DNA from: Thozetella sp. PMI_491
Taxonomy: Eukaryota > Ascomycota > Sordariomycetes > Chaetosphaeriales > Chaetosphaeriaceae
Reading direction: 5' to 3'
DNA: 64,000 nt
NCBI GenBank assembly: GCA_021432635.1
Contig: MU270040.1
Span: 132,323 to 196,322, forward strand
Position numbers and translations under genes: made by a program. Positions 1 through 64,000 of the stretch are shown in pieces. Below the pieces are notes generated by a model. That model saw only the letters and a program-made list of their open reading frames with translations, was not told where the DNA came from and did no database searches. Positions within the stretch are counted from its first letter, which is position 1; every line of letters starts with the position of its first letter.

Positions 1-656
1 GAATCTAGTTCAACCTCACCGCCGGGCATGTCGGGGGGGATCATAACCGGCAGCTTGCCCTCGTCCATTCTCTTCCCTGCCCCTTCTCCCACATCCCAGA
101 TGTCCGTCTCGTTAACGCGTAGGTCATAATTCCAGTCCTTAGATAGAATAGGAACATTGTCGCACATTCTTGATGTACTCCAGCCGTAGTACCCGGGCCT
201 ACCTTCCGAGCCCACCCAGACGTCAAAGCCGACGGTCTTCTCCCAATCCTTAATGAAGAGATATCCCGTCTTGGAGCCGCCGGTCGCCTTCTGCAGATGG
301 TACCAGAGTAGTTGAAACTCCCGTAGAGCGCAATTATTGTAGGAGGTGTACTCGCAGACGTAGGCGACGGCCCGTTCGTTGACCACGCACCGGATCTGGT
401 TTTGGAACCGGTTATCTCTCTCATGGCAAGCGTTTCTCGCTAGGCATACCATAGCCCTGTACAGGTCTTGGTCGTCCACGTTGTGGAAAGTGGGAACATT
501 TAGGGTCATTGGCAGTTCCGCCGGTGCGCGTATATCCAGGCTTTGAGAATGCGTTTCATTACCCAAGATCGTGCTGAGATTGAGGCCCTGCTCGGCAAGA
601 GGACTTGCTAGGCCTGCAGCCAAGAGGAATGAAATCCCAAAGACGTGGCGTAGCAT
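1..656 (-). CDS. Secreted Cys-containing protein, 3' end outside window
   Basis: I do not recognise a named family. The frame starts at an ATG at 656 and stays open for about 218 codons to the window edge, so the C-terminus is missing. The first ~18 residues (MLRHVFGISFLLAAGLAS) form a clear signal peptide. Two N-glycosylation sites (NLS, NET) follow. The mature part has at least six Cys in the segments MVCLARNAC, IRCVV, YVCEYT, NNCAL and SRMCDNV, which suggests disulfides and an extracellular role. No intron is needed. It lies on the same strand as the repeat precursor at 1325-1756 and points away from it. A small-secreted-protein or effector-like role is only inference. The call rests on the long open frame, the signal peptide and the Cys spacing. 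Confidence 0.7.
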   Translation of the reverse strand, partial: MLRHVFGISFLLAAGLASPLAEQGLNLSTILGNETHSQSLDIRAPAELPMTLNVPTFHNVDDQDLYRAMVCLARNACHERDNRFQNQIRCVVNERAVAYVCEYTSYNNCALREFQLLWYHLQKATGGSKTGYLFIKDWEKTVGFDVWVGSEGRPGYYGWSTSRMCDNVPILSKDWNYDLRVNETDIWDVGEGAGKRMDEGKLPVMIPPDMPGGEVELD

Positions 657-1324
657 TCTGGAGATGGTTTGGTTTGTATAAACAAACCGTCGGTTCTCTA
701 GATAGGGGTTGGAGGACAGCGTTACAGGAAGATGGTAACAAAAAACTGTAGGTAACTTCAAGTCCGATGTCGTTTATAGTTTCCTTTATACTCGCCCTCT
801 GGGTGCTAATCTGAGATAGCTCTCTACTGTCGAACCATATGAGCTTCAAGTGGGGTGTGTTCCATAGAGCCCAAATGACCAGCGAAGCTCCCCAACCATG
901 GGTCATGGGAAAGCATCGCGAAGACAGGGTTTGGGGCATCCAAGTGCCACAATTCACTTTCCAAACGAACTGGGAATGTTTTCATCATATATGCATCAAT
1001 TCAACTGCCATCCTAATTTGCTATAAAAAATGAGCAGCAGTATTCAATTGTGCGAGGGCGATAGGTATCTTCACCCGCAGTATCCGCAGATGAGCGGCAC
1101 TGCGATCGGAGATGACCTCAATCTAGCTACTTGGACTTGGACGGTTCTAGAATGGCTTTGGCCGCTGAACCCTAGCTTCTTCCGTGGGTCCGACTTTAAC
1201 TTAAAGTGTATTTACTAGGGCAATGCATTATTCCTGGCATAGCGCCATACCAAGGCCCACCACAACTGCTTAAGTCGCGGCCTAGATGGCGCGACCTCGC
1301 AGTTCTCTACTCTTCAATAGATAT
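657..1324. other. Intergenic, no gene seen
   Basis: This is the promoter side of the secreted protein starting at 656 and the 3' side of the repeat precursor. The short open frames here show no family signal or splice-supported continuation. Confidence 0.6.
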
Positions 1325-1756
1325 CTATAGAATCGCGTAGGCTGTGTCGGCCTTGCACAGAGGCCCCTGGCAGGGTTCTGGGGTGCGCTCCTTAAGAATT
1401 GCGTAAGCTGTGTCGGCCTTGCACAGAACACCTTGGCATGGCGCTGGCTCAGGGGTACGGTCCTTGAGGATAGCGTAGGCCGTGTCGGCCTTGCAAAGGG
1501 AGCCCTGGCATGGCTCTGGTTCCGGAGCACGCTCTTTTAGAATAGCGTAGGCAGTATCAGCCTTGCACAGAGAACCCTGGCAGGGCTCTGGGGTGCGCTC
1601 CTTGAGAATGGCGTAAGCCGTGTCGGCCTTGCAAAGGGATCCTTGGCAAGGCTCAGGGTTGCGCTCCTCAAGATTGGCGGGCGCGGCACCGGAAATAACA
1701 GGAGCGGCGACGGCGCCGAGCGCGAGGACGCTCGCGATGGCAAGAGAGAAACGCAT
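1325..1756 (-). CDS. Repeat-containing secreted peptide precursor, dikaritin (ustiloxin/phomopsin)-like RiPP candidate
   Basis: This 143-residue single-exon protein starts with a signal peptide (residues 1-18, MRFSLAIASVLALGAVAA). After a short spacer come five near-perfect tandem units of 22-24 residues, at about 33-51, 55-73, 77-97, 101-121 and 125-143. Each unit has a Pro/Glu-rich lead (PEP), a Cys pair (CQGxLC) and the invariant tail KADTAYAIL. Units are joined by KER or KDR, and the last ends at the stop. Known fungal dikaritin precursors have this design: signal peptide, then repeats each carrying a Tyr-containing core. The ustiloxin B core is YAIG, so YAI here matches three of four residues. 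The UstYa-like gene 1.3 kb away, divergently arranged, supports the call. What is odd: the linkers lack the dibasic KR usual for Kex2 cleavage, and each unit has a Cys pair not typical of dikaritins. The alternative is a pheromone-like or other repeat secreted peptide. Confidence 0.8.
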   Translation of the reverse strand: MRFSLAIASVLALGAVAAPVISGAAPANLEERNPEPCQGSLCKADTAYAILKERTPEPCQGSLCKADTAYAILKERAPEPEPCQGSLCKADTAYAILKDRTPEPAPCQGVLCKADTAYAILKERTPEPCQGPLCKADTAYAIL

Positions 1757-3053
1757 ATCTGGGCACTAGGCTCGATTAGCGCGCGTGCTGAAGCTACTGC
1801 AGAGGGCTGCTTCACTTACCAAGAGCGGTTGAGTGTATTCTGTGAGGAGAGTAGTCACTGTATCGACAGCCAAGAGCCAGGGGATGAGCCAAGCGCCCCT
1901 TTATACTACGCGTCCTTCACAGACGATATACTCAGAATGGGAGCCCGCGATGGCTTTCAGTTGATAACACGGGCCACTGTACAAGTCGACTGCCGCGGGT
2001 GTCCCTCTCTGGGACTTTCGTTCGACCATCGTCGAGCTTTCCAAAGATGGAAGGTCCTGTCAGTTCAAGAACCTCCAAGGCAAACAAGGACACCAGTGGG
2101 TATTGTGTCGGTTGACTGGGGCGTCTTTCAGTCGGACCCAAACAAGCCTTACATCCGATATGTCCCTGTGCGGCGTGGCAGGTTCCCTAGCCTAACTTCT
2201 ATGACGAATAGGCATCGACTCAGTTCCATCCGTAATGGCGGATCTACGTCCTTTCGGGTTTGGCTCACGGGGCAAGCGCTCGTTGGGCCGCCGCTGTGAA
2301 CATGATAGGATTGGATCGCGTGATAGCAACGCAGGTTGAAGTTTTAGTCTCAGCTTGCAGTTAGATCGTGTTTCGTTTGAGCACAGCCGGATATGGCAGG
2401 TGGTTTGCGCGATGGCCCCCCATCAAGAACAGAAGAATCCGCGGGCCTACCCAGAAAGGAACTCATGTTCGCCTAATAGATAGTTATTAATCTGTCGGCT
2501 TTGCTTCCATCAGCATACGAGTCGTCTCTAGCATGGCAACGCACCCCTGTGACTGGCGAGGCGTGTAGGCGCTAACCAGCCTGGACTGCAGCGAGATACA
2601 TACTACGTCCCTGCTAGCGCAAATATTCTGCGTACGCGTCCTTCCAGAACTCGACACTAGATAGCGCAAATTGGATCTATAGGCCTCTGACGCCACCGGC
2701 TGCGGTGGAGAGGCTGCATTCCTGATGTCAGGTGTTTGACGGAAGTTCGCGTAGCTCCCGCTTTAGCGCGAGTAAAGACCCATGTTCACGACTTACCCAT
2801 TATGCACCCTCCGTATTGTCTGCAAACCTGTTCGGTATGCCCCCACCCCCCAATGTTGATTTTCAAGTTGCTTCCATGTTAAGCACATTTCTTGTTTTGC
2901 TTTGGTCGTAGCTACCGTCTTTCTTCGACGAGCATACAGCCATCTCTTCACGTGCTGTTGCCTTCCCTTCCCTGGGTACATCTCCCCTTCGAGTGGAAGA
3001 AAAAAACCTCCCGTGCTCCATGTTCTGTGCTGTTCGCTTCCTGTACGTGAAGA
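1757..3053. other. Divergent intergenic region between the precursor and the UstYa-like gene
   Basis: About 1.3 kb separates the two genes, which are transcribed away from each other, so it may be a shared control region. Open frames here are shadows or lack any family signal. Confidence 0.5.
1900..1905 (-). promoter_or_regulatory. Possible TATA box of the repeat precursor gene
   Basis: Read on the minus strand the site is TATAAA followed by GGGG, about 145 bases upstream of the precursor ATG at 1756. Position and sequence suit a core promoter element; there is no further proof. Confidence 0.35.
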
Positions 3054-4107
3054 ATGGCTCCGTTCACCAGGAAAGACACAACCGAGTATAAGCGGCTCGC
3101 CGCCGACGATGACCTTAGCGACCGATTCTCCGACATCGAAGCTTCTACTGTCCCGTCGTCTCCAAGGCGATATTGGCCGTCTTGGAAGCAGTTAGTTGGT
3201 ATAACCGTGGTGCAAATACTGCTCTTTTCAGCATACACCTATACTCTCTTCAGAATCTTCCCGCTTGGCGCCTCGTGCAGCAGGGGGCCGCAAGATGTTG
3301 TAGCTTGTAAGCTCATACTGGCCCACGCTCTCATGTCCAAGTGTCCTGGATTCTAACCTGTATCCCTCGTTTGACAGCCCCCGCATCTAGTGTCATTCGG
3401 TGGGAGCTCCAGATTCTCGACACGCGCGTGGTACAACAGAACAGATTTAATGCCGAGCCGTCCGATGAGGTCGACGAGGCGTGGGCTGAGTTGATATACC
3501 GTAAGTCGAGACGGGTCATTCAGTCATTCATTCCATCAAGACACGCTTGCTAATCACGATTGCAGTCAGCAACGTTAAGGTCTCAGCGGAGGATGTGCGG
3601 GCGATCAACAAGACTTCGATCGAGATCCCGACTGATCCCGGCATGGTGTGGGCGACTCTTGGGGTGAACCACGAGCTCCACTGTCTGGACCGGCTGCGGC
3701 AGGCCATCCACCCCGACTTCTACTTCCCCGACTGGACCCCAGAGGAGAGGAAGCGGAACCAGATGCACTCGAGGCATTGTATCGACTACCTCCGCCAGGC
3801 CGCCATGTGCCACGGCGACCTGTCGCTCACGACTTACTACTGGGCAGAGGATAGCGCAATCCCCATTGCTGACTTCGACACGCCTCACGCCTGCGTAAAC
3901 TGGGATGCAATACAGAAATGGGAGGAGGAGAGGGTGTTCCGCCCGCTCACGCCAGGACTGCTGATGCATCCCAAATTCGGTGAGTCCTAACAAGCCGCGT
4001 GTCTTGTCCGGCTGCCATGTTGTCGTCCTCTAACGCTGCACTTAGGAGCTGCATTTCCTGAAGGCGAGGGTGACAAAATTGGCGTCCTCCCCGACCATCA
4101 TTCATAA
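3054..4107 (+). CDS. UstYa family (DUF3328) oxidase, RiPP-tailoring type
   Basis: Predicted exons are 3054-3306, 3378-3500, 3566-3979 and 4046-4107, which join in frame to 283 residues. The N-terminus is cytosolic and charged. One membrane segment at about residues 47-66 (VGITVVQILLFSAYTYTLF) makes it a type II membrane protein, as is usual for the family. The two signature motifs are both present: HELHC at about 161-165 and HC followed by IDYLRQ at about 196-203, then MCHGD. UstYa proteins catalyse oxidative cyclisation of fungal ribosomal peptides such as ustiloxins and asperipin, and also act in other pathways. Its place beside a Tyr-containing repeat precursor points to macrocyclisation of that peptide, probably through Tyr. 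Only one UstYa homologue is visible here, whereas ustiloxin-type clusters usually have two. Confidence 0.92.
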
Positions 4108-4560
4108 GCCGTGGAAGGTCTCGGGGTTAAGTGGACGAGCTGCAGGCGTGGCGCGAAGGTGTATTGTTGATTACTGCTCCTTAAGAGTCGGCCAAATGGG
4201 ATAGGCTGTGGCCAATCACGCCATCAATCCCGTGCAAGAAATCCTACCTGCCGCTACGCCCTTTGTGGCGGGTCAATGAACATGGCCTTGCCTGTTCGCT
4301 CGGCGCGTTTGCCGGCTGCATAGCCAGTACCTGCCTGGCCGCATAACTGTGAGTGGCGAGATCGGGGAATAAATGACCCAACGGTACTATTAGTAATAGC
4401 TGGATGATGGTGTGGTCTCCAACAAGAGCCATGGATATTTAAGCGCGGTTCTCCACCCCACGATCGAGCGCCGACTCAAGCCGTAGTGCACGAAAGAGAA
4501 ATTACCTTGACTCGACTGTGGAACCGCCTCATTGACTCCGTGTGTGCTCTGTGAGAGATC
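4108..4560. other. Intergenic, promoter of the AsaB/CmcJ-like gene
   Basis: The genes on both sides are on the plus strand. I see no coding signal. The short AT-rich stretch at about 4385-4400 is the only notable composition change. Confidence 0.5.
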
Positions 4561-5525
4561 ATGACCGCCGCCGTATTTCGATACCTGGACCCTGCGACCG
4601 TCGACGTCGACGTCGCCAAGGCATGGGCTAAGGTCGACACTGACGCTACCTCGTACAAGCGTACGGAGCGGACGCTGCCCGTCGCCAACTTCCGCGATAC
4701 CCCTGACGCCTTCGGGACCGACGTTTCCGGGTTCGCCGTCTACCGCTCGCCGGCCCAAGAGAAGGCGTTTGCCGACGAAGACACGGTCCGCAACGGCTAC
4801 TACGCCGAGGTGGAGGCGCTGCTGCGCGAGAAGCTGCCCGGCGTCAAGAAGGTCGTCATCTTCGACCACACCATCCGCAAAAACAGCCCGCAGGCGGCGC
4901 GCCAGCCCGTGCAGCAGGTGCACGTGGACCAGACTCCGAAGGCGGCTGAGGCGCGCGTGCGGCGACACCTGCCGGCCGACGAGGCGGACGCCCTGCTCCG
5001 CGGGCGGTACCAGATCATCAATGTGTGGCGGCCCATCTCGCACCCGGCGTCCGACTTCCCGCTCGCGGTTGTGGATTGGAGGACTATCTCGCCCGAGGAC
5101 CTTGTGCCGGTGAGCCTACTGTATCCAGTGCGGGACCGCACGCACGACGACGACGACCGGGGGAAGGAGGTTCTGCCGGACCCGTCCCAGGTGACATCGA
5201 CGGAGGGGTATGAGGTCAAAGGTAAGGACACTGCCTGCCCCCAGTCCCGTGCCGGAGGTTGACGGGCCGTGGCACAACAGGCGAGACATACGGCATCCTA
5301 CCTAGTGAGAAGCATAAACTCTATTACGTTAAGGACATGACACCCGACGAGGTGATGTTTATCAAATGCTTCGACTCCCGGAGCCAGGGGCAGCCATCGG
5401 GACGGGCGGGGGTGGCGGCACTCACTCCGCACACGGCCTTCGTGGACCCCAGCACGCCGGCCGGCGCGAAAGGGCGGGAGAGCATCGAGGTTCGGTGTCT
5501 AGTGTTCTACGAAGATGGCATGTGA
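4561..5525 (+). CDS. AsaB/CmcJ-like putative 2-oxoglutarate/Fe(II) oxygenase
   Basis: Two exons, 4561-5221 and 5281-5525, join in frame (AAA G|GC) to 301 residues. The protein resembles the fungal GA4-desaturase/CmcJ/AsaB-like family, often annotated as 7alpha-cephem-methoxylase P8-like. Supporting segments are the N-terminal FRYLDP, the central HVDQTP with an H-x-D pair that could bind iron, then INVWRP and PLAVVDWRT. The late segment TPHTAFVDP plus RESIEVR supplies a possible distal His and a 2-oxoglutarate-binding Arg. No signal peptide or membrane segment is seen, so it is probably cytosolic. Family members hydroxylate or desaturate secondary metabolites, and some are annotated as methyltransferases. 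It directly follows the UstYa gene on the same strand, which suggests tailoring in the same pathway, though that link is inferred. Confidence 0.85.
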
Positions 5526-6727
5526 TATGGACGTGCAGGACGATCGGCTTGAAGCCTCGGATGACTGTAGAAATGACGAATTCGGCTGGGCGACTCTGTC
5601 CCTCGAAGCGAGCAAGCGAGCTACTAAGCGCGTGCGAAGGATGACGATGGATCATGGCCAGCTTGACTCGGCTCACTTTGCGACTGGGTCGGGCTATTTT
5701 GGTCAGGCCAGAGAATTGGTTCGCACATGCCACTACTAGGGAGCAAATTCGTACAGAGTACTGCATATGTACATGCCGAACGATATCGATGGCTTAGATC
5801 TGCAGGGCGTATACACACAATCACCCCGGCTGCGTGCTGTGCTGTCTGCCGGTACAAATAGGGTTGAGGCGTCGAGGCGGCTCTAAATCAGGCAGTTCTC
5901 GCAAAACGGAGGAGCGGCTTCTGAAACATGCCCAATTGGGGGCGCTTGGTGCTGCCTAGCGCTAGCTTAAGCCCAAGTAGCCCCTGCCCCTGAAGACCTT
6001 GTGCTCCGCCACTAGGCAGCCAATCTAGGGCAAGTCCAGACTGTGCCGTAGACAGAAAAAACGAGAAGCGAATCGACTTGTATAGGCCCGATCGGATAAT
6101 GCTACCAGAGACACGTACTTGGGCCCTTCAGGGGGGGCTGACTGCCGACTGCACAACCCCTGTTCCCCCAGATCAATCACGACTAGGTCGGTCACTATCT
6201 AAGATCGGCGTCCTATTCCCTCCCTCGGACTGGGCTTCTTTGGCCAGCCATTAATTGCGAGCTGAGACCGAGAGCGCGAGATGCCATGCCACAAGCAGGG
6301 AGAGGCTGATATGGATTGCACGGAGAGGCCCTAGGCATTTATAGAAAACGAATTGCGTTCCCCAGAGCCCTCGTCGGCATAGATGTATTTTGGATATGTC
6401 AATACTCGTCCCACATTGTGAGACCGCCGCTTAGCCCGTCTCACCCTTATCCCGGCAGTGCTGACTGCGAGTGGATACACCGACGATCCTTGAGCAACGC
6501 TTAGCTCCCTCCCTCCCCTCGGGCTAGCACTGATTACCTGGGTTTTCCCTTTCGCTCGAGGGTTCATCTTTTTCTCTTCTCTTCTAGCCTGCATTCCTGC
6601 CCCCGTCGACTCTAGCTAAGCTTGCTTCGCCGTAGCAGTGCGCTGTCCCGCCAGCCTATCCTCTGCACTGCGACGCGCCTAAGGCATCGCCGCGGCGCTA
6701 TGCAGTGAAGATCGCCTCGAACACGAG
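5526..6727. other. Intergenic, no gene seen
   Basis: About 1.2 kb with no supported coding frame. A pyrimidine-rich stretch at about 6540-6600 lies before the next gene and may be its core promoter or leader. Confidence 0.5.
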
Positions 6728-9010
6728 ATGGAACCCAACCAAGTGCACCAACACGAGCCACGGCACCCCACGGGGATGCAGTCTCCGACTGGCAACCCCG
6801 CCGAGCACTACCGGCCGGACAGCACACAAATATTCGCCTCGGAGCCATACAGCAACGGGGCATACTACGACTCCTCATATCACAATGGCAACTACACCAA
6901 CCTGAGTATGGAACCGGGGTATCCTCAGAACATGCCGGGCCAGGTGCCGTATACCGGCCAGGCAGGACCATACTCTCCAGACCCGGCGAGCAAGGAGCCG
7001 TACGTCGCGCAAGCAGCGTACTCACAGCCCAGCCGTGCAACGACCGCGAAGCCGCTGCACTGGCCGCATGAGCCGCGCCTGCTGCAGCGCAGCCGCCTCC
7101 GGACTGGTGACCTCTTCATCAATCTCTTTTCCTTGCTCGTGGTTGTCTTGTTGGTGGTATACATCGTATTCCTGGTCGTCTTTGACGACACGATCGTCGA
7201 CTCGGCAGTGCAGGCGAGCCATTTCCTTAGGGAAATCTCCCAGCTGGTAGGTGACCACCATCGCCCCTTTCCTCTTGATCGCCTACCGCCCCCTTCCCGC
7301 GCATGCGAGATCTGACCTGAAGGTTAGGGCCCGACTGTCGTTCCGCTCTTATTCGCATTCATCGTGGGAAGGGCAATCAGGACATGGGCACACTGGAGGC
7401 TGCAGCAAGGCGAACAGATCGGCCGCTTGGACCTCTTTTACGGCTCGACGACCGTCACGGGCACCCTCAGCACTATGCTCGAGCTGCGGCGATTTGGGAC
7501 TCTGGAGATCCTGCTAGCAATTACCTGGGCGTTCTCACCATTGGGCGGCCAGGCCATTCTGCGCGTCCTGTCGTTCGAGCAGGGCGGTGTCCCGAGCCCC
7601 ATCACACTTCCAGTGCTGAATATGAGCACGACCTTCCCAACCAGCCTAACGGGTGGCGACAACGGAGGCTACAGCATTCCCGTCGAAACCCTCATACTCA
7701 CCTCTCTCGGCGCGCCGGCCGACGTACGGGGTGCCGACCAGGACACGTGGGGCAACCTCAAAGTGCCCTTGGTCGAGAGCTTGGCCGAGTACAAGGGGAT
7801 GGAGAACAAGGACTGGATCCAGCTGAACGACCGTGCCGTCAACTATTCGAGCTTGATCGGAATTCCCTTAGGCAACATAGACGCGACACGGAACAGCACC
7901 TTCAATCTCGAGACATCGTACATGCGCATGACGTGCCCGGAAGTGAGGTCATCCGGCGCGGTCACGACGTTGCTGAACCAGATGGGCAGCACCAATGGCA
8001 CCGCCGGCTGCGCGCCCACGGGGTGCCGAGCCTCTCTGCAATGGGGATCCATCGCTGCTCTCGACAGGCAGCAGGGGCGCAACGCCGGCGCGCGCTGCGC
8101 AGACCCCAGCGGGATGGATGCGCGGGTCTTTCAGTACTTCTCGTTTGACTCGGACCCCAGCCAGAGCAACGGCACCTTTGCGAACTGCACCATGACGACG
8201 AGTTACGTCGAGCTTGCCGTCCAATGCGCCGGTGTCAGCTGTAAGACGGTCAGCATCCGCCCTTCGACACTACAGACGAACCCGAGCGCGAACTATACGA
8301 TGTTCGACTACTGCCCGGGCGAGGGAAACTTCCCCTTCGTCTTCCCCTACTTCATCCGCCTGCTCGGGAGCTTCGCCTGGGGCACCCAGAGCAGCGGTCA
8401 ACCTTCCGCGCTGCAGATGGGGATGCTGGAACCAGACCAGGCGCTCAACGCGACTGCGCGCGTGTACATGCCGGCCTTGTACACACTTGGGCCCGAAGCA
8501 TTCTCGATGCGGCTGACGCAGGTCCTCAACAATTACTGGCTCGCGTCGGTGGCTACCGAGGCGCTGTTCCTGGGCCACCCGGCCAACTACGAGAACCTCA
8601 GCAACGTGACCGGGTCAGCCATCCTGTTCAAAGATGTGGAGGGAACGGGCGTCACGCCGGTCACTGTCGTGCACTGCAACCGCGGTTGGCTGGCACCGCT
8701 GGTGCTGAGCACAGCCGCCATGTTCGTCGCCGCGGTGTGCAGCCTTCTGCTAGATGGACGTATCTCAGTGCCGCGCATCATGATGAACATGTCGACCATG
8801 ACGCGCGGGAACCCGAACTTTGGCCTCCCCGACGGCGCCGGCGCGCTGTCGGATGAGGAGCGGGCCAGGCTCCTCCGGAACATGCGAGTGCGGTTCGGTG
8901 AGTCAGTGGCTGCGCCGGCGCAGGGCGAGGTAGGGAGCTTGGCGATTGGCGACTGCGCGGAAGATGGAGGTCGCGTCGCCCCATACAGGCGGGACCGGTA
9001 TTATCTATAG
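6728..9010 (+). CDS. Large fungal membrane glycoprotein of unknown function
   Basis: Exons 6728-7246 and 7328-9010 join in phase 0 to 733 residues. The first ~115 residues are hydrophilic and rich in Pro, Tyr, Gln and Ser. A long hydrophobic segment follows at about 130-155 (INLFSLLVVVLLVVYIVFLVV). After the intron come GPTVVPLLFAFIVG and a further hydrophobic stretch around LEILLAITWAFSPLGG. Then a large domain of about 400 residues carries many NxS/T sites (NMS, NYS, NST, NGT, NCT, NYT, NAT, NLS, NVT) and several Cys, which suits an extracellular face. A final membrane segment (LAPLVLSTAAMFVAAVCSLLL) leads to a short cytosolic tail. This layout matches a common uncharacterised ascomycete membrane family; I know of no assigned function. 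It is tail-to-tail with the Cys-rich gene at 9203-9781. Confidence 0.85.
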
Positions 9011-9202
9011 ACTAATAGTGCCTGCGGGAGCACAGGTGGGAGCCACATGGCATATGAGGAAGGTACAATGATGTAATGACATGAATAATTCTAAAAAAGT
9101 CGCCCCAAGACATGCTCCTGAACTCCGTCGCTAGTACACCGTACCGGATATCTTGGAAAGTTGTCACAAAATCACACCCCAGCATCTCCCCTCTTCGCTT
9201 CC

Positions 9203-9781
9203 TCAATGGCCCTCCGAGAAGCAGCACCCCTTGTTGTCTGAGAAGCAGCAGGCCTCGTGGTCAGAGAAGCAACAGGCCTTGTTATCGGACCAGCAGCACG
9301 CAGCATGATCGGACCAGCAGCACGCTTCATTGTCGGAGAAGCAGCACCCGCCCATGGTGGAGAAGCAGCACCCGCCCGTGGTGCTGAAGCAGCAGCCGGG
9401 CGAGCTCAAGAGTCTCTCCCGCACCTTGGGGTCCATTTCATACGACATTTTGTTCTGCTGGGAGCTGTATGGGCGCGTCTCGACACCTGAGGCCCTAGTT
9501 GTCGACGTCTGCAGCGGAACGTCGGAGCCGGCAGCGCTCGAGTCGGAACTGGGTGTCGTTGAGGGCGCCTGGGCGACGGTTGAGGGCGGCGTCACAATGC
9601 CGGCTGAGGACGAGGCGACAGTGTGGGCGCCGCCGGCGCGGCTTGGGGTTTGTTGCGATGCCTCGTACGAAGGGGGAGCGTCGAGCTCATCCTCGCTCAG
9701 CACGGCCTGCTGGTGCCCCGCATACGATGGCTGGACCCTCGGCGAGAGGGAGTCGCCCTTGGTGAAATCGTCGGAGTTCAT
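9203..9781 (-). CDS. Protein with C-terminal CC(F/W)S octapeptide repeats
   Basis: This single-exon protein has 192 residues. The N-terminal two thirds are low-complexity, rich in Ser, Thr, Ala and Pro, with a PPSYEAS motif that resembles a PY motif for WW-domain ubiquitin ligases. A short basic/acidic segment (MDPKVRERLLSSPG) then leads into eight consecutive units of eight residues. Each begins CC followed by F or W and S, and most continue with D and N or H. They run from about residue 130 to the stop (7 full units plus one short). This gives 16 Cys in ~63 residues, always as adjacent pairs. No signal peptide or membrane segment is visible. The function is unknown. Metal binding, dense palmitoylation of a cytosolic tail or disulfide cross-linking are possibilities only. 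The frame is certain because the repeat keeps its period to the stop. Confidence 0.8.
   Translation of the reverse strand: MNSDDFTKGDSLSPRVQPSYAGHQQAVLSEDELDAPPSYEASQQTPSRAGGAHTVASSSAGIVTPPSTVAQAPSTTPSSDSSAAGSDVPLQTSTTRASGVETRPYSSQQNKMSYEMDPKVRERLLSSPGCCFSTTGGCCFSTMGGCCFSDNEACCWSDHAACCWSDNKACCFSDHEACCFSDNKGCCFSEGH
9206..9394 (-). repeat. 24-base coding tandem repeat (CC(F/W)S units)
   Basis: Eight units with a 24-base period encode the Cys-pair octapeptides at the C-terminus of the protein on the minus strand. Unit sequences differ mainly in codons 5-8, which suggests expansion by duplication with selection on the CC-aromatic-S part. Confidence 0.85.
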
Positions 9782-11083
9782 CCTGGTTGCGGGGCAACGT
9801 TCGTTCGATAGGCTCGCTCAAACTCAATCTCAAACTCAATCTCTCAGATTCGCCAGCGGCAGGGAAAGTGTGCTCGGCGACGGCGATGGCAAATGGCAGG
9901 TTTTGGAGCAGTTTTCAGGTGTAAAATAGCAAGACGTCGGCGTCGTGGAATTGGGGTCGGAGGGAGCCCTCTTTAGGGCTGCAGTCCAACGGTCGAAAGG
10001 CCTCGTCAGCTCAGACAAGTCCATTGAGCGCTCTGGGAGCATGCGTGGATGTGGCGCATTTCGGCCAATCCGGACGCCGCATCACCAATTCGTCTCCTGA
10101 GGGAGCGAGCCGACTGGTATCCTGGAGGGTGTGGGGGCCATTGGCTGTCTGTCGAGTCTGGCCATATAGCCTGACGCTAGACGACACTGGGGATGATGAA
10201 CCACGCGTTATCGGTCTCGTCGGATTGCGGCCCAGGGCTAGGGGAGACGTAAGGCGGCTTGGCGCAATCGCCCCCCTGCTGTAGCACCCAGGGACGGTTT
10301 ACCCCCGCGCGAGGGGCATAGCTCCGATGTGCCCCTTGAAGTTCGCATACTGAGCAATCACCATGCCCCTAGCCAAGCCCCGAGCAGACATAACAATCAC
10401 TCGTAGCACAGAGTTTGGTGCCGTGACTCAATAGGTGCCGATTCGTACCTTAGTCTACGTAGCATCTCGGTCCATGGATCTACGTCATCTTCGATCTGGC
10501 TGCCCCGGATCATAACTTCAGCCACCAGCCACCACGCGGCGGCCGCCTCTCCCCAGAGCCGTCTCCTTTTTGTCGCTCATTCAGGATGAATTGCGGCGCA
10601 GGGTGCCAGGGAGGTAAACGCCAACCTCTCCTTTGTTTACTCATGGCTTGTAGGGCGTCCTGGAGGAAGTGGCCCGCAAAGTCGGCAGCAAGCCCGGCCG
10701 GACACCTAGTGGAACCCCCGGCCCCCACGCGCTGCCCTAAGGGTCTAAGGCAATATGACAACGGCAGGGCGCGATAGTTTTACCCGTGCTCCTTTCGGTC
10801 GCAAAGTGTTGCCAACCGTCCGATGCACCGGCCCGGGAGCGTGGGCCTTCTCGGACATTCGACGGAACCGGGCCACTCTCGGAGCAGTAGCGTCAGTTTA
10901 GCGCCCGAGAGCCGCTCCATAACCCCTCAGCCGCGCATTCCACAGCCCGTAGCCGGCCGCATAAAGTCTATTGGACCCCGACTCCGGCACGAGAGCGGCT
11001 TCGTAGCGGTCTATCTCATCCCATACCCCGACGTCGTTCAATACCAGCTCCAGTCGCTCTTGCGCCGCCCGACCACATTCATC
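9782..11083. other. Intergenic, no gene seen
   Basis: About 1.3 kb between the divergent Cys-rich gene and the acetyltransferase gene. The acetyltransferase frame is open upstream to 10823, but the stretch before 11084 has no conserved character and is more likely 5' leader. Confidence 0.5.
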
Positions 11084-11812
11084 ATGGCCACAGCCTCTGA
11101 GCAGCATGCAGTGACCGACCCCAACTCAGGCCTCCTAGTCGGAGCGCCGATCGGTGGTCCCGCTGCCTCAGCCCCAGTTCACACAGAACTCAAGGGGCGC
11201 CTCATCACCATCGTGCCCGTTGACCCCGAAGCCCATAGCAAGGTACTCTTCGAGACCACCTCGTCGGGCCCCCAGAAGTACAAGCTCTGGCAGTACATGA
11301 TGGATGGACCCTGGGACACCTGGGAGGCATTCCACCAGAGTTTGGTCGCCAAGAAGGCTTCCACGGACCCGTTGTATTTTACAGTGGTCTCGAACGAGAC
11401 GGGGCAGCCGCTTGGGCTAACCAGCTACCTCAACATCCGGCCAGCCCACGGCGTAATCGAGGTGGGGAGCCTTCTGTTCTCTCCTGCCTTGCAGCGGACA
11501 TCCGGCGCGACCGAGGCCATGTATCTCATGATGAAGCACGCCTTCGAGGACCTGCACTACAGGCGGTACGAGTGGAAGGCCAACTCGCTGAACAAGCCCT
11601 CCCTCAAGGCGGCCGAGCGCCTGGGATTCGTGTACGAGGGCACCTTCCGCAACCACATGATTATCAAGGGCCACAACCGCGACACGACATGGTTCTCCAT
11701 CACGGACGCCGAGTGGCCGGAAAGGAAGCGCGCACTGGAGGAGTACCTGGGCGCTGAGAACTTCGACGAGAATGGACAGCAGCGCCAGCCGCTGCGCCGG
11801 AGAGAGGCATAA
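11084..11812 (+). CDS. GNAT-family N-acetyltransferase (RimJ/RimL type)
   Basis: A single exon of 242 residues from the ATG at 11084. I preferred this start because the in-frame sequence upstream (to 10823) is low-complexity and the family begins near here. The body shows the RimL-type layout: ELKGRLITIVPVDPEAH, an early strand; PLYFTVVSNETGQPLGLTSYLN, the central sheet; GVIEVGSLLFSPALQRTSGATEA, the acetyl-CoA pyrophosphate-binding turn; and YEWKANSLNKPSLKAAERLGF with EGTFRNHMIIKG near the end. These proteins transfer acetyl from acetyl-CoA to an amine of a peptide N-terminus or small molecule; the substrate cannot be read from sequence. It is probably cytosolic. It lies about 5.5 kb from the RiPP-like locus with two unrelated genes between, so a role there is only speculative. 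Confidence 0.9.
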   Translation: MATASEQHAVTDPNSGLLVGAPIGGPAASAPVHTELKGRLITIVPVDPEAHSKVLFETTSSGPQKYKLWQYMMDGPWDTWEAFHQSLVAKKASTDPLYFTVVSNETGQPLGLTSYLNIRPAHGVIEVGSLLFSPALQRTSGATEAMYLMMKHAFEDLHYRRYEWKANSLNKPSLKAAERLGFVYEGTFRNHMIIKGHNRDTTWFSITDAEWPERKRALEEYLGAENFDENGQQRQPLRRREA

Positions 11813-12241
11813 ACCGCTCGCCATGTCCCCAGGTTGGCCATGCAATTCCGTCTTTGTCAATATAGAGAGTATGAGCCGCCGCGAGTCGAGCTATTCATCG
11901 GCACGGCGCTATAGAAAATGGTGCATATGAATCTATTTTAGAGAGCAAATACACTACGCAAAATCATGACATAGCTATATCCCAGGTTTCCTGAGACCAG
12001 AATACCATGTAAATCACGAAGCGATCAATCTCCTCCGTTAAGCCGCGTAAATTAGGTCTTGAGTTTACGACATTATGATTATATATGTTGCTGTCAACAC
12101 TATACTCCTGCTTGATGGTATACATCTCCGCCGACGTCGGGTAGATCAAGTTCGACCGCCCCCTATAGCTTGGCGAGAAGAGATAGAAGTAGGTCATTAA
12201 GAACTACGAGAATCGGCTTCTTTGGCATGGCAGCTTGCAAA
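11813..12241. other. Intergenic between convergent genes
   Basis: AT-rich 3' flanks of the acetyltransferase and serine hydrolase genes. No coding signal is visible. Confidence 0.5.
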
Positions 12242-13881
12242 TCATACCTTGTCGAACCATACCATCATACTCTCATCCCCCTCGCTCGCGTCCGGCTTCA
12301 GGTTTATGCCCCATTTTCGAGCCTCACCGTCGCTTCCTAGGACGAATTGAGATCTGAATCCCGTTCGAATCCCCTTGTTTGGCTTTTCCAGACCCACCCA
12401 TCCAATAAAGAACTCACCAGATATGTGCTCCAGGTCGAGTGTAAAGTCGAGCAGCCGCCGGATGTCCGCGTGCAGAACCTCCTTTGTCCCCTCCGCCACA
12501 GGGAGACCATCTCTGGCCTGGACAAGTGTGAGCTCTATCGTCCGATAGCCCGGGTTGTGGTAAGAGCCGGCGTAGGCGGACAACGGCAAGGTCGAGGGCA
12601 GCGGAGGGTCAGGGATGGTGGGATAGAGGAAACTTCTGGTATTGAGATAAAAGTCCAAGCTCCGCTTCGCTCGCTCGTCCAGAACCGGCACCACATCTTG
12701 CCGCTGGTCTCCTGTCACCCCCAGGAAGTCGTCAAGGAGCCGTATCATTGCCGCGTCGTTCGCCTGATAGCCGTGGCTCGAATTCGTCAGGAGGGCTATA
12801 CCCCATTTCTCGTCCGGTAAGAAGACAACCTTGGACGAGTACCCGCTGATGCCACCGCTGTGCGAGATTAGACGCCGGCCGCGGTAGCTTGAGATGTTCC
12901 AGCCGAGTGCGTAGATCACCGTCGTCATGTGTTCATAGGGCGGGTCCTCTGAGATTGCTCGCGGCTTGAAGAGCTCGTCGTGTCGGGACTGCAGCAGTGG
13001 GAATTTCTTGTGGATGACGGCGTCTAGGTAGCGTGTCATGTCCCTGATCGACGAGATAAGGCCGCCACCACCGACGAGCGGATAATCGTGCGCCCAAGAT
13101 GCTTCGAGCAGCTCGTTACTCAGTGGATCCCAGCTGTAGCCCGTTGCGAGGCCGTTGGGCGCTGCGACGGCGTCCTGGCGCTTGACAAAGGTTGAGACCA
13201 TACCCAGGGGGTCCCAGATGTACTTGTGGTGCGACTCGGCGATCTCTTGCCCGCTCAGCGCCTCGATGACGTGCTGGATCACCATGTACCCCATGTTGAG
13301 ATACTGATGCTTTTCGCGCAGCTCGGCGGTCATGGCTAGGTGTCGCATCGAGCGAATGGCATCGCGGAGGGTATACCCCTCGCCGCCATAGTTCAAGTTG
13401 TGGTCCCCGACACCGAGCAGATGGCCGAGGGCGTCGCCCAAGGTGGCATGGGCAGTCGCGTAGGCATCGGGAAGGACGAAATCATCCGGGATGATGGATG
13501 CAATCTTGCTCTGCAGGGTGATGGGTTCCGCCTCTGGGTTAGACACCTTGCGCTCCTCGAGGAGAGAGAGGAGGCTGGTCGCGGTGAAGGACTTGGTCAC
13601 CGATGCGATGTAGTGCAGGGTGTCTTCCGTCACCTCTACGTCCGGCAGACTGGCATGTCCCTGAACCTGGCGAGCTGTCAGCGAGCTGTCGGCTCTCGTG
13701 GGGGGGAGAGAGGATTACTCACGTGGATGAACTGCTCGTTACCGTCGACGATCCCGATGCTCATGCTAGGGACATGGAAATGTTCGGCGAGGTAGTCCAG
13801 GTGCGCCTTGAAGTCATCGGTGAACGGAGTTTTGGGCACCCGTTGCGGCTCTGCCTGGCTGGGCAGTGTGTCGGAGGGCAT
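12242..13881 (-). CDS. Beta-lactamase-like (class C/PBP-type) serine hydrolase
   Basis: Exon 1 is 13723-13881 and exon 2 is 12242-13660, giving 525 residues. The ATG at 13881 is the first in frame. The catalytic set of the beta-lactamase/transpeptidase fold is present: SVTK at about residues 73-76 (SxxK, nucleophile Ser73), YLN in QYLNMGYMVIQ (YxN) and HSGG in SHSGGISGYSSKV (HxG, the KTG equivalent). The C-terminal ~150 residues resemble the extra domain of fungal members (SAYAGSYHNPGYRTIEL). No signal peptide is seen, so it is likely cytosolic. Fungal relatives hydrolyse esters or amides, or transfer acyl groups in polyketide pathways (LovD-like). The substrate is unknown. The gene is convergent with the acetyltransferase. 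Confidence 0.9.
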
Positions 13882-13911
13882 CTTGCACGGTCTCCCTGGC
13901 TGCTCTCCTTG

Positions 13912-13956
13912 CTTCAACTACTTCAACTACTTCAATTACCTCAACTACTTCAACTA
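13912..13956. repeat. Five-copy 9-base tandem repeat
   Basis: Units are cttcaacta, cttcaacta, cttcaatta, cctcaacta and cttcaacta. The array ends about 30 bases upstream of the serine hydrolase ATG, so it probably lies in the 5' leader, where it may vary in copy number. Confidence 0.8.
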
Positions 13957-14324
13957 GAAAGTGAATGGAGCACAATACGATGCGTATGCTGAGAAGTGAC
14001 TACCTCACCTACTTAAAAGGCTCTGGCAGACAGGAACTGTGCCTTGCCGCTTTACGCATGCTGCGTGGACCTTTTACGCAAGTGGCGAGTTCGGCATTCG
14101 GCTGTAATGGGCTAGTGCTCTATCTTTTGCATCGAGTATAGCGGAACTACCTGAGCCTCAAGCCGTAATGCTAGATAAATTGGTGACATTGGATCTCAGA
14201 ATCTTACTGTTCTTAGCTAGAGCGAGCGGTAGTTACAGCTGCCTGATTGCTCTTGCGCTGTCCATTGCGCGGAGCACACGCATGGCGGGTGCGAATGCGC
14301 GCCTGGCCTCTTTTCCCTTTGTGA
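13957..14324. other. Intergenic, promoter of the serine hydrolase
   Basis: About 370 bases with no coding signal between the hydrolase start and the end of the DUF3237 gene. Confidence 0.5.
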
Positions 14325-15036
14325 TCATAGATGGGGTTCCGGGGAGCCGATCTGCCACACTTCGATCTTGACGCTCTTCATGTCTTGGGCCGGGTACAGG
14401 ATCCCCACAGCCACGATGTTGTTCAGCCAATAGTACTCGTGGCTGCCCGTTTCAAATACCACGCGCAGGTGGCATTTCTTGTCCTCCTGGGCAACGCCGT
14501 TGGTCTGGATGAAGATGTGGGCGCCGTCCGATGTCTCGAGCTGGTAGCGCGTGTCGGGCGCAAATGTCCGGTTGCTGTCCATCAGAGCCCAATCGGCACC
14601 CATGGAGAGGATCTTGCCTGCGCGGCAGCCGCGTCAGCAAGAGCCAACTAACAGTCGCAGGCCGCTGCGTGCGGCCGGCACGGCAAAAGTGGATTACGGC
14701 GGACAAAGCCGCAAGCACGGGCCCCTGTAAACTCCGCCCGGCCCGGGAGGAGGGAGCGGCACGCGGGTGTCGTGGCCGGCGACGGCGCCGGCGGATGGTT
14801 CACTAGCGGGGAGGGGGCCAGGGACCTGGCACGGGAAAGCAGGGCCGACATACGCAAATTTGCTTACCTGAGAGCTTGGGCCCAGCAAACGTCCCGCCGG
14901 TAATGGGGATCACAGTCCTCTGGCCCTTCGGCCCTGGGCCAACGTTGATGGGGGTGCCGAGGGTGGCATTGCAGGTGTAGAGCCAAGAGAAGGTGGGCGG
15001 CTTGGGAGGCGGCGTGGTTGCATCGGAGTCGGCCAT
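14325..15036 (-). CDS. DUF3237 domain protein, cytosolic form
   Basis: Exon 1 is 14868-15036 and exon 2 is 14325-14617, joined in frame (TCA G|GC AAG) to 153 residues. The intron is long for this window (250 bases) and GC-rich. The protein is a single DUF3237 domain, a small beta-barrel family found in bacteria and fungi with no firmly assigned activity. Diagnostic stretches are FSWLYTCNATLGTPINVGPG, ITGGTFAGPKLSGKILSMGADW, YQLETSDGAHIFIQTNG and LRVVFETGSHEYYWLNNIVAVG. The N-terminus (MADSDATTPPPKPP) is not a signal peptide, unlike the paralogue at 37900-38484, so this copy should be cytosolic. The two share the central motif order. Confidence 0.88.
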
Positions 15037-16212
15037 CTCTCACCAGAGGGGCAGTTGGGACTGCGGAAGGAGCAAATCAACGGTGCGATGGCTCTTTGGA
15101 GTCTTGGCTGGTAGGCAAGCGCTGAGCCGAGACCTCGGCGCAATTAGTGGAATTAGTGGCAGCAGCAGAAGCACACACAAGCATTGGCCAACGGCTCTTG
15201 GCCCGTGGGAGAAGCGTCGGCAAGATTGCACTTTGGGCAAAATATTTATAATTTTTACATTTAAGGCACTTTTTGCGGGCAGGCGGGCCCGACCGAAAGC
15301 TGGGTCCCTCCGAGCGACCTGCTCTTCCGGGCGTAACGCCTGTGGAGCTGCTCCACCCTTTGGGCTCCTTGTGCGGACGCCAGAGCAGGCGATGGACCCA
15401 GAAAAAAAAATAGCAACCGAATACACACACTCTTAGCAGACGCCTGCATTCAGATGATGATTCCCCTGGCAGCGCCGCCTAGTCTCTTCTTAGGATTATA
15501 CTTTTGCTCTTTGGGGTACGCGCTGGGCTCTGATACCCTCGGGAAGTTTTTAGCATAATTTGCCAACCCTGAAACGCAGCGTGGTTGAACAAAAGTTGGT
15601 CTCTGTTATTTAGTGTTTTGCGTTTTTTGGCGTACCTGCTCATTACCTGATTTTACCCCCTGTTCACAAGCCGAACGCCACCCACCGCTGCGGGGAGACA
15701 GGCTGGCCACCCTGGCGCGCTTAGGGGGCGGACATGGGGGGCTTTGCGTTGGAGCTCCTATGCTACTAGGCAGTTGTGCACCTACCCAGACGTTACCAAA
15801 GCTCCCCAGGGGGGTTCCCGTGGTCTGTAGTCTGCGGGGTTTGCGCCACAAGCCGCCCTGATTGGATATCAACGGATAACAATGCGGGGAACCGTCGACA
15901 CGAAACGTGGTGCAGGGGTGCTCGCCAGACCTCTCGTGCTCCTGAGCTCCTGAGCCTTCAGCCTCGAGATGGGTGGCGAGAGCATGCACGTACGATTAGG
16001 AAGTCAAGAGAAATGCAAAGCCGCCGTTACGCAGACGCATTGATTCATCTCGGCGCAGCGAATGAATTTGGCATGGGAATCTATGGTATCAAGAATGCTA
16101 GACCAATTACAAAACCTAAGCAAAGCTCTGCAGTTGGCACCTTATCTGCCAAGGAAGCCAAGGCATGCGTGGCCACCTTGGCATTGGTTCTGCCACCCAC
16201 TCTCCTCGTTTC
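15037..16212. other. Intergenic, no gene seen
   Basis: About 1.2 kb between DUF3237 and the 3' end of the permease. An open minus-strand frame at 15606-15989 has no signal peptide, domain or repeat and is not called. Confidence 0.5.
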
Positions 16213-18297
16213 TTAGACGAAGATGGTGTGGAACAACCGCTTCCAGGCGGGCATGGCGGCGAGCTGAGCGCGGTACTCGTTGATCTCGTCCCAGGGCAGC
16301 TCACGGCGGTCCAGGTCGACGTCGATCTGCTCAATCTTGAGCCAGCCGGTGCGCTTCCACGCGTAGCCGATGGCCCAGAAGGCCAAGACGATGGGCATGG
16401 CCAAGTACACCTTGAAGAAGTCCTCGGCGGTGGCGACGTCCTTGCCAATGGGCGAGACGGCAACGTAGAACTGGGCGACCAGCACAACGGCGTTGAGGAA
16501 CAGACCGAGCCAGCTTCCATAGACGCCGCCGATAGCCCTGAACGGAATCTCATCAAGGGTGTGGCCGTGGTACTTCCACGCAGCGCGGAAGCGGATGTGG
16601 GCAAGGCAGATACTGCCCCAGGTGAACGAGGCGGCGAGACCAGAGAGCGAGAGGAGCCAGTCGAAGACGACGGGACCGCTGGCGGCGAGCGAGACGTAGG
16701 CAATAAAGCCGAAGGCGATGGTGAAGACGACGCTCGGGAGAGGACGGCCGGACCGGTCGATGTAGCTGAAGAGCTTGGGGGCATAGCCGGTCTGGGCCAT
16801 GGCCGTGAGGGTACGCGACGAACCGTAGACAGCCGACACGCCGATGGACAGGACCGACACCAGGATGATGACGTTCATGAACGAGTCGAAGCCGGTCAGG
16901 CCGGCGTACTTGCCGACCAGGACGAAGGGGGAGGTGTTAGAGTCACCGTACGGATTGTCGCTGTTGAGCAGGTTCTGGTCGTCGGATGAGATGAGTAGAC
17001 CGACGAAGAAAAGACCCAAGATGTAGAAGCTGCAGGCACGAAGCATTAGCGTGAGATCGAGATCGATCGAGATCGAGAGCGAACGCGGCCAAGTGAAGCG
17101 AACGAAAAGCCAAGAGTAGTCAAGACCAGCCAAGCGAAGTCAAGACCAGCCAAGAGGAGCCAAGGTGGCCAAGAGCGGTCATGGTAGGCGAGAGTACGCT
17201 ACCAGCTCTGGGACCGACGTCAAAACGATGGCAAGAAGCATGTACTTACAGGGTGATACGCCAGAAGACCTGCTTGATGGCGCCGGGGAGGGCCCTCACG
17301 GGGTTTCTGGCCTCGGCAGCAGCCAGACCAACCAGCTCGGTTCCGCTGAAGGAGAAGGCGGCCGTGACGAAGATGGAGCAGAATCCCTTGAAGCCGTTGT
17401 TGAAGGCGCCTGGCTCGTACCAGAGGCGGGCGCCCCAGTAGTGGTCGTATCGACCACCAGCGGGGCCGCCACCGAGCACCAGAACGAAGGCGATGATCAT
17501 GAAGACTACCGTCGCTCCAAGCTTGAGGACGGCAGCCCAGAACTCTTCTTCGGCATAGCCTAGGGCACCGAAAATGTTGACGACAATGATGGCGCCCAAG
17601 AATATGGTGATCCAGGCGGCTGGAGGTCGTCAGCGATCAAAGGTAAATATGCTGCGCCACGACTCCCATGGTAATGGGGCTCAAGGCGTTCGGGGCATCC
17701 AGAGGACTCACCGACGGTAATCTCATGATTCCAGTACGTTACGGTGAAGGAACAGACGGTCAATTCCAGAGGTAACACGGCGAGCCACTGCATGACGTAG
17801 TTCCAGCCCATGGCGAAGCCCCAGGACGGGTCGATGAAGCGAGACGAGTACGTGTAGAAACCACCAGAGACAGGATACATGACGGCGAGCTCGCCGAGGG
17901 CGTAGACAGTGTTGAACATCATGACACCGATGATCATGAAGTCAATTAGCACGAAGCCGGGGCCGCCCTTGTGGAAGGCGCTACCCGAACCGACAAAGAA
18001 ACCGGCACCGATGGAGCCACCAATGGCGATCATGTGGAGGTGGCGAGCCTTCATGGGGCGCTCGAGCTCAACAATGCCACTCCCATAGTGACGCTTGGTG
18101 AACGACTTGAAGTTGAGGCCGTTGCGCGTCATCCAGCTGTCCCCCTCGTGGTAGGCTTCCGAGGACATGATCTCCCCGCCTACGGTGTTGTTGTACGAGG
18201 GGAGGCCGGCCGCACCCTTCTCGTGGTCGAGGGCGGCGGCACCCTTCTCGTGGTCGATGGCGGCGCCCGAATCGGACGCCTTCTCGGTCGACGACAT
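16213..18297 (-). CDS. Amino-acid permease, YAT family (APC superfamily)
   Basis: Exons 17712-18297, 17250-17619 and 16213-17029 join in frame to 590 residues. The ATG at 18297 is the first in-frame ATG. The hydrophilic N-terminus includes two copies of DHEKGAA. The APC signature follows: HLHMIAIGGSIGAGFFVGSG (TM1), then VLIDFMIIGVMMFNTVYALGE, FIDPSWGFAMGWNYVMQW and GFCSIFVTAAFSFSGTELVG, with about 12 hydrophobic segments in total. The C-terminus KRLFHTIFV is usual for the family. Length suits fungal general amino-acid permeases (GAP/INDA1 type), which carry amino acids with protons across the plasma membrane. The exact specificity is not visible. Intron 2 (220 bases) is unusually long and carries internal short repeats. 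Confidence 0.95.
17030..17249 (-). repeat. Intron with short direct repeats in the permease gene
   Basis: The 220-base second intron contains clustered gatcgagatcg-type units at about 17052-17080 and two copies of caagaccagccaag at about 17120-17155. It is the longer of the permease's two introns (the first is 92 bases). The boundaries are a GTAAGT donor and a CTGCAG acceptor. Confidence 0.6.
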
Positions 18298-21200
18298 GAT
18301 GGGCAACCAAGAGGTGGAAGGGGAAGGGAAGGGAGCCTGTCAACGTTCTGGTCTCCTAGGCGAGCAAGCAAAGTCTCAAGAGAGAGAGCAACAGAGTAGT
18401 TAGGAACGCGGGAGGACGGTACGACACGAGGAGGGGCGTGGGAGTTCAATTTATTACTGTCGCAGATCGAGCTCTGAGCTCCAGTGCTGCTGTGGAGGAT
18501 CGAGCGGGAAGCTCGATCGTTCGGGCAAGCAACTAACAAAAGTCGATGACCAGGGTGTCCCGGCACGCCTGCGAGCGTGGCGGCACCCACAAGAGCAGGG
18601 GGTCGCCGGGTGGGTGGGTTCTTGCAGATCGAGGACTAATCCTCGTGTGGCCGTAAACGTAATTTGTACCCTTCTCTGCATGGAAGCAGGCCGTTGATTC
18701 GTCGCGAGAGGGGGGCGGGGGATGAGGTGGGTGCGGGAAAGGGGCAGCGGATACGGAAGGCGGAACGTAGCTAAGCCTGCCCGGGTCCTTCTTGCAGTCT
18801 TGCGGTCTTCCTTGGAGCTGTGTGTTTGACCCCCTACCCAGGTAGACGAGACAGCAGACGTCGGGCTTGCAGTGCTGGACTGGGACAGATTGGGATAGAC
18901 CGGTATAGGCCGGGACATGTCTTGTTAGGTAGTGTCTCGTTCGGCAGACGGGGGTGTGCGCTACCGCTGTAGGTACTCTGTACCGGGGGCGGCAATAACA
19001 TGCAGGCGTCGGTACTACTACTGTACATAGCTGCATAGGACGGAAGAGGGTGGAGAGAAGCGAAAAGGAAGGAAGGAGGGGAGGGGGGTGTGGCGGTCCT
19101 GTCGAGTCGTTCCGTCTACGTGAAAACGGGGCATGGCCGAAAGCATTGACTGATAAGGCCGAGGTGTGTGAGCCTGTGGGTGGTCTTTCAACCTGGCAAA
19201 GCCTAGCTAGCCTGCCTGGCCCTCGCAGTGAGCCGTAGAAAGTCATCCAAAGCACCAATCAACCGTGCGGAGAAGCGACGCCGATCCGCGACCTGGCACT
19301 GGCTTTCTTGGTCTCGAGACCTGCACCAGCGGTCGGGCTCGCCTCCCCCAGCCGTAGGTTTTGCTGCTCGTAACTAAAACCCGGGGGAAGCTGGCCGTGA
19401 CCAATCGCCTCAATTTCTATTTGTAACGGAATGCCATATCGTGCCTGCCTCCGCAACCTGGCGTCTGGGGAACTGGAGACTGTCACGAGTCGGTCTGGTC
19501 CGGGAGCCACTGTCGTCTAGGTCGCGCCCCACCGCCGAGCCCACGCCATAGCAAAAAGCACGCAGCGCAACGTCGGATCATAGATCGGGCCACCGTTTCG
19601 GTTATTATCCATCAATTCGGCCTCGGTCACGGTTGGGGGCGGGGGCGGGCGTGTATTACATACGAGATCGAAACAAGAGTCAGAGGTGAGAGGTGTGAAA
19701 AAAGCGCACTGTCCCTTAGCCGATGAGCCTGTTTTGCACTCGCCGGCCCCCTTTAGCGACACTTAGCGACAGGACCCTGTGGCCCGCGGTGCTCTTAGTA
19801 CCATACAAGCCACTGTATGTTGCAAGAGACGGCCCGAGTCCCCACCGACGTCATTGGGGAACCTCCCTGTTTGCCTTGCGCTCGCGAATCATGCTCCCGG
19901 CGTTTTGGGTATTGGCGCAATGGACGACGGCGACCACGGACGACCACGACGACGCCCGTCGGTCGTGGCTTTACGCCCCCTCTCACCCTCCCTGGGCACG
20001 GTGCGGTTGGCGCTCGTGGGCGTCTGCACAATCGAGGTTGCTCGGCAATACGGGCGTCGAGAGGCTCCCTAGCGCAAATAGGAGATTTTTTGTTTCGGGC
20101 AGGTTCATGTCAGCTTTCCCAGCTTTTCCTTTTGCGAATCTGCCAACGTCGTCCCCTCCCAGGTCAATGGCGTGGGTGGCGTGTCTCTAGCGTCCATGTG
20201 GCCATGCAGCCTCCACCCCTCCCCGATGACCTAGTGCTTAGCGTCAAAACGGCACTCCCACCCATGAACCAACCAGCGCCGACGCCTCCCAAAGGCTCCA
20301 AGGGCTGCTTCGATGAGAGCTTCTTTTATCCACCCTTATCAGCACGGGTAGAAAAAAAATCCGCTGGCATGCTAGGGCGATCGATCATTACTTCATTAAA
20401 ATGTCTCTTATCTTTTCGACCGGCGAGTTGATCGGCGCGAAACCTGTTTCGTCATGCGGCATCCGTCCCGGCCGACGTTTTAGCATACTAACGGCACTTG
20501 CCAAGAGCCGCAATATTGTACATACGCTTAAGGACATGACATAGGTCCCTGGTTCGTGACAAGTCTGCATCGCCCGCGCGGAGCGCGGAAAGGTGGGCGA
20601 ACTGCCAAGGCCCGCTGGGCCGATTTGCTGCTGGTTGCGCTGGCTGGCAAATGGCGCACGTAGCACTTGAGGAACGGCCCACGGACACAAGATGGGAGAA
20701 ACCACGCACACACAACCCAGCGACGAGCTCAACCAGAACGGGCACCGAAGTACCCTACTGTTTGCGGCTTCCCCGACTGCCATCTGGGACCGGGAGTGGT
20801 GCCTTCAGGGACCGCATAATGTGGGGAACTACCGGTCGAAGGGGGGACTTGGGGCGCTCTGTGAACACTCACAGGCTGAGGATGGGATCCGCCTGCTAGA
20901 GGCATACCCGCCGTCGACATCGTCTCTCACGCGACACTATTCAGGGCTGATCGCTAGGGCCATCCGCGAGAGCTTGACCGACATCCTCCTTGGCTAGACT
21001 CAACACTTCGAGTCAGCCCATGAAACCCGCCTCACAGGCCACGCAATTTCACATGGGATGCGCCATGCATACTGCGCGAGTCCGTGAGACGGGCAGCCAT
21101 GGGAATCAGTCGTCACGAGGCTGCACGCCGCACCGGGGGTTCGGCGCTTGGCACATTCACTACCTAGTACATCTGCATAGTCCGGCACCCCGCAGCGGCT

Positions 21201-21850
21201 TAGTGTCTCTTCCTCTTGTGCTGTGCCCCCAGGGGCCCAGGCGGTTTCCCGGCCACTAAGCTTTTCAGCGTTAGGACGCAGGCAGCTTTTGTGCTTCGTG
21301 CCGCTCGTTCAATAGAGCTCTAGTACTCCGAAAGTCCTGAGAATTTTCTCCACCCAAGCTTAGGTCGGCATTGGCGCCCCAGCTGACATGACGGTTCGGG
21401 CCTTGGTGTACAGTGTATGGCCCTCTGAGGCGAAGACACTGAAAAGGACAGAGCGATACGCTGGAATAGAGGTAAGGCGGGCCACCGACGACGCTGGTCA
21501 GCCGAGATTAAAAAAAAAAAAAAAGGATTGGCCCCCATCCCGGCCCGCAAGGTAGAATCACGTTTTTCCCGCTCCCAGCCGAGAGCCCGGCGGGGCTTAA
21601 GCGCTGTAATTGGCGCGACCTGAGACTGTCTCGCTGAGCCGCTGCCACGAGACCCTGTCTCATCCCAGACTGCTCAATATAGCTCCTTTGATTCACCACA
21701 ATCGCCTGGTCTCAACTGCATGTCTATCCATCCTGCATGTACACAACTTCCCCCACGCTCACCGCCTTGCACCTTTCTGGTTAGCTCCCACTCCCTTCGC
21801 TCATCCCCCCCCATCAGCCTCGGCGACCCCGGCCCCGATTGATCGGCAGA
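18298..21850. other. Long gene-poor stretch, no supported gene
   Basis: About 3.5 kb holding the 5' flank of the permease and the promoter of the DUF4267 gene. Open frames of up to 241 codons occur on both strands but are Pro/Ser/Arg-rich with no domain, signal or splice logic, as expected in GC-rich noncoding DNA. A run of 15 A lies at 21510-21524. Confidence 0.5.
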
Positions 21851-22282
21851 ATGCCCCTCTCCGCCAACGTCCCAACCTACCTGCTCGGCACGGGCATGGT
21901 CGGCCTAGGCCTGCTCGGCTTAGCATCGCCAGCCCGGGCCTACGCCACCTTCGGCCTGCCCTATCCCTCTTCCGTCACCAGCCCGGACAGGGTTCACCCG
22001 GCTTCGCTCCGCGCGGACGGCCCCGGCTCCGCGCCGTCGCCATACCTCTACGCCAAGGCGGTGCGAGACCTTAGTTACGGCATCGCCTTCCTCGCCTTTG
22101 AGGCCACCCAGAATGCCGCGGCCGTCACCACTATGGCCGCGCTGACGGCGCTGACGGGTGCCGTGGACGGATGGGTCGTGTGGAGATACGGCGGGGAGCT
22201 GCGCGCCAAAGCATGGGGCCACTGGAACGGCACGACCCTCATAGCCGCATGGTTTGCCTTTAGGGTCCTGAAGTCCTCGTGA
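21851..22282 (+). CDS. DUF4267 small membrane protein
   Basis: Single exon of 143 residues from the ATG at 21851. It has four hydrophobic segments: VPTYLLGTGMVGLGLLGLAS, LSYGIAFLAFEA, VTTMAALTALTGAVDGWVVW and TTLIAAWFAFRVL. Between the first two lie ARAYATFGLPYP and YLYAKAVRDLSYG. This order (a FGLP turn after TM1, then a KAxRDLxYG motif) is typical of DUF4267, a fungal and bacterial family of small integral membrane proteins with no known activity. No intron is present. It stands alone between two gene-poor stretches. Confidence 0.85.
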   Translation: MPLSANVPTYLLGTGMVGLGLLGLASPARAYATFGLPYPSSVTSPDRVHPASLRADGPGSAPSPYLYAKAVRDLSYGIAFLAFEATQNAAAVTTMAALTALTGAVDGWVVWRYGGELRAKAWGHWNGTTLIAAWFAFRVLKSS

Positions 22283-23940
22283 GGGCTTATGTTAGCCGTG
22301 GGTCGTGGTCGTCATTCGTTGACGTCCCCGAATGGAGAATGGAGCCATGTCAGCACCTTAGGCGCACGGCAATCTCACTGTTCGATCAAGATAGCTGTGT
22401 CCTTACTCTTGTCTTTACGTAAATGGCCCTTTCTACTATAGGCTCCACGCCTCGCCCGTGACGTTTTTCCAGGAACGAGCCAAACCAGGCTGACGAAGGG
22501 AGAGCGGCCCCGTCCTCTGTATCTAGTCCCGGTTAGTAATCCTACATCTAGTCGTTACAAACAAACAAACAAATAAGGGTTGTATTGTATACTAGTGCAA
22601 CGTCGCATAAGTGGTGGAGCAGCGATGCTGAGATGTAGAGCACATGTTCCTTCACGGATATGCCAGATTGTGTTATCTGGATGGCGACATACCTCTTGCT
22701 TCAGACCTCGCTCCTCGATACCTCTCAGCACTAGGTTACCCCGGCTGCGGATACTTAGCTCTCTGGCTTTGGAGATTGTGCATTTTGGCCGTCATACGAT
22801 GCAGAGTAGCAAGAAGAGGCAACGGCCCGAAACTAGCGTCGTGGAATGTGCTACCAAGCAGCCTGACGTATCAAACAAGCGTCCGAAACACCCCCGGCAA
22901 GCCGCATATTTCCTTTACCGCCCGAACCTTTGCCCATGCAGATAGTCCACAGTGAAGAAGAAAGTGCCCAAGCGGCAGATTTGTTTGATGTATTGTGTGG
23001 GGGGTCATCGTAGATTAGTTGCCGTTGTAGTACGGGCCCAGTATTTTCGTTTGCTCTGCTCCTCAAAGAGCTCCAGAAAACTTTCCTGCTTTCCAGAGAA
23101 TAACGATAGCTAAACCAAGAGCTTCCACTTAATTTTGGTTGATCTGGCATGTTTCTAGAGCGTTATTGAGGTCACTATGGCCATAAAACACATCTCAAGG
23201 CTCATTGCCTTCTGTGGCTCCGGCATCCCCTTTCTTAAACTTCAGCCGGCTGTTGGTCTTCTAACAAGAGTAGAGCAGACCCACCACCACCAACCACCCT
23301 TCTCTATATATATTGAAAATCTTAGTATGCACGAAGGTCTCAACGAAACCAAGCTCGATCAACTCTCAGCCTAGGTTACGGCTCCATGACCGCTCAGTGA
23401 TTGCCCTCCAACGGATTGGTCAGGAGTTGACTTACAGATTTATAATGATTAAATTTCCCGTCGTCATCTAACCTGCCCGGCCAAGCCCTGTATCGTTGCA
23501 TCATTTGGCAGTGCTGAGGGCGTCTGGAACTTGGCTTTCCATTTTCGGCATATAAGGAGGCCATTTCTCGCAGGAATCGGAGCCCGGGAAGGCTTAGCTA
23601 ACCCCGTGGACGTCCTCGTCCTCATAAGGCCTAAAATGCTTCGTGTCCGTATCTAATGAACGATGCCCGAGACCAAGCTGAGCTCTCAGTCTAAGGGAGG
23701 GAGAGCAGGGGCCAATAATACGCTAGCGTCTGAACCCACCGATCTCCAACCCTGGCAACGGCTGGGAGTCCCCTCTACTGCCACCCCGATGATCTTCTCC
23801 AACAGAGAGGGGACGGGAGGTTGCTCGACGACATACATCAGATATAAAACGACTCAACCCTCTTGTTCGCTATGGGAATGCGGCGTCTTAGGAGCCTCGG
23901 CATTACTATCGCATACAATATTGTCTGCTTTCACTGCGTT
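22283..23940. other. Intergenic, no gene seen
   Basis: No supported coding frame. Composition becomes more AT-rich than in the flanking genes, in keeping with decayed repeat DNA towards the pol fragment. Confidence 0.45.
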
Positions 23941-23984
23941 ACCACGTGGGCTCGGAAGGGATATCGCAGCGAGCTCAGTTCCGA

Positions 23985-24330
23985 CAAGTGTATTTCCTGC
24001 CAACCAGAGGCGCCCACCGAGAGCCTGATTTCGGGGCCGGCGACCGAGTCTTCGTTTCCACAAAGGTTTGGAGCTCTGATCGGCCCAGCCTGAAGCTAGG
24101 AAAGCAGATGAACGGTCCGTTTAAGATCCTGAAGGCGCACAACGGCGCTTACACACTGGATCTTCCGCCTTCTTACAAGATGCACCCGGTGTTCAACGCG
24201 AGCCGGTTGCGTAAAGCACCAGATAACCCGCTGCCGGGCCAACTGCGGCCGGAGCCAAGCCTGATATCGTCAACGGAGAACCTGAGTGGGAGGTTGACCA
24301 CGCATTTTCATCGTTCGTTCCTGATCACGG
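23985..24330 (+). mobile_element. Decayed Ty3/gypsy-type pol fragment (integrase C-terminus)
   Basis: The plus frame around 24001-24260 reads as the integrase C-terminal region of Ty3/gypsy chromovirus-type elements: GAGDRVFVSTKVWSSDRPS, KLGKQMNGPFKILK, YTLDLPPSYKMHPVFNASRL. Next would come the linker to a chromodomain. At about 24250 the match jumps to another frame (NGEPEWEV), so there is a frameshift, and I could not follow the chromodomain further. No protease, reverse transcriptase or LTRs were found nearby. This is a relic of an LTR retrotransposon, not an active copy. Confidence 0.7.
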
Positions 24331-25108
24331 CGCTCCCTTACTGTACGGACAAGCTCCGACTTCCTCGACAAGACATCGGCCAAGATCCGTTTGTCTGGGG
24401 GTGGTTGGCTGGCAGTGGAGAGTTACCGAAGGCTCGAAGTATTCTCCTTGGAATAGCTCGGGAAGGCGCAGTAAACCTCTCTATGTTCCTGTCTTCCTAT
24501 CAGAATCCGCAGGTATAATCCCATCCTCTCGCAATTTCGACTTTCTTCGAGTCGCCCCGCAGCCATGGAGCCACTTCATTCACACGCCCGAACCAAGCGC
24601 CGCTCTGGATGTATACGGAAATGATATATTGAACAACTTCTGGAACGAGAGCAAACTGGTTTGCGAGCAGGTTCAGGGCCTCTCCCATCTACCTTCATGG
24701 CATGCTGAGTAACATGGCCGATGGCCCTGACCACAGATCAGACCACCTGCTGCGAGCTTTCCGAACGAGCAGATGGCCACAGCTGCCCAACAGCTTCCCA
24801 GTCATTGATCTCTGTACGGCTACGTACACCAAGATCGTGGACAGCAGAGGAGCTGTGGGCGCCCAGAGGCCCTAGCTCCTTGGATGTACCCCTGATCTCC
24901 ATCTAAGAGTCTTTCAGTCAACTACTAGAGTATGATTAACCAGTCTCGTACTGCGCCAGTGATCCTCGCCGTGACAGTGAGCAGCAACATTGATGACATT
25001 GAGGTATTTTGCCTAGCACGCAACAACCGCGGACATGTTTTGTCTTTCATGTCTCTATCTCTACCAGCCACTGACCTCTCCTAGATCGGTTATGTAGTGG
25101 CAAGCTAG
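24331..25108. other. Repeat-derived or intergenic DNA, nothing clear
   Basis: May be the rest of the decayed element, but I could not recognise its protein or an LTR. Confidence 0.35.
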
Positions 25109-25462
25109 CTCAAGGAGTTCTACGACCTTGGCAAAGATAGACTTCTAGCACACCGTCTAAAGGAAGACTTTGCCGCCCTTGGCATAGAAGAGTCCGAGTC
25201 CGAGGACGAAGGGAAGCACACTAAAGCCTCTAGATCTAAGACACGCGCAAGCCTAGCCCGAAGGCTGGCTCTACCTAAGATTCGTCCTACGACGGCCATC
25301 CAACGCATGGTCCCACGTACCCTTGACGACCACCCGAAACAACCTCTCCCAACACTTGGACGGACACACGTCCGGCACTGGTACTGGCTCCACGAGGAGT
25401 GCATGATGGACAGGGCCTGGCTGCTTGTAGGAGGCCGTGCTGAGATGTGGATCCTGGCCTAG
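25109..25462 (+). pseudogene. Open frame without start codon, unrecognised protein fragment
   Basis: Between an in-frame TAG at 25106 and a TAG at 25460 the plus strand is open for 117 codons with no ATG near its start. It reads like a real coding sequence: a charged helix-like part (KEFYDLGKDRLLAHRLKEDF), an acidic stretch (EESESEDEG), a basic stretch (SKTRASLARRLALPK) and a Trp-rich end (HWYWLHEECMMDRAW). I do not recognise the family. It may be an exon or transposon fragment. Confidence 0.3.
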
Positions 25463-27451
25463 GTCCGGTCGTTTGTGGGCCATGGGAAACAACTTTCTGG
25501 TCCCAGTGGGGTCTTTATATTGAGTTATGTGACACTTGGTGCAAGCGTAATCTCTTCGGATTGCCTAGCTGTATGGCCTAAGCGACAAAAACCGTTACAA
25601 CTGAATAACTCGAGGTGACGTTGGCGACCGGATCCCATTGGTAAGAAAGCCCGGGATCACAGCCAAGTAGCTTCGCGATGATGTTGGCGGAGATAAAGAT
25701 TGGCTTGACTGGACACAATCTCAGGTCCCAGAGATCACTGCCTTCCCCTTGGCAGAAGCTAGCGATAATATAGTGGGCTGAAACTCATGAAGTGCCACAC
25801 TTCTCAGAGGCTGGCCATTAGCATTGTGGGTTTCCCCGACCACCTTGTTTAGTTAATGGCTCCTCTTAGCCGCGTCTAGACCAAAAAAGCTTATGTGCCG
25901 TGACCTCGGTCGCCAAGAATGAGGCCTGACCTAGCAGACGTTGAAAGAATTTTCTCCCCTAGCCGCCAGAACCGTAGAGTATGAGCATTAGCTGTATTTA
26001 AAGCGCCAAAGGCCCTTACGCAATAACATTGCTATTAGCTAAGAGTTGACACCCAGAGCCAAGGACGACGCTGGAGCGGGCGAATGGCGTATATATGCCG
26101 GCCAAGATGACCCCCAAACGGCCGAGTGGGCGGCAGACCAGCAATATTCCATGCCATGTGCCCCCCGCCCCCGCTGCTCAGCACACGCGCGGATAACCAA
26201 AACTCTGTAGTGCCCTCTGGAGTGGTACAATGGAGAGAATTTCCCCGTATTCCATGAGATAAAAAGCAGCAGTGGCTGCCTAGATGTCCAGTGGCCGCGT
26301 ATTTTTGCTGAGCACGCGAGCATGAAATGAAGGCATGGAGGCGAATCAGGGTCCCCGGAGCGAGCCACCGTTCGCGAGGGTGGTGATGGCTGCCGCAGAT
26401 GGGGCTGGTTCACGCATCATGGCGATCTCGGCGGCACGTCTACCAATAATTGGTGACGAGCTATGCAGGTGTTATATTGCTGATAATGCATGGCATGATC
26501 TCAGCCCTGCTTGCATGTGAACCGTAACTGCCCAAGATCATCGAGATCACTAAACTGCTAACCTTCCCCGCAGAGCACTCTTATCATAGTGCGGAACCTG
26601 GGCGAGCTTGGTTGACCAATCGCATCTGACAGCAATTATACACATCTGCCGGCGTCGCTGGAAAGTTTTGTTGGGCTGGTGAGCACGAAAAGAGCACCAA
26701 GAGGGAGGGGCTTCCTCTTCCCCTCTTCCGAAGTGCCCCCCACCTAGGGAGGAGATGGCTGACAGTGGTACAGCTCCACCGAGAGGCGCCAAGTTTACGC
26801 GAAAGAAGAGGCGACAAGGAGGGCCGAAAAGATGAGAGAAAGAGGCATACCGTGTAAAGCCACATTCCACGAACGGGGACTGGGTCCGGGCGGCTCCACC
26901 AAGATCCCGCGCCCATGTGATGTTGACTAAAATTTCCGTGCATGGCGGGGAGCGAGAGAATACAACCAGGAGGTCTAGACTGGCGGCGAGGCAGGCCAAT
27001 CCAATCACACACCGGGATGCCGACCCCCCCCCCCCCCCCATGTCTGGCGCCGCTTCCGCCTCTGGCTATCTCCTCTGTGCGTGCATCTCGTGTACTGCAC
27101 TGCAGGTCGCAGCATGGCCTCGACGGGGGTCATATCTGCAGAGGCCAATTCTGTTTTGCAGCAAGGACGGTGCTTGCCGGGTGTCCCCCTGGTCTGCTAC
27201 CGGGAGAACCGCCAACGGCCAGCCAGTCTCTTCAGCCGTGGCTGGGACCCCAGGAGAGAGAGCCCCTCCTCCTAACCGGAGTACCGGCCGAGTAGAGAGA
27301 GAGAGAGAGAAATGCCTCCTGTAGTCCAATGCCATCAACTAGATGATCTGTCCTAGCACTACGGAGCCTAATCGAGACGAGATTGGAAAGAAACCTGTTC
27401 GTCCTCATTAATTTCTGTTCAGAGAACAAGTGCGAGAACACAATATCCACC
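25463..27451. other. Intergenic with simple repeats
   Basis: No supported gene. It contains a 16-base C run at 27024-27039 and an AG dinucleotide array at 27294-27310. The final part is the promoter and leader of the MFS gene starting at 27452. Confidence 0.5.
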
Positions 27452-29432
27452 ATGGTTCTAATCAACAGCGTCAACCAACATGGGAGCGCCACGCCCACTC
27501 GGGCGGGCACGGTCAACGAGAACACTCCCCTGCTTGGCTCGTTGCCTACAAAGCAGCCGTATGTGACGTTCCCGGAATCGCAAGACGACGAGGAATGGAC
27601 GCCCCCATCGGGGTTCTGGTGGATTGAGACAGGTACGTGTCGACTTTTGCCCCGGCATTACACAAGTGTCTTCTTCCACAAGGAGAAACGAAGTTGACAA
27701 GGCCGCAGCCTTGTGGGCCAATGTATTCTTGTCTGGCTTCGACGGCACCATCATGGCCTCGACCTACGCCGCCATCAGCTCCGAATTTGACGCCGCAAAC
27801 AACGCAGCGTGGCTGACCACCTCGTACTTGATCACGTCCACCGCGTTCCAGCCGCTCTACGGCAGGTTTTCGGACATCTTCGGGCGGAGGATATGCTTCT
27901 TCGTGTCGACCGTGGCTTTTATGGCCGGTTGTCTGGGCTGTGCTGTCGCCAAGAGTATGCTGGTGCTTAATCTTATGCGGGCCGTGACCGGATTCGGGGG
28001 CGGTGGGCTTATTACCACGGGTAGGTGGATGTGATGAAAGAAGAAATCGAAACAGTTATGGATGAACAGCAAGGCTTACCGCCCTTGAGCAGCTACCGTC
28101 ATCAACTCGGACATGATCCCGTTCCGACGGAGAGGAATGTACCAAGCCATGCAAAACGTGCTGGTTGGCTCCGGCGCCGTCTTGGGGGCCTCCTTAGGAG
28201 GCACCATTGCCGAGAGCATCAGCTGGCGGTGGTGTTTCCTCTTGCAGGTTCCGGTATCCGTGATGGCACTTGCCGTCGGTTACCGGGTACTGGAGAACCC
28301 TGTAGATATCTCGCTCGAAATAACGTCCAAGGAAAGAATCAACTCCGCCCTCCGACGCATCGATCTGCTCGGCGCAGCGGTACTCGTTGTAGGCTTGGTT
28401 GTCCAGATCCTGGCACTCAGCCTCGGAGGCAACGAGTATCCTTGGGGATGTCCTGTGGTTATCGGCGCCTTGGCCGCCAGCGGCGTGATTCTGGCGCTGT
28501 TCGTCTTGGTTGAGGCAGAGACGAGTGCGGGTCCGATGATCCCACTTGGAATGCTCAAAGGCTGGCAGCCTGTAGCCGTTCAGCTCACCAATGTATTTTC
28601 CGGCATGTCGGCGTTTGCGGTCGGTCTCCAATCCTCCTCTTGCTGATACGGTAATATTGACCTCCGAACCGCAGTATATGTTCATGATCCCCTTATATCT
28701 CCAGGCAGTGCGTGGAGACTCTCCATCTCGGGCCGGTCTGCGCCTGATCATTCCATCTCTTGCGACACCGGTCGGCGGCGTGATCGCGGGCTCGCTTATG
28801 CAGCGGTGCTGTCGTCTCTCGTACAATGTGCGTGTCGGGACAGCCCTAATGCTTTTGGGCAACGTACTAGCCATGACGATGGGAACGGGAGGCAGTCGGT
28901 GGAAGGAGTTCGTGTATTTCGTGCCAGCTAACCTCGGTCTCGGCCTAACGAACCCGAGCGTGTTATTCAGCTTTGTGTCTCTGTTCGAGCACCGAGGTGA
29001 GACATCTCAGTTTCGAGCCAGACGTGCGGAAAACTCACTGTTTCACAGAGCAGGCCGTTGCGACCTCCACCGTCTATCTTATTCGTTCGATGGGCACCAT
29101 ATATGGTGTCACAGCAACGTCCACCATAGTACAGAATGTCCTAACGGCGAGGCTGCCAACAGCTCTAGGAGATATCGCTTCCGACGAGGTGAGTGTACTA
29201 AGATGCTGACGGAGAAGAGCCGTCCTAACGAGAGAGTCCTTTGTAGTTGATCGAGAAGCTGAGAAAATCCGTCTTTGCGTTGGACGAGCTGCCGCCCGAG
29301 GCGCAGCTAGCGGTTAGGGGCGTGTATTCCCATGCCTTACGGTTTGCTTTTGGCGCTTCTAGTGCATTTGCGCTATTGTCGTTCCTGTTCTCGTTAGCGC
29401 ATCGGACGGGTGCACTGACGAGGCGATCGTGA
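27452..29432 (+). CDS. MFS transporter, DHA2 family, vacuolar basic amino-acid transporter-like
   Basis: Six exons: 27452-27632, about 27694-28020, 28093-28619, 28675-28996, 29049-29188 and 29247-29432, joining to about 560 residues. The first acceptor is the least certain (27667 also fits). The N-terminal tail includes ENTPLLGS, a dileucine-like sorting motif. TM1 reads ANVFLSGFDGTIMASTY, followed by the MFS motif A region YGRFSDIFGRRICF. Further segments include TGFGGGGLITT, WRWCFLLQVPVSV and YMFMIPLYLQAVRGDSPSRAG. About 14 membrane segments and this motif set resemble yeast Vba and fission-yeast Fnx proteins, which carry Lys, Arg and His into the vacuole by proton antiport. A plasma-membrane drug exporter is the alternative. 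It lies 3 kb from a methionine permease. Confidence 0.88.
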
Positions 29433-32352
29433 AGCATGCGGAAGGGTGGTCGATGCCAAAATTCCATTTTGCAAATAACCCAGGTCGTCGTCGGGCTCGG
29501 ACCAGCAACGCGGGCACAGGGGGCTTGGTTGGGTGATGGTCTCGATTACTGCTGTGTATAAAATGTCCTTTGACTCCGCGCGATCTAGCACAGAAGTGAG
29601 GAGGACTGGTCCTTCGGTGTGCTCTGAATCAACTGCACGCTGAGTCTAACGATGGGCAAGAGGAGACAAAGAGACGAAGGTCGAGTCAGTTCAGCCGGGC
29701 CTCGCATTTCTGGGGGCAGCATTCGGCGCTATCGTCACACATGCCAGGAATGGCGTGCGAGGGCCATGAGACCGGCCCCCCACACCCCCGGCAACAGGCC
29801 TCGCTAAACTGGTCGGAGCAGCCCGACATGAAGCGAATGGGAGTTATCAGCTATTGGATTCTTGCTCATAATAAATAAATCAATAATTCCGCAATAAACA
29901 CGCAACGCTCTAACTCCGCTGCATGCACTGGTTTCGCAAGGCAGACTGCGCTAACCCTAACCCTAGATAGTAAACAAAGATGAGTGTTGTCCGGCGTGAA
30001 GGGGGTCTTTGTGGACAAGTATTCCAGTGTAGACTGGGGACAGGATGCTTTCGCGCTCGATGAGCTAGGAGCCTACCTGTCTTACTGGTTGACGCACAGA
30101 AAAGTATAACTTTTTATTAACCCTGCGGAGTCTCGGCATAGTAACCGTCCAAACTCCAACTTGTAACACTTGGTTCGATAGGCTTTTCAACCCGTGGTTG
30201 TCACCTAGACCAATGTCACGGCCTTGTCTCACGGAACGAGATGCGGTAGATAGTAGGTCGGCATAGAACCGTTCCCCAGCTCCCCACCATCGCCATATCA
30301 TCACGGCATGACAAAGCCTATGCATGCATAAGTCAGAGACTAGTCACCCAATGAGAGTCGAGTGAAGTCTGGATCTCGTCCAACTGATGAAGCTCTTGTA
30401 TCTATCAGCAATATTTCTTCAAAGTCTAGCTCCTTCAATTCATCGTTAATTCTATAGATATGCCGATAAAAGCCAAATAGTTTGTACCTAAGGTCATTCT
30501 CGTATTACAAACTTCCACAAATAGCCGATCTTGGTTACTTGGCTTGGGAGCTAACCTATTAGAATTCACTCGCTCGGCTTAGAAGAGAGAACTGGGGGGT
30601 CTGGGGAAGAACACCCTCGTAGACAATCCCTATCCACTGCCATCGTCCTGTGCCCAGAGTAGTAAAATCAACCTCTAGAGCGGCATTTATGCCCGTAAAA
30701 CAAGGACAACTATTCGGCTCCCGGGAACGCTAAAATGAAAGCCTTTTGAAGCACTACCTCCCCGATGGACTTAGGGAGAATCAAAAGCTACAGGCGATGC
30801 GCGCGGTGAGAATTACCTAGCACAGATGGCTGTAGGAGATTAAGGATACCTCTTCCACAGTTGATACTAACTTAGAGGTTTGGCTGCCAGAATCGGCGGG
30901 CCCCCTTCGGACATATTGTTTGGGCTTTTGTTCCGAGTCATCCAGCTCGTCTTATACAACCTTGTGTTATCTTCTGTCCAGCTGTAAGGATTCCTCGGCG
31001 TATGATAACATAGTATCTGCGGTGGCATCGCCGCACGCTGAGGACAAGTTCTCGTAGCCGTGGAACTTAGTTGATAGTTGCCTTTATCTTCTTTAAGAGT
31101 TAGCATGTCCTCATACTCAACAAAATTAACCAAGTTGTTTGACTTGCTTGGTGTATTTACTGTGCGTGAGATGCTAGATTAGACAACTCATGTGCAATTT
31201 TAATGCGGTGGTGTTCTTGCGCTGGCTTAGACATAAAGCTGCTACCTATGTAAAACGGCTAAGGCATTTGCTATCTAGAACTGGCCTAGTATTATAGGAG
31301 GGTGTACGAATATCGACCCAGGGGTGTTCGGATACGGCCGTGAGCGTTCTGGCAACCAACTTCGAGGGGAATGAATGAGGTGGCTGCAGCAGCCACCAAG
31401 CGGCTGAGCGAGTATGCAGTCAAGGCCCCCTAGGACTAAGTATTATCTCATTGCACCGTCGAATGTCATCACATCCAATGTCAGATGGCACCAACCCGCG
31501 CTGAATTGACATTACGTGACCGAATCTTTCGACGCTGAGAGATTCGCCGCGAATCACTGGAAGCCCTAGTCCTTCTTTCCTGACTATTGGAATATACAAG
31601 CCACCGCGGAATCGAAACTGCCAAAAGTAGATGGCCATCCCACCACATTGTGGTCGCTCGGCCGTTTTAGAGGCCATGAGTGGCCCCGGTCCATCCATGC
31701 CGGGGATCGCATCTTCAAACAGCATGATGACGACGTTGAGGGGAGCTTGGGTGGTACTGGAGCCAAGAGGGACTATATGCGGGATGCCCCGACCCCCACG
31801 CGAAAGCGCACGGTGGATCGACAGTCCGAGGCGAGATAACGTGTTGCCCCATCAGCATCCATCATCGTACACAGCTATACGCGGCTCTTTCACCATTTTG
31901 GTCTTGACCTACGATGGTCTCTGACGGGCACTAGCAAGGGGAGGACCAGGTGGGCATGTCGCAATTGCATAGGGGTGCGCCCCAGCCCCCCGGATGAGCG
32001 ACTTCTAAAGTTCCAAGCTGGCCAAACCAATACCGGCGGGGGAGCCGGTTGGTTATGAGACATGTTGCTGCCGATGGCGTTATCAACTGGGCATATGAGC
32101 ACAGATCGGCGATACCGCCAGGTTGCACCGAGGACCCCGATAAGGTTAAACACACCCATTGATGGGCCGCGAGACGCAGGACTCGGTCGGGGCAAAACAT
32201 TTTAATTGCTGTGCTGTGTATATATGCAATGCGACCCGCCCACGTATACTCGCTGCTTACCTCCCAACCGGCCACTAGCGACTTCAGCCGGCACTATCTC
32301 GTGCACTCTACGCGTTAAATTTTGTTCGTGCCGCATGTGCCAATAGTTTGCA
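29433..32352. other. Long AT-rich intergenic stretch
   Basis: About 2.9 kb with no supported gene. A minus frame at 31420-31725 is smooth and protein-like in parts, but I do not recognise it and see no start or splice context. A TATATA stretch at about 32216-32222 sits before the methionine permease. Confidence 0.45.
29951..29966. repeat. Short interstitial telomere-type repeat
   Basis: The sequence ctaaccctaaccctag holds two consecutive CCCTAA units, the telomere repeat of most filamentous fungi. It is too short to be a telomere. Confidence 0.6.
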
Positions 32353-34546
32353 ATGTCGTTCTGGCGCAGGCCTTTCTCCTCTAGAAACGGAGATGCGGAC
32401 GAGTGGGCGGTCGCCGGCCACGTCACGGCGTCGGACGGTGAGGGCGAGGTCTCGGACGGCAGCCTCCAGTACACGCGCGAGAAAGGCGGAAATGATTCCC
32501 TCCCCTCGTACCAGGAAGCGTCAGGAGCGCCAGTTGAGACGAAGTCGCCCCTGGGATACGACGTCGGTGCCGTCACCATCATCTTCCTCAACGTGAGCAA
32601 GATGATTGGCACTGGAGTCTACTCTACACGTAAGGGGACAGTTAGAAGCCGAACACCGTGGTTCTATAGAAGTGACTGATGCGAATGATACAGCGTCGAC
32701 GATCCTTAAGGGCACGGGCTCGGTTGGCTTGTCCATGATCTGGTGGGCCCTCGGTTTTCTCACCTCGATCGCGTCTCTCGCCATGTACCTCGAATACGCT
32801 GCCTATTTTCCGAACCGGTCTGGATCGGAAGTAGTCTACCTCGAACAGGCATTTCCACGTCCCAGATGGTTCTTTCCAACAGCATTTGCCTTCCAGTCCG
32901 TCGTTTTGTCCTTCAGCAGCGGCAACTCCATTGGTGCGTATGCGCAACCTCCGAAATGGCTCCAGAGGCTAACACGCCAGAATAGTCCTTGCTACTTATC
33001 TCTTCCGCATAAGTGGATACACGCCCACCGCTTGGCAGTTGAAGGGTGTGGCAGTTGCCGGCTACACCGTAGCTCTGCTCGGTAAGTTCTTCGGTGCACG
33101 CTGCCTCTAGCATGTTGCATCGGCTAATGCGGCATAGTTGTGGTGTTTCACACGCGGACTTCCTACTACATATCGAATTCCATAGGGGCAGTCAAACTCC
33201 TTACCCTTACCTTTATCGCCATCACTGGGCTTGTAGTCCTAGGTGGGAACACGCGGGTGCCTGATCCGCACGCCAACTTTACGAACGCGTTCGAGGGCAA
33301 AGCGACGCCATATGGCATCACCAACGCACTTTATAAGATTATCTTCTCCTACGCCGGCTTCGAGAACGCGTTCAACGTTGTCAATGAGGTCAAGGTAGGT
33401 GATTTATCCAGCAAGGTAGCCGAATATGCTGCTGACGATGCAAAAGAATCCCATCAAGCAAATAAAACGCAACGGCACCATTGCACTCCTCATCGTCACG
33501 GTGCTCTACATCCTGGCTAATGTAGCGTATTTCGCCGCCGTCCCTAAGAAAGACTTAGCTGCGTCCAGTCAAATCGCAGCGGGCCTGTTCTTCACGAATG
33601 TATTCGGTGACAGTGGTGCTGTCAGGGGGCTGAACTTCCTGATTGCGCTGAGCTCTTTCGGCAATCTCCTAGCCGTGTTCCTTGGCCAATCTCGTCTCAT
33701 CCGAGAATGTGGAAGGTATGTATCGCGCTCTCTAGTCGTGTATTCCCTGGAGCGCTAATGTAAAATTATTCTACAGGCAAGGCGTCCTACCTTGGCCGCG
33801 ATTCTGGGCTTCGACTCGCCCCTTTGGCACGCCGCTTGGCCCCTATCTCTTTAAGTGGGCGATAACGGTCATCATGATCCTAGCACCGCCCGCCGGTGAT
33901 GTGTAAGACCTAAATTCCTTCCCGTCTTGGCCAGCATGCTGACGGCTGTGGCACAGATTCAACTTCATTACCGATCTGCAAGTCTATCCCTCGGCGTTCT
34001 TCAACGTGGCGATGGCCGTTGGCATCTACATGGTCCGCTATAGGCGCAAGCGGCTCAACCTGCCACGGGCTGAGTTCCGAGCCTGGGATGTTCTCATGAT
34101 TTTCAATATCTTGGTCAACGTCTTCCTTCTTGTTATGCCGTGGTACCCACCGGATGGCGGCCCCTTCGCGGGTGACGTGAGTTTCTGGTACGCAACGTAC
34201 GTCGTAACTGGTATCGGCATGTAAGTCACTCCGCGCCTTTCCTGCTTCTAGTCACCGAATGTGAGTGCTAACACGCTGCTCCCCTTTCGAAAGTTTGGTC
34301 GGCTGTGGTGTATACTATTTCCTGTGGATATGGGCCGTGCCAAAGCTCCGTGGCTACCGCATTCGCCAGGAAGTTCTGCAGCTGGATGATGGCGCCCAGA
34401 GTCACCGCCTCGTTAAAGTACCCGTGGAAGCGCTTGCGGATTGGGATGCCACGCACGACGTTGTGGGCCGAGAGAGGAACGGAGCGCTGCGCGAGGGATC
34501 CCAGGAGGTCAGGGCAGAGGATTCAGCGGACGCGGAGAAGCTGTGA
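32353..34546 (+). CDS. Mup1-like methionine permease (LAT-type, APC superfamily)
   Basis: Eight exons (32353-32629, 32694-32933, 32986-33081, 33138-33394, 33447-33715, 33777-33902, 33957-34220, 34294-34546) keep frame throughout and give 593 residues. After a hydrophilic tail with SYQEASG comes VTIIFLNVSKMIGTGVYSTP, where the STP turn spans the first intron, then STILKGTGSVGLSMIWWALGF. Later segments are YLEYAAYFPNRSGSEVVYLE, IIFSYAGFENAFNVVNEVK, NPIKQIKRNGTIALLIVT and LIALSSFGNLLAVFLGQSR. This set and the length fit fungal high-affinity methionine permeases (Mup1 group), plasma-membrane importers usually induced by methionine shortage. Intron 7 ends in an unusual AAAG acceptor. Confidence 0.93.
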
Positions 34547-36524
34547 CGGTCTCGGCGGAGAACATTAGCCGCCTAGCTGCCCCGAGCCTTGCAGCCAAAT
34601 GTTCCTTTTAGCTCGCTGCCTGCCCTGTCCGAGGTGATAGATACCCATGCTACCTAACTGCGTGTAGGTAAGAAAGCCACAGCGCTGGAAGGTAATCATT
34701 CAGCCCCTCGATGATCCCTGCATGGGGGCAGGCGCAGTGCTGGGCGGCGAATCCCCTGACCCACAGATAGTCCCCCTTAATCCTATACGTGGCATACAAT
34801 ATTATTCCTTTAACCCATATGAAAACCTAGTGGCGTATAGATCAAGCTCATCGAGAGACATGGTCCCTAGCATTACTTCTGTCCCGCAAGCCCGACAGAA
34901 AGAAGACGGAAATGGTGCTCCCCGGGAACTGTCATGTCATGTTCAGTCCCTGAGTGGGAGCTGATTAGGTTTCATTGGGATTGGGGGATGGCCTGGGCCG
35001 GAAAGGGTAGTGTGGGAAGCCATGCCGAGTTAAGCCGGTTCTGGAGGCAGCATCTAGCCTCTGAGTGATGTAATCATGGGAGAGCAGCTTCGCGGGGCGC
35101 TTCTGTGCTAGACCCTAGACCCTGTTTTCCAATGCCGCGAGCCTGCAGGAGGATGTAAGTCATATCTCAAGTATTCCGATAACCTATTTTCCTGTTGCAC
35201 TCCGGTAGTTGTTACTTCTATTTGAGGTATTTAGAATGCCGCGAGTCTGTTTACAGTCATGTCACTTTTTCCTATATACGCGAGCTCTGACAGCTTACGA
35301 CTTTCTTGTCGTCAGAATAAGCCCCAGAGCTTTAGAAACACAGCGCCTCCAGCTTCCCACCCCTTCCCGTCCAATCGCGAAAACATACGAAGAGCCTGAG
35401 GCAGTGGATGACCCTTGGCGGGAGATCAAAATCTTTCCCCGGCTAGCGCTCTGCAAAGACCTCTCGAGGGCGCCACAGCTTCGTTGGATTAGCATGTGGC
35501 TTGACGTGTTGGATTATCGGAACCACGAGTTTTTAACTAAAAGCCCACGCCTATTCCCATCAAATTCAAGGATATTATCGATGACAAGTCCAAGTCTTCC
35601 GGCCTAATCGAACCATATACACGGCTAGAAAGTGCTCTACGGCCTTGTTCGGTCACTAATCGGGAGCCAATTAGGCTACATTGGGATTGAGGATTTGTCC
35701 AGTCAATGCGATTCCATCTTAAAGGTGTTCGGGGCGAATGCGCTGCGAGAAGACTATCCATCATTTACGAGATGGACACGGAACTTTTGATGGGCCTAAA
35801 ACTGAGCAAACCCTCTCTTGAGTTCTTTTAACGCCCCGCAATCCTTGGCAGACTCTCTTTAGTAGGTTAGGTAATTAGTTTCTTGCAACCTAACAACTTG
35901 ATTGACTGGCTCGTCTACTAATTGCTAGTTACCTTATGTTGATGGGGCGGTGTTCCTAGCCGAGCGTGGGATTTAATTGACTAGAGTTTCATGCCCTAGG
36001 GAACTAGGTTGGTCTATTGGAACGGTTCTCCTGTGGCATCCGCCAATATTCGGATCCTTTGGCCTGCCAAGAGGTGGGACCCGGCCCTACTTTTGCAGGG
36101 ACTCAACTACCCGGTCAAGCGTGATTTCATTGCTGGCAACTGGGCTCAGCCTTAGTCAAGAGCCTCTTGGCGCGCAACATCAAGTACCACGCTGTCATCC
36201 TATGTTGATTCCTTCCCGTCGCAACGGGCCACCGTCATTTAAGCTCAGGCATGGCGGAGCTGGGCAACCTGCCTAAACGAGCGGCCGGGGAACTGCACTT
36301 GAAAGCTTGGCAGCAGAGCCTTTTGTTACACTACTGAATAGGAGCCGATGGATGCTCCAGGGGACGTCGCCTTACGGGGGGGCTCGTTGCTCGCTACCTC
36401 AGGGAGCCATCAGCGGCGCTGTTTGTACCTATATATACTGCTTGGCGCACACTTGTTGAGAGCCGCGTTGTCGTAACCAGCACCAGCATCGTCATACGGC
36501 TGTTCTGTTCACCACGTCCTCATC
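34547..36524. other. Intergenic, no supported gene
   Basis: Nearly 2 kb. A plus frame near 35330-35600 has a protein-like end (RWISMWLDVLDYRNHEFL), possibly a decayed fragment, but no start, domain or splicing supports a gene. Confidence 0.45.
36430..36437 (+). promoter_or_regulatory. Possible TATA box of the HExxH secreted protein gene
   Basis: TATATATA lies about 90 bases upstream of the ATG at 36525, the usual place for a core promoter element in a strongly expressed secreted-protein gene. Confidence 0.4.
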
Positions 36525-37654
36525 ATGTTCGGCTCTCTGTTGAAGGTGACCTCGTTGGCAGCCCTGCTGCTCCCGGCGACCGTCTCGGCACTCCTTGACA
36601 AGCCTGCGCTGTGGTCTAACCTCGACTTCACCCACAATGGCCTGCAGGCGAACCTTCCCACTCACGGCTACAGCATTTCGGTCTTCCTTGACAACTACAT
36701 TGCTAGCGCCTGCAAGGAGCGTGCCAATGCCGAGGGGTACAGCCCATATGATATCATCACATACGTGGTCAAGTACGACGATGTAAGCCACCCCTTCTGG
36801 AGATACCGTGGCGGCCATGACTAGGGCGGATGCTAATATACGTCTCCAGTGCTCCGTCGAGTGGCTCATGTGCCGCCACAAGAACGCCTTAGTCTCAATG
36901 GAGACTTTCGTTCAAAACTTCGGCAAGGTGCCTGTTCGCATGCGTCAAGCTGTCAAGGCGGTCATGTTGGGCATTGACAATGGCGGTCTTGGGGCGTATG
37001 CTTACGGCGACATGGTTGTCTTCTTTAACAGGCCCGACAACGTGGCTGTCTACCTCCATGAGGTAACCCACGCTGTCGACTGGTCCCAGCACTTCCAGAT
37101 CACGGGCCAGCTTTCCCGTAAGTGTCCTCAACTGGGTCCTCATTGACGAGTTCTATTAGTCCATCGCTGAATAAGATGCAGAAACCTCCACTTGGGCCAA
37201 CGCCTACAATGCCGACAGTGCCGTGCCGGACGACTATGCCCGCAACGCCCAGGTCGAGAACCTTGCCCAGCACCCGGGCCCCTATCTCTACAATCGCTAC
37301 GTGCCAGGCGGCATTGCATCCGTTGCCAGTGGATTCGAGCGCCTCGCCAACCAGCAGGCCATGGTCGCACAACAGGGCACCAACGGCAAGTACGGGGCTA
37401 TCTTCGAGCGCGACAACGTCCAGTGCACAAACCGGAAGAACAACGGTGGCTGGGAGAAGCTTCCCGTCCGCCGCCGCTCCACCCAGAGCGAGCGTCGCGC
37501 CGACACCAACGGCCCCCTTGCCGACCGGGACTTCCCCAACACCGAGGAGGAGCAGAAGGCTTACATCGAGTCCAACGGCCTCGAGTTTTCTCCCGTCACC
37601 CACTACAAGCTGTTCCAGGCCATGGAGCCTACCAACTGCACTGGATACATTTAA
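36525..37654 (+). CDS. Secreted HExxH protein, putative zincin-like
   Basis: Exons 36525-36782, 36850-37117 and 37182-37654 join in frame to 332 residues. A signal peptide (MFGSLLKVTSLAALLLPATVSA) starts it. The middle contains YLHEVTHAVDW, a clear HEVTH (HExxH) zinc-binding motif. It follows VVFFNRPDNVAV, which could be the edge strand of a zincin active site. A third zinc ligand cannot be assigned with certainty; candidate His or Glu residues lie in the C-terminal half. The C-terminal part contains RYVPGGIASVASGFERLANQQ and a basic linker (PVRRRSTQSERR). It resembles uncharacterised ascomycete secreted proteins, and possibly the Neurospora conidiation-specific protein 13 group, from memory and unverified. 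Peptidase activity is inference from the motif. Confidence 0.85.
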
Positions 37655-37899
37655 ATGCTTAAGATGTATCATGTGCTACCTCACGGGTCTAAAGAACGAG
37701 GCATTGCTCTAAAGGAGCTCTTCTACTGTGAATATGATATTAAGAGTAAATAGAATTCACGCAACGTGTCACATTCGCGGCACAAAATATATACCCCAGC
37801 GAATTAGGCGCTGATCAGGCCCTCTGACGTACATGGTACATACAACTCAGCATCCAAGAGAGCGAGGCTTTTGTGGTGTTGGTTCATAAATCCGCTATT

Positions 37900-38484
37900 T
37901 TAAAGCCCGAACTGGAAGATGTTAGCAGTGTAACTAAAGCCTGGATGCGCATTGCCGTGTTTAGGGCAGACATACCTGCCAGATATCCAGGCTAACTCCG
38001 GTAGCGGTAGGAGCGCCAGTAGCAATGGCCGAGACGTTGTTGATCCAAGAATACTTCTCACTGCCTGTCTCAAACAGAATCTGCACGCTGGGCGCATGGC
38101 CTTTCTCAGTAACCATGATGTTGGCCCCATCGTCGGTGTGCAAGATATAGATAGCATCTGGGCTAAAGGTGCCCGACTTCAGATCCGTCAAGCCCCAGTC
38201 GAGACCAGTGCCGACTTTGCCTTGGGAGTATGTTAGCGTGCCACCCATATCCCACGTTCTATAATTCCGACAAGTAACATACCCTTGAGCTTCGGCCCCG
38301 AAAATGCGCCCCCGGTGATGGACAAAATGCCCCGGCTTCCCTGGGGACCGCTACCGATGTCAACATTGGCAGCGGAAGGAATCGTAAGATTCACGCTGTA
38401 GAGGTAGGTCAGGGTTGGCGGCTTGGGGTCGGCAAGACCCAGCGCTGCCAGAGACAAGAAGAAGACGGTAGAGAGAGCGACCAT
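37900..38484 (-). CDS. DUF3237 domain protein, secreted form
   Basis: Exon 1 is 38283-38484 and exon 2 is 37976-38220. I propose a 12-base third exon, 37900-37911, after a GTATGT donor and a GCTAAC branch with TTCCAG acceptor. That gives 152 residues ending WQFGL. Without the last splice the frame stops at 37961 instead. The start at 38484 gives a signal peptide (MVALSTVFFLSLAALGLA). The rest is one DUF3237 domain: LTYLYSVNLTIPSAANVDIG, ITGGAFSGPKLKGKVGTG, YILHTDDGANIMVTEKG, ILFETGSEKYSWINNVSAI. It is a paralogue of the gene at 14325-15036 but directed to secretion. The function of the domain is not known. Confidence 0.85.
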
Positions 38485-39426
38485 TTTTGCGAAGGGCACA
38501 GAGTGATGACACAGGTAGAAATCTTGGTTCATAAACTCAAGTAAGGTAGAGCTTGGCTGCTTTTGTATAATGCAGTTCTTAGATCTAGATCTTATATGCC
38601 CGTACACCTGGCCCAGGTCTGCGGGGCTGGGCCCGTTCAGCCGGCAGTACGCACTTCATCTCGACTATGGCGTTCCGGCACTGCGGTCAGCACGCGGCAT
38701 CTAGGCAAAGATCGTCGGCTAAAGCATTGCTGGGGGACCACCGGTGGGTAAACACAGGGCATCGGGAGCTTAAAATTTCCAACCCGGGTCGCAATTAAGG
38801 CATTGCAGGCTTTCATTGGCCACGCAGTATGTGAAATCTTGGGCCCTTTCTTGGCAGGGACTCGTTTACCATGCGGGCGATACCGCGGCAGGCGGCCCCT
38901 GCTTAGGCGCTGGTGCAGTCTTTGCATAAACGGGAATTTGTAGTACAAAAAGACCCACGGGTGACGGAGCTCAGACCTGAATGGCACAATGCCGGAAAGT
39001 GAACTATACGGCGGGCTGAAGTGGCACCCGCCGGGACACCTATACTGCTGGCAGAGACTCTCGGGTCCTACTGACGAAGGCCGTCGTCTGTTCTCGAGGC
39101 ACCTGGATGTTTAATTGCTAATTATCGCTGCTCTAGTATAGATTACTATCACGTATAAGTTGGGCTCGTCTGCTAGTTAAGTGCCTCCCCGCGACTCCGG
39201 AACCTAAAATGACAAAAGTTCTAGGACCTCCTTGGCGTCCGGCTCCCCGGGACGAACATGAGAAGAGCGGCCCAACAAGTGTGAGAGGAGGCATATGATC
39301 AATGCTTCTTGCTTTTATCTTTTTCTTCACATGGGACCTCCCATTCGGCTCCCACTTAGATATTGTGCAATACGTAAATATTCTCCTTCGCCTCAGTCTC
39401 TAGTGGAGATAAATGACTAGACCACG
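38485..39426. other. Intergenic, no gene seen
   Basis: About 940 bases: the promoter of the secreted DUF3237 gene and the 3' flank of the PHP-like gene. Confidence 0.5.
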
Positions 39427-41877
39427 CTAATTTTCGTAGCTGAGGAAAAGAGGGCTAGTTATTACTTTGCCACCGGCATGCTCTCTTCCCACAAAGTAGA
39501 TCGCCTGGTTCTCTCCAGCGACATGGGAGCTAGCCTCTATGGTAAGGCTGCCCTCTACTCGCCGAGGCAGCGGCACGTCGGGCACGACCTCGGCGGAGAC
39601 AAAAAGCTCCGCGCCTCCTTTGATGTCGACTTGCTTCCCGCCTGGCTGCCCGGCTTCTGACTCGGAGGTAACCAAGGAAAACCGCGGCTGGGCTTTGTGG
39701 GGATTGCCTAAAAGCGCATTTCCAACCTTCACATACCCGCCCAAGTGGCCTGTGACGCTGATGCTGGAGGGGAGTTTGGACTCAGAGGCGAAGAAGATGT
39801 CGACACCGTCAAAGTCGCCGCTCGTCCGCGTGTTGAAGACGACCTGAGTGTCGGAAATTTTCCTGACCACGTCCTCTGGGTTATCCGCTATGCCCCCGAA
39901 CGGTTGCACGTGCGAGATGGCGGCGTCTGAGACGAGAATCGCTCCTTCCCACACTGCCTCGCGATATCTGTCATAGACGCGAGCGCCTCCCCATCGCACA
40001 CTGAGCTTTCGAGGTAGCGTCGAACCCGCCTCGCCCTTCGAGGCTTCTTCCCGAAGGTCGCGGTGGAGGATCCGGCCGGTCGCATCCCAGGCCTCGACAG
40101 TGGCGAAGCCACTAGTGCCGAAGAAGGAGTAGTCAAGGACCGCATTATCGCTCAGCTTGACCACCACGTCGTCACCCTGGAGCTTTCCACCCTTCGTCTT
40201 GACGAGACCGACGAGCCGCTCCCCGGTGGTGGCAAACGTTCTTCGGGCGCGAAGCGCGGTAGCAACGTCGCGATGGGCCAGATTCTCGGCCAAAACGCCA
40301 GTGAGGCCGCCCTTGGTGCCAAACACAGCAGTGCCGGGAACTCCACCGCCGCAGCGGCCGCGGTGCTCATCTGAGTTCGCACTCACGCCTAGCTTCCAGC
40401 CGCGCTTCACTGCGTCGCGAAGGAGCCATTCGAACAGCCCCCATGCACTTCCGATCTCCAGAAGCCGCTCAAGGCGAGGGTGGTGCCATGCCAGGTTGCA
40501 CCTGCGGCCACCGACGTGCGGGATAAGGAGGTGCTTTTCTGGCGCGTGAGCATAGGTCGCGTAGACCTCATCGAGCGGCCAGGCACCGGGTACTAGCTCG
40601 GCCGGGCCGTCTTCGTTCCACTCGAAGCTCCGTGCGACGTTGCCGTTGCGGTCGAACGGGAATTCGGGCTCGCTGGTTCTGGGGTCGTCGAGGAAGACGA
40701 CGTTGTGGTCCCCGCCAGCGGCCGAGTTCCCGCACCACTCAGTGCCGGGGAACACGATGAACTCGCCGTCAGCATTGACCTTACGGATCACGTCGAGAGT
40801 GGCGTCCCAGCGCTGCTTGGTGATGTTGAAGTCGTTGGCGGTGTAGCCTACGACGTCCAAGCCGGCAATTTGTTGCGCGTAGGAGAAGTTATATGTGGTT
40901 GAGTTGGTGCCGACAGTGTCGTCGGAGTGTACGTGAAGGTCGGCGAAGAGCGGCCGGGGGATGGTAAGGGACGAGTCCGCTGAGATGTAATCGGAGACGG
41001 AAACGAGAACTGATCCGCTACCGTCCACAACGGAGACGGATAGACTGTAGTCACCATCGAAGGGCAAGGACAGCGAAGTATTTGCGACAGTCCATCCCTG
41101 TTGGGAGAATGAGATATTCTCCTCTAAGAGAGACTGCAAAGCGCCTTCTTTGGCCACGACAACTAGTGCTGCGAGCCCTTCAAGGCCGGCCGTCGCGTTC
41201 CCCCATGCATCTTCTGTGTGGATATGGACAGGGAAAGAGGCACCCGGGCGCACCAGGCGTGGCGTTAGTGCCTTGACCTTGGCGACGGACCCCGCCTCGA
41301 TGGGGAAGGCGATGTCGGGCTTGATGGGCGCGAAGCGCGAGGTGCCTACGGGGTCGATGTACCATCTCATCAGAAACTTGTCCTCGACGAAGGTCTGCAC
41401 GCGGGTGCCGCGCGAGCCCCACCTCCTGTCTCCGATGCGGACCACGATCTTGTCGCCAGGGTTCATGTACCCGTCGACAATGTCGATGATGATGGCCTTC
41501 TGGAATGGCCGCTCGTGGCCCTTCTGGTCGAAGCGGACCGCCAGCGACTGGACCGTTGCGGGCGTCTGACCGGGGTGCAGGGGGCCGGGGGTGTATTCGG
41601 CCGAGACGTAGTTGTCCTGCTTGGGATCGGAGGTCTGGAAGAGCGCCCAGTCCGAGTAGAACTTGAACGTGCCCTTGATCCAGGCCCCGTCGGCCAGGCC
41701 GCTAGCTCCGACGGTGTATTCAACAATGACTTCAGTCCATTGGCCAGCTGTAAGCGCACGCGTGTTGCACTCGAGCGTCCCAAGGAAGGGAAGGCTCTTG
41801 GTATGCTGGTATAAGCCGGTTGGAGCGAAGTACTGGCCTGCTAGGGCTGTGAGCTCCGCGTCTGACAGCGTCTTCAT
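39427..41877 (-). CDS. PHP-fold metal-dependent hydrolase-like protein (DUF3604-like)
   Basis: A single uninterrupted exon of 816 residues. The N-terminal ~300 residues are beta-rich and Ig-like (WTEVIVEYTVGASG, PGDKIVVRIGDRRWGSRG). The catalytic-type core begins with LFADLHVHSDDTVGT (His315 and His317, the HxH of PHP proteins), then VVGYTANDFN, EWCGNSAAGGDHN, LLIPHVGGRRC and GVSANSDEHRGRCG. These match metal-ligand motifs of the DUF3604/PHP group, which hydrolyse phosphoester or related bonds; the true substrate is unknown. No signal peptide is seen. Being intronless and so long is unusual beside multi-exon neighbours, and the family is much commoner in bacteria, so horizontal origin is possible. 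It is divergent from an allantoate-permease-type transporter, which may import its substrate. Confidence 0.85.
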   Translation of the reverse strand: MKTLSDAELTALAGQYFAPTGLYQHTKSLPFLGTLECNTRALTAGQWTEVIVEYTVGASGLADGAWIKGTFKFYSDWALFQTSDPKQDNYVSAEYTPGPLHPGQTPATVQSLAVRFDQKGHERPFQKAIIIDIVDGYMNPGDKIVVRIGDRRWGSRGTRVQTFVEDKFLMRWYIDPVGTSRFAPIKPDIAFPIEAGSVAKVKALTPRLVRPGASFPVHIHTEDAWGNATAGLEGLAALVVVAKEGALQSLLEENISFSQQGWTVANTSLSLPFDGDYSLSVSVVDGSGSVLVSVSDYISADSSLTIPRPLFADLHVHSDDTVGTNSTTYNFSYAQQIAGLDVVGYTANDFNITKQRWDATLDVIRKVNADGEFIVFPGTEWCGNSAAGGDHNVVFLDDPRTSEPEFPFDRNGNVARSFEWNEDGPAELVPGAWPLDEVYATYAHAPEKHLLIPHVGGRRCNLAWHHPRLERLLEIGSAWGLFEWLLRDAVKRGWKLGVSANSDEHRGRCGGGVPGTAVFGTKGGLTGVLAENLAHRDVATALRARRTFATTGERLVGLVKTKGGKLQGDDVVVKLSDNAVLDYSFFGTSGFATVEAWDATGRILHRDLREEASKGEAGSTLPRKLSVRWGGARVYDRYREAVWEGAILVSDAAISHVQPFGGIADNPEDVVRKISDTQVVFNTRTSGDFDGVDIFFASESKLPSSISVTGHLGGYVKVGNALLGNPHKAQPRFSLVTSESEAGQPGGKQVDIKGGAELFVSAEVVPDVPLPRRVEGSLTIEASSHVAGENQAIYFVGREHAGGKVITSPLFLSYEN

Positions 41878-43042
41878 TTTGGGAACGAATAATTAGACTG
41901 CGAAGATGTGGTATAGTCAATATCTCAGCAAGCAATTACACGAGCTGAGCACAAGTCCTCGCAGTGAATTTCCATATTACAGGGAGGTGACCTAAAACAG
42001 ATATTCAATACATCGGCTTCGGCTGAGGTCCCGGAGTAGTGGGGCCAGTTCCAGTCCTGCGCTTGGTTATTGCGCCATGCGCTACCGCGGTGACGTGATC
42101 TCTGGCCGTTTGCTACTATTTGCCAAAACGCGTTCAGCAGCTAATAGCCAGTTCCACTTCAGCTTAGCCCGCGGTGGTTCCTCATGCCTTTGTTTCAAGT
42201 GGAATATCTTGAATACGAAGTCTGCAAAGCAATTGAACCGTATAGATACAAGTGAGAGCGGTTATCGCTACCTTAGGAGCTTTGGTCAGCCTTTTTCACG
42301 TTCCTAATACTATACATACCTCGACAGCGCTACGAGGCCACGTTTCTACCAACTACAGCGTCTCCATTTGAGCCCATATCCAGATACTAACCCCTGAGGC
42401 TAGAAGATTACCCAGTGGATTGTTGTGGACCAGACCACAGATGGTGTTCGCCATGACTCGGGATGAGACTAGGCGCTGAGGAGATGGAACAACAGCAACA
42501 GAAAGCCAACAGTATATCATGGTTGGACCCTCAGTGTAGCTAAGGCTGTTATCTAGCAAGTTGCCATGTACTGTAACGCCCCACCATAGAGAAATGCCGG
42601 TACCGGTGGCCTGGATGACGACAGCGGAGCTACCGAGCGCCATCACTCGGTCGGCTGCACGGAACAGTTCATTGACAAGGTAGATATCTATAGTCGGCCA
42701 GCTAGCACTGGCTTGCATTCATCACAGGCCCACATACAGGCGTACTCTATGTGACGAACCCCAGTAGTGAAGACTTGTCTACCGGCTGACGGCCAACCGG
42801 GATCGATAATGGGCAACGACGCCAAGGGACTGGGTTCCGTAGTCCTGAGAATTGGCGATTGCGTGCTTAGACCCACAACCTTCGCCATCGCAATTCTGGT
42901 AGACAAGTAGACTACTCTTCAAATATAGAGATACCCATGTAAACGCTGGAAACTTGCCAGTCGGTCGAAGCTGTCCCCTTTGGATTCTAACGTACTAGGC
43001 TCGGTCGACTCACAATTCGGTGGCTCGATTCTGCTACCTACC
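41878..43042. other. Divergent promoter region, PHP-like gene and MFS gene
   Basis: 1.16 kb between two genes transcribed away from each other. No coding frame is supported. It probably holds shared control sites. Confidence 0.5.
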
Positions 43043-44797
43043 ATGTCTTCCGCCGACATCACCACGGCCGACCCTGAGGTGGCCTCCCAGGAGAAGGGCG
43101 GGGACATGAAGCCGCTGGCTGTCGAGCCCGATTGGACGGCCGCAGAGGAGAGCAGCGCAAAATGGAAGTGAGTATAGTGGAAATCGAAGAGAGACGACAG
43201 TTGTGACGTCAGCCTTGCTGATGCGATTGGCCTGTATAGGCTAGACTTGATCATCATGCCTCTCTTGACTCTTGGGTTCTTCTGTCTGCGTAAGATCAGT
43301 CCTGAGCCGTTCTCTTCTGTGTTCACTCTCTGACAGGATGCAGAGCTGGACCGTGGCAACATTGCCAACGCTATCACGGACACCTTCCTGGACGATGTCG
43401 GCATGGACCAGTTCCAGTTTAACGTCGGCCAGCAGCTGCTCTCCCTCGGAATTGTCCTTTTTGAGATACCCTCTAACATGATCCTGTATAAAGTGGGCCC
43501 CGGAAAGTGGCTCACGCTCCAGCTATTTCTTTTTGGCACAGTCAGCACTTTCCAAGCTTTCCAGTCCAACTATGCCAGCTACCTCGTCACGCGGTTCCTG
43601 CTCGGCGTCACCGAGTCCGGCTACATTCCTGGTGGACTCTGGACACTTTCTACGTGGTATACACGGGAGGAAACGGCGAAGCGAGTGATGATATTCTTCT
43701 TCGGGAACCAGCTCGGCCAGGCATCGGCCAAGCTGATCGCCTACGGAATCCTCCACATGAAGGGGGTCGGAGGTTATCCGGGCTGGTTCTGGCTATTCAT
43801 CATCATGGGCGCCTTCACCATGGCTAGTGGTTTTGTGCTTGGCTTCTGCCTCCCGGACGCATTCCACAATCCGCACAGCTGGTTCCTGCCGCGCTTTAAC
43901 TTCTTCACCGAGAGAGAGCTTCATATCCTCCAGACCCGCGTGATGCTCGACGACCCGAAGAAGGAGAAGAAGAAGCAGCACATTACACTAGCAGCTTTCA
44001 AGAAAGCTGTAAGCTTCACTCTACTGATCTCTTCTTGATGTTCGGAAGTTGGGAAAGCGGACACATGCTAACCCGGGCTCTTAGTTTTCCAATTGGCGCA
44101 TATGGATACACGTATTCATCACAATGGGAAATAATGGCCCGTTCCGTGGGTTCGACACATATGGCCCTACCATTATTAATAGCTTTGGGTATCCTGCCCT
44201 CACGGCCAACGCGCTCGCTGCCGTCGGCCTCTTCCTGCAGGTTCCCATGTCTTTTGGGTTTAGCTACGTCTCAGATCGGTTGTGAGTAATCGCTGTGCTG
44301 GTGCTCTTAGTGTGTAGTACTGACGATCTGCTCAGTAACAAGCGAGGAGAGACGGTGATAGCTGGAGTCAGCCTCCATATGCTCGGCTATGTCCTCAACC
44401 GCATCTTCACAGAGGTAAACAACCGGGGCGTCCGGTACTTTGGGGTTGTGTGGACCCAGACCTTCGCGTCTTTCCCGCATCCTCTTAATATCGCATGGAT
44501 GTCACTCAGCTGTGCTGACTCGGAAGAGCGGTCCCTAGCGATGGCAATGTAAGCATCGACCACGCTGCATTAGATTGAAACAGTCAAATACTTACCTGCT
44601 TCTTTAGGATCATCATGAGCGCCAACATTGCCGCTATCTACGGAGCGCAGCTGTTCCAAGCCGACGACAAGCCTCTTTACCGCAGGGCGTTTAATTCGAG
44701 TATTGGTATACTCGCCGGCGCAGTGGCGCTTGCGGTGTTTGGATACAGCCATGAGCTGTGGCAGGCCCGGCGGAAGAGGGCGGCCGCATCGCATTAG
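43043..44797 (+). CDS. MFS transporter, allantoate permease (Dal5/ACS) family
   Basis: Six exons (43043-43167, 43240-43289, 43344-44008, 44085-44281, 44336-44548, 44608-44797) join in frame to 479 residues. Typical ACS-family stretches are LDLIIMPLLTLGFF, LQLDRGNIANA, FNVGQQLLSLGIVLFEIPSN, GVTESGYIPGGLWTLSTWYT and the inter-domain loop before WRIWIHVFITMGNNGPF. About 12 membrane segments are visible. The family carries anionic organic compounds such as allantoate, nicotinate, pantothenate or sugar acids with protons. The exon 3 acceptor used here (GATGCAG) restores the conserved DRGN segment; a nearer TGACAG would break the frame. The divergent PHP-like hydrolase and the adjacent decayed regulator suggest a catabolic module. 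Confidence 0.92.
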
Positions 44798-44963
44798 ATT
44801 CTGTTGAAAAACATATAGTAATAATAATAGACGAGAAAACATGCATGTCCTGTCATCAATTCAACTTTATGATATTCCCGTGACTAGATTTGCAGTCCTG
44901 GAGATCGAAGGGCCGTGATACATTCTAAGCTCTAAATATCGGCGCTACCTACCTAGGTACCCC

Positions 44964-44980
44964 ACCTACCTCAGGTAGGT
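44964..44980. repeat. 17-base inverted repeat downstream of the MFS gene
   Basis: acctacctcaggtaggt is a perfect palindrome with one central base, preceded by a related ctacctacctaggtac at 44945-44960. It lies 170 bases after the MFS stop and could form a hairpin in the transcript. Confidence 0.6.
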
Positions 44981-45160
44981 AGATAGTGCCGCGTCGTGCT
45001 GCGTTGTGCCATGTCGAGCGAGGGCGGACCCAGATGCAAGAGGAACGCCAAGATCGGGAGATGTTAGGCCTATGTGGTGGTGGGATACTCCAGATTTCTC
45101 ATTTTTGAGGGGTTGCACAGCAGTCCCAGCGATTGTCCCCTAACACACACTGCGGCCAGG

Positions 45161-46915
45161 TCCAGCATCAGCCGCTCGCGCAAGGCGCTTCGCATATCTG
45201 CAGCATGTAAGAGCGAGACCCTGCCCCGGATTCTGGCAACTCACAGGAGACACCACCATTGATAGGTTCCCAATGAAGGTGACCACTGCCACAAGCGCAG
45301 CCGAGCCGGGCCGATGCCAGACTTGCGCCGACTTTGACTTACCCTGCACAAACACCAGACCCACCAAGCGCGGAAGACCCTCGGCGCAGGGCCGCATGGT
45401 TCCTGTCCCCGCCCCGGCCGCGCAAGATGAGCCCCATCCCGCATCCCGGCCCTTGTCCGTTGACGCGACTCCGGACCCGTCAACTCGGACCCTGAGCCCG
45501 GCATGGCGCGCTTTCGCTCAGGCCTCTGCCCCTCTCGTGAACCAACTGATGGTGTTGCACTACGAGACGGCATACCCCATGTGAGTTTTTCGCTCTCGGA
45601 TGCCGTGTCGGACTGGTTGCATGACGCGGTCTAGCTTCCCACTCTTTGACCGCACCGACGCCGACCAAAGGCTCGCCGGGATGGAGCAGGCCCGCTCCTC
45701 GAGCTTCTTCTGCTCCATCATGGCTGCATGCGCCTTAGCTTCCGCACGAGTGAGAGATGGAGCACTGATTTCTGCCAACCAGCGGCGCCGTACCTTGCTC
45801 TCGATCCCCTCAGAGACTTTCTATGCTGCGGCACGACATGTCCTCCCCCAAGACTTGCTCCAGGCCCAAGAGTTTGACTTTCTCCGGGGGTGTGCTCTAC
45901 TGGCAATTGCAAGCATACAGGATGGTAAGATCAATGCAATGCACAAATACATCGGTATCTACTTCACCATTATGGCCACCAACCAATGGCATGCCCGAGG
46001 TGAACTGGCCGTTTCTTCTATCGGTAGTGGAACAGGAGCAACGCCGCCAGCTAGTAGGGAACCCTTCTGCTTACCTTTTCACTGTGCTGAGCGATCGAGA
46101 TGCTAATTCCCTCTCAGTACTGGTCTATATACACCCTTGATATCTATTCGTCAATCGTTTAGGATGGTTGCCCTCATTTCCAAGAGGCTCATGCAAGGGT
46201 CGAGTACCCCACAGGATTCGAGGGCGGCGGGCCGAGCCCAGGAACCCAGCACCATCCTCACTGGATACTTGGGTGGAATTTCACCACCGATCCGTACCGC
46301 ATCCTAAAGCACACCGTGGTGAAACCGCGCTCGCGGCGATCCGAGTGCAACTTCATGGAAGACGAGTCAAAGAGTCTGAGCTTGCACAGCGAAGGTATTC
46401 TCCATAGGGTTAATGCCAAGTACAGCATGTTGCCTCAGCAGCTCATAGAACACCGCGAGGCCACAGGAGATACCGAAACCGACATCTACGGCTTCCAGGC
46501 AGCCAACATACAGGCGACGCTCGCCCTCCTGCAAATTGTGCTGTTTTGTCTCGACGGAAACTCCGACTTAAACAAGAAGTGCACGGTAGCGAGCAACGTC
46601 CTGTCGACCTTCCGGCAGGTACCTACGCCGTTTTTGAGAGCAATCAGCACGCCCCTCATACACCATCTTGCCGGCATCGGCAGCATCCTGGGATCGGTGA
46701 TGGAAGGACCGCTGTCGGAGAACTCGTACCAGAGGGTACGCGACCTGCTCCTGTCGATAGCGTCACTCCTCGGTAGTCTGGAGGCGTTTCTCCATCGAAG
46801 CGCCGGAGCCGACCGGCAGCTACGGGCTGTCGTCGAGCGAATCAATGAGTATATGAGGGCTCGCGCAGGCGCTCAGGGGGCCCGACCGGCGTGCTACCAT
46901 CGACAGGGGGGCTGA
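45161..46915 (+). pseudogene. Decayed Zn2Cys6 transcription factor
   Basis: The plus strand carries a fungal zinc-cluster regulator with at least three lesions. The second half of the cluster is intact: CQTCADFDLPC then TNTRPTKRGRP (Cys codons at 45315, 45324, 45345). The first half lies upstream of a 94-base intron (45207-45300) that keeps frame. It reads SSISRSRKALR, with the expected Cys at 45161, 45170 and 45191 replaced by Ser (TCC), Ser (AGC) and Arg (CGC), each one base from TGC. No in-frame ATG precedes it; the first ATG available is at 45273, inside the intron. Exons 45301-45580 and 45635 onward encode the regulator body (FPLFDRTDADQRLAGME, FLRGCALLAIASIQDG). A one-base excess in CCC at 45994-45996 shifts frame. 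A TAG at 46160-46162 interrupts a position where Trp is expected (SIV*DGCPHF). The open frame then resumes to 46915. Confidence 0.8.
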
Positions 46916-48341
46916 GCGGTGCGCAAGATCCTGGGGAAGAGCTGTCTCCGCAAGTTCAGCTACCGAACGAGCTCCTGCAGGAATGGACGTGGCCGTATGA
47001 CATTTCACAAGCATATCTGCCGTTTGCCGCTGGAGACCTCCATTAGACATGGGATTACACGGCACTGAAACCATCGATCGCAACGTGGGGATGGGCATTG
47101 CAGCCAATCTAACCGATTACGGCGCAGTCCTAGGCATCCTTCACGGTAGTGAGAGAGAGACTCCTTTGAATGACGACAAGTCCCAATGCCACCTTGCCAC
47201 ATTTGGCATAAAGCCTTCCTTCGTCGATTCAGCACCAGCTACTCCGTCGCGGATCTCAATGAGTGGGAAATACTAAAAACGCCTCTGACGATAGGAGACG
47301 ACGAGGTGAATAGTGCCTAGCCTGTTGTTATCGCGAAAAGAAGCCTATTGCTTTGCGCCCAAGTCAGCAGCCTGAAGGGGCGCGTCTCGCCGTTTGCTTA
47401 TAGTCTCCAAGCGCTGATGTTACAAGGAATACAGCTTGGCGCGACAGGCCGCCGAAGAGGGGCCGAATGGCTCACAAGAGGGGGGCTAGGGATGCTGGAT
47501 TGGGTTACCAGCCCGCCGTTTTACCTAAGGAGCTTCAAGCGGCAACATTGGCAGACGCGGCGACTGCCAAAATATAATCACTACCAAATGTAAAAATACG
47601 ACAGCCAGCTGTTCTGGTTTCCGTACCCAGTCTCGGGAAGGATAAAGGGTAGGAATATAGTTTAATAAATTGAAGATTCTTCTTCCATGCATAGCAGTAG
47701 GAAAAACGGAACGACGGTATGTGGATTGATAGCCGGATGCCGGAAATAAAGACGTCCGTATAATGAGCCTACGGCACTTGTTAGGGAAATGGGATATTGC
47801 GGCCCGCGCCCCATTGTTTCTCGAATTAGAGAGAAAGGCTGCCCCTTAAACAGGTTGCAGGGAAGGAGTGTGGCTTACTACTCCTGATCTGGCCACCAAG
47901 CCAAGACTATTGTTAGAGAACACCTTTTAGTGCGAGCCTCCTCAGTCATGGGACGAACGTTTACTAACCATTGGGCAACAGAGTATACCATGGCACAATA
48001 CTACGTTACGCTGCCGTGCGGGAGGCGCCATTCCTCGTAACGTCGACAACACGCGCTCAACTCACGCGGCGAAAGCACGCTCTCCCACCTACCACGTTGG
48101 GGGTGGGTGGATGCGACCCTGTAATCTCCATTACACCAGACGGGAAACCGGACTAGATGGTCAACCAGTTCAGGTGTTGCGTTATAAGAGCATCTTGAAG
48201 CGCACATTCTGCAACGATTTGGCTCTGCAGCTCAGTTGATGAACTCGGGTGTACGCTCAAGTGCCGTTCGCCTTTTGGTTTGGTCATTCCTTTAACACCA
48301 ACAACTCAATTCACTCCTTTATTAGTTTAGTTGTCTCGACG
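46916..48341. other. Intergenic, no gene seen
   Basis: About 1.4 kb. It includes the promoter of the chitinase, with a TATAAG at about 48183. No coding frame is supported. Confidence 0.5.
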
Positions 48342-49385
48342 ATGCCTCGCATTATCAACGCTGGTCTCGTGGCACTACCCATTCTGGGGTCGATGCTCTT
48401 GGGTGCCGCGCCAGCAACCGCGCAAACCACATGTGCAACCAAAGGCAAGCCGACCGGTAAGGTTCTTCAGGGATATTGGGAGAACTGGGATGGATCCAGC
48501 AACGGCGTCCACCCTGGGTTCGGCTGGACCTCCATCACGGACCCGCTGATCAAGGCCCACGGCTATAACGTCATCAATGCTGCCTTCCCCATCATTCTTT
48601 CGGACGGCACAGTGCTGTGGGCGGATGGCATGGACACTGGTGTCAAGGTTGCGTCCCCGGCCGAGATGTGCCAGGCAAAGGCGAACGGCGCTACCATCCT
48701 CATGTCCATCGGAGGTGCCACCGCCGGCATTGACCTCAGCTCGAGCGCGGTTGCCGACAAGTTCGTCGCAACTATCGTTCCAATCCTGCAGCAGTACAAC
48801 TTTGACGGTATCGACATCGACATCGAGACCGGCCTGGTTGGCAGCGGCAGCATGACCTCGCTGTCCACGTCCCAGAACAACCTCATCCGCATCATCGACG
48901 GCGTGCTTGCCCAGATGCCGTCCAACTTCGGCTTGACTATGGCTCCTGAGACTGCCTACGTTACCGGCGGCAGCGTCGCATTCGGCAGCATCTGGGGCTC
49001 TTACCTGCCCATCATCAAGAAGTACGCCGACAACGGCCGCCTGTGGTGGCTGAACCAGCAGTACTACAACGGCGGCCTGTACGGCTGCTCCGGCGACTCC
49101 TACGCCGCCGGCACCGTCGAAGGCTTCATTGCCCAGACCGACTGCCTGAACAAGGGGCTCGTCATCGCGGGCACCACCATCCGCCTCCCCTACGACATGC
49201 AAGTCCCGGGTCTGCCCGCCCAGTCGGGTGCCGGTGGCGGCTACCTGACCACGAGCCAGGTTGCCCAGGCTTGGGACCACTACAACGGCACGCTCAAGGG
49301 TTTGATGACATGGTCCATCAACTGGGATGGATCGAAGAGCTGGACGTTCGGCGACAACGTCAAGGGCCGGCTGGGCACCGCTTAA
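48342..49385 (+). CDS. Secreted GH18 chitinase
   Basis: Single exon of 347 residues from the ATG at 48342. A signal peptide of about 28 residues (MPRIINAGLVALPILGSMLL to TAQ) is followed by the GH18 barrel. Strand 1 reads KVLQGYWENWDG, strand 3 reads GATILMSIGGATAG, and the catalytic strand is FDGIDIDIE with the acid Glu at about residue 162 and the Asp series at 155, 158 and 160. The later strands include GLTMAPETAYV, LWWLNQQYYN and LKGLMTWSINWDG. All key catalytic residues are present, so it should cleave chitin or chito-oligosaccharides with retention. There is no separate chitin-binding or linker domain. The compact sequence is like bacterial-type fungal chitinases. It is likely used for wall remodelling or for nutrition on chitin. 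Confidence 0.95.
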   Translation: MPRIINAGLVALPILGSMLLGAAPATAQTTCATKGKPTGKVLQGYWENWDGSSNGVHPGFGWTSITDPLIKAHGYNVINAAFPIILSDGTVLWADGMDTGVKVASPAEMCQAKANGATILMSIGGATAGIDLSSSAVADKFVATIVPILQQYNFDGIDIDIETGLVGSGSMTSLSTSQNNLIRIIDGVLAQMPSNFGLTMAPETAYVTGGSVAFGSIWGSYLPIIKKYADNGRLWWLNQQYYNGGLYGCSGDSYAAGTVEGFIAQTDCLNKGLVIAGTTIRLPYDMQVPGLPAQSGAGGGYLTTSQVAQAWDHYNGTLKGLMTWSINWDGSKSWTFGDNVKGRLGTA

Positions 49386-50105
49386 TGCGGACACTTCTCT
49401 CTGTTGATATTATCATGACCGTACATACTACATTGCATTGACTGTGTACATATCAAGGCTAGAAAGCCACAATGATTACGATTTTCATGACGCTTTCTGC
49501 AACGCTACTTGACACTAAAGTTCCCATGTGCCTTTACTCGTTTTCTAAGCTACATGAAAAAGATATCGGACCTGAAGAGATATATGGTTGTATCGCATAA
49601 CTTTAACATGTGACTACTTGCCAAAGTACTTTATAATCATGTATTTTGCCTACATGATATCTGGAGATATTATGGTTGCCGTTTAAGCTACCTAGCCAGA
49701 AGGATATGTCACTTCCACGAACCCTTCTCGTACTATTAGTAATAGAACACTATACCTGTTCTAGTTATTCCCTTCTTAAGTATTTCCCTCTAAACAGCTA
49801 GAATCGCTTTTTTACTACGCGTTTCGAGAAGCTATTCGACGGAACATACCACGTGAAAGTCTCTCTTAGTCTCAGCGATAGCTAGTAACTCACCGCTTTA
49901 ATTCAGTTAGATTCGCCTTGGTAAAGATGTATTGATAAAATACAGGTGGTATATATCGCCTCAGTGCCGACACTCTAATCACTATAGTACTGCGAGATTG
50001 ACAAGGCGTCCGTCCGAACCGTCTCTGTTTTTGGGGTCGTGGATAAACAGGGGGATGCGCGTTGTTTCTATCTGACTAAGTTCGGACATACGTCTGCGAT
50101 AGCCC
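49386..50105. other. Intergenic, AT-rich
   Basis: Between the convergent chitinase and BBE-like genes. No coding signal is visible. Confidence 0.5.
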
Positions 50106-51778
50106 TTAGTAAGGAAGCTTGAAACCACCATAGCTAAGGTACTTGAACGTTCCATCAGGGTCATAAGCATCACGAATAGTCTTCAACTTGGCCACATTGT
50201 TCTGATCCATCCCAGCCCAAGGGTCTTGCCACTCGCCGGCATCGCCCATGTAGATAAATTCGCTGGAGATGCCCTTTGCCTTGTTCATCTCGTGCATCTG
50301 GGTAATCAGCTTCTGAGACCAGGTGGTTATACGAGTATCATCTTTCTCGCTGGCCCATCCAGTAGAGAGCTGAAAGACTATAGTCGATCGGGTTAGCAAT
50401 TCTGATGGGCTTTCGAGGAAAGACATAAGTTCTTACTGAGCCAATTCTCGCTATCATCAAGACCCCAGACATTACCGACGCCATTGCTCTGAGCCACATG
50501 GGCGGCGCTGGCCGGGGCAGCGTTGAGCACAAATGTGGGATAAAGGCCCTCGACATCGGCAAGCTCGTCGACTGAGTCCTTCCACATGTTGTAGAACTGA
50601 TAGATCTGGTCTGCATCCGGCTTCATTGTGCGGTGGCTGAATTGTACACTGTTGAGGGCGTTAGTACCATGCCCTGGGTCTCTGGGGAGACTTTGTGCAA
50701 AACTCACCGGAACATCTGGTTAGGTGTTTCGAACTGATTATGCCACGCGGTAACCGTTGACAGATTGCTAATAGCAATGGTACTGGGCAGCGCGGTGAAG
50801 TTCGCGAATCGTGGGGGCGGGGAGATGTCGCTCTGCTCGACCCCGAGAAGGCCGGGTGCAACAGCCTTGGTGGTGGCGTTGTATTGTATACTGAAGACCG
50901 CACCGGCTCCAACCTCGGATGTGGTGCTCTCCACAAAGTCGCAGACAGCCTTGATGTAGCCTTGGACTTGTTCCTCGCCATAGTTCTGGATCGTTGTCGA
51001 AATAAGCCCCTGGTCGAAGGCTTGGATCTTAAAGTTCGTCACGATGCCGAAGTTGTTGGCACCACCCTTGAGAGCCCAAAACAAGTCGCTGTTGGTCGCA
51101 CTATCGGCGACAACCTGAGTGCCATTGGCGAGAACAACATCATAGGACAGAATGTTATCCATTGCGTAGCCGTACTTGTTGTTGAAGTAGTGCCAACCGC
51201 CAATCAAAGTAAGACCAGGGACGCCAATTGTCTTCAGACGACCACCGATGCAGTAGAGGCCGTACGGCTCGAGAGCACCATAGACATCTACCCATCGGGT
51301 GCCAGGACCAACATCAATGGTCTTGGCCGTAGCATCAACATCCAATTGGGCGATCTCGCTCAAGGCGATCAGAACACCATTGTCGATGTTATTCGACCCG
51401 GGAAACTAAAGGCTGTGAATCTCAATTCCAGAATGCGGGCTCTTGGGCAATACTCACGTTCATATGCCCTCCTCCACGAACAGCAAACTCAGCTTTGTTG
51501 CTTTGGAGGATGCCCATGGCCGCGGCAACTTGGCTGGCTTCAGTTGGTAGGAAGATACAAGTCGGGCTCTGATCCGATCGGACATCCCAGTAGGCTGTCC
51601 GTTCTGCCGTATAATTGGCCGAGTCAGAGGTCAAGACCTGGCCGGGAAACTGGGACTGTAGCTGGGTGCAAGCTTCGGAAACGCCAGTGGCGGTGCCATT
51701 GGTCTGACGACAGCGGAGCTCCGTGGCCGAGGCAAACCCAGCCAGGGTAAGGGCTCGAAAGAAACGAGTGATGAGCAT
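50106..51778 (-). CDS. Secreted FAD-linked oxidoreductase, berberine-bridge-enzyme-like
   Basis: Exons 51458-51778, 50708-51405, 50437-50648 and 50106-50377 join in frame to 500 residues. A signal peptide (MLITRFFRALTLAGFASA) begins it. The FAD-binding domain has EFAVRGGGHMN; the His at about residue 105 is the usual site of covalent FAD linkage. It continues with LDVDATAKTIDVGPGTRWVD and GGRLKTIGVPGLTLIGGWHY. In bicovalent family members the segment after this contains Cys (GWACDN type); here it is GYAMDN, so only the His link is expected. The substrate domain includes FWALKGGANNFGIVT and the C-terminal FKYLSYGGF near the end. Such enzymes oxidise sugars, alkaloids or metabolites with release of hydrogen peroxide. 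The substrate is not predictable here. Confidence 0.92.
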
Positions 51779-53333
51779 CTTGAAACGAGAGGTGAAGAAC
51801 AAGCCAGCTTTGCGAGGCTGAAAGACGGAGGAGCGAGTTGAGCTGCAGTAAACCAGAACACTCTCCCTCGGCATCGTCATCGTCATCTTTATATCATCTC
51901 GCGAAGACGCCGCAGTGCCACACCGTAGTGCCTTGCCGAACGTCATTAGCATACGCTAGTCATTGCAAGGCCCTGCCAGGTACCGCCTCGCCGGAGCGGT
52001 TTGGCTAGTCCAGCCTCTTTGCTTGGACCAGTAAAATAGATAGTGGAGTCTGCATGTCCGACTCGGGGTTGGAATGACAACTTGCATACCGGCTACTTCG
52101 GAGATGGAGTCTAGATAGGAAGGATGCGGCCTCCGATACGGTATCTATGGCCGCTACCAGGGAAGGCTGGCTCGCAGGCTCGGTGTGTTCTGTGAGGCCG
52201 TGTCCGCCAAGTGCATATACACCCTAGAGATCGACATCACTACTGCCCCTTAATTCCCCTAAGAGCGAGAGCGAGTCCCGGGTGCCACTGGACTACTCCC
52301 GGCGTTCCCCAATTGGTCTACCATCGGATGACATGGGTATTTAGTTAGTTAGGGAGTCTGTGGGGGCATGGGAATACGTATCCCACCCCTCCGACACGGG
52401 CCGTAGCTGTGGCTGTGGGGTACAGCACTAAAAGACGGCACTGGGATGCAGGGATGTCTACGTACCGTGCGCTAGCATCAGAAACGTTCTACCCAACATA
52501 TCTAACTTTCCCTAGTATTCGCACGCAACAAATCCATGACGCAGCTCAGGTGACTGAACCGCCACGAGTTTTCAGTCTATAGAGTCTTGCCGTACTGCTT
52601 GCCGTCTAAATGGCTGGCACTCAAAGTGCCTGCTGGCATTCGGAATGGAATTCATCTGATCGGATGGAGCTCTGTTCTAGTACGGGACGAGCCTGTGCGG
52701 CGACACAACTAACTCGTCCATTAGCAGGCTTCTGCCAGCCCACATGGGCCGGTACTAGAAGCGTAATTATTAACGACTTCAGTAAGCATTTTACGTTCAT
52801 GCGTGGATTTGCAGTTGGGTGCCGCCCATCCTCATATTTTCCACCACTCCCTGGGTCGCCAGAGAGCGCAGTGCATAGATGCCCTGGTAAGGCGTACAAA
52901 TGGCTTCCACCGCCGACCATTCGCTCTCGGTCTCGGTGTATCCCGCATGGCGTGAGAACCAATGGCATCTTCCTTATTACATTTACACAGCCCGCTTAGA
53001 GCCCCTCCACGTGCAGAAGATAGCAGGGATCCCATGCTACTACCCGAAGACACGGACCCAGACTAGCTCTACCGTCAGGCAAACACTGCATTTGGCCAAT
53101 TGTCTTAAGGATAACCTGGCTCAGAGTTCACCATGAGTATTACCAACGAAACAGGAAGTTCCACGTTTAATGACACTGCCGCAGATTAGTTCAGATATCG
53201 GCACTACTGACCTACGGGGGCATTAAAGCAGGATATAAGTGAAGCTGCCACGCCAGGTCGAGTCCTTCTGCTTTCGTTCCTGGCTCACTCTTCCCTCCAT
53301 CAACCTCTCCTGAATATTTCTCCTTTGCTCACC
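51779..53333. other. Intergenic, no gene seen
   Basis: About 1.55 kb between two divergent secreted-oxidase genes. No supported coding frame. A TATAAG at about 53233 lies some 100 bases before the peroxidase start. Confidence 0.5.
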
Positions 53334-54372
53334 ATGAAGACCACCGATCGTTCTATTTTATTCTCATTTGCCATGGCAATCGCCATGGCAAATGCTAAGC
53401 CACATTATAGCGACTATCATAGACGTCAATCTGGGTCTATTGATACCTGGGCACCAGCCGGCCCCGACGATTGTAGGTGTACGAGAAAGACCTCGTACCT
53501 TTGCCACACTAACGAGGACACAGTCCGCGGCCCTTGCCCCATGATGAACACCCTAGCCAATCATGGCTTCCTTCCCCACGATGGTAAAAATTTAACCCAG
53601 GACGTCGTTGTCAGCGCCTTGGGAAATGCTCTGAACTTCGACTCGAACCTGGCTACCATCATGTTCAATCAAGCTTTGGTTGCTAATCCCGAGCCTAACG
53701 CCACCTTCTTCAGCCTGTAGGGTCTCCCTGCTTCTAGCATAAACCACTTTTTGGGCTAATATAGATATCGGCAGTGACAACCTGAACCGTCACAACGTCT
53801 TAGAGCACGATGCTAGCATGAGGTTAGTCCTTGTCTTTGCTCTAGAGACTAGCTAAACCGCTAACTGAAAATACACAGCCGTTCGGACAATTTCTTCGGG
53901 AACAATCACGTCTTTAACCAAACCATCTTCGATACTACCACACAATTCTGGACGGAGGAAATCCTGGACCCCCTGCAGCTGGCGAACGGGAAGCTCTTCC
54001 GACAGATCGTGTCGCGATCTACCAATCCAAACTATACCTTTACTTCCAGCATGGAATCGTTTAGCCTGGGAGAAGTCGCCGCCCCCATCATCGTCTTTGG
54101 CGACATGGCCGCCGGCACCGTGAATCGCACTTTGGTCAAATTCTTTTTCGGTGAGTCGAGCAACGTAATGCATTGTGCTTCATTGGCTGACGACAAACCT
54201 AGAAAACGAGCGCTTACCATCGGAGCTTGGGTGGGTCAAGAAGGCTGTCCCCGTCACGCTGGACAATATCTTGTTCGTCACGGACACTATCCACAATGCT
54301 ACTAGCCTCATAACTACCGGCACGCCCCTGGTCACCACACGGGACTTGCATCTCGGATTAGTCTCTGCGTGA
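53334..54372 (+). CDS. Secreted haem-thiolate peroxidase (chloroperoxidase/UPO family)
   Basis: Exons 53334-53716, 53775-53822, 53879-54150 and 54203-54372 join in frame to 290 residues. The signal peptide (MKTTDRSILFSFAMAIAMANA) and a basic site (RRQ) begin it. GPCPMMNTLANHGFLP at about 66-81 carries the PCP motif whose Cys is the axial haem ligand. LDNLNRHNVLEHDAS gives the EHD acid-base motif near residues 138-140. I chose the second acceptor (ATCGGCAG) for exon 2 because it restores this segment; the nearer ATATAG breaks the frame. The PCP and EHD pair places it with CPO-like enzymes, which use hydrogen peroxide to halogenate or oxygenate substrates. It is nearer the short group in size. 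It is divergent from the BBE-like oxidase, a possible peroxide source. Confidence 0.9.
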
Positions 54373-56108
54373 GCGATAGTAGATAAAGTTCCTTTCAAGT
54401 CTGGGGACGGGTGGTTCATGGTTCTCCTTAAGCTGTGCAGCCACGTGAGCAGTACGGGACGGTATATGTGCATGAGAAAGTCTGTTCCTCAAGATCGAGG
54501 TTATCGAAGCAAGAAACTTTTGGCTAGTCTTATTCGGTCCTGATTAGCAAATACTTCCCGTAAGGTAGCGGACGACAATCAAATAAGATCTAGTTTGTCC
54601 AAGGGTAAAAAGAGAGGCCACGTGGAGTACCTAGCTCTCGGTCTGTCGGCAGTTGGCCAGCGAGATGGAGATTATTCGCATCAACGAACATCCTGATCAT
54701 GTAGTTATGGTGTATATGCATAGTACACCTTGTCAGGCACGCCGTCCGATTCTACGTTGCATGCGCCAACCTTGTTGAGCACTCCCGCCAAGCCGTTCCG
54801 TGTTCGTATGCAACGATGGCCCCACTCCCGTTTGTTGTAGCAGTCGCTCTCGTTCTCGCTCTCGCTCTCGGCCCCACTAAGTACTGGCATGAGCAAAGGA
54901 AAACTAACGTATTTGTCAGATATTTGGTTGAGCCATCAAGATGCAGGAATACTCTCGGCTCAGATCCTGTGTCGAATGGAGCTACAAGCCAGCCTTTGAC
55001 AATATCATTTTAGACTAATGCTTCCCTGTTTATCGAGTAGCCTATAGTATATCTGTTTATCGTAGCCCAATCACCTCTCATTAATACCACCTTATTCTTT
55101 AGCACCCTCTGTAAACCAAGTATGGATAGTCACAGAGCTCTACATCTTTCAAACCATCTATCAAGCACTACCAAAGCCTATATTGCCTATGCTATGGAAG
55201 ATTCGGGCGGAGTCGGTTTGTTTCTTCTTCGGTCCACGCCTCTAGATATCGACGGAAAACTTCTGCCACAAATTTCGATAGTTCCCGGTGCCTGACCGTA
55301 TGAAAACAAGGAGACCGTATGTGCTCGGAAAGGTAAGGCCTGGAGATAACTACAGGGAAGCGATGGCCAAGGGAATCTGGTTTGGGGAGGGCCGCAGCAA
55401 GTTGGTTGCAGTAAAGAAAATGGTGAACTACGTGGGTGGAGAGGTATTTAACAACCAATGGCGAAGACAACAGTCGGAGGCTGGGGTGCTCCTGTGTTTA
55501 GAGAGCTTGAGATGCTGAAATATCACGGTTCTCGCAGCTGACAACAATTTGGCTCACCAGGAAGGTTTCCTGTTCATCTTCCAATTGCTGGACGCGAAAT
55601 TGAGAGCTTTCTACACCGTACGTGGACCCATCGTCCTTGTACTGAGTATGATGTTGCTGGGCTTGGCCGGGATCCAAGCATCCATATTCTGCATACGCCG
55701 TCAGCTTGCGGGCGAATAAGGGCAGTTCGTCGCTTCGCAGTGGAGATTCAACCGAAGTGCCCAGACTCTTGAGGCAACACAAGCCAATCATCAATGGCTA
55801 TAATATTGTGCAGGTGTGACATCGTCTTCCCTTAATCTATTCGACTATCCGGAATACGGGACGGGCTGGTGCTATACACGCTGCAGATTCTAGAAAGAGA
55901 GCTAAAATGCGAAATGTGTATTGGCTCCTAGCACTCCTAGCTCAATACCAAAGATGAGAAAACAACATAAAAACCTGAGTGATGGGCCAGGTTACTTACC
56001 AATTTCTGGTCTTATTGCCATCAGATCAGTCTTGTCAAGAAATTCAAGTCTTCGAAGACCCAAGCGCACAATCTCTTACATTCTAAATAGAACATTACAG
56101 ACGCCACC
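54373..56108. other. Intergenic, no supported gene
   Basis: About 1.7 kb. A few short frames look partly protein-like (around 55100-55260), but no start, splicing or family is evident. Confidence 0.45.
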
Positions 56109-56677
56109 ATGCATTTCAGCACTGCAGCATTTTTAGTGATAAGTCTCGCAACGGCCGTCCGCTGACCAACAACCGAGCTCTGCAGCTGAGACCGAATCCT
56201 TATCTTGGCGGGTTTTACGTCGGCATAGACAACAGTTCTGCCGTCCTTCTCGCCAATCTCCGAGACGGTGGCCTATACAGTCTCGCACGCGGCCCAACTA
56301 ACCAGCTAGTCGACCTGGGCAACCACCGGTTACTTGAACCTGAACACGGTGGTGGATAACAACTGGCGTTGGACCGTAGACTTTGCTAAGTCATTGGAAT
56401 GGCCGGGCAGAGTGGAAAAGGACTGGTATCTATTGACAGCAAGTTTCGGTGGGGCCTACGTTCTCTTCCACAGACTGCCTCAGGGTCGTCCAATGGGTTC
56501 CTCTTGTGCAACAGCGAGACAGCTCTTGAGAATGGCCCGTGGTATCAGCTATTTTACAGTAATTACACGGCCCCGCCACGCGACTTTCCCAACTGTGAGA
56601 GCGTGGGAGTCCGAACTACCGTGGCGCCGAGGATCGATAATGGTGCCTGCGACATTGTGGGGCTCACTGGGCTCTAG
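56109..56677 (+). pseudogene. Broken secreted-protein gene
   Basis: An ATG in good context (ACCATG) at 56109 begins a signal peptide (MHFSTAAFLVISLATAVR) that meets TGA at 56163. The next 160 bases read well in another frame (RPNPYLGGFYVGIDNSSAV), ending at a TAA near 56356. A third frame (VVDNNWRWTVDF) then leads into a fourth part (GKGLVSIDSKFRWG, then SNGFLLCNSETALENGPWYQ) ending at 56677. These parts follow one another as in a single small secreted protein, so I read a gene broken by about three frameshifts. The family is not identified. Assembly errors in a homopolymer-poor region are less likely than true decay. Confidence 0.55.
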
Positions 56678-57276
56678 TAGAGGTTGGACGGCAAGCAGAT
56701 TAGGAGGGAGAAGCGGTTATGTTTTACCTCGTGGTATTAACCGAAAGACCGCCCTGAGTTTAAAACGTATTGCTACCTGGACCTACTTCTATTCCCTTTC
56801 CGAATAGGTGCCGTATTGAAGACGCGCAAGTTTGCGCGGTGCCACCAGCCGCTATTCGATCTACTATGTGGGATCATATATTTAGAGGTACATTCCGGCT
56901 CTTTCTATAACCTCGTTTTCTGCCGTAGCAGAGGTCTAGGACTGCACACGTATACTACTAATGTTGATCGTCGTACCAACCAGACATAAAGGGGAATAAA
57001 ATGGTTACCTTTGGAGCGTAATCTTCTGGATAGCACTAAGAACATCTATCGAACGGCTGTGCTGTGGCGCCCACTCAGAAGGCCCTTCTCAAGCCATCGC
57101 TTCGGAAGACTACTTGCCGGTGCAGGATGCAACCCTACCTCCTCGACATATTTCTCAAAATATTCCCCTCTTTCTCGGGATTACGTCGCCTCCTCTCTTT
57201 CACCACATCAAGGCAGAGCTACCCCATCTCCATTCGCAACTCTACAAAAACGTCCGAGTCGACATCTGCGCACCTA
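56678..57276. other. Intergenic, no gene seen
   Basis: About 600 bases, AT-rich, before the small peptide gene. Short open frames here have no start or splice support. Confidence 0.5.
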
Positions 57277-57503
57277 ATGAAGACTCTCTTGGTCCTTGTA
57301 GGCGCTGTCCTTGCTCTTGGTGCTCCACTGAGCGTGCGGCAGGATGCGGAACCTGGTAAGTGCCCCAAAATTTGAAAAGCATCTTCCTAGTTCGAACTAA
57401 TTGTCCAAAAGACGCAACTGCTATTGAGTATGGGTTACTTGCCCTGCGGCAGAACGGGGCCGGCGGTGGGCCACCGACTGTAGAGCCATTAAAGATGGGC
57501 TAG
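57277..57503 (+). CDS. Very small secreted peptide, unknown
   Basis: Two exons, 57277-57355 and 57412-57503, join in frame (CCT G|AC) to 56 residues. The first 16-17 residues (MKTLLVLVGAVLALGAP) form a signal peptide. The remaining ~39 residues contain LSVRQDAEPDATAIEY, LLALRQ, then a Gly/Pro run (NGAGGGPPTVEP). There is no Cys. The intron has a GTAAGT donor, an AACTAAT branch-like site and an AAAAG acceptor, which is slightly weak. I do not recognise it. It may be a secreted peptide, a Kex2-independent precursor or the remains of a longer gene. The signal peptide and in-frame splice are the main support. Confidence 0.5.
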
Positions 57504-58232
57504 TTTTGGATAATGTTGACTTTGCGAATCGCAACGACGACTTCTGGGCAATATTGACTAAAAAATGGTACCACGGTTACCAAGTGGCCTCCTCAGTGTA
57601 TGAAATTAGGCTTTGATCTTCTCCTTCGCGTCCATGCGAAGGGGAACTCGGGGTGGGAGTGAACCAAATCGCGCTGGCCACAGCTCAACACTATAGGGCA
57701 ATGTACATCCATTGAACAATCACCCCATTACCATCCATATAAATTCCCCTTGGTACTAGTCGTAGAGAGATATGTAGTAATAAAGCACTGATGTAGATTA
57801 ATAATTGTAGATTTAGACCGGCCCGGGTTAGTACTCGGCTACCTCGGGATAGCCCTAAAACTGTCAGGTTTAGTCATACTGCGTGAAGGACCCTTCGGAA
57901 CGCCTCAACGTCTCTGTCAGCAAGTGAGGTCTAACAGGAATACCTGCCTGACTATTTTCTTTGGCCCTGACAAACGCGTGCGATAACGTCGGCTAGTCGC
58001 CTGATTGCAGTTAGACTCCCGCCTCCGATGTCCAGAACCAAGCCGCGAGAACCGGGATAAAGAATCTTGACACCTGATTACCTACCTCCGCAGAGTAAAA
58101 AGCCTCGCCCTACCGAGATAAAATGGAAAAAACGCCTTGAGAAGACTTTTAGACCTAAATGTTTCGGTATGTCGTTGCGGTTCTCGTATTCACTAATACG
58201 ATCTCATCAAGCGGCAGTGCACTACCAATAAC
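57504..58232. other. Intergenic, no gene seen
   Basis: About 730 bases containing the amidohydrolase promoter. No coding signal is visible. Confidence 0.5.
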
Positions 58233-59987
58233 ATGGTTGCAACAGCAACACGCTCGATTCTACTCAAAGGAGGCACTGTCCTCTTCCATGACAGCCTAGA
58301 TCATGTTCAGGAACTGAAGAATACAGACGTATTAGTGCAAGGCAGCAGAATCAAGAAAATTGGCCAGCATTTGGCCACTCCCGCAGGAATCGATACGGAG
58401 GTAGTCGACTGCGTGGGCAAGATCATCAGTCCGGGTTTTGTGGATACTCATCATCACCTTTGGCAAACACAACTGAAAGGTACTCACGCGGACCAAGGCC
58501 TCTTTGAGTACGTCTCGCACGGTAAGAACCTATCCTACCTATACCTTTCGTGGTCTAACATCGGGTCTAGGGTATTGGCAGAGCCATATTTATACCCCCC
58601 AAGACACGTATTGGGGACAGCTTGGCGGGGCACTAGAGGCTATTGATGCAGGAACGACATTCGTTGTTGATCATGCTCATGGAAACAAAACTGAAGCACA
58701 TGGTACAACCCTCGCGTTCATGTCACTATTCCTCCAGGTAGCCACGCGCCTTCATGGAGTATCACGGCTAACATATGCCGCCTTCAGCTGATCAGGCGCT
58801 CGCCGCCACTGTAGCGTCCGGAATCCGATCAATCTTCGCGTACTCCTATCCGACATACTTCACACGATGGGACTTAGAGGCCTGCGAAATTTCTAGTGAT
58901 GTAATGCCTCAGTCCAGCATCCAACACCTCCTTCGATTGGCGGAACAACAACCTTTTGGGGACGGCAGAGTGCACATTGGCTTTGGGTTCGACTATTGGT
59001 TCCTACCCAGAGACACAGTGATCGGACTGTTCTCGGCCCTTCGTAATGCCGGAATTAAGCTCTTCACGAGCCATTACGCAAAGAATGCGGTCCTTGGTAC
59101 GTCCCCCCGAAATCTCTAGGGCTATATTGCATCACTTGTGAAGTGAAATTATTGGCTACAGTCACTTTAAGCGTAACCTAGCCCGAGAAGCTTTGTGAAC
59201 TGGCACTGACGGGGTATCCCAAGGCGGTCACGCTCTTATCAATACTCTGCAAGAGTATGATCTTATCAACTCGCCTAACGATATTCTTGTATCCCACGCA
59301 ACTGGCCTGACGACGCAGGAGAAAGCGGAGCTAGTCAAAACCCAAATCCCGATCTCCACCACTCCAGACACGGAAGCGCAGATGGGGCTCGGGTGGCCCC
59401 TGGGCTTTGAGGACGGCATAAACACGACTATTGGCGTCGACTGCCACTCGAACAACACTTCCTCTATCCTGTCACTGGCCCGATCTACACTGCAGCTGGC
59501 CCGCCTGAAACAGACTGTAGGCCATGGCGAGAGCGACCAGTTGCATCTAAAGCTTCGAGGCAGCACCGAAGCTGCGTTCAATGCCGCCACGATCGCTGGT
59601 GCTCGGGCGGTGCAGCTTGGTGACCAAATAGGCTCTATCCAAGAAGGAAAGCTTGCCGACTTGGTCATCTTTGATGCCGCTGCCAGTCCGAGCATGAGCT
59701 GTGTCGCCGAGTCGGATGCGCTAACTGCGGTTCTCCGACACAGCGATCTCCGCGACATCGAAGCTGTTATTATTGACGGGATTTGGAGAAAGAAAGGCGG
59801 TAAACTGACCCCAGTCATCGCGGAGAAGACGGGAGAGCACTTGTCCTGGGATGCTCTTCGAGTCAAGTTGCGGGACAGCCAACGAGACATCCAGCAGAGA
59901 CGGAGCGGGCTCAACTTCGAGAAGGCGACAGCAGCTGCACTAGCGATGTTTCAGATCGACCAAAGCAAGCTGAAACGGAACACGTAA
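58233..59987 (+). CDS. Amidohydrolase (TRZ/ATZ, chlorohydrolase-like)
   Basis: Exons 58233-58521, 58571-58702, 58788-59096 and 59224-59987 join in frame to 497 residues. The N-terminal beta part (LLKGGTVLFHDSLDHVQE) is typical of metal-dependent amidohydrolases. The metal motif is GFVDTHHHLWQT with His73 and His75. Next come TTFVVDHAHGN, then ILVSHATGLT, which supplies another metal-binding His, and IGVDCHSNNTSSI with the catalytic Asp. The end (GSIQEGKLADLVIFDA) is the usual closing beta segment. Members deaminate or dechlorinate cyclic amidines and similar ring compounds (guanine, cytosine, triazines, S-adenosylhomocysteine). No signal peptide, so cytosolic. The last acceptor (CCCAAG) is non-standard but is the one that keeps frame and sequence. 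Confidence 0.9.
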
Positions 59988-61183
59988 ATCCTTAGCATAG
60001 AGAACCACGCTCTAGGTTTGTTGGGGGTTATAAATCAGCCTTGCCAGGCCTGCATCTCTCCCTTGCTCCAACCCGGTAAGAGCTTAAGAATCTGCGTGAT
60101 CCGGATCCTGACTGGTGGGGTCAATGCACCGTACCGAGACAGACGGAGCTTGAATCTGCAGAGTGAGTCCGCAGCCAGGTCGAGATGGACCGTTTGATTG
60201 GCCCGTAGGGTATCGGGCGCGTGCGTGCTGCCTAGTTCAAGCAGACTTAAAAACGGTACGAGCCACCCCTGGTTATAGTGCTAACGTGGTACGTATCAAA
60301 AGGTAAGAAAAGGGTTAGGGTTGTGTTGGGTCAGAACCACTTAGAAGATGCGAGCCTCGACGAAAGCTGCGAGGATGCGTGCAGACATAGGCCAGAGAAG
60401 AGACAGGCATATCTTCAAAAATTATAGGTCGATTATAGACTCCGGCGATTGCTTCCAAGGAAAGATGAGGAGTCATTCGGTCGCACACTAACACATATAA
60501 TAGGGTGGGATGTACCAACGGTGTTGGCTGTGCTTGCCAAGACGCAGCTTGCACCAACACATGCGGCCCGGCATGAAATGGTGGCTAGGAGTGGGCAGCT
60601 ATGACTACTCTCATCCTTCACCTCTTCACATCGATCTTTAATTATCTTGCCTCATTCTACCTAGAGATTGCGCACTCAAGCCCTATTATCTTCTGCAGAC
60701 GGCCATTCCAAATTTCCTCCCTACCCTGCTCCATGCCTACCTGAACGCAACGTCATGATGAACTTGCTTTTCATCTAAATTCTTCTGGCCATATCCAAGG
60801 TAGCTCTAAGGGTAGGACTAGCTGATGTCCTTAGCTGCAGTGTAAGTACTAGCCGTTAATAGACAATATCTCTTTCAGCCGCCTCATATGGGCGGGTAGG
60901 TGTTAGATTCTGGTGCTCAAGTTAAGCCATTATTGATAGGAGCCCTGTTTTGGCGAGTACTTTGGCCAAAGCTTCGACAAATACGACCCCGATCTCAAGT
61001 GTATCTTCACCAGCAAGACTTTCGAACCTGGAGTGGGCCGTTGTCTCGGCAGCAATTGCGGCAAGCTGATCAGGTAGAGGCTGGAAAGCTTTTTCAGCAA
61101 GTAAGCCTTCACCATCGCTGAGATCTTCGTTATCTATATTTATCCATTTGTGGAGCAAGGCGTGGCCTAATAAGTTCTACGTC
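59988..61183. other. Intergenic, no supported gene
   Basis: About 1.2 kb with no coding signal. A short gggttagggttg at 60312-60323 is a degenerate telomere-type motif. Confidence 0.5.
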
Positions 61184-62098
61184 ATGCAGTCTTGTGCTAT
61201 CGCAGACATTTCTATTCCATCGGCCTTCTCGTGCCTATCGACTTCTATATCATCATCGTCGATATTTTCGTTTTCAATGTCTTCTTCCACCAATACGACA
61301 GCCCCTAATCCAGGGTCGAACCAGAATAAAGGCTACAGTAGTGACCCTGGCATATCTGCCGCTATCCGGGCTATTATTGGGGTATCCGTAGCGTTGAGCG
61401 TGTTAGCGGTGCTAGCATTTCTGTGCGCAAAATATTTCACGTGCTTCAAAAACTATAATCCACAATCAGATTGCCCCGAAGTAGCTAGGGATTCGCAACC
61501 TGAATATCCGGAGCTCAGTGGAAACCCGCGTTTCGAGGTTGAGGCGAACGAAGCGAAGCAAGAGCTCGATACAAGGCGGCCGTCGTCGCAGCAGTATGAA
61601 CTTGATGCGTACCAGACGGAATACCCTGTATCCGGGTTTGTGGCACAGACCTACGACTTTAATACCCACACCCAAGTATATGCTAGGGGCAATGGTGGAT
61701 ACGACGCTTATGGCTCTCCTAATAGAATGAGCACAATACCCGCGTATTTTGATCCTCAGCTTTACCCCGCGAGCCTCGAAGGCGAAGCTCCTGGGGGACA
61801 GGAGGATTCAATCACGATGAGTGGTGCGATATTACCGAACAGAGGTGCTCACTCCATGGAGCGATGGTTGTCACAACAGGGACCACACTATACGGATTCG
61901 TCACAGCTAATCTTTCCGCCAGCGCAAAGTTTTGAGCTAGGCGAGATGGAGCCGAGCGCTGACGAGTTAAGCCAGCTGATAGAGGAGCAAACAAGACTAG
62001 AGGAACGACAAGAAGCACTGAGGGCCAGAATATTAACAATAAAAATGGCCAGAAACAGCGCGCAAAGCGTAAACAATTTCAGTGTAGTCTCGCCATAG
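61184..62098 (+). CDS. Single-pass membrane protein of unknown function
   Basis: The frame from the ATG at 61184 gives 304 residues; a second ATG at 61277 would give 273. The N-terminal part is Ser/Thr-rich and could face outside. One clear membrane segment follows (AIRAIIGVSVALSVLAVLAFLCAKYF), then a hydrophilic cytosolic part rich in Gln, Pro, Tyr and Glu. The C-terminal end carries a short predicted coiled coil (SQLIEEQTRLEERQEALRAR). This layout resembles many fungal proteins thought to act as wall or surface sensors with a short Ser/Thr-rich outer part, but no specific domain is visible. An extra 5' exon supplying a proper signal peptide is possible. Confidence 0.6.
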   Translation: MQSCAIADISIPSAFSCLSTSISSSSIFSFSMSSSTNTTAPNPGSNQNKGYSSDPGISAAIRAIIGVSVALSVLAVLAFLCAKYFTCFKNYNPQSDCPEVARDSQPEYPELSGNPRFEVEANEAKQELDTRRPSSQQYELDAYQTEYPVSGFVAQTYDFNTHTQVYARGNGGYDAYGSPNRMSTIPAYFDPQLYPASLEGEAPGGQEDSITMSGAILPNRGAHSMERWLSQQGPHYTDSSQLIFPPAQSFELGEMEPSADELSQLIEEQTRLEERQEALRARILTIKMARNSAQSVNNFSVVSP

Positions 62099-63066
62099 AA
62101 TCTTTAGCACGGAGTCTCAATGGGACCCAGATCATGCCCACGGATCAGTGCTCCATATGCTATATATACACTGTTAGTGTGAAAGGGAACGCTCGCCCGA
62201 AACTTTCTCAGCACCTTTTCGACATTCGTTGTTCCAGTCCTCTTCCCTGACACCAGATAATCCTTCAACGGTTGAAACAACCAAAAGGCTATTGAATTCC
62301 ATGCGATCTTAATATAAAACTCATTCTTTATTAGAAATTTCTTTTAGATAATCTCTTGATTTCTCTATACTCTCTTTTTCTAGATTGGGGGTTTTCCCCA
62401 GCGTGTTCTTGGTGTAATTCTCTGCCTCTCCTCGTAGTTCCCGATATATATAAGAGAGACGAAACGCGAGAGCTAGGAAGCAAGAAGACAGCTCAACTGA
62501 AATCTTGAGACGGGTAGGGACGGTTGCGGGGCGATCCGGTCGAAGTGACAGCAGTACACTTGAGGAGTAGCTAGATAAGCAGTTGGAGAAAGGGACCATT
62601 TGTTATGGTGCGCCGGAGACATGCAGAATATGTAGCATCGGGGCTATAGGTCCCGCCAAGTGCTACCCTACCATCACCCTGATTGGGGAGAATGAATGTG
62701 TAGCTGCAGAGAAGTAACGCTGGGGCTGGCTCAGCTGCTAAATTCGATTATACTCGATATTAGCGCACGGTTTGAACTGCTATGCCTCTCTCTAGCATTA
62801 GGCACCCTGATGCCCGGGATCCGGAATATCTCCCGAAGCGGGGTGGCACAGAATGGAAGCGATGGTACAAGACCCCGGGCCTTTTGTCAAGAACTATTAG
62901 CTTTTTGATCTTCATCCGTTTTTCGCTTTTGCCACTCTAGCCTTGGTCCTGGCCTTCCCATGCAGTGCCTATTTTTCTAGCCACTATAGCAAGTGCCGGT
63001 CCGGGAACCTCAACACTGTTGACGCGGACCCCTAATCGGCGCCCGCCCGGACAGTACGGCGAACAA
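62099..63066. other. Intergenic, no gene seen
   Basis: Nearly 1 kb with AT-rich stretches and no supported frame. It contains the promoter of the THI5-like gene. Confidence 0.5.
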
Positions 63067-64000
63067 ATGGCACTCCGCGCTATTCTAGGCTGTAGCCTAG
63101 CAGTATGCAGTCAAGCTCTCGATACCGTTCAATATGGTGCATTGTACGTCGTCTTTGCCCTGAGCATTTATCTTGCCAGGTCCTAATCAGCATATAGTCT
63201 TCCTACGGCCACCTATTCGATCGCGAACCAGCTGGGTTTCTTTACCGAAAGCGGCCTGGAGGTAGTCTTCAATCAAGTCCCCAACAGCACTGCCGCCATC
63301 AGCTCGGTATTGAGCGGCCAATACGACATTCTCACCGCTACTGTGGACAACGCGCTCAATTATCGCTTCAATCAAAAGCAGAATATCACCGTGCTAGGCC
63401 AATTGGACCAAGGCCCGGACCTAGTCTTTGCCTCAATCCCCTCCATCACGAGCGTGGAGCAACTGAGGGGTAAACCCATTATTGTCGATTCGCCCGTAAG
63501 CGGATACGCGTACCTCCTGAGGAAGGTTCTATCGGCGAATGGCCTGGAGCTTGCAAATGGCGATTACTACTTCATGGTACGTCAAACAGAGCACGTTTCA
63601 AGGAAGACGGCTAATCCTTAACGTACATAGACGGTAGGCGGCACCGCCACGAGGTACGCTGCTTTGGTCGAGGGCGCGCTTGCAAATGGCTCTGCTGTCT
63701 ACGCGACAATCCTTACCTATCCCGTTGTTGTCGAAGGCGAGTCGCTACCCGCAGCGCAGGCACCGAATATCCTTGCCCGCATCTCGGACTATGTCGCGCC
63801 AATCACTTCGAGCGCCTTCATGGCGAGAGAGGCGTCTCTTAGCGATCCGGGGAAAAGTGCATTACTGGCGCGGTTTCTAGCCTCCATGCACGCCGCCAAC
63901 AAGCTTCTGCTCAACTCCAAGCATAAGGAGTGCTCCGTCAAAGCTATTGCGGCGCAGTTGGGTATTTCCGATGACCTGGCTAGCTTGGAATACGCATCTG
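63067..64000 (+). CDS. Secreted SsuA/THI5-like periplasmic-binding-fold protein, 3' end outside window
   Basis: Exons 63067-63143, 63198-63576 and 63632 to the window edge are in frame. The first exon encodes a signal-like N-terminus (MALRAILGCSLAVCSQA). After the 54-base first intron the protein reads FLPTATYSIANQLGFFTESG, then VFNQVPNSTAAISSVLSGQYD, VLGQLDQGPDLVFASI and SVEQLRGKPIIVDSPVSGYA. This is the NMT1/THI5-like fold of SsuA-type substrate-binding proteins, usually bacterial and lipoprotein-anchored. In fungi THI5 makes a thiamine pyrimidine in the cytosol; a secreted version is different and probably binds a small ligand outside the cell. The C-terminus is lost at position 64000. Confidence 0.82.

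Follow-up and report, generated by a model that had tools for sequence, protein, structure and literature searches.

A UstYa-linked repeat precursor with pheromone-style spacers, a putative RiPP locus in Thozetella sp. PMI_491

The 64,000-nucleotide stretch of Thozetella sp. PMI_491 analysed here (the window) carries a peptide precursor with five tandem cores that seems to mix, in an unusual way, the make-up of a precursor for ring-peptide toxins with that of one for hormones. Together with a UstYa gene, this precursor probably forms a secretory-pathway RiPP unit of the dikaritin type. Its putative product would bear a Tyr-x-Ile crosslink, have a pair of Cys at its N-terminal end and be trimmed as pheromones are. 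Counted in favour of this reading are the constraint on the cores, the register of their X-Pro spacers, conservation in a relative (P0001), a KER boundary in another precursor of the genome (L024), the features of the UstYa protein and the Tyr-x-Ile motif, and also the repeat precursors found in other UstYa clusters and the closeness of UstYa exon 3 to outside proteins.

An earlier note on this DNA had described a precursor, a UstYa (DUF3328) gene and an AsaB/CmcJ-like oxygenase gene. All three are where it placed them, as a precursor ORF, a PF11807 match and an NF041278 match (Table 1), and its five tandem units, each ending in KADTAYAIL, correspond to cores between aa 37-51 and aa 129-143. 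The note had overlooked the Cys pair, the X-Pro spacers, the missing dibasic sites, a 61-nt intron and the abundance of UstYa genes.

Table 1. Positions in the window of the precursor, UstYa and oxygenase features
Feature	Position	Strand	Remarks
Precursor CDS	1325-1756	-	143 aa; signal-like N-terminus, short leader to LEER, five cores
Probable signal peptide, about aa 1-18	1703..1756	-	hydropathy and likeness to the P0001 N-terminus
Core 1 CQGSLCKADTAYAIL	1604..1648	-	aa 37-51; LEER-NPEP before core
Core 2 CQGSLCKADTAYAIL	1538..1582	-	aa 59-73; KER-TPEP before core
Core 3 CQGSLCKADTAYAIL	1466..1510	-	aa 83-97; KER-APEPEP before core
Core 4 CQGVLCKADTAYAIL	1394..1438	-	aa 107-121; KDR-TPEPAP before core
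Core 5 CQGPLCKADTAYAIL	1328..1372	-	aa 129-143; KER-TPEP before core
Candidate 5'-leader intron, 61 nt	1759..1819	-	GTAAGT...CTAAT...CAG, canonical; directly upstream of precursor ATG
UstYa exon 1	3054..3306	+	N-terminus, membrane helix aa 47-65 (hydropathy)
UstYa exon 2	3378..3500	+	gene model
UstYa exon 3	3566..3979	+	HELHC at 161, HSRHC at 193, in both gene models
UstYa exon 4	4046..4107	+	C-terminus AAFPEGEGDKIGVLPDHHS, like that of P0005; stop at 4105-4107
CmcJ/NvfI/AsaB-family Fe(II)/2-oxoglutarate oxygenase exon 1	4561..5221	+	HVD at aa 121-123
Oxygenase exon 2	5281..5525	+	distal His and Arg align with NvfI

Precursor cores and spacers

The conserved unit of the precursor is 15 residues long, C-x4-C-KADTAYAIL, and occurs in five tandem copies (TRF scores 330-362), the last of which ends exactly where the protein ends; the secreted part contains ten Cys. 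The N-terminus resembles that of P0001 and includes a hydrophobic 12-mer at aa 5-16 (mean 2.52, by hydropathy only). Judged by their codons, the five cores are near-identical and constrained at the protein level: pairwise comparison, in which the pairs are not independent, gave 70 synonymous against 11 non-synonymous changes (pS 0.64, pN 0.03), and within CKADTAYAIL the same non-independent pairs differ by 43 synonymous and 0 non-synonymous changes. A recent duplication of the core array was not adopted, because synonymous divergence among the copies is high. The precursor gene is single-copy, and a DNA pattern for AD-x-AYAI matched five times in the 72.3 Mb genome, always at the precursor, with 0 matches for a reversed control pattern.

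In front of each core come an Arg and then complete X-Pro dipeptides (12 of 12 pairs are X-Pro), and the spacers differ in length by whole dipeptides while the cores stay fixed. As a residue pattern, Arg followed by X-Pro pairs is the STE13 signature of alpha-pheromones. The dibasic Kex2 sites KR, KK, RK and RR are absent from the whole window precursor. According to PMC7329392 (drawn on here, like PMC6339444, in excerpts), KEPs are defined by cores lying between Kex2 sites KR, KK, RK or RR, and the published KEP screen would miss this precursor because it has no such site.

A homologue search returned one relative, P0001, and a two-sequence profile search at E <= 10 recovered P0001 and no further homologue. 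P0001 has two cores and shares the leader, both Cys and AYAI with the window precursor, whereas its spacers differ. Its dipeptides keep the X-Pro register (6/6 pairs), one core stands directly behind LHER, and KR and KK follow directly behind its cores. UstYa candidates were few for so large a family (five of nine reached E <= 1e-10); the database or word filter may therefore cover fungi thinly, so that finding a single precursor relative says little about rarity. L024 and L038, two more UstYa-linked precursors of the genome, have KR and share the X-Pro trimming signature. L024 has KER in place of KR at one of its nine boundaries and X-Pro after all nine; UstYa linkage and X-Pro therefore do not exclude each other in this genome.

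Across the five window cores and the two of P0001, the conserved unit begins at Cys and Tyr-x-Ile is present in 7/7; in the window precursor the unit has Cys-x4-Cys at its start and X-Pro dipeptides as its limits. We thus reject YAIL, which the earlier note had named as the core. Its description of a dikaritin-like, UstYa-linked precursor survives in part: Tyr-x-Ile comprises the residues joined in ustiloxin and phomopsin (PMC7329392, in excerpts), but the core is not YAIL.

The UstYa gene and its setting

The UstYa gene is divergent from the precursor, as previously described, with start codons 1.3 kb apart. Its predicted product carries both HxxHC copper motifs and a putative membrane helix, as does the copper family described in PMC12435403. 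In a three-exon model (266 aa) it matched PF11807 at E = 1.4e-53. We replaced that model with one of four exons (283 aa) that removes intron 3 (3980-4045, GTGAGT...TAG), through which translation would otherwise run to a stop at 3990; we prefer the four-exon model for its C-terminus KFGAAFPEGEGDKIGVLPD, which agrees with that of the Nemania relative P0005. Exon 3 shows 57-63% identity to five outside proteins and 40-41% to the best paralogs of its own genome (near-full-length matches). A scan of viral contigs for UstYa found no relative. CctR, a copper-dependent DUF3328 hydroxylase, shares HxxHC(x)nHxxHC, the single membrane helix and a lumenal C-terminal domain, but its substrate is a non-ribosomal cyclic peptide (PMC12435403).

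UstYa genes are very numerous in this genome (149 scored matches), yet no more than 0.82% of its sequence is found at 2.5 kb or less from one of them. Another repeat precursor occurs in 6 of 18 UstYa clusters (20 of 102 UstYa neighbourhoods examined). The genome has 80 tyrosinase (PF00264) matches, none on the precursor's contig, C26.

The neighbouring oxygenase

The oxygenase (301 aa after splicing) belongs by sequence match with NvfI, CmcJ and AsaB: it scores E = 6.6e-72 against NF041278 (CmcJ_NvfI_EfuI; 242 bits, cut-off 80) and about 1e-28 against the solved NvfI (7de2), to which its HxD...H and Arg residues align. To our knowledge, the known members of this family act on small molecules.

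The earlier note had proposed a three-gene minimal pathway. One version would have UstYa crosslink the peptide and the 2OG oxygenase then hydroxylate or desaturate it, a possibility we regard as doubtful. In its support, the HxD...H...R residues align and the gene starts 453 bp past the UstYa stop on the same strand (570 bp with the three-exon model). Hydropathy, however, revealed no secretion or membrane segment in the oxygenase (maximum 0.69 over 19 residues), which would therefore sit across a membrane from the precursor. Of the genome's 13 loci for this family, one alone has a scored UstYa match nearby; the other 12 have none within 50 kb, the closest of them lying 52 kb from one. Literature titles and abstract starts gave no example of the family together with UstYa peptides. 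The case for membership of the oxygenase in the precursor and UstYa pathway is weak, and the three-gene proposal is not upheld. The enzyme may modify a product in the cytosol after its release, or it may be a neighbour with no part in the pathway.

Crosslinked product or linear signal

With the ustiloxin B and phomopsin dikaritins and Neurospora crassa POI2 (KEP type G-10), the window precursor shares a signal-like N-terminus, tandem cores, a UstYa neighbour and Tyr-x-Ile, for which excerpts of PMC7329392 give the known cores YAIG, YVIG and YVIP. Its core is C-x4-C...AYAIL/F where theirs is ED-Y-x-I-G/P, and the locus adds the Cys pair and X-Pro spacers, has one UstYa, and lacks dibasic sites and any tyrosinase match on the contig. 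A single UstYa is also all that the asperipin-2a pathway has in the same excerpts; that pathway includes a reductase (PMC12048977), and its core differs.

Alpha-pheromone peptides of Sordariomycetes follow the pattern W-C-x6-C-W. The genome's own gene of this pattern lies at C21:364918-365463, and we rejected the window precursor as the alpha-pheromone gene. Ascomycete precursors of the Ccg-4 type resemble it in their repeats, X-Pro/X-Ala trimming signature and two Cys per peptide, whereas it has C-x4-C without flanking Trp, a Tyr-x-Ile end, a UstYa neighbour and no KR.

These likenesses bear on an alternative that we consider unlikely, in which an endoprotease and STE13 release linear, disulfide-linked signalling peptides of pheromone or hormone type, with no crosslink and a coincidental UstYa neighbour. 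The two Cys recall Sordariomycete alpha-pheromones, and in the excerpts of PMC6339444 the STE13 signature is typical of alpha-pheromones and candidate peptide hormones, whereas the precursors that give rise to toxic cyclic tetrapeptides or to epichloecyclins lack it. Coincidence is opposed by the small share of the genome close to a UstYa match and by the retention of Tyr-x-Ile in every core; the X-Pro of UstYa-linked L024 and the location of the alpha-pheromone gene on another contig also tell against it. Very unlikely is an unprocessed, cysteine-rich secreted structural protein or effector, which would suit the ten Cys and the lack of a dibasic site, but not cores that stay fixed while spacers change by whole dipeptides, nor the KR and KK behind the cores of P0001.

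Several points count against the dikaritin-type reading that we favour. No dibasic site is present, and trimming of the K-E part of KER poses a difficulty. The contig has no match to tyrosinase, which ustiloxin and phomopsin need (PMC7329392, in excerpts). The residues before Tyr are DTA (DTAYAI) rather than ED, and the EDYXI context, given in PMC6339444 as the ustiloxin/phomopsin core motif, is absent. In its excerpts, the same paper sets STE13-trimmed pheromone and hormone precursors apart from those of the ustiloxin/phomopsin type, which it reports to be without the STE13 signature.

On the dikaritin-type reading, an endoprotease would cut in the Golgi behind the Arg of LEER, KER or KDR, and a dipeptidyl aminopeptidase of STE13 type would strip off the X-Pro pairs, so that the core would then begin with Cys. 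The C-terminal tail of the released peptide would be trimmed, and the two Cys could close a small disulfide ring. By analogy with ustiloxin and phomopsin, UstYa as a lumenal copper enzyme would link the phenolic oxygen of Tyr to the beta-carbon of the Ile that follows two positions later. The product may be a peptide with two rings and some 15 residues, or the C-terminal part of one. For the core CQGSLCKADTAYAIL, the calculated [M+H]+ is 1556.745 in linear form, 1554.729 after loss of 2 H and 1552.713 after loss of 4 H through disulfide and crosslink together.

The window precursor unites the STE13 and UstYa-type signatures, does so without a dibasic site, and has a conserved pair of Cys as well. 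The separation of the two kinds of precursor was not strict before: among 76 KEPs akin to putative STE13-type pheromones of Basidiomycota, excerpts of PMC7329392 report 17 with a DUF3328 gene nearby, and they place one two genes away from a Ccg-4 homologue of Rutstroemia. Compared by description, those Basidiomycota-related KEPs share STE13-type dipeptides with the window precursor and differ in kinship and in having, by definition, Kex2 dibasic sites. More speculatively, and with considerable reserve, we suggest that ascomycete peptides modified by UstYa may include a class of their own with alpha-pheromone-like maturation: cleavage at KER/KDR/EER in place of dibasic sites, X-Pro removal by STE13, an N-terminal ring closed by Cys-x4-Cys and an ether ring between Tyr and Ile at the C-terminal end. 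Its members may be hormones rather than toxins, and the class would escape any screen in which dibasic sites are a requirement. Should the product be crosslinked, genome mining that relies on KR/KK/RK/RR overlooks some of the peptides made with UstYa, and UstYa peptides as developmental signals, an idea raised for POI2 (PMC7329392, in excerpts), become directly testable.

A wider cluster leftwards of the precursor was considered. A GH11 xylanase gene is on this side, as is a P450, the latter about 7.4 kb from the precursor; the five left-flank ORFs scanned and the left neighbour showed no other RiPP-type enzyme.

The precursor and its repeated core

The earlier note had described a precursor built on TAYAIL repeats. 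Its five copies are present, but the repeating unit is longer than TAYAIL, being a 15-residue core of the form C-x4-C-KADTAYAIL in each copy. Pairwise comparison of the five cores by Nei–Gojobori counting, in which pairs are not independent, gave 70 synonymous changes over 110 sites against 11 non-synonymous changes over 340 sites; the CKADTAYAIL section showed 43 synonymous and 0 non-synonymous changes. The amino acids of the core are held while the underlying DNA drifts. Across the genome (72.3 Mb, 157 contigs, GC 0.55), a DNA pattern for AD-x-AYAI occurs five times, always in this precursor, and the reversed pattern 0 times; the whole precursor protein likewise has a single occurrence. A candidate 61-nt intron with GTAAGT, CTAAT and CAG lies just upstream of the precursor ATG, and the spliced leader contains one ATG, 212 nt upstream. 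To judge from its sequence, this canonical leader intron supports the precursor being a transcribed gene.

Among 5.8 billion proteins, the sole relative at E ≤ 0.01 was the 86-residue protein P0001 (E = 3.8e-12), which has two cores and shares the leader MRFSLA...LALGA...APVI with the window precursor. A two-sequence profile of both proteins retrieved no further relative at E ≤ 10. The consensus over all seven cores, C[NQ][GST][IPSV][AKL]C[AKR]AD[ST]AYAI[FL], indicates that both cysteines, AD and AYAI are conserved across two proteins that differ in their spacers.

Locations of the cluster genes, their neighbours and related loci (window positions unless a contig or neighbourhood is named)
Feature	Location	Strand	Remarks
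Window	G000:C26:132323-196322		
Secreted-type protein	3-656	-	No Pfam match; tandem with precursor on same strand; incomplete at window edge
Precursor ORF	1325-1756	-	143 aa, five repeats
Candidate leader intron	1819-1759		
UstYa gene	3054-4107	+	Divergent to precursor
Oxygenase gene	4561-5525	+	301 aa, two exons
Repeat protein	9203-9781	-	Ends in eight tandem CC-[FW]-S units; no Pfam match
GNAT acetyltransferase	10823-11812	+	5.3 kb right of oxygenase; context only
P450 and GH11 xylanase genes	L010:2042-3265 and 8302-9271		Left of cluster
Alpha-pheromone precursor	C21:364918-365463		Four WCQIRGQSCW copies
L024 precursor	L024:3272-3655 (C84)		UstYa-linked
L038 precursor	L038:7119-7862 (C15)		UstYa-linked
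UstYa and tyrosinase matches	G000:C38:411322-413274		About 0.9 kb apart

Spacers and predicted processing

An arginine precedes each of the five window cores (LEER, KER, KER, KDR, KER), and only whole X-Pro dipeptides lie between it and the core (NPEP, TPEP, APEPEP, TPEPAP, TPEP; 12 of 12 pairs). P0001 has one core directly behind LHER and one behind six X-Pro pairs. XP or XA dipeptides behind an endoprotease site constitute the STE13 signature (PMC6339444; PMC9769878), which is reported as missing from toxic cyclic tetrapeptide and epichloecyclin precursors, and Kex2-processed repeat precursors (KEPs) carrying it are regarded as candidate peptide hormones (PMC6339444). Partial exceptions are reported: of the 76 KEPs that are relatives of putative Basidiomycota pheromones, 17 have a DUF3328 gene close by, and so does one Ccg-4 homologue (PMC7329392). 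That the window gene is itself the alpha-pheromone gene is ruled out by the WCQIRGQSCW gene on contig C21, in which two copies follow X-A/X-P pairs and two directly follow KR.

The published KEP screen required KR, KK, RK or RR (PMC7329392); none of these occurs anywhere in the window precursor, which in this respect departs from the KEP definition. In the precursor of neighbourhood L024, KER replaces KR at one of nine boundaries (KR at the other eight) and X-Pro follows all nine, suggesting that KER can serve as a boundary. After cleavage at KER, a carboxypeptidase would meet R and then E of the LKE tail; the last window core ends the protein and has no tail.

UstYa, the oxygenase and the expected product

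The divergently oriented UstYa (DUF3328) protein with both histidine motifs was borne out by a PF11807 match (1.4e-53; three-exon, 266-residue model), HELHC at 161 and HSRHC at 193; a membrane helix spans 47-65. Exon borders in the window are GT...AG models picked by frame, and a four-exon model of 283 residues, in which 3980-4045 is removed as an intron and the stop codon lies at 4105-4107, is preferred because its C-terminus resembles that of P0005, a Nemania relative. Exon 3 shares 57-63% identity with five outside proteins, one from Nemania serpens (Xylariaceae), versus 40-41% with the best own-genome paralogs having near-full-length matches, which on sequence identity places the window UstYa in a distinct subfamily. 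The host is probably a member or close relative of the Xylariales.

The literature describes UstYa/DUF3328 proteins as binuclear copper enzymes that are anchored in the membrane, lie on its lumenal side and carry HxxHC(x)nHxxHC (PMC12435403). In ustiloxins (YAIG, YVIG) and phomopsin (YVIP) a bond links the side chains of Tyr and Ile, and Y and I are retained in KEP type G-10 (PMC7329392). The window core likewise has Y-A-I close to its C-terminal end and, given the copper motifs and membrane helix of UstYa, we expect a candidate Tyr-O-Ile ether and a Cys1-Cys6 disulfide in the product. Functionally, the precursor and UstYa behave as a dikaritin-type pair would, with product and crosslink predicted. 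Unlike ustiloxin and phomopsin, the window core lacks the EDYXI context; a Cys pair and a trimming signature of the pheromone type come in addition. Among the open-licence papers listed, no title or abstract opening describes UstYa, DUF3328 or dikaritin combined with AsaB/CmcJ/NvfI/2OG, STE13 or a disulfide, which is not proof of absence. Related fungi are already known to carry RiPP clusters of a broadly similar type, given the ustiloxin-like cluster reported in some Hypoxylaceae (PMC8403587).

The AsaB/CmcJ-like oxygenase proposed to follow UstYa also held, matching NF041278 CmcJ_NvfI_EfuI at 6.6e-72; the protein is related to the solved NvfI, with which its HxD, distal His and Arg align. 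This family has about 13 genome loci (25 exon matches, grouped by hand), and only the window locus has a scored UstYa match nearby (643 bp), the next family locus being 52 kb off. Hydropathy revealed no hydrophobic N-terminus in the oxygenase. In the ustiloxin pathway, cytosolic enzymes probably act on a product returned to the cytosol; the window oxygenase may do the same, or may be a bystander. None of the 80 tyrosinase matches in the genome lies on contig C26, which carries the window. The cluster may be wider, towards the P450 and GH11 xylanase genes. N-acetyltransferases, of which the GNAT gene encodes one, have been considered in connection with the UstYa clusters of lichens (PMC12048977).

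UstYa loci across the genome

The genome holds at least 149 PF11807 matches (150 of 203 candidates scored), which merge at ≤ 1.2 kb into about 117 gene-level loci, a very large expansion. We sampled 20 of 102 planned 10-kb neighbourhoods, covering 18 clusters and taken non-randomly from contigs with the strongest UstYa matches, and searched their stop-to-stop ORFs for 5-mers occurring more than once; whether a hit resembled a KEP was decided by visual inspection. Seven further secreted repeat precursors with other cores were found in 6 of the 18 clusters (L024, L025, L028, L029, L031, L038 and L040), two of them with X-Pro behind KR (L024 and L038). Repeat precursors linked to UstYa are therefore frequent in this genome, and the window is not the only place with X-Pro trimming. 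By comparison, 22% of KEPs are reported to have a DUF3328 neighbour (PMC7329392). A scored UstYa match is no more than 2.5 kb away for only 0.82% of the genome. The repeats set aside as non-KEP included a 590-aa LATAGLG-repeat ORF in L030 and out-of-frame mirror ORFs.

The L024 core, GTYGVDTFGAI, follows KR or KER plus EP, DP or DPEP. The L038 precursor intersperses two core types, two copies of AEYTFSTLKIIGKDGAEV and four QYTSPNALRLKEK-like, each preceded by EKR-EP. The UstYa and tyrosinase matches on contig C38 bring together the two partners that also occur side by side in the ustiloxin and phomopsin pathways.
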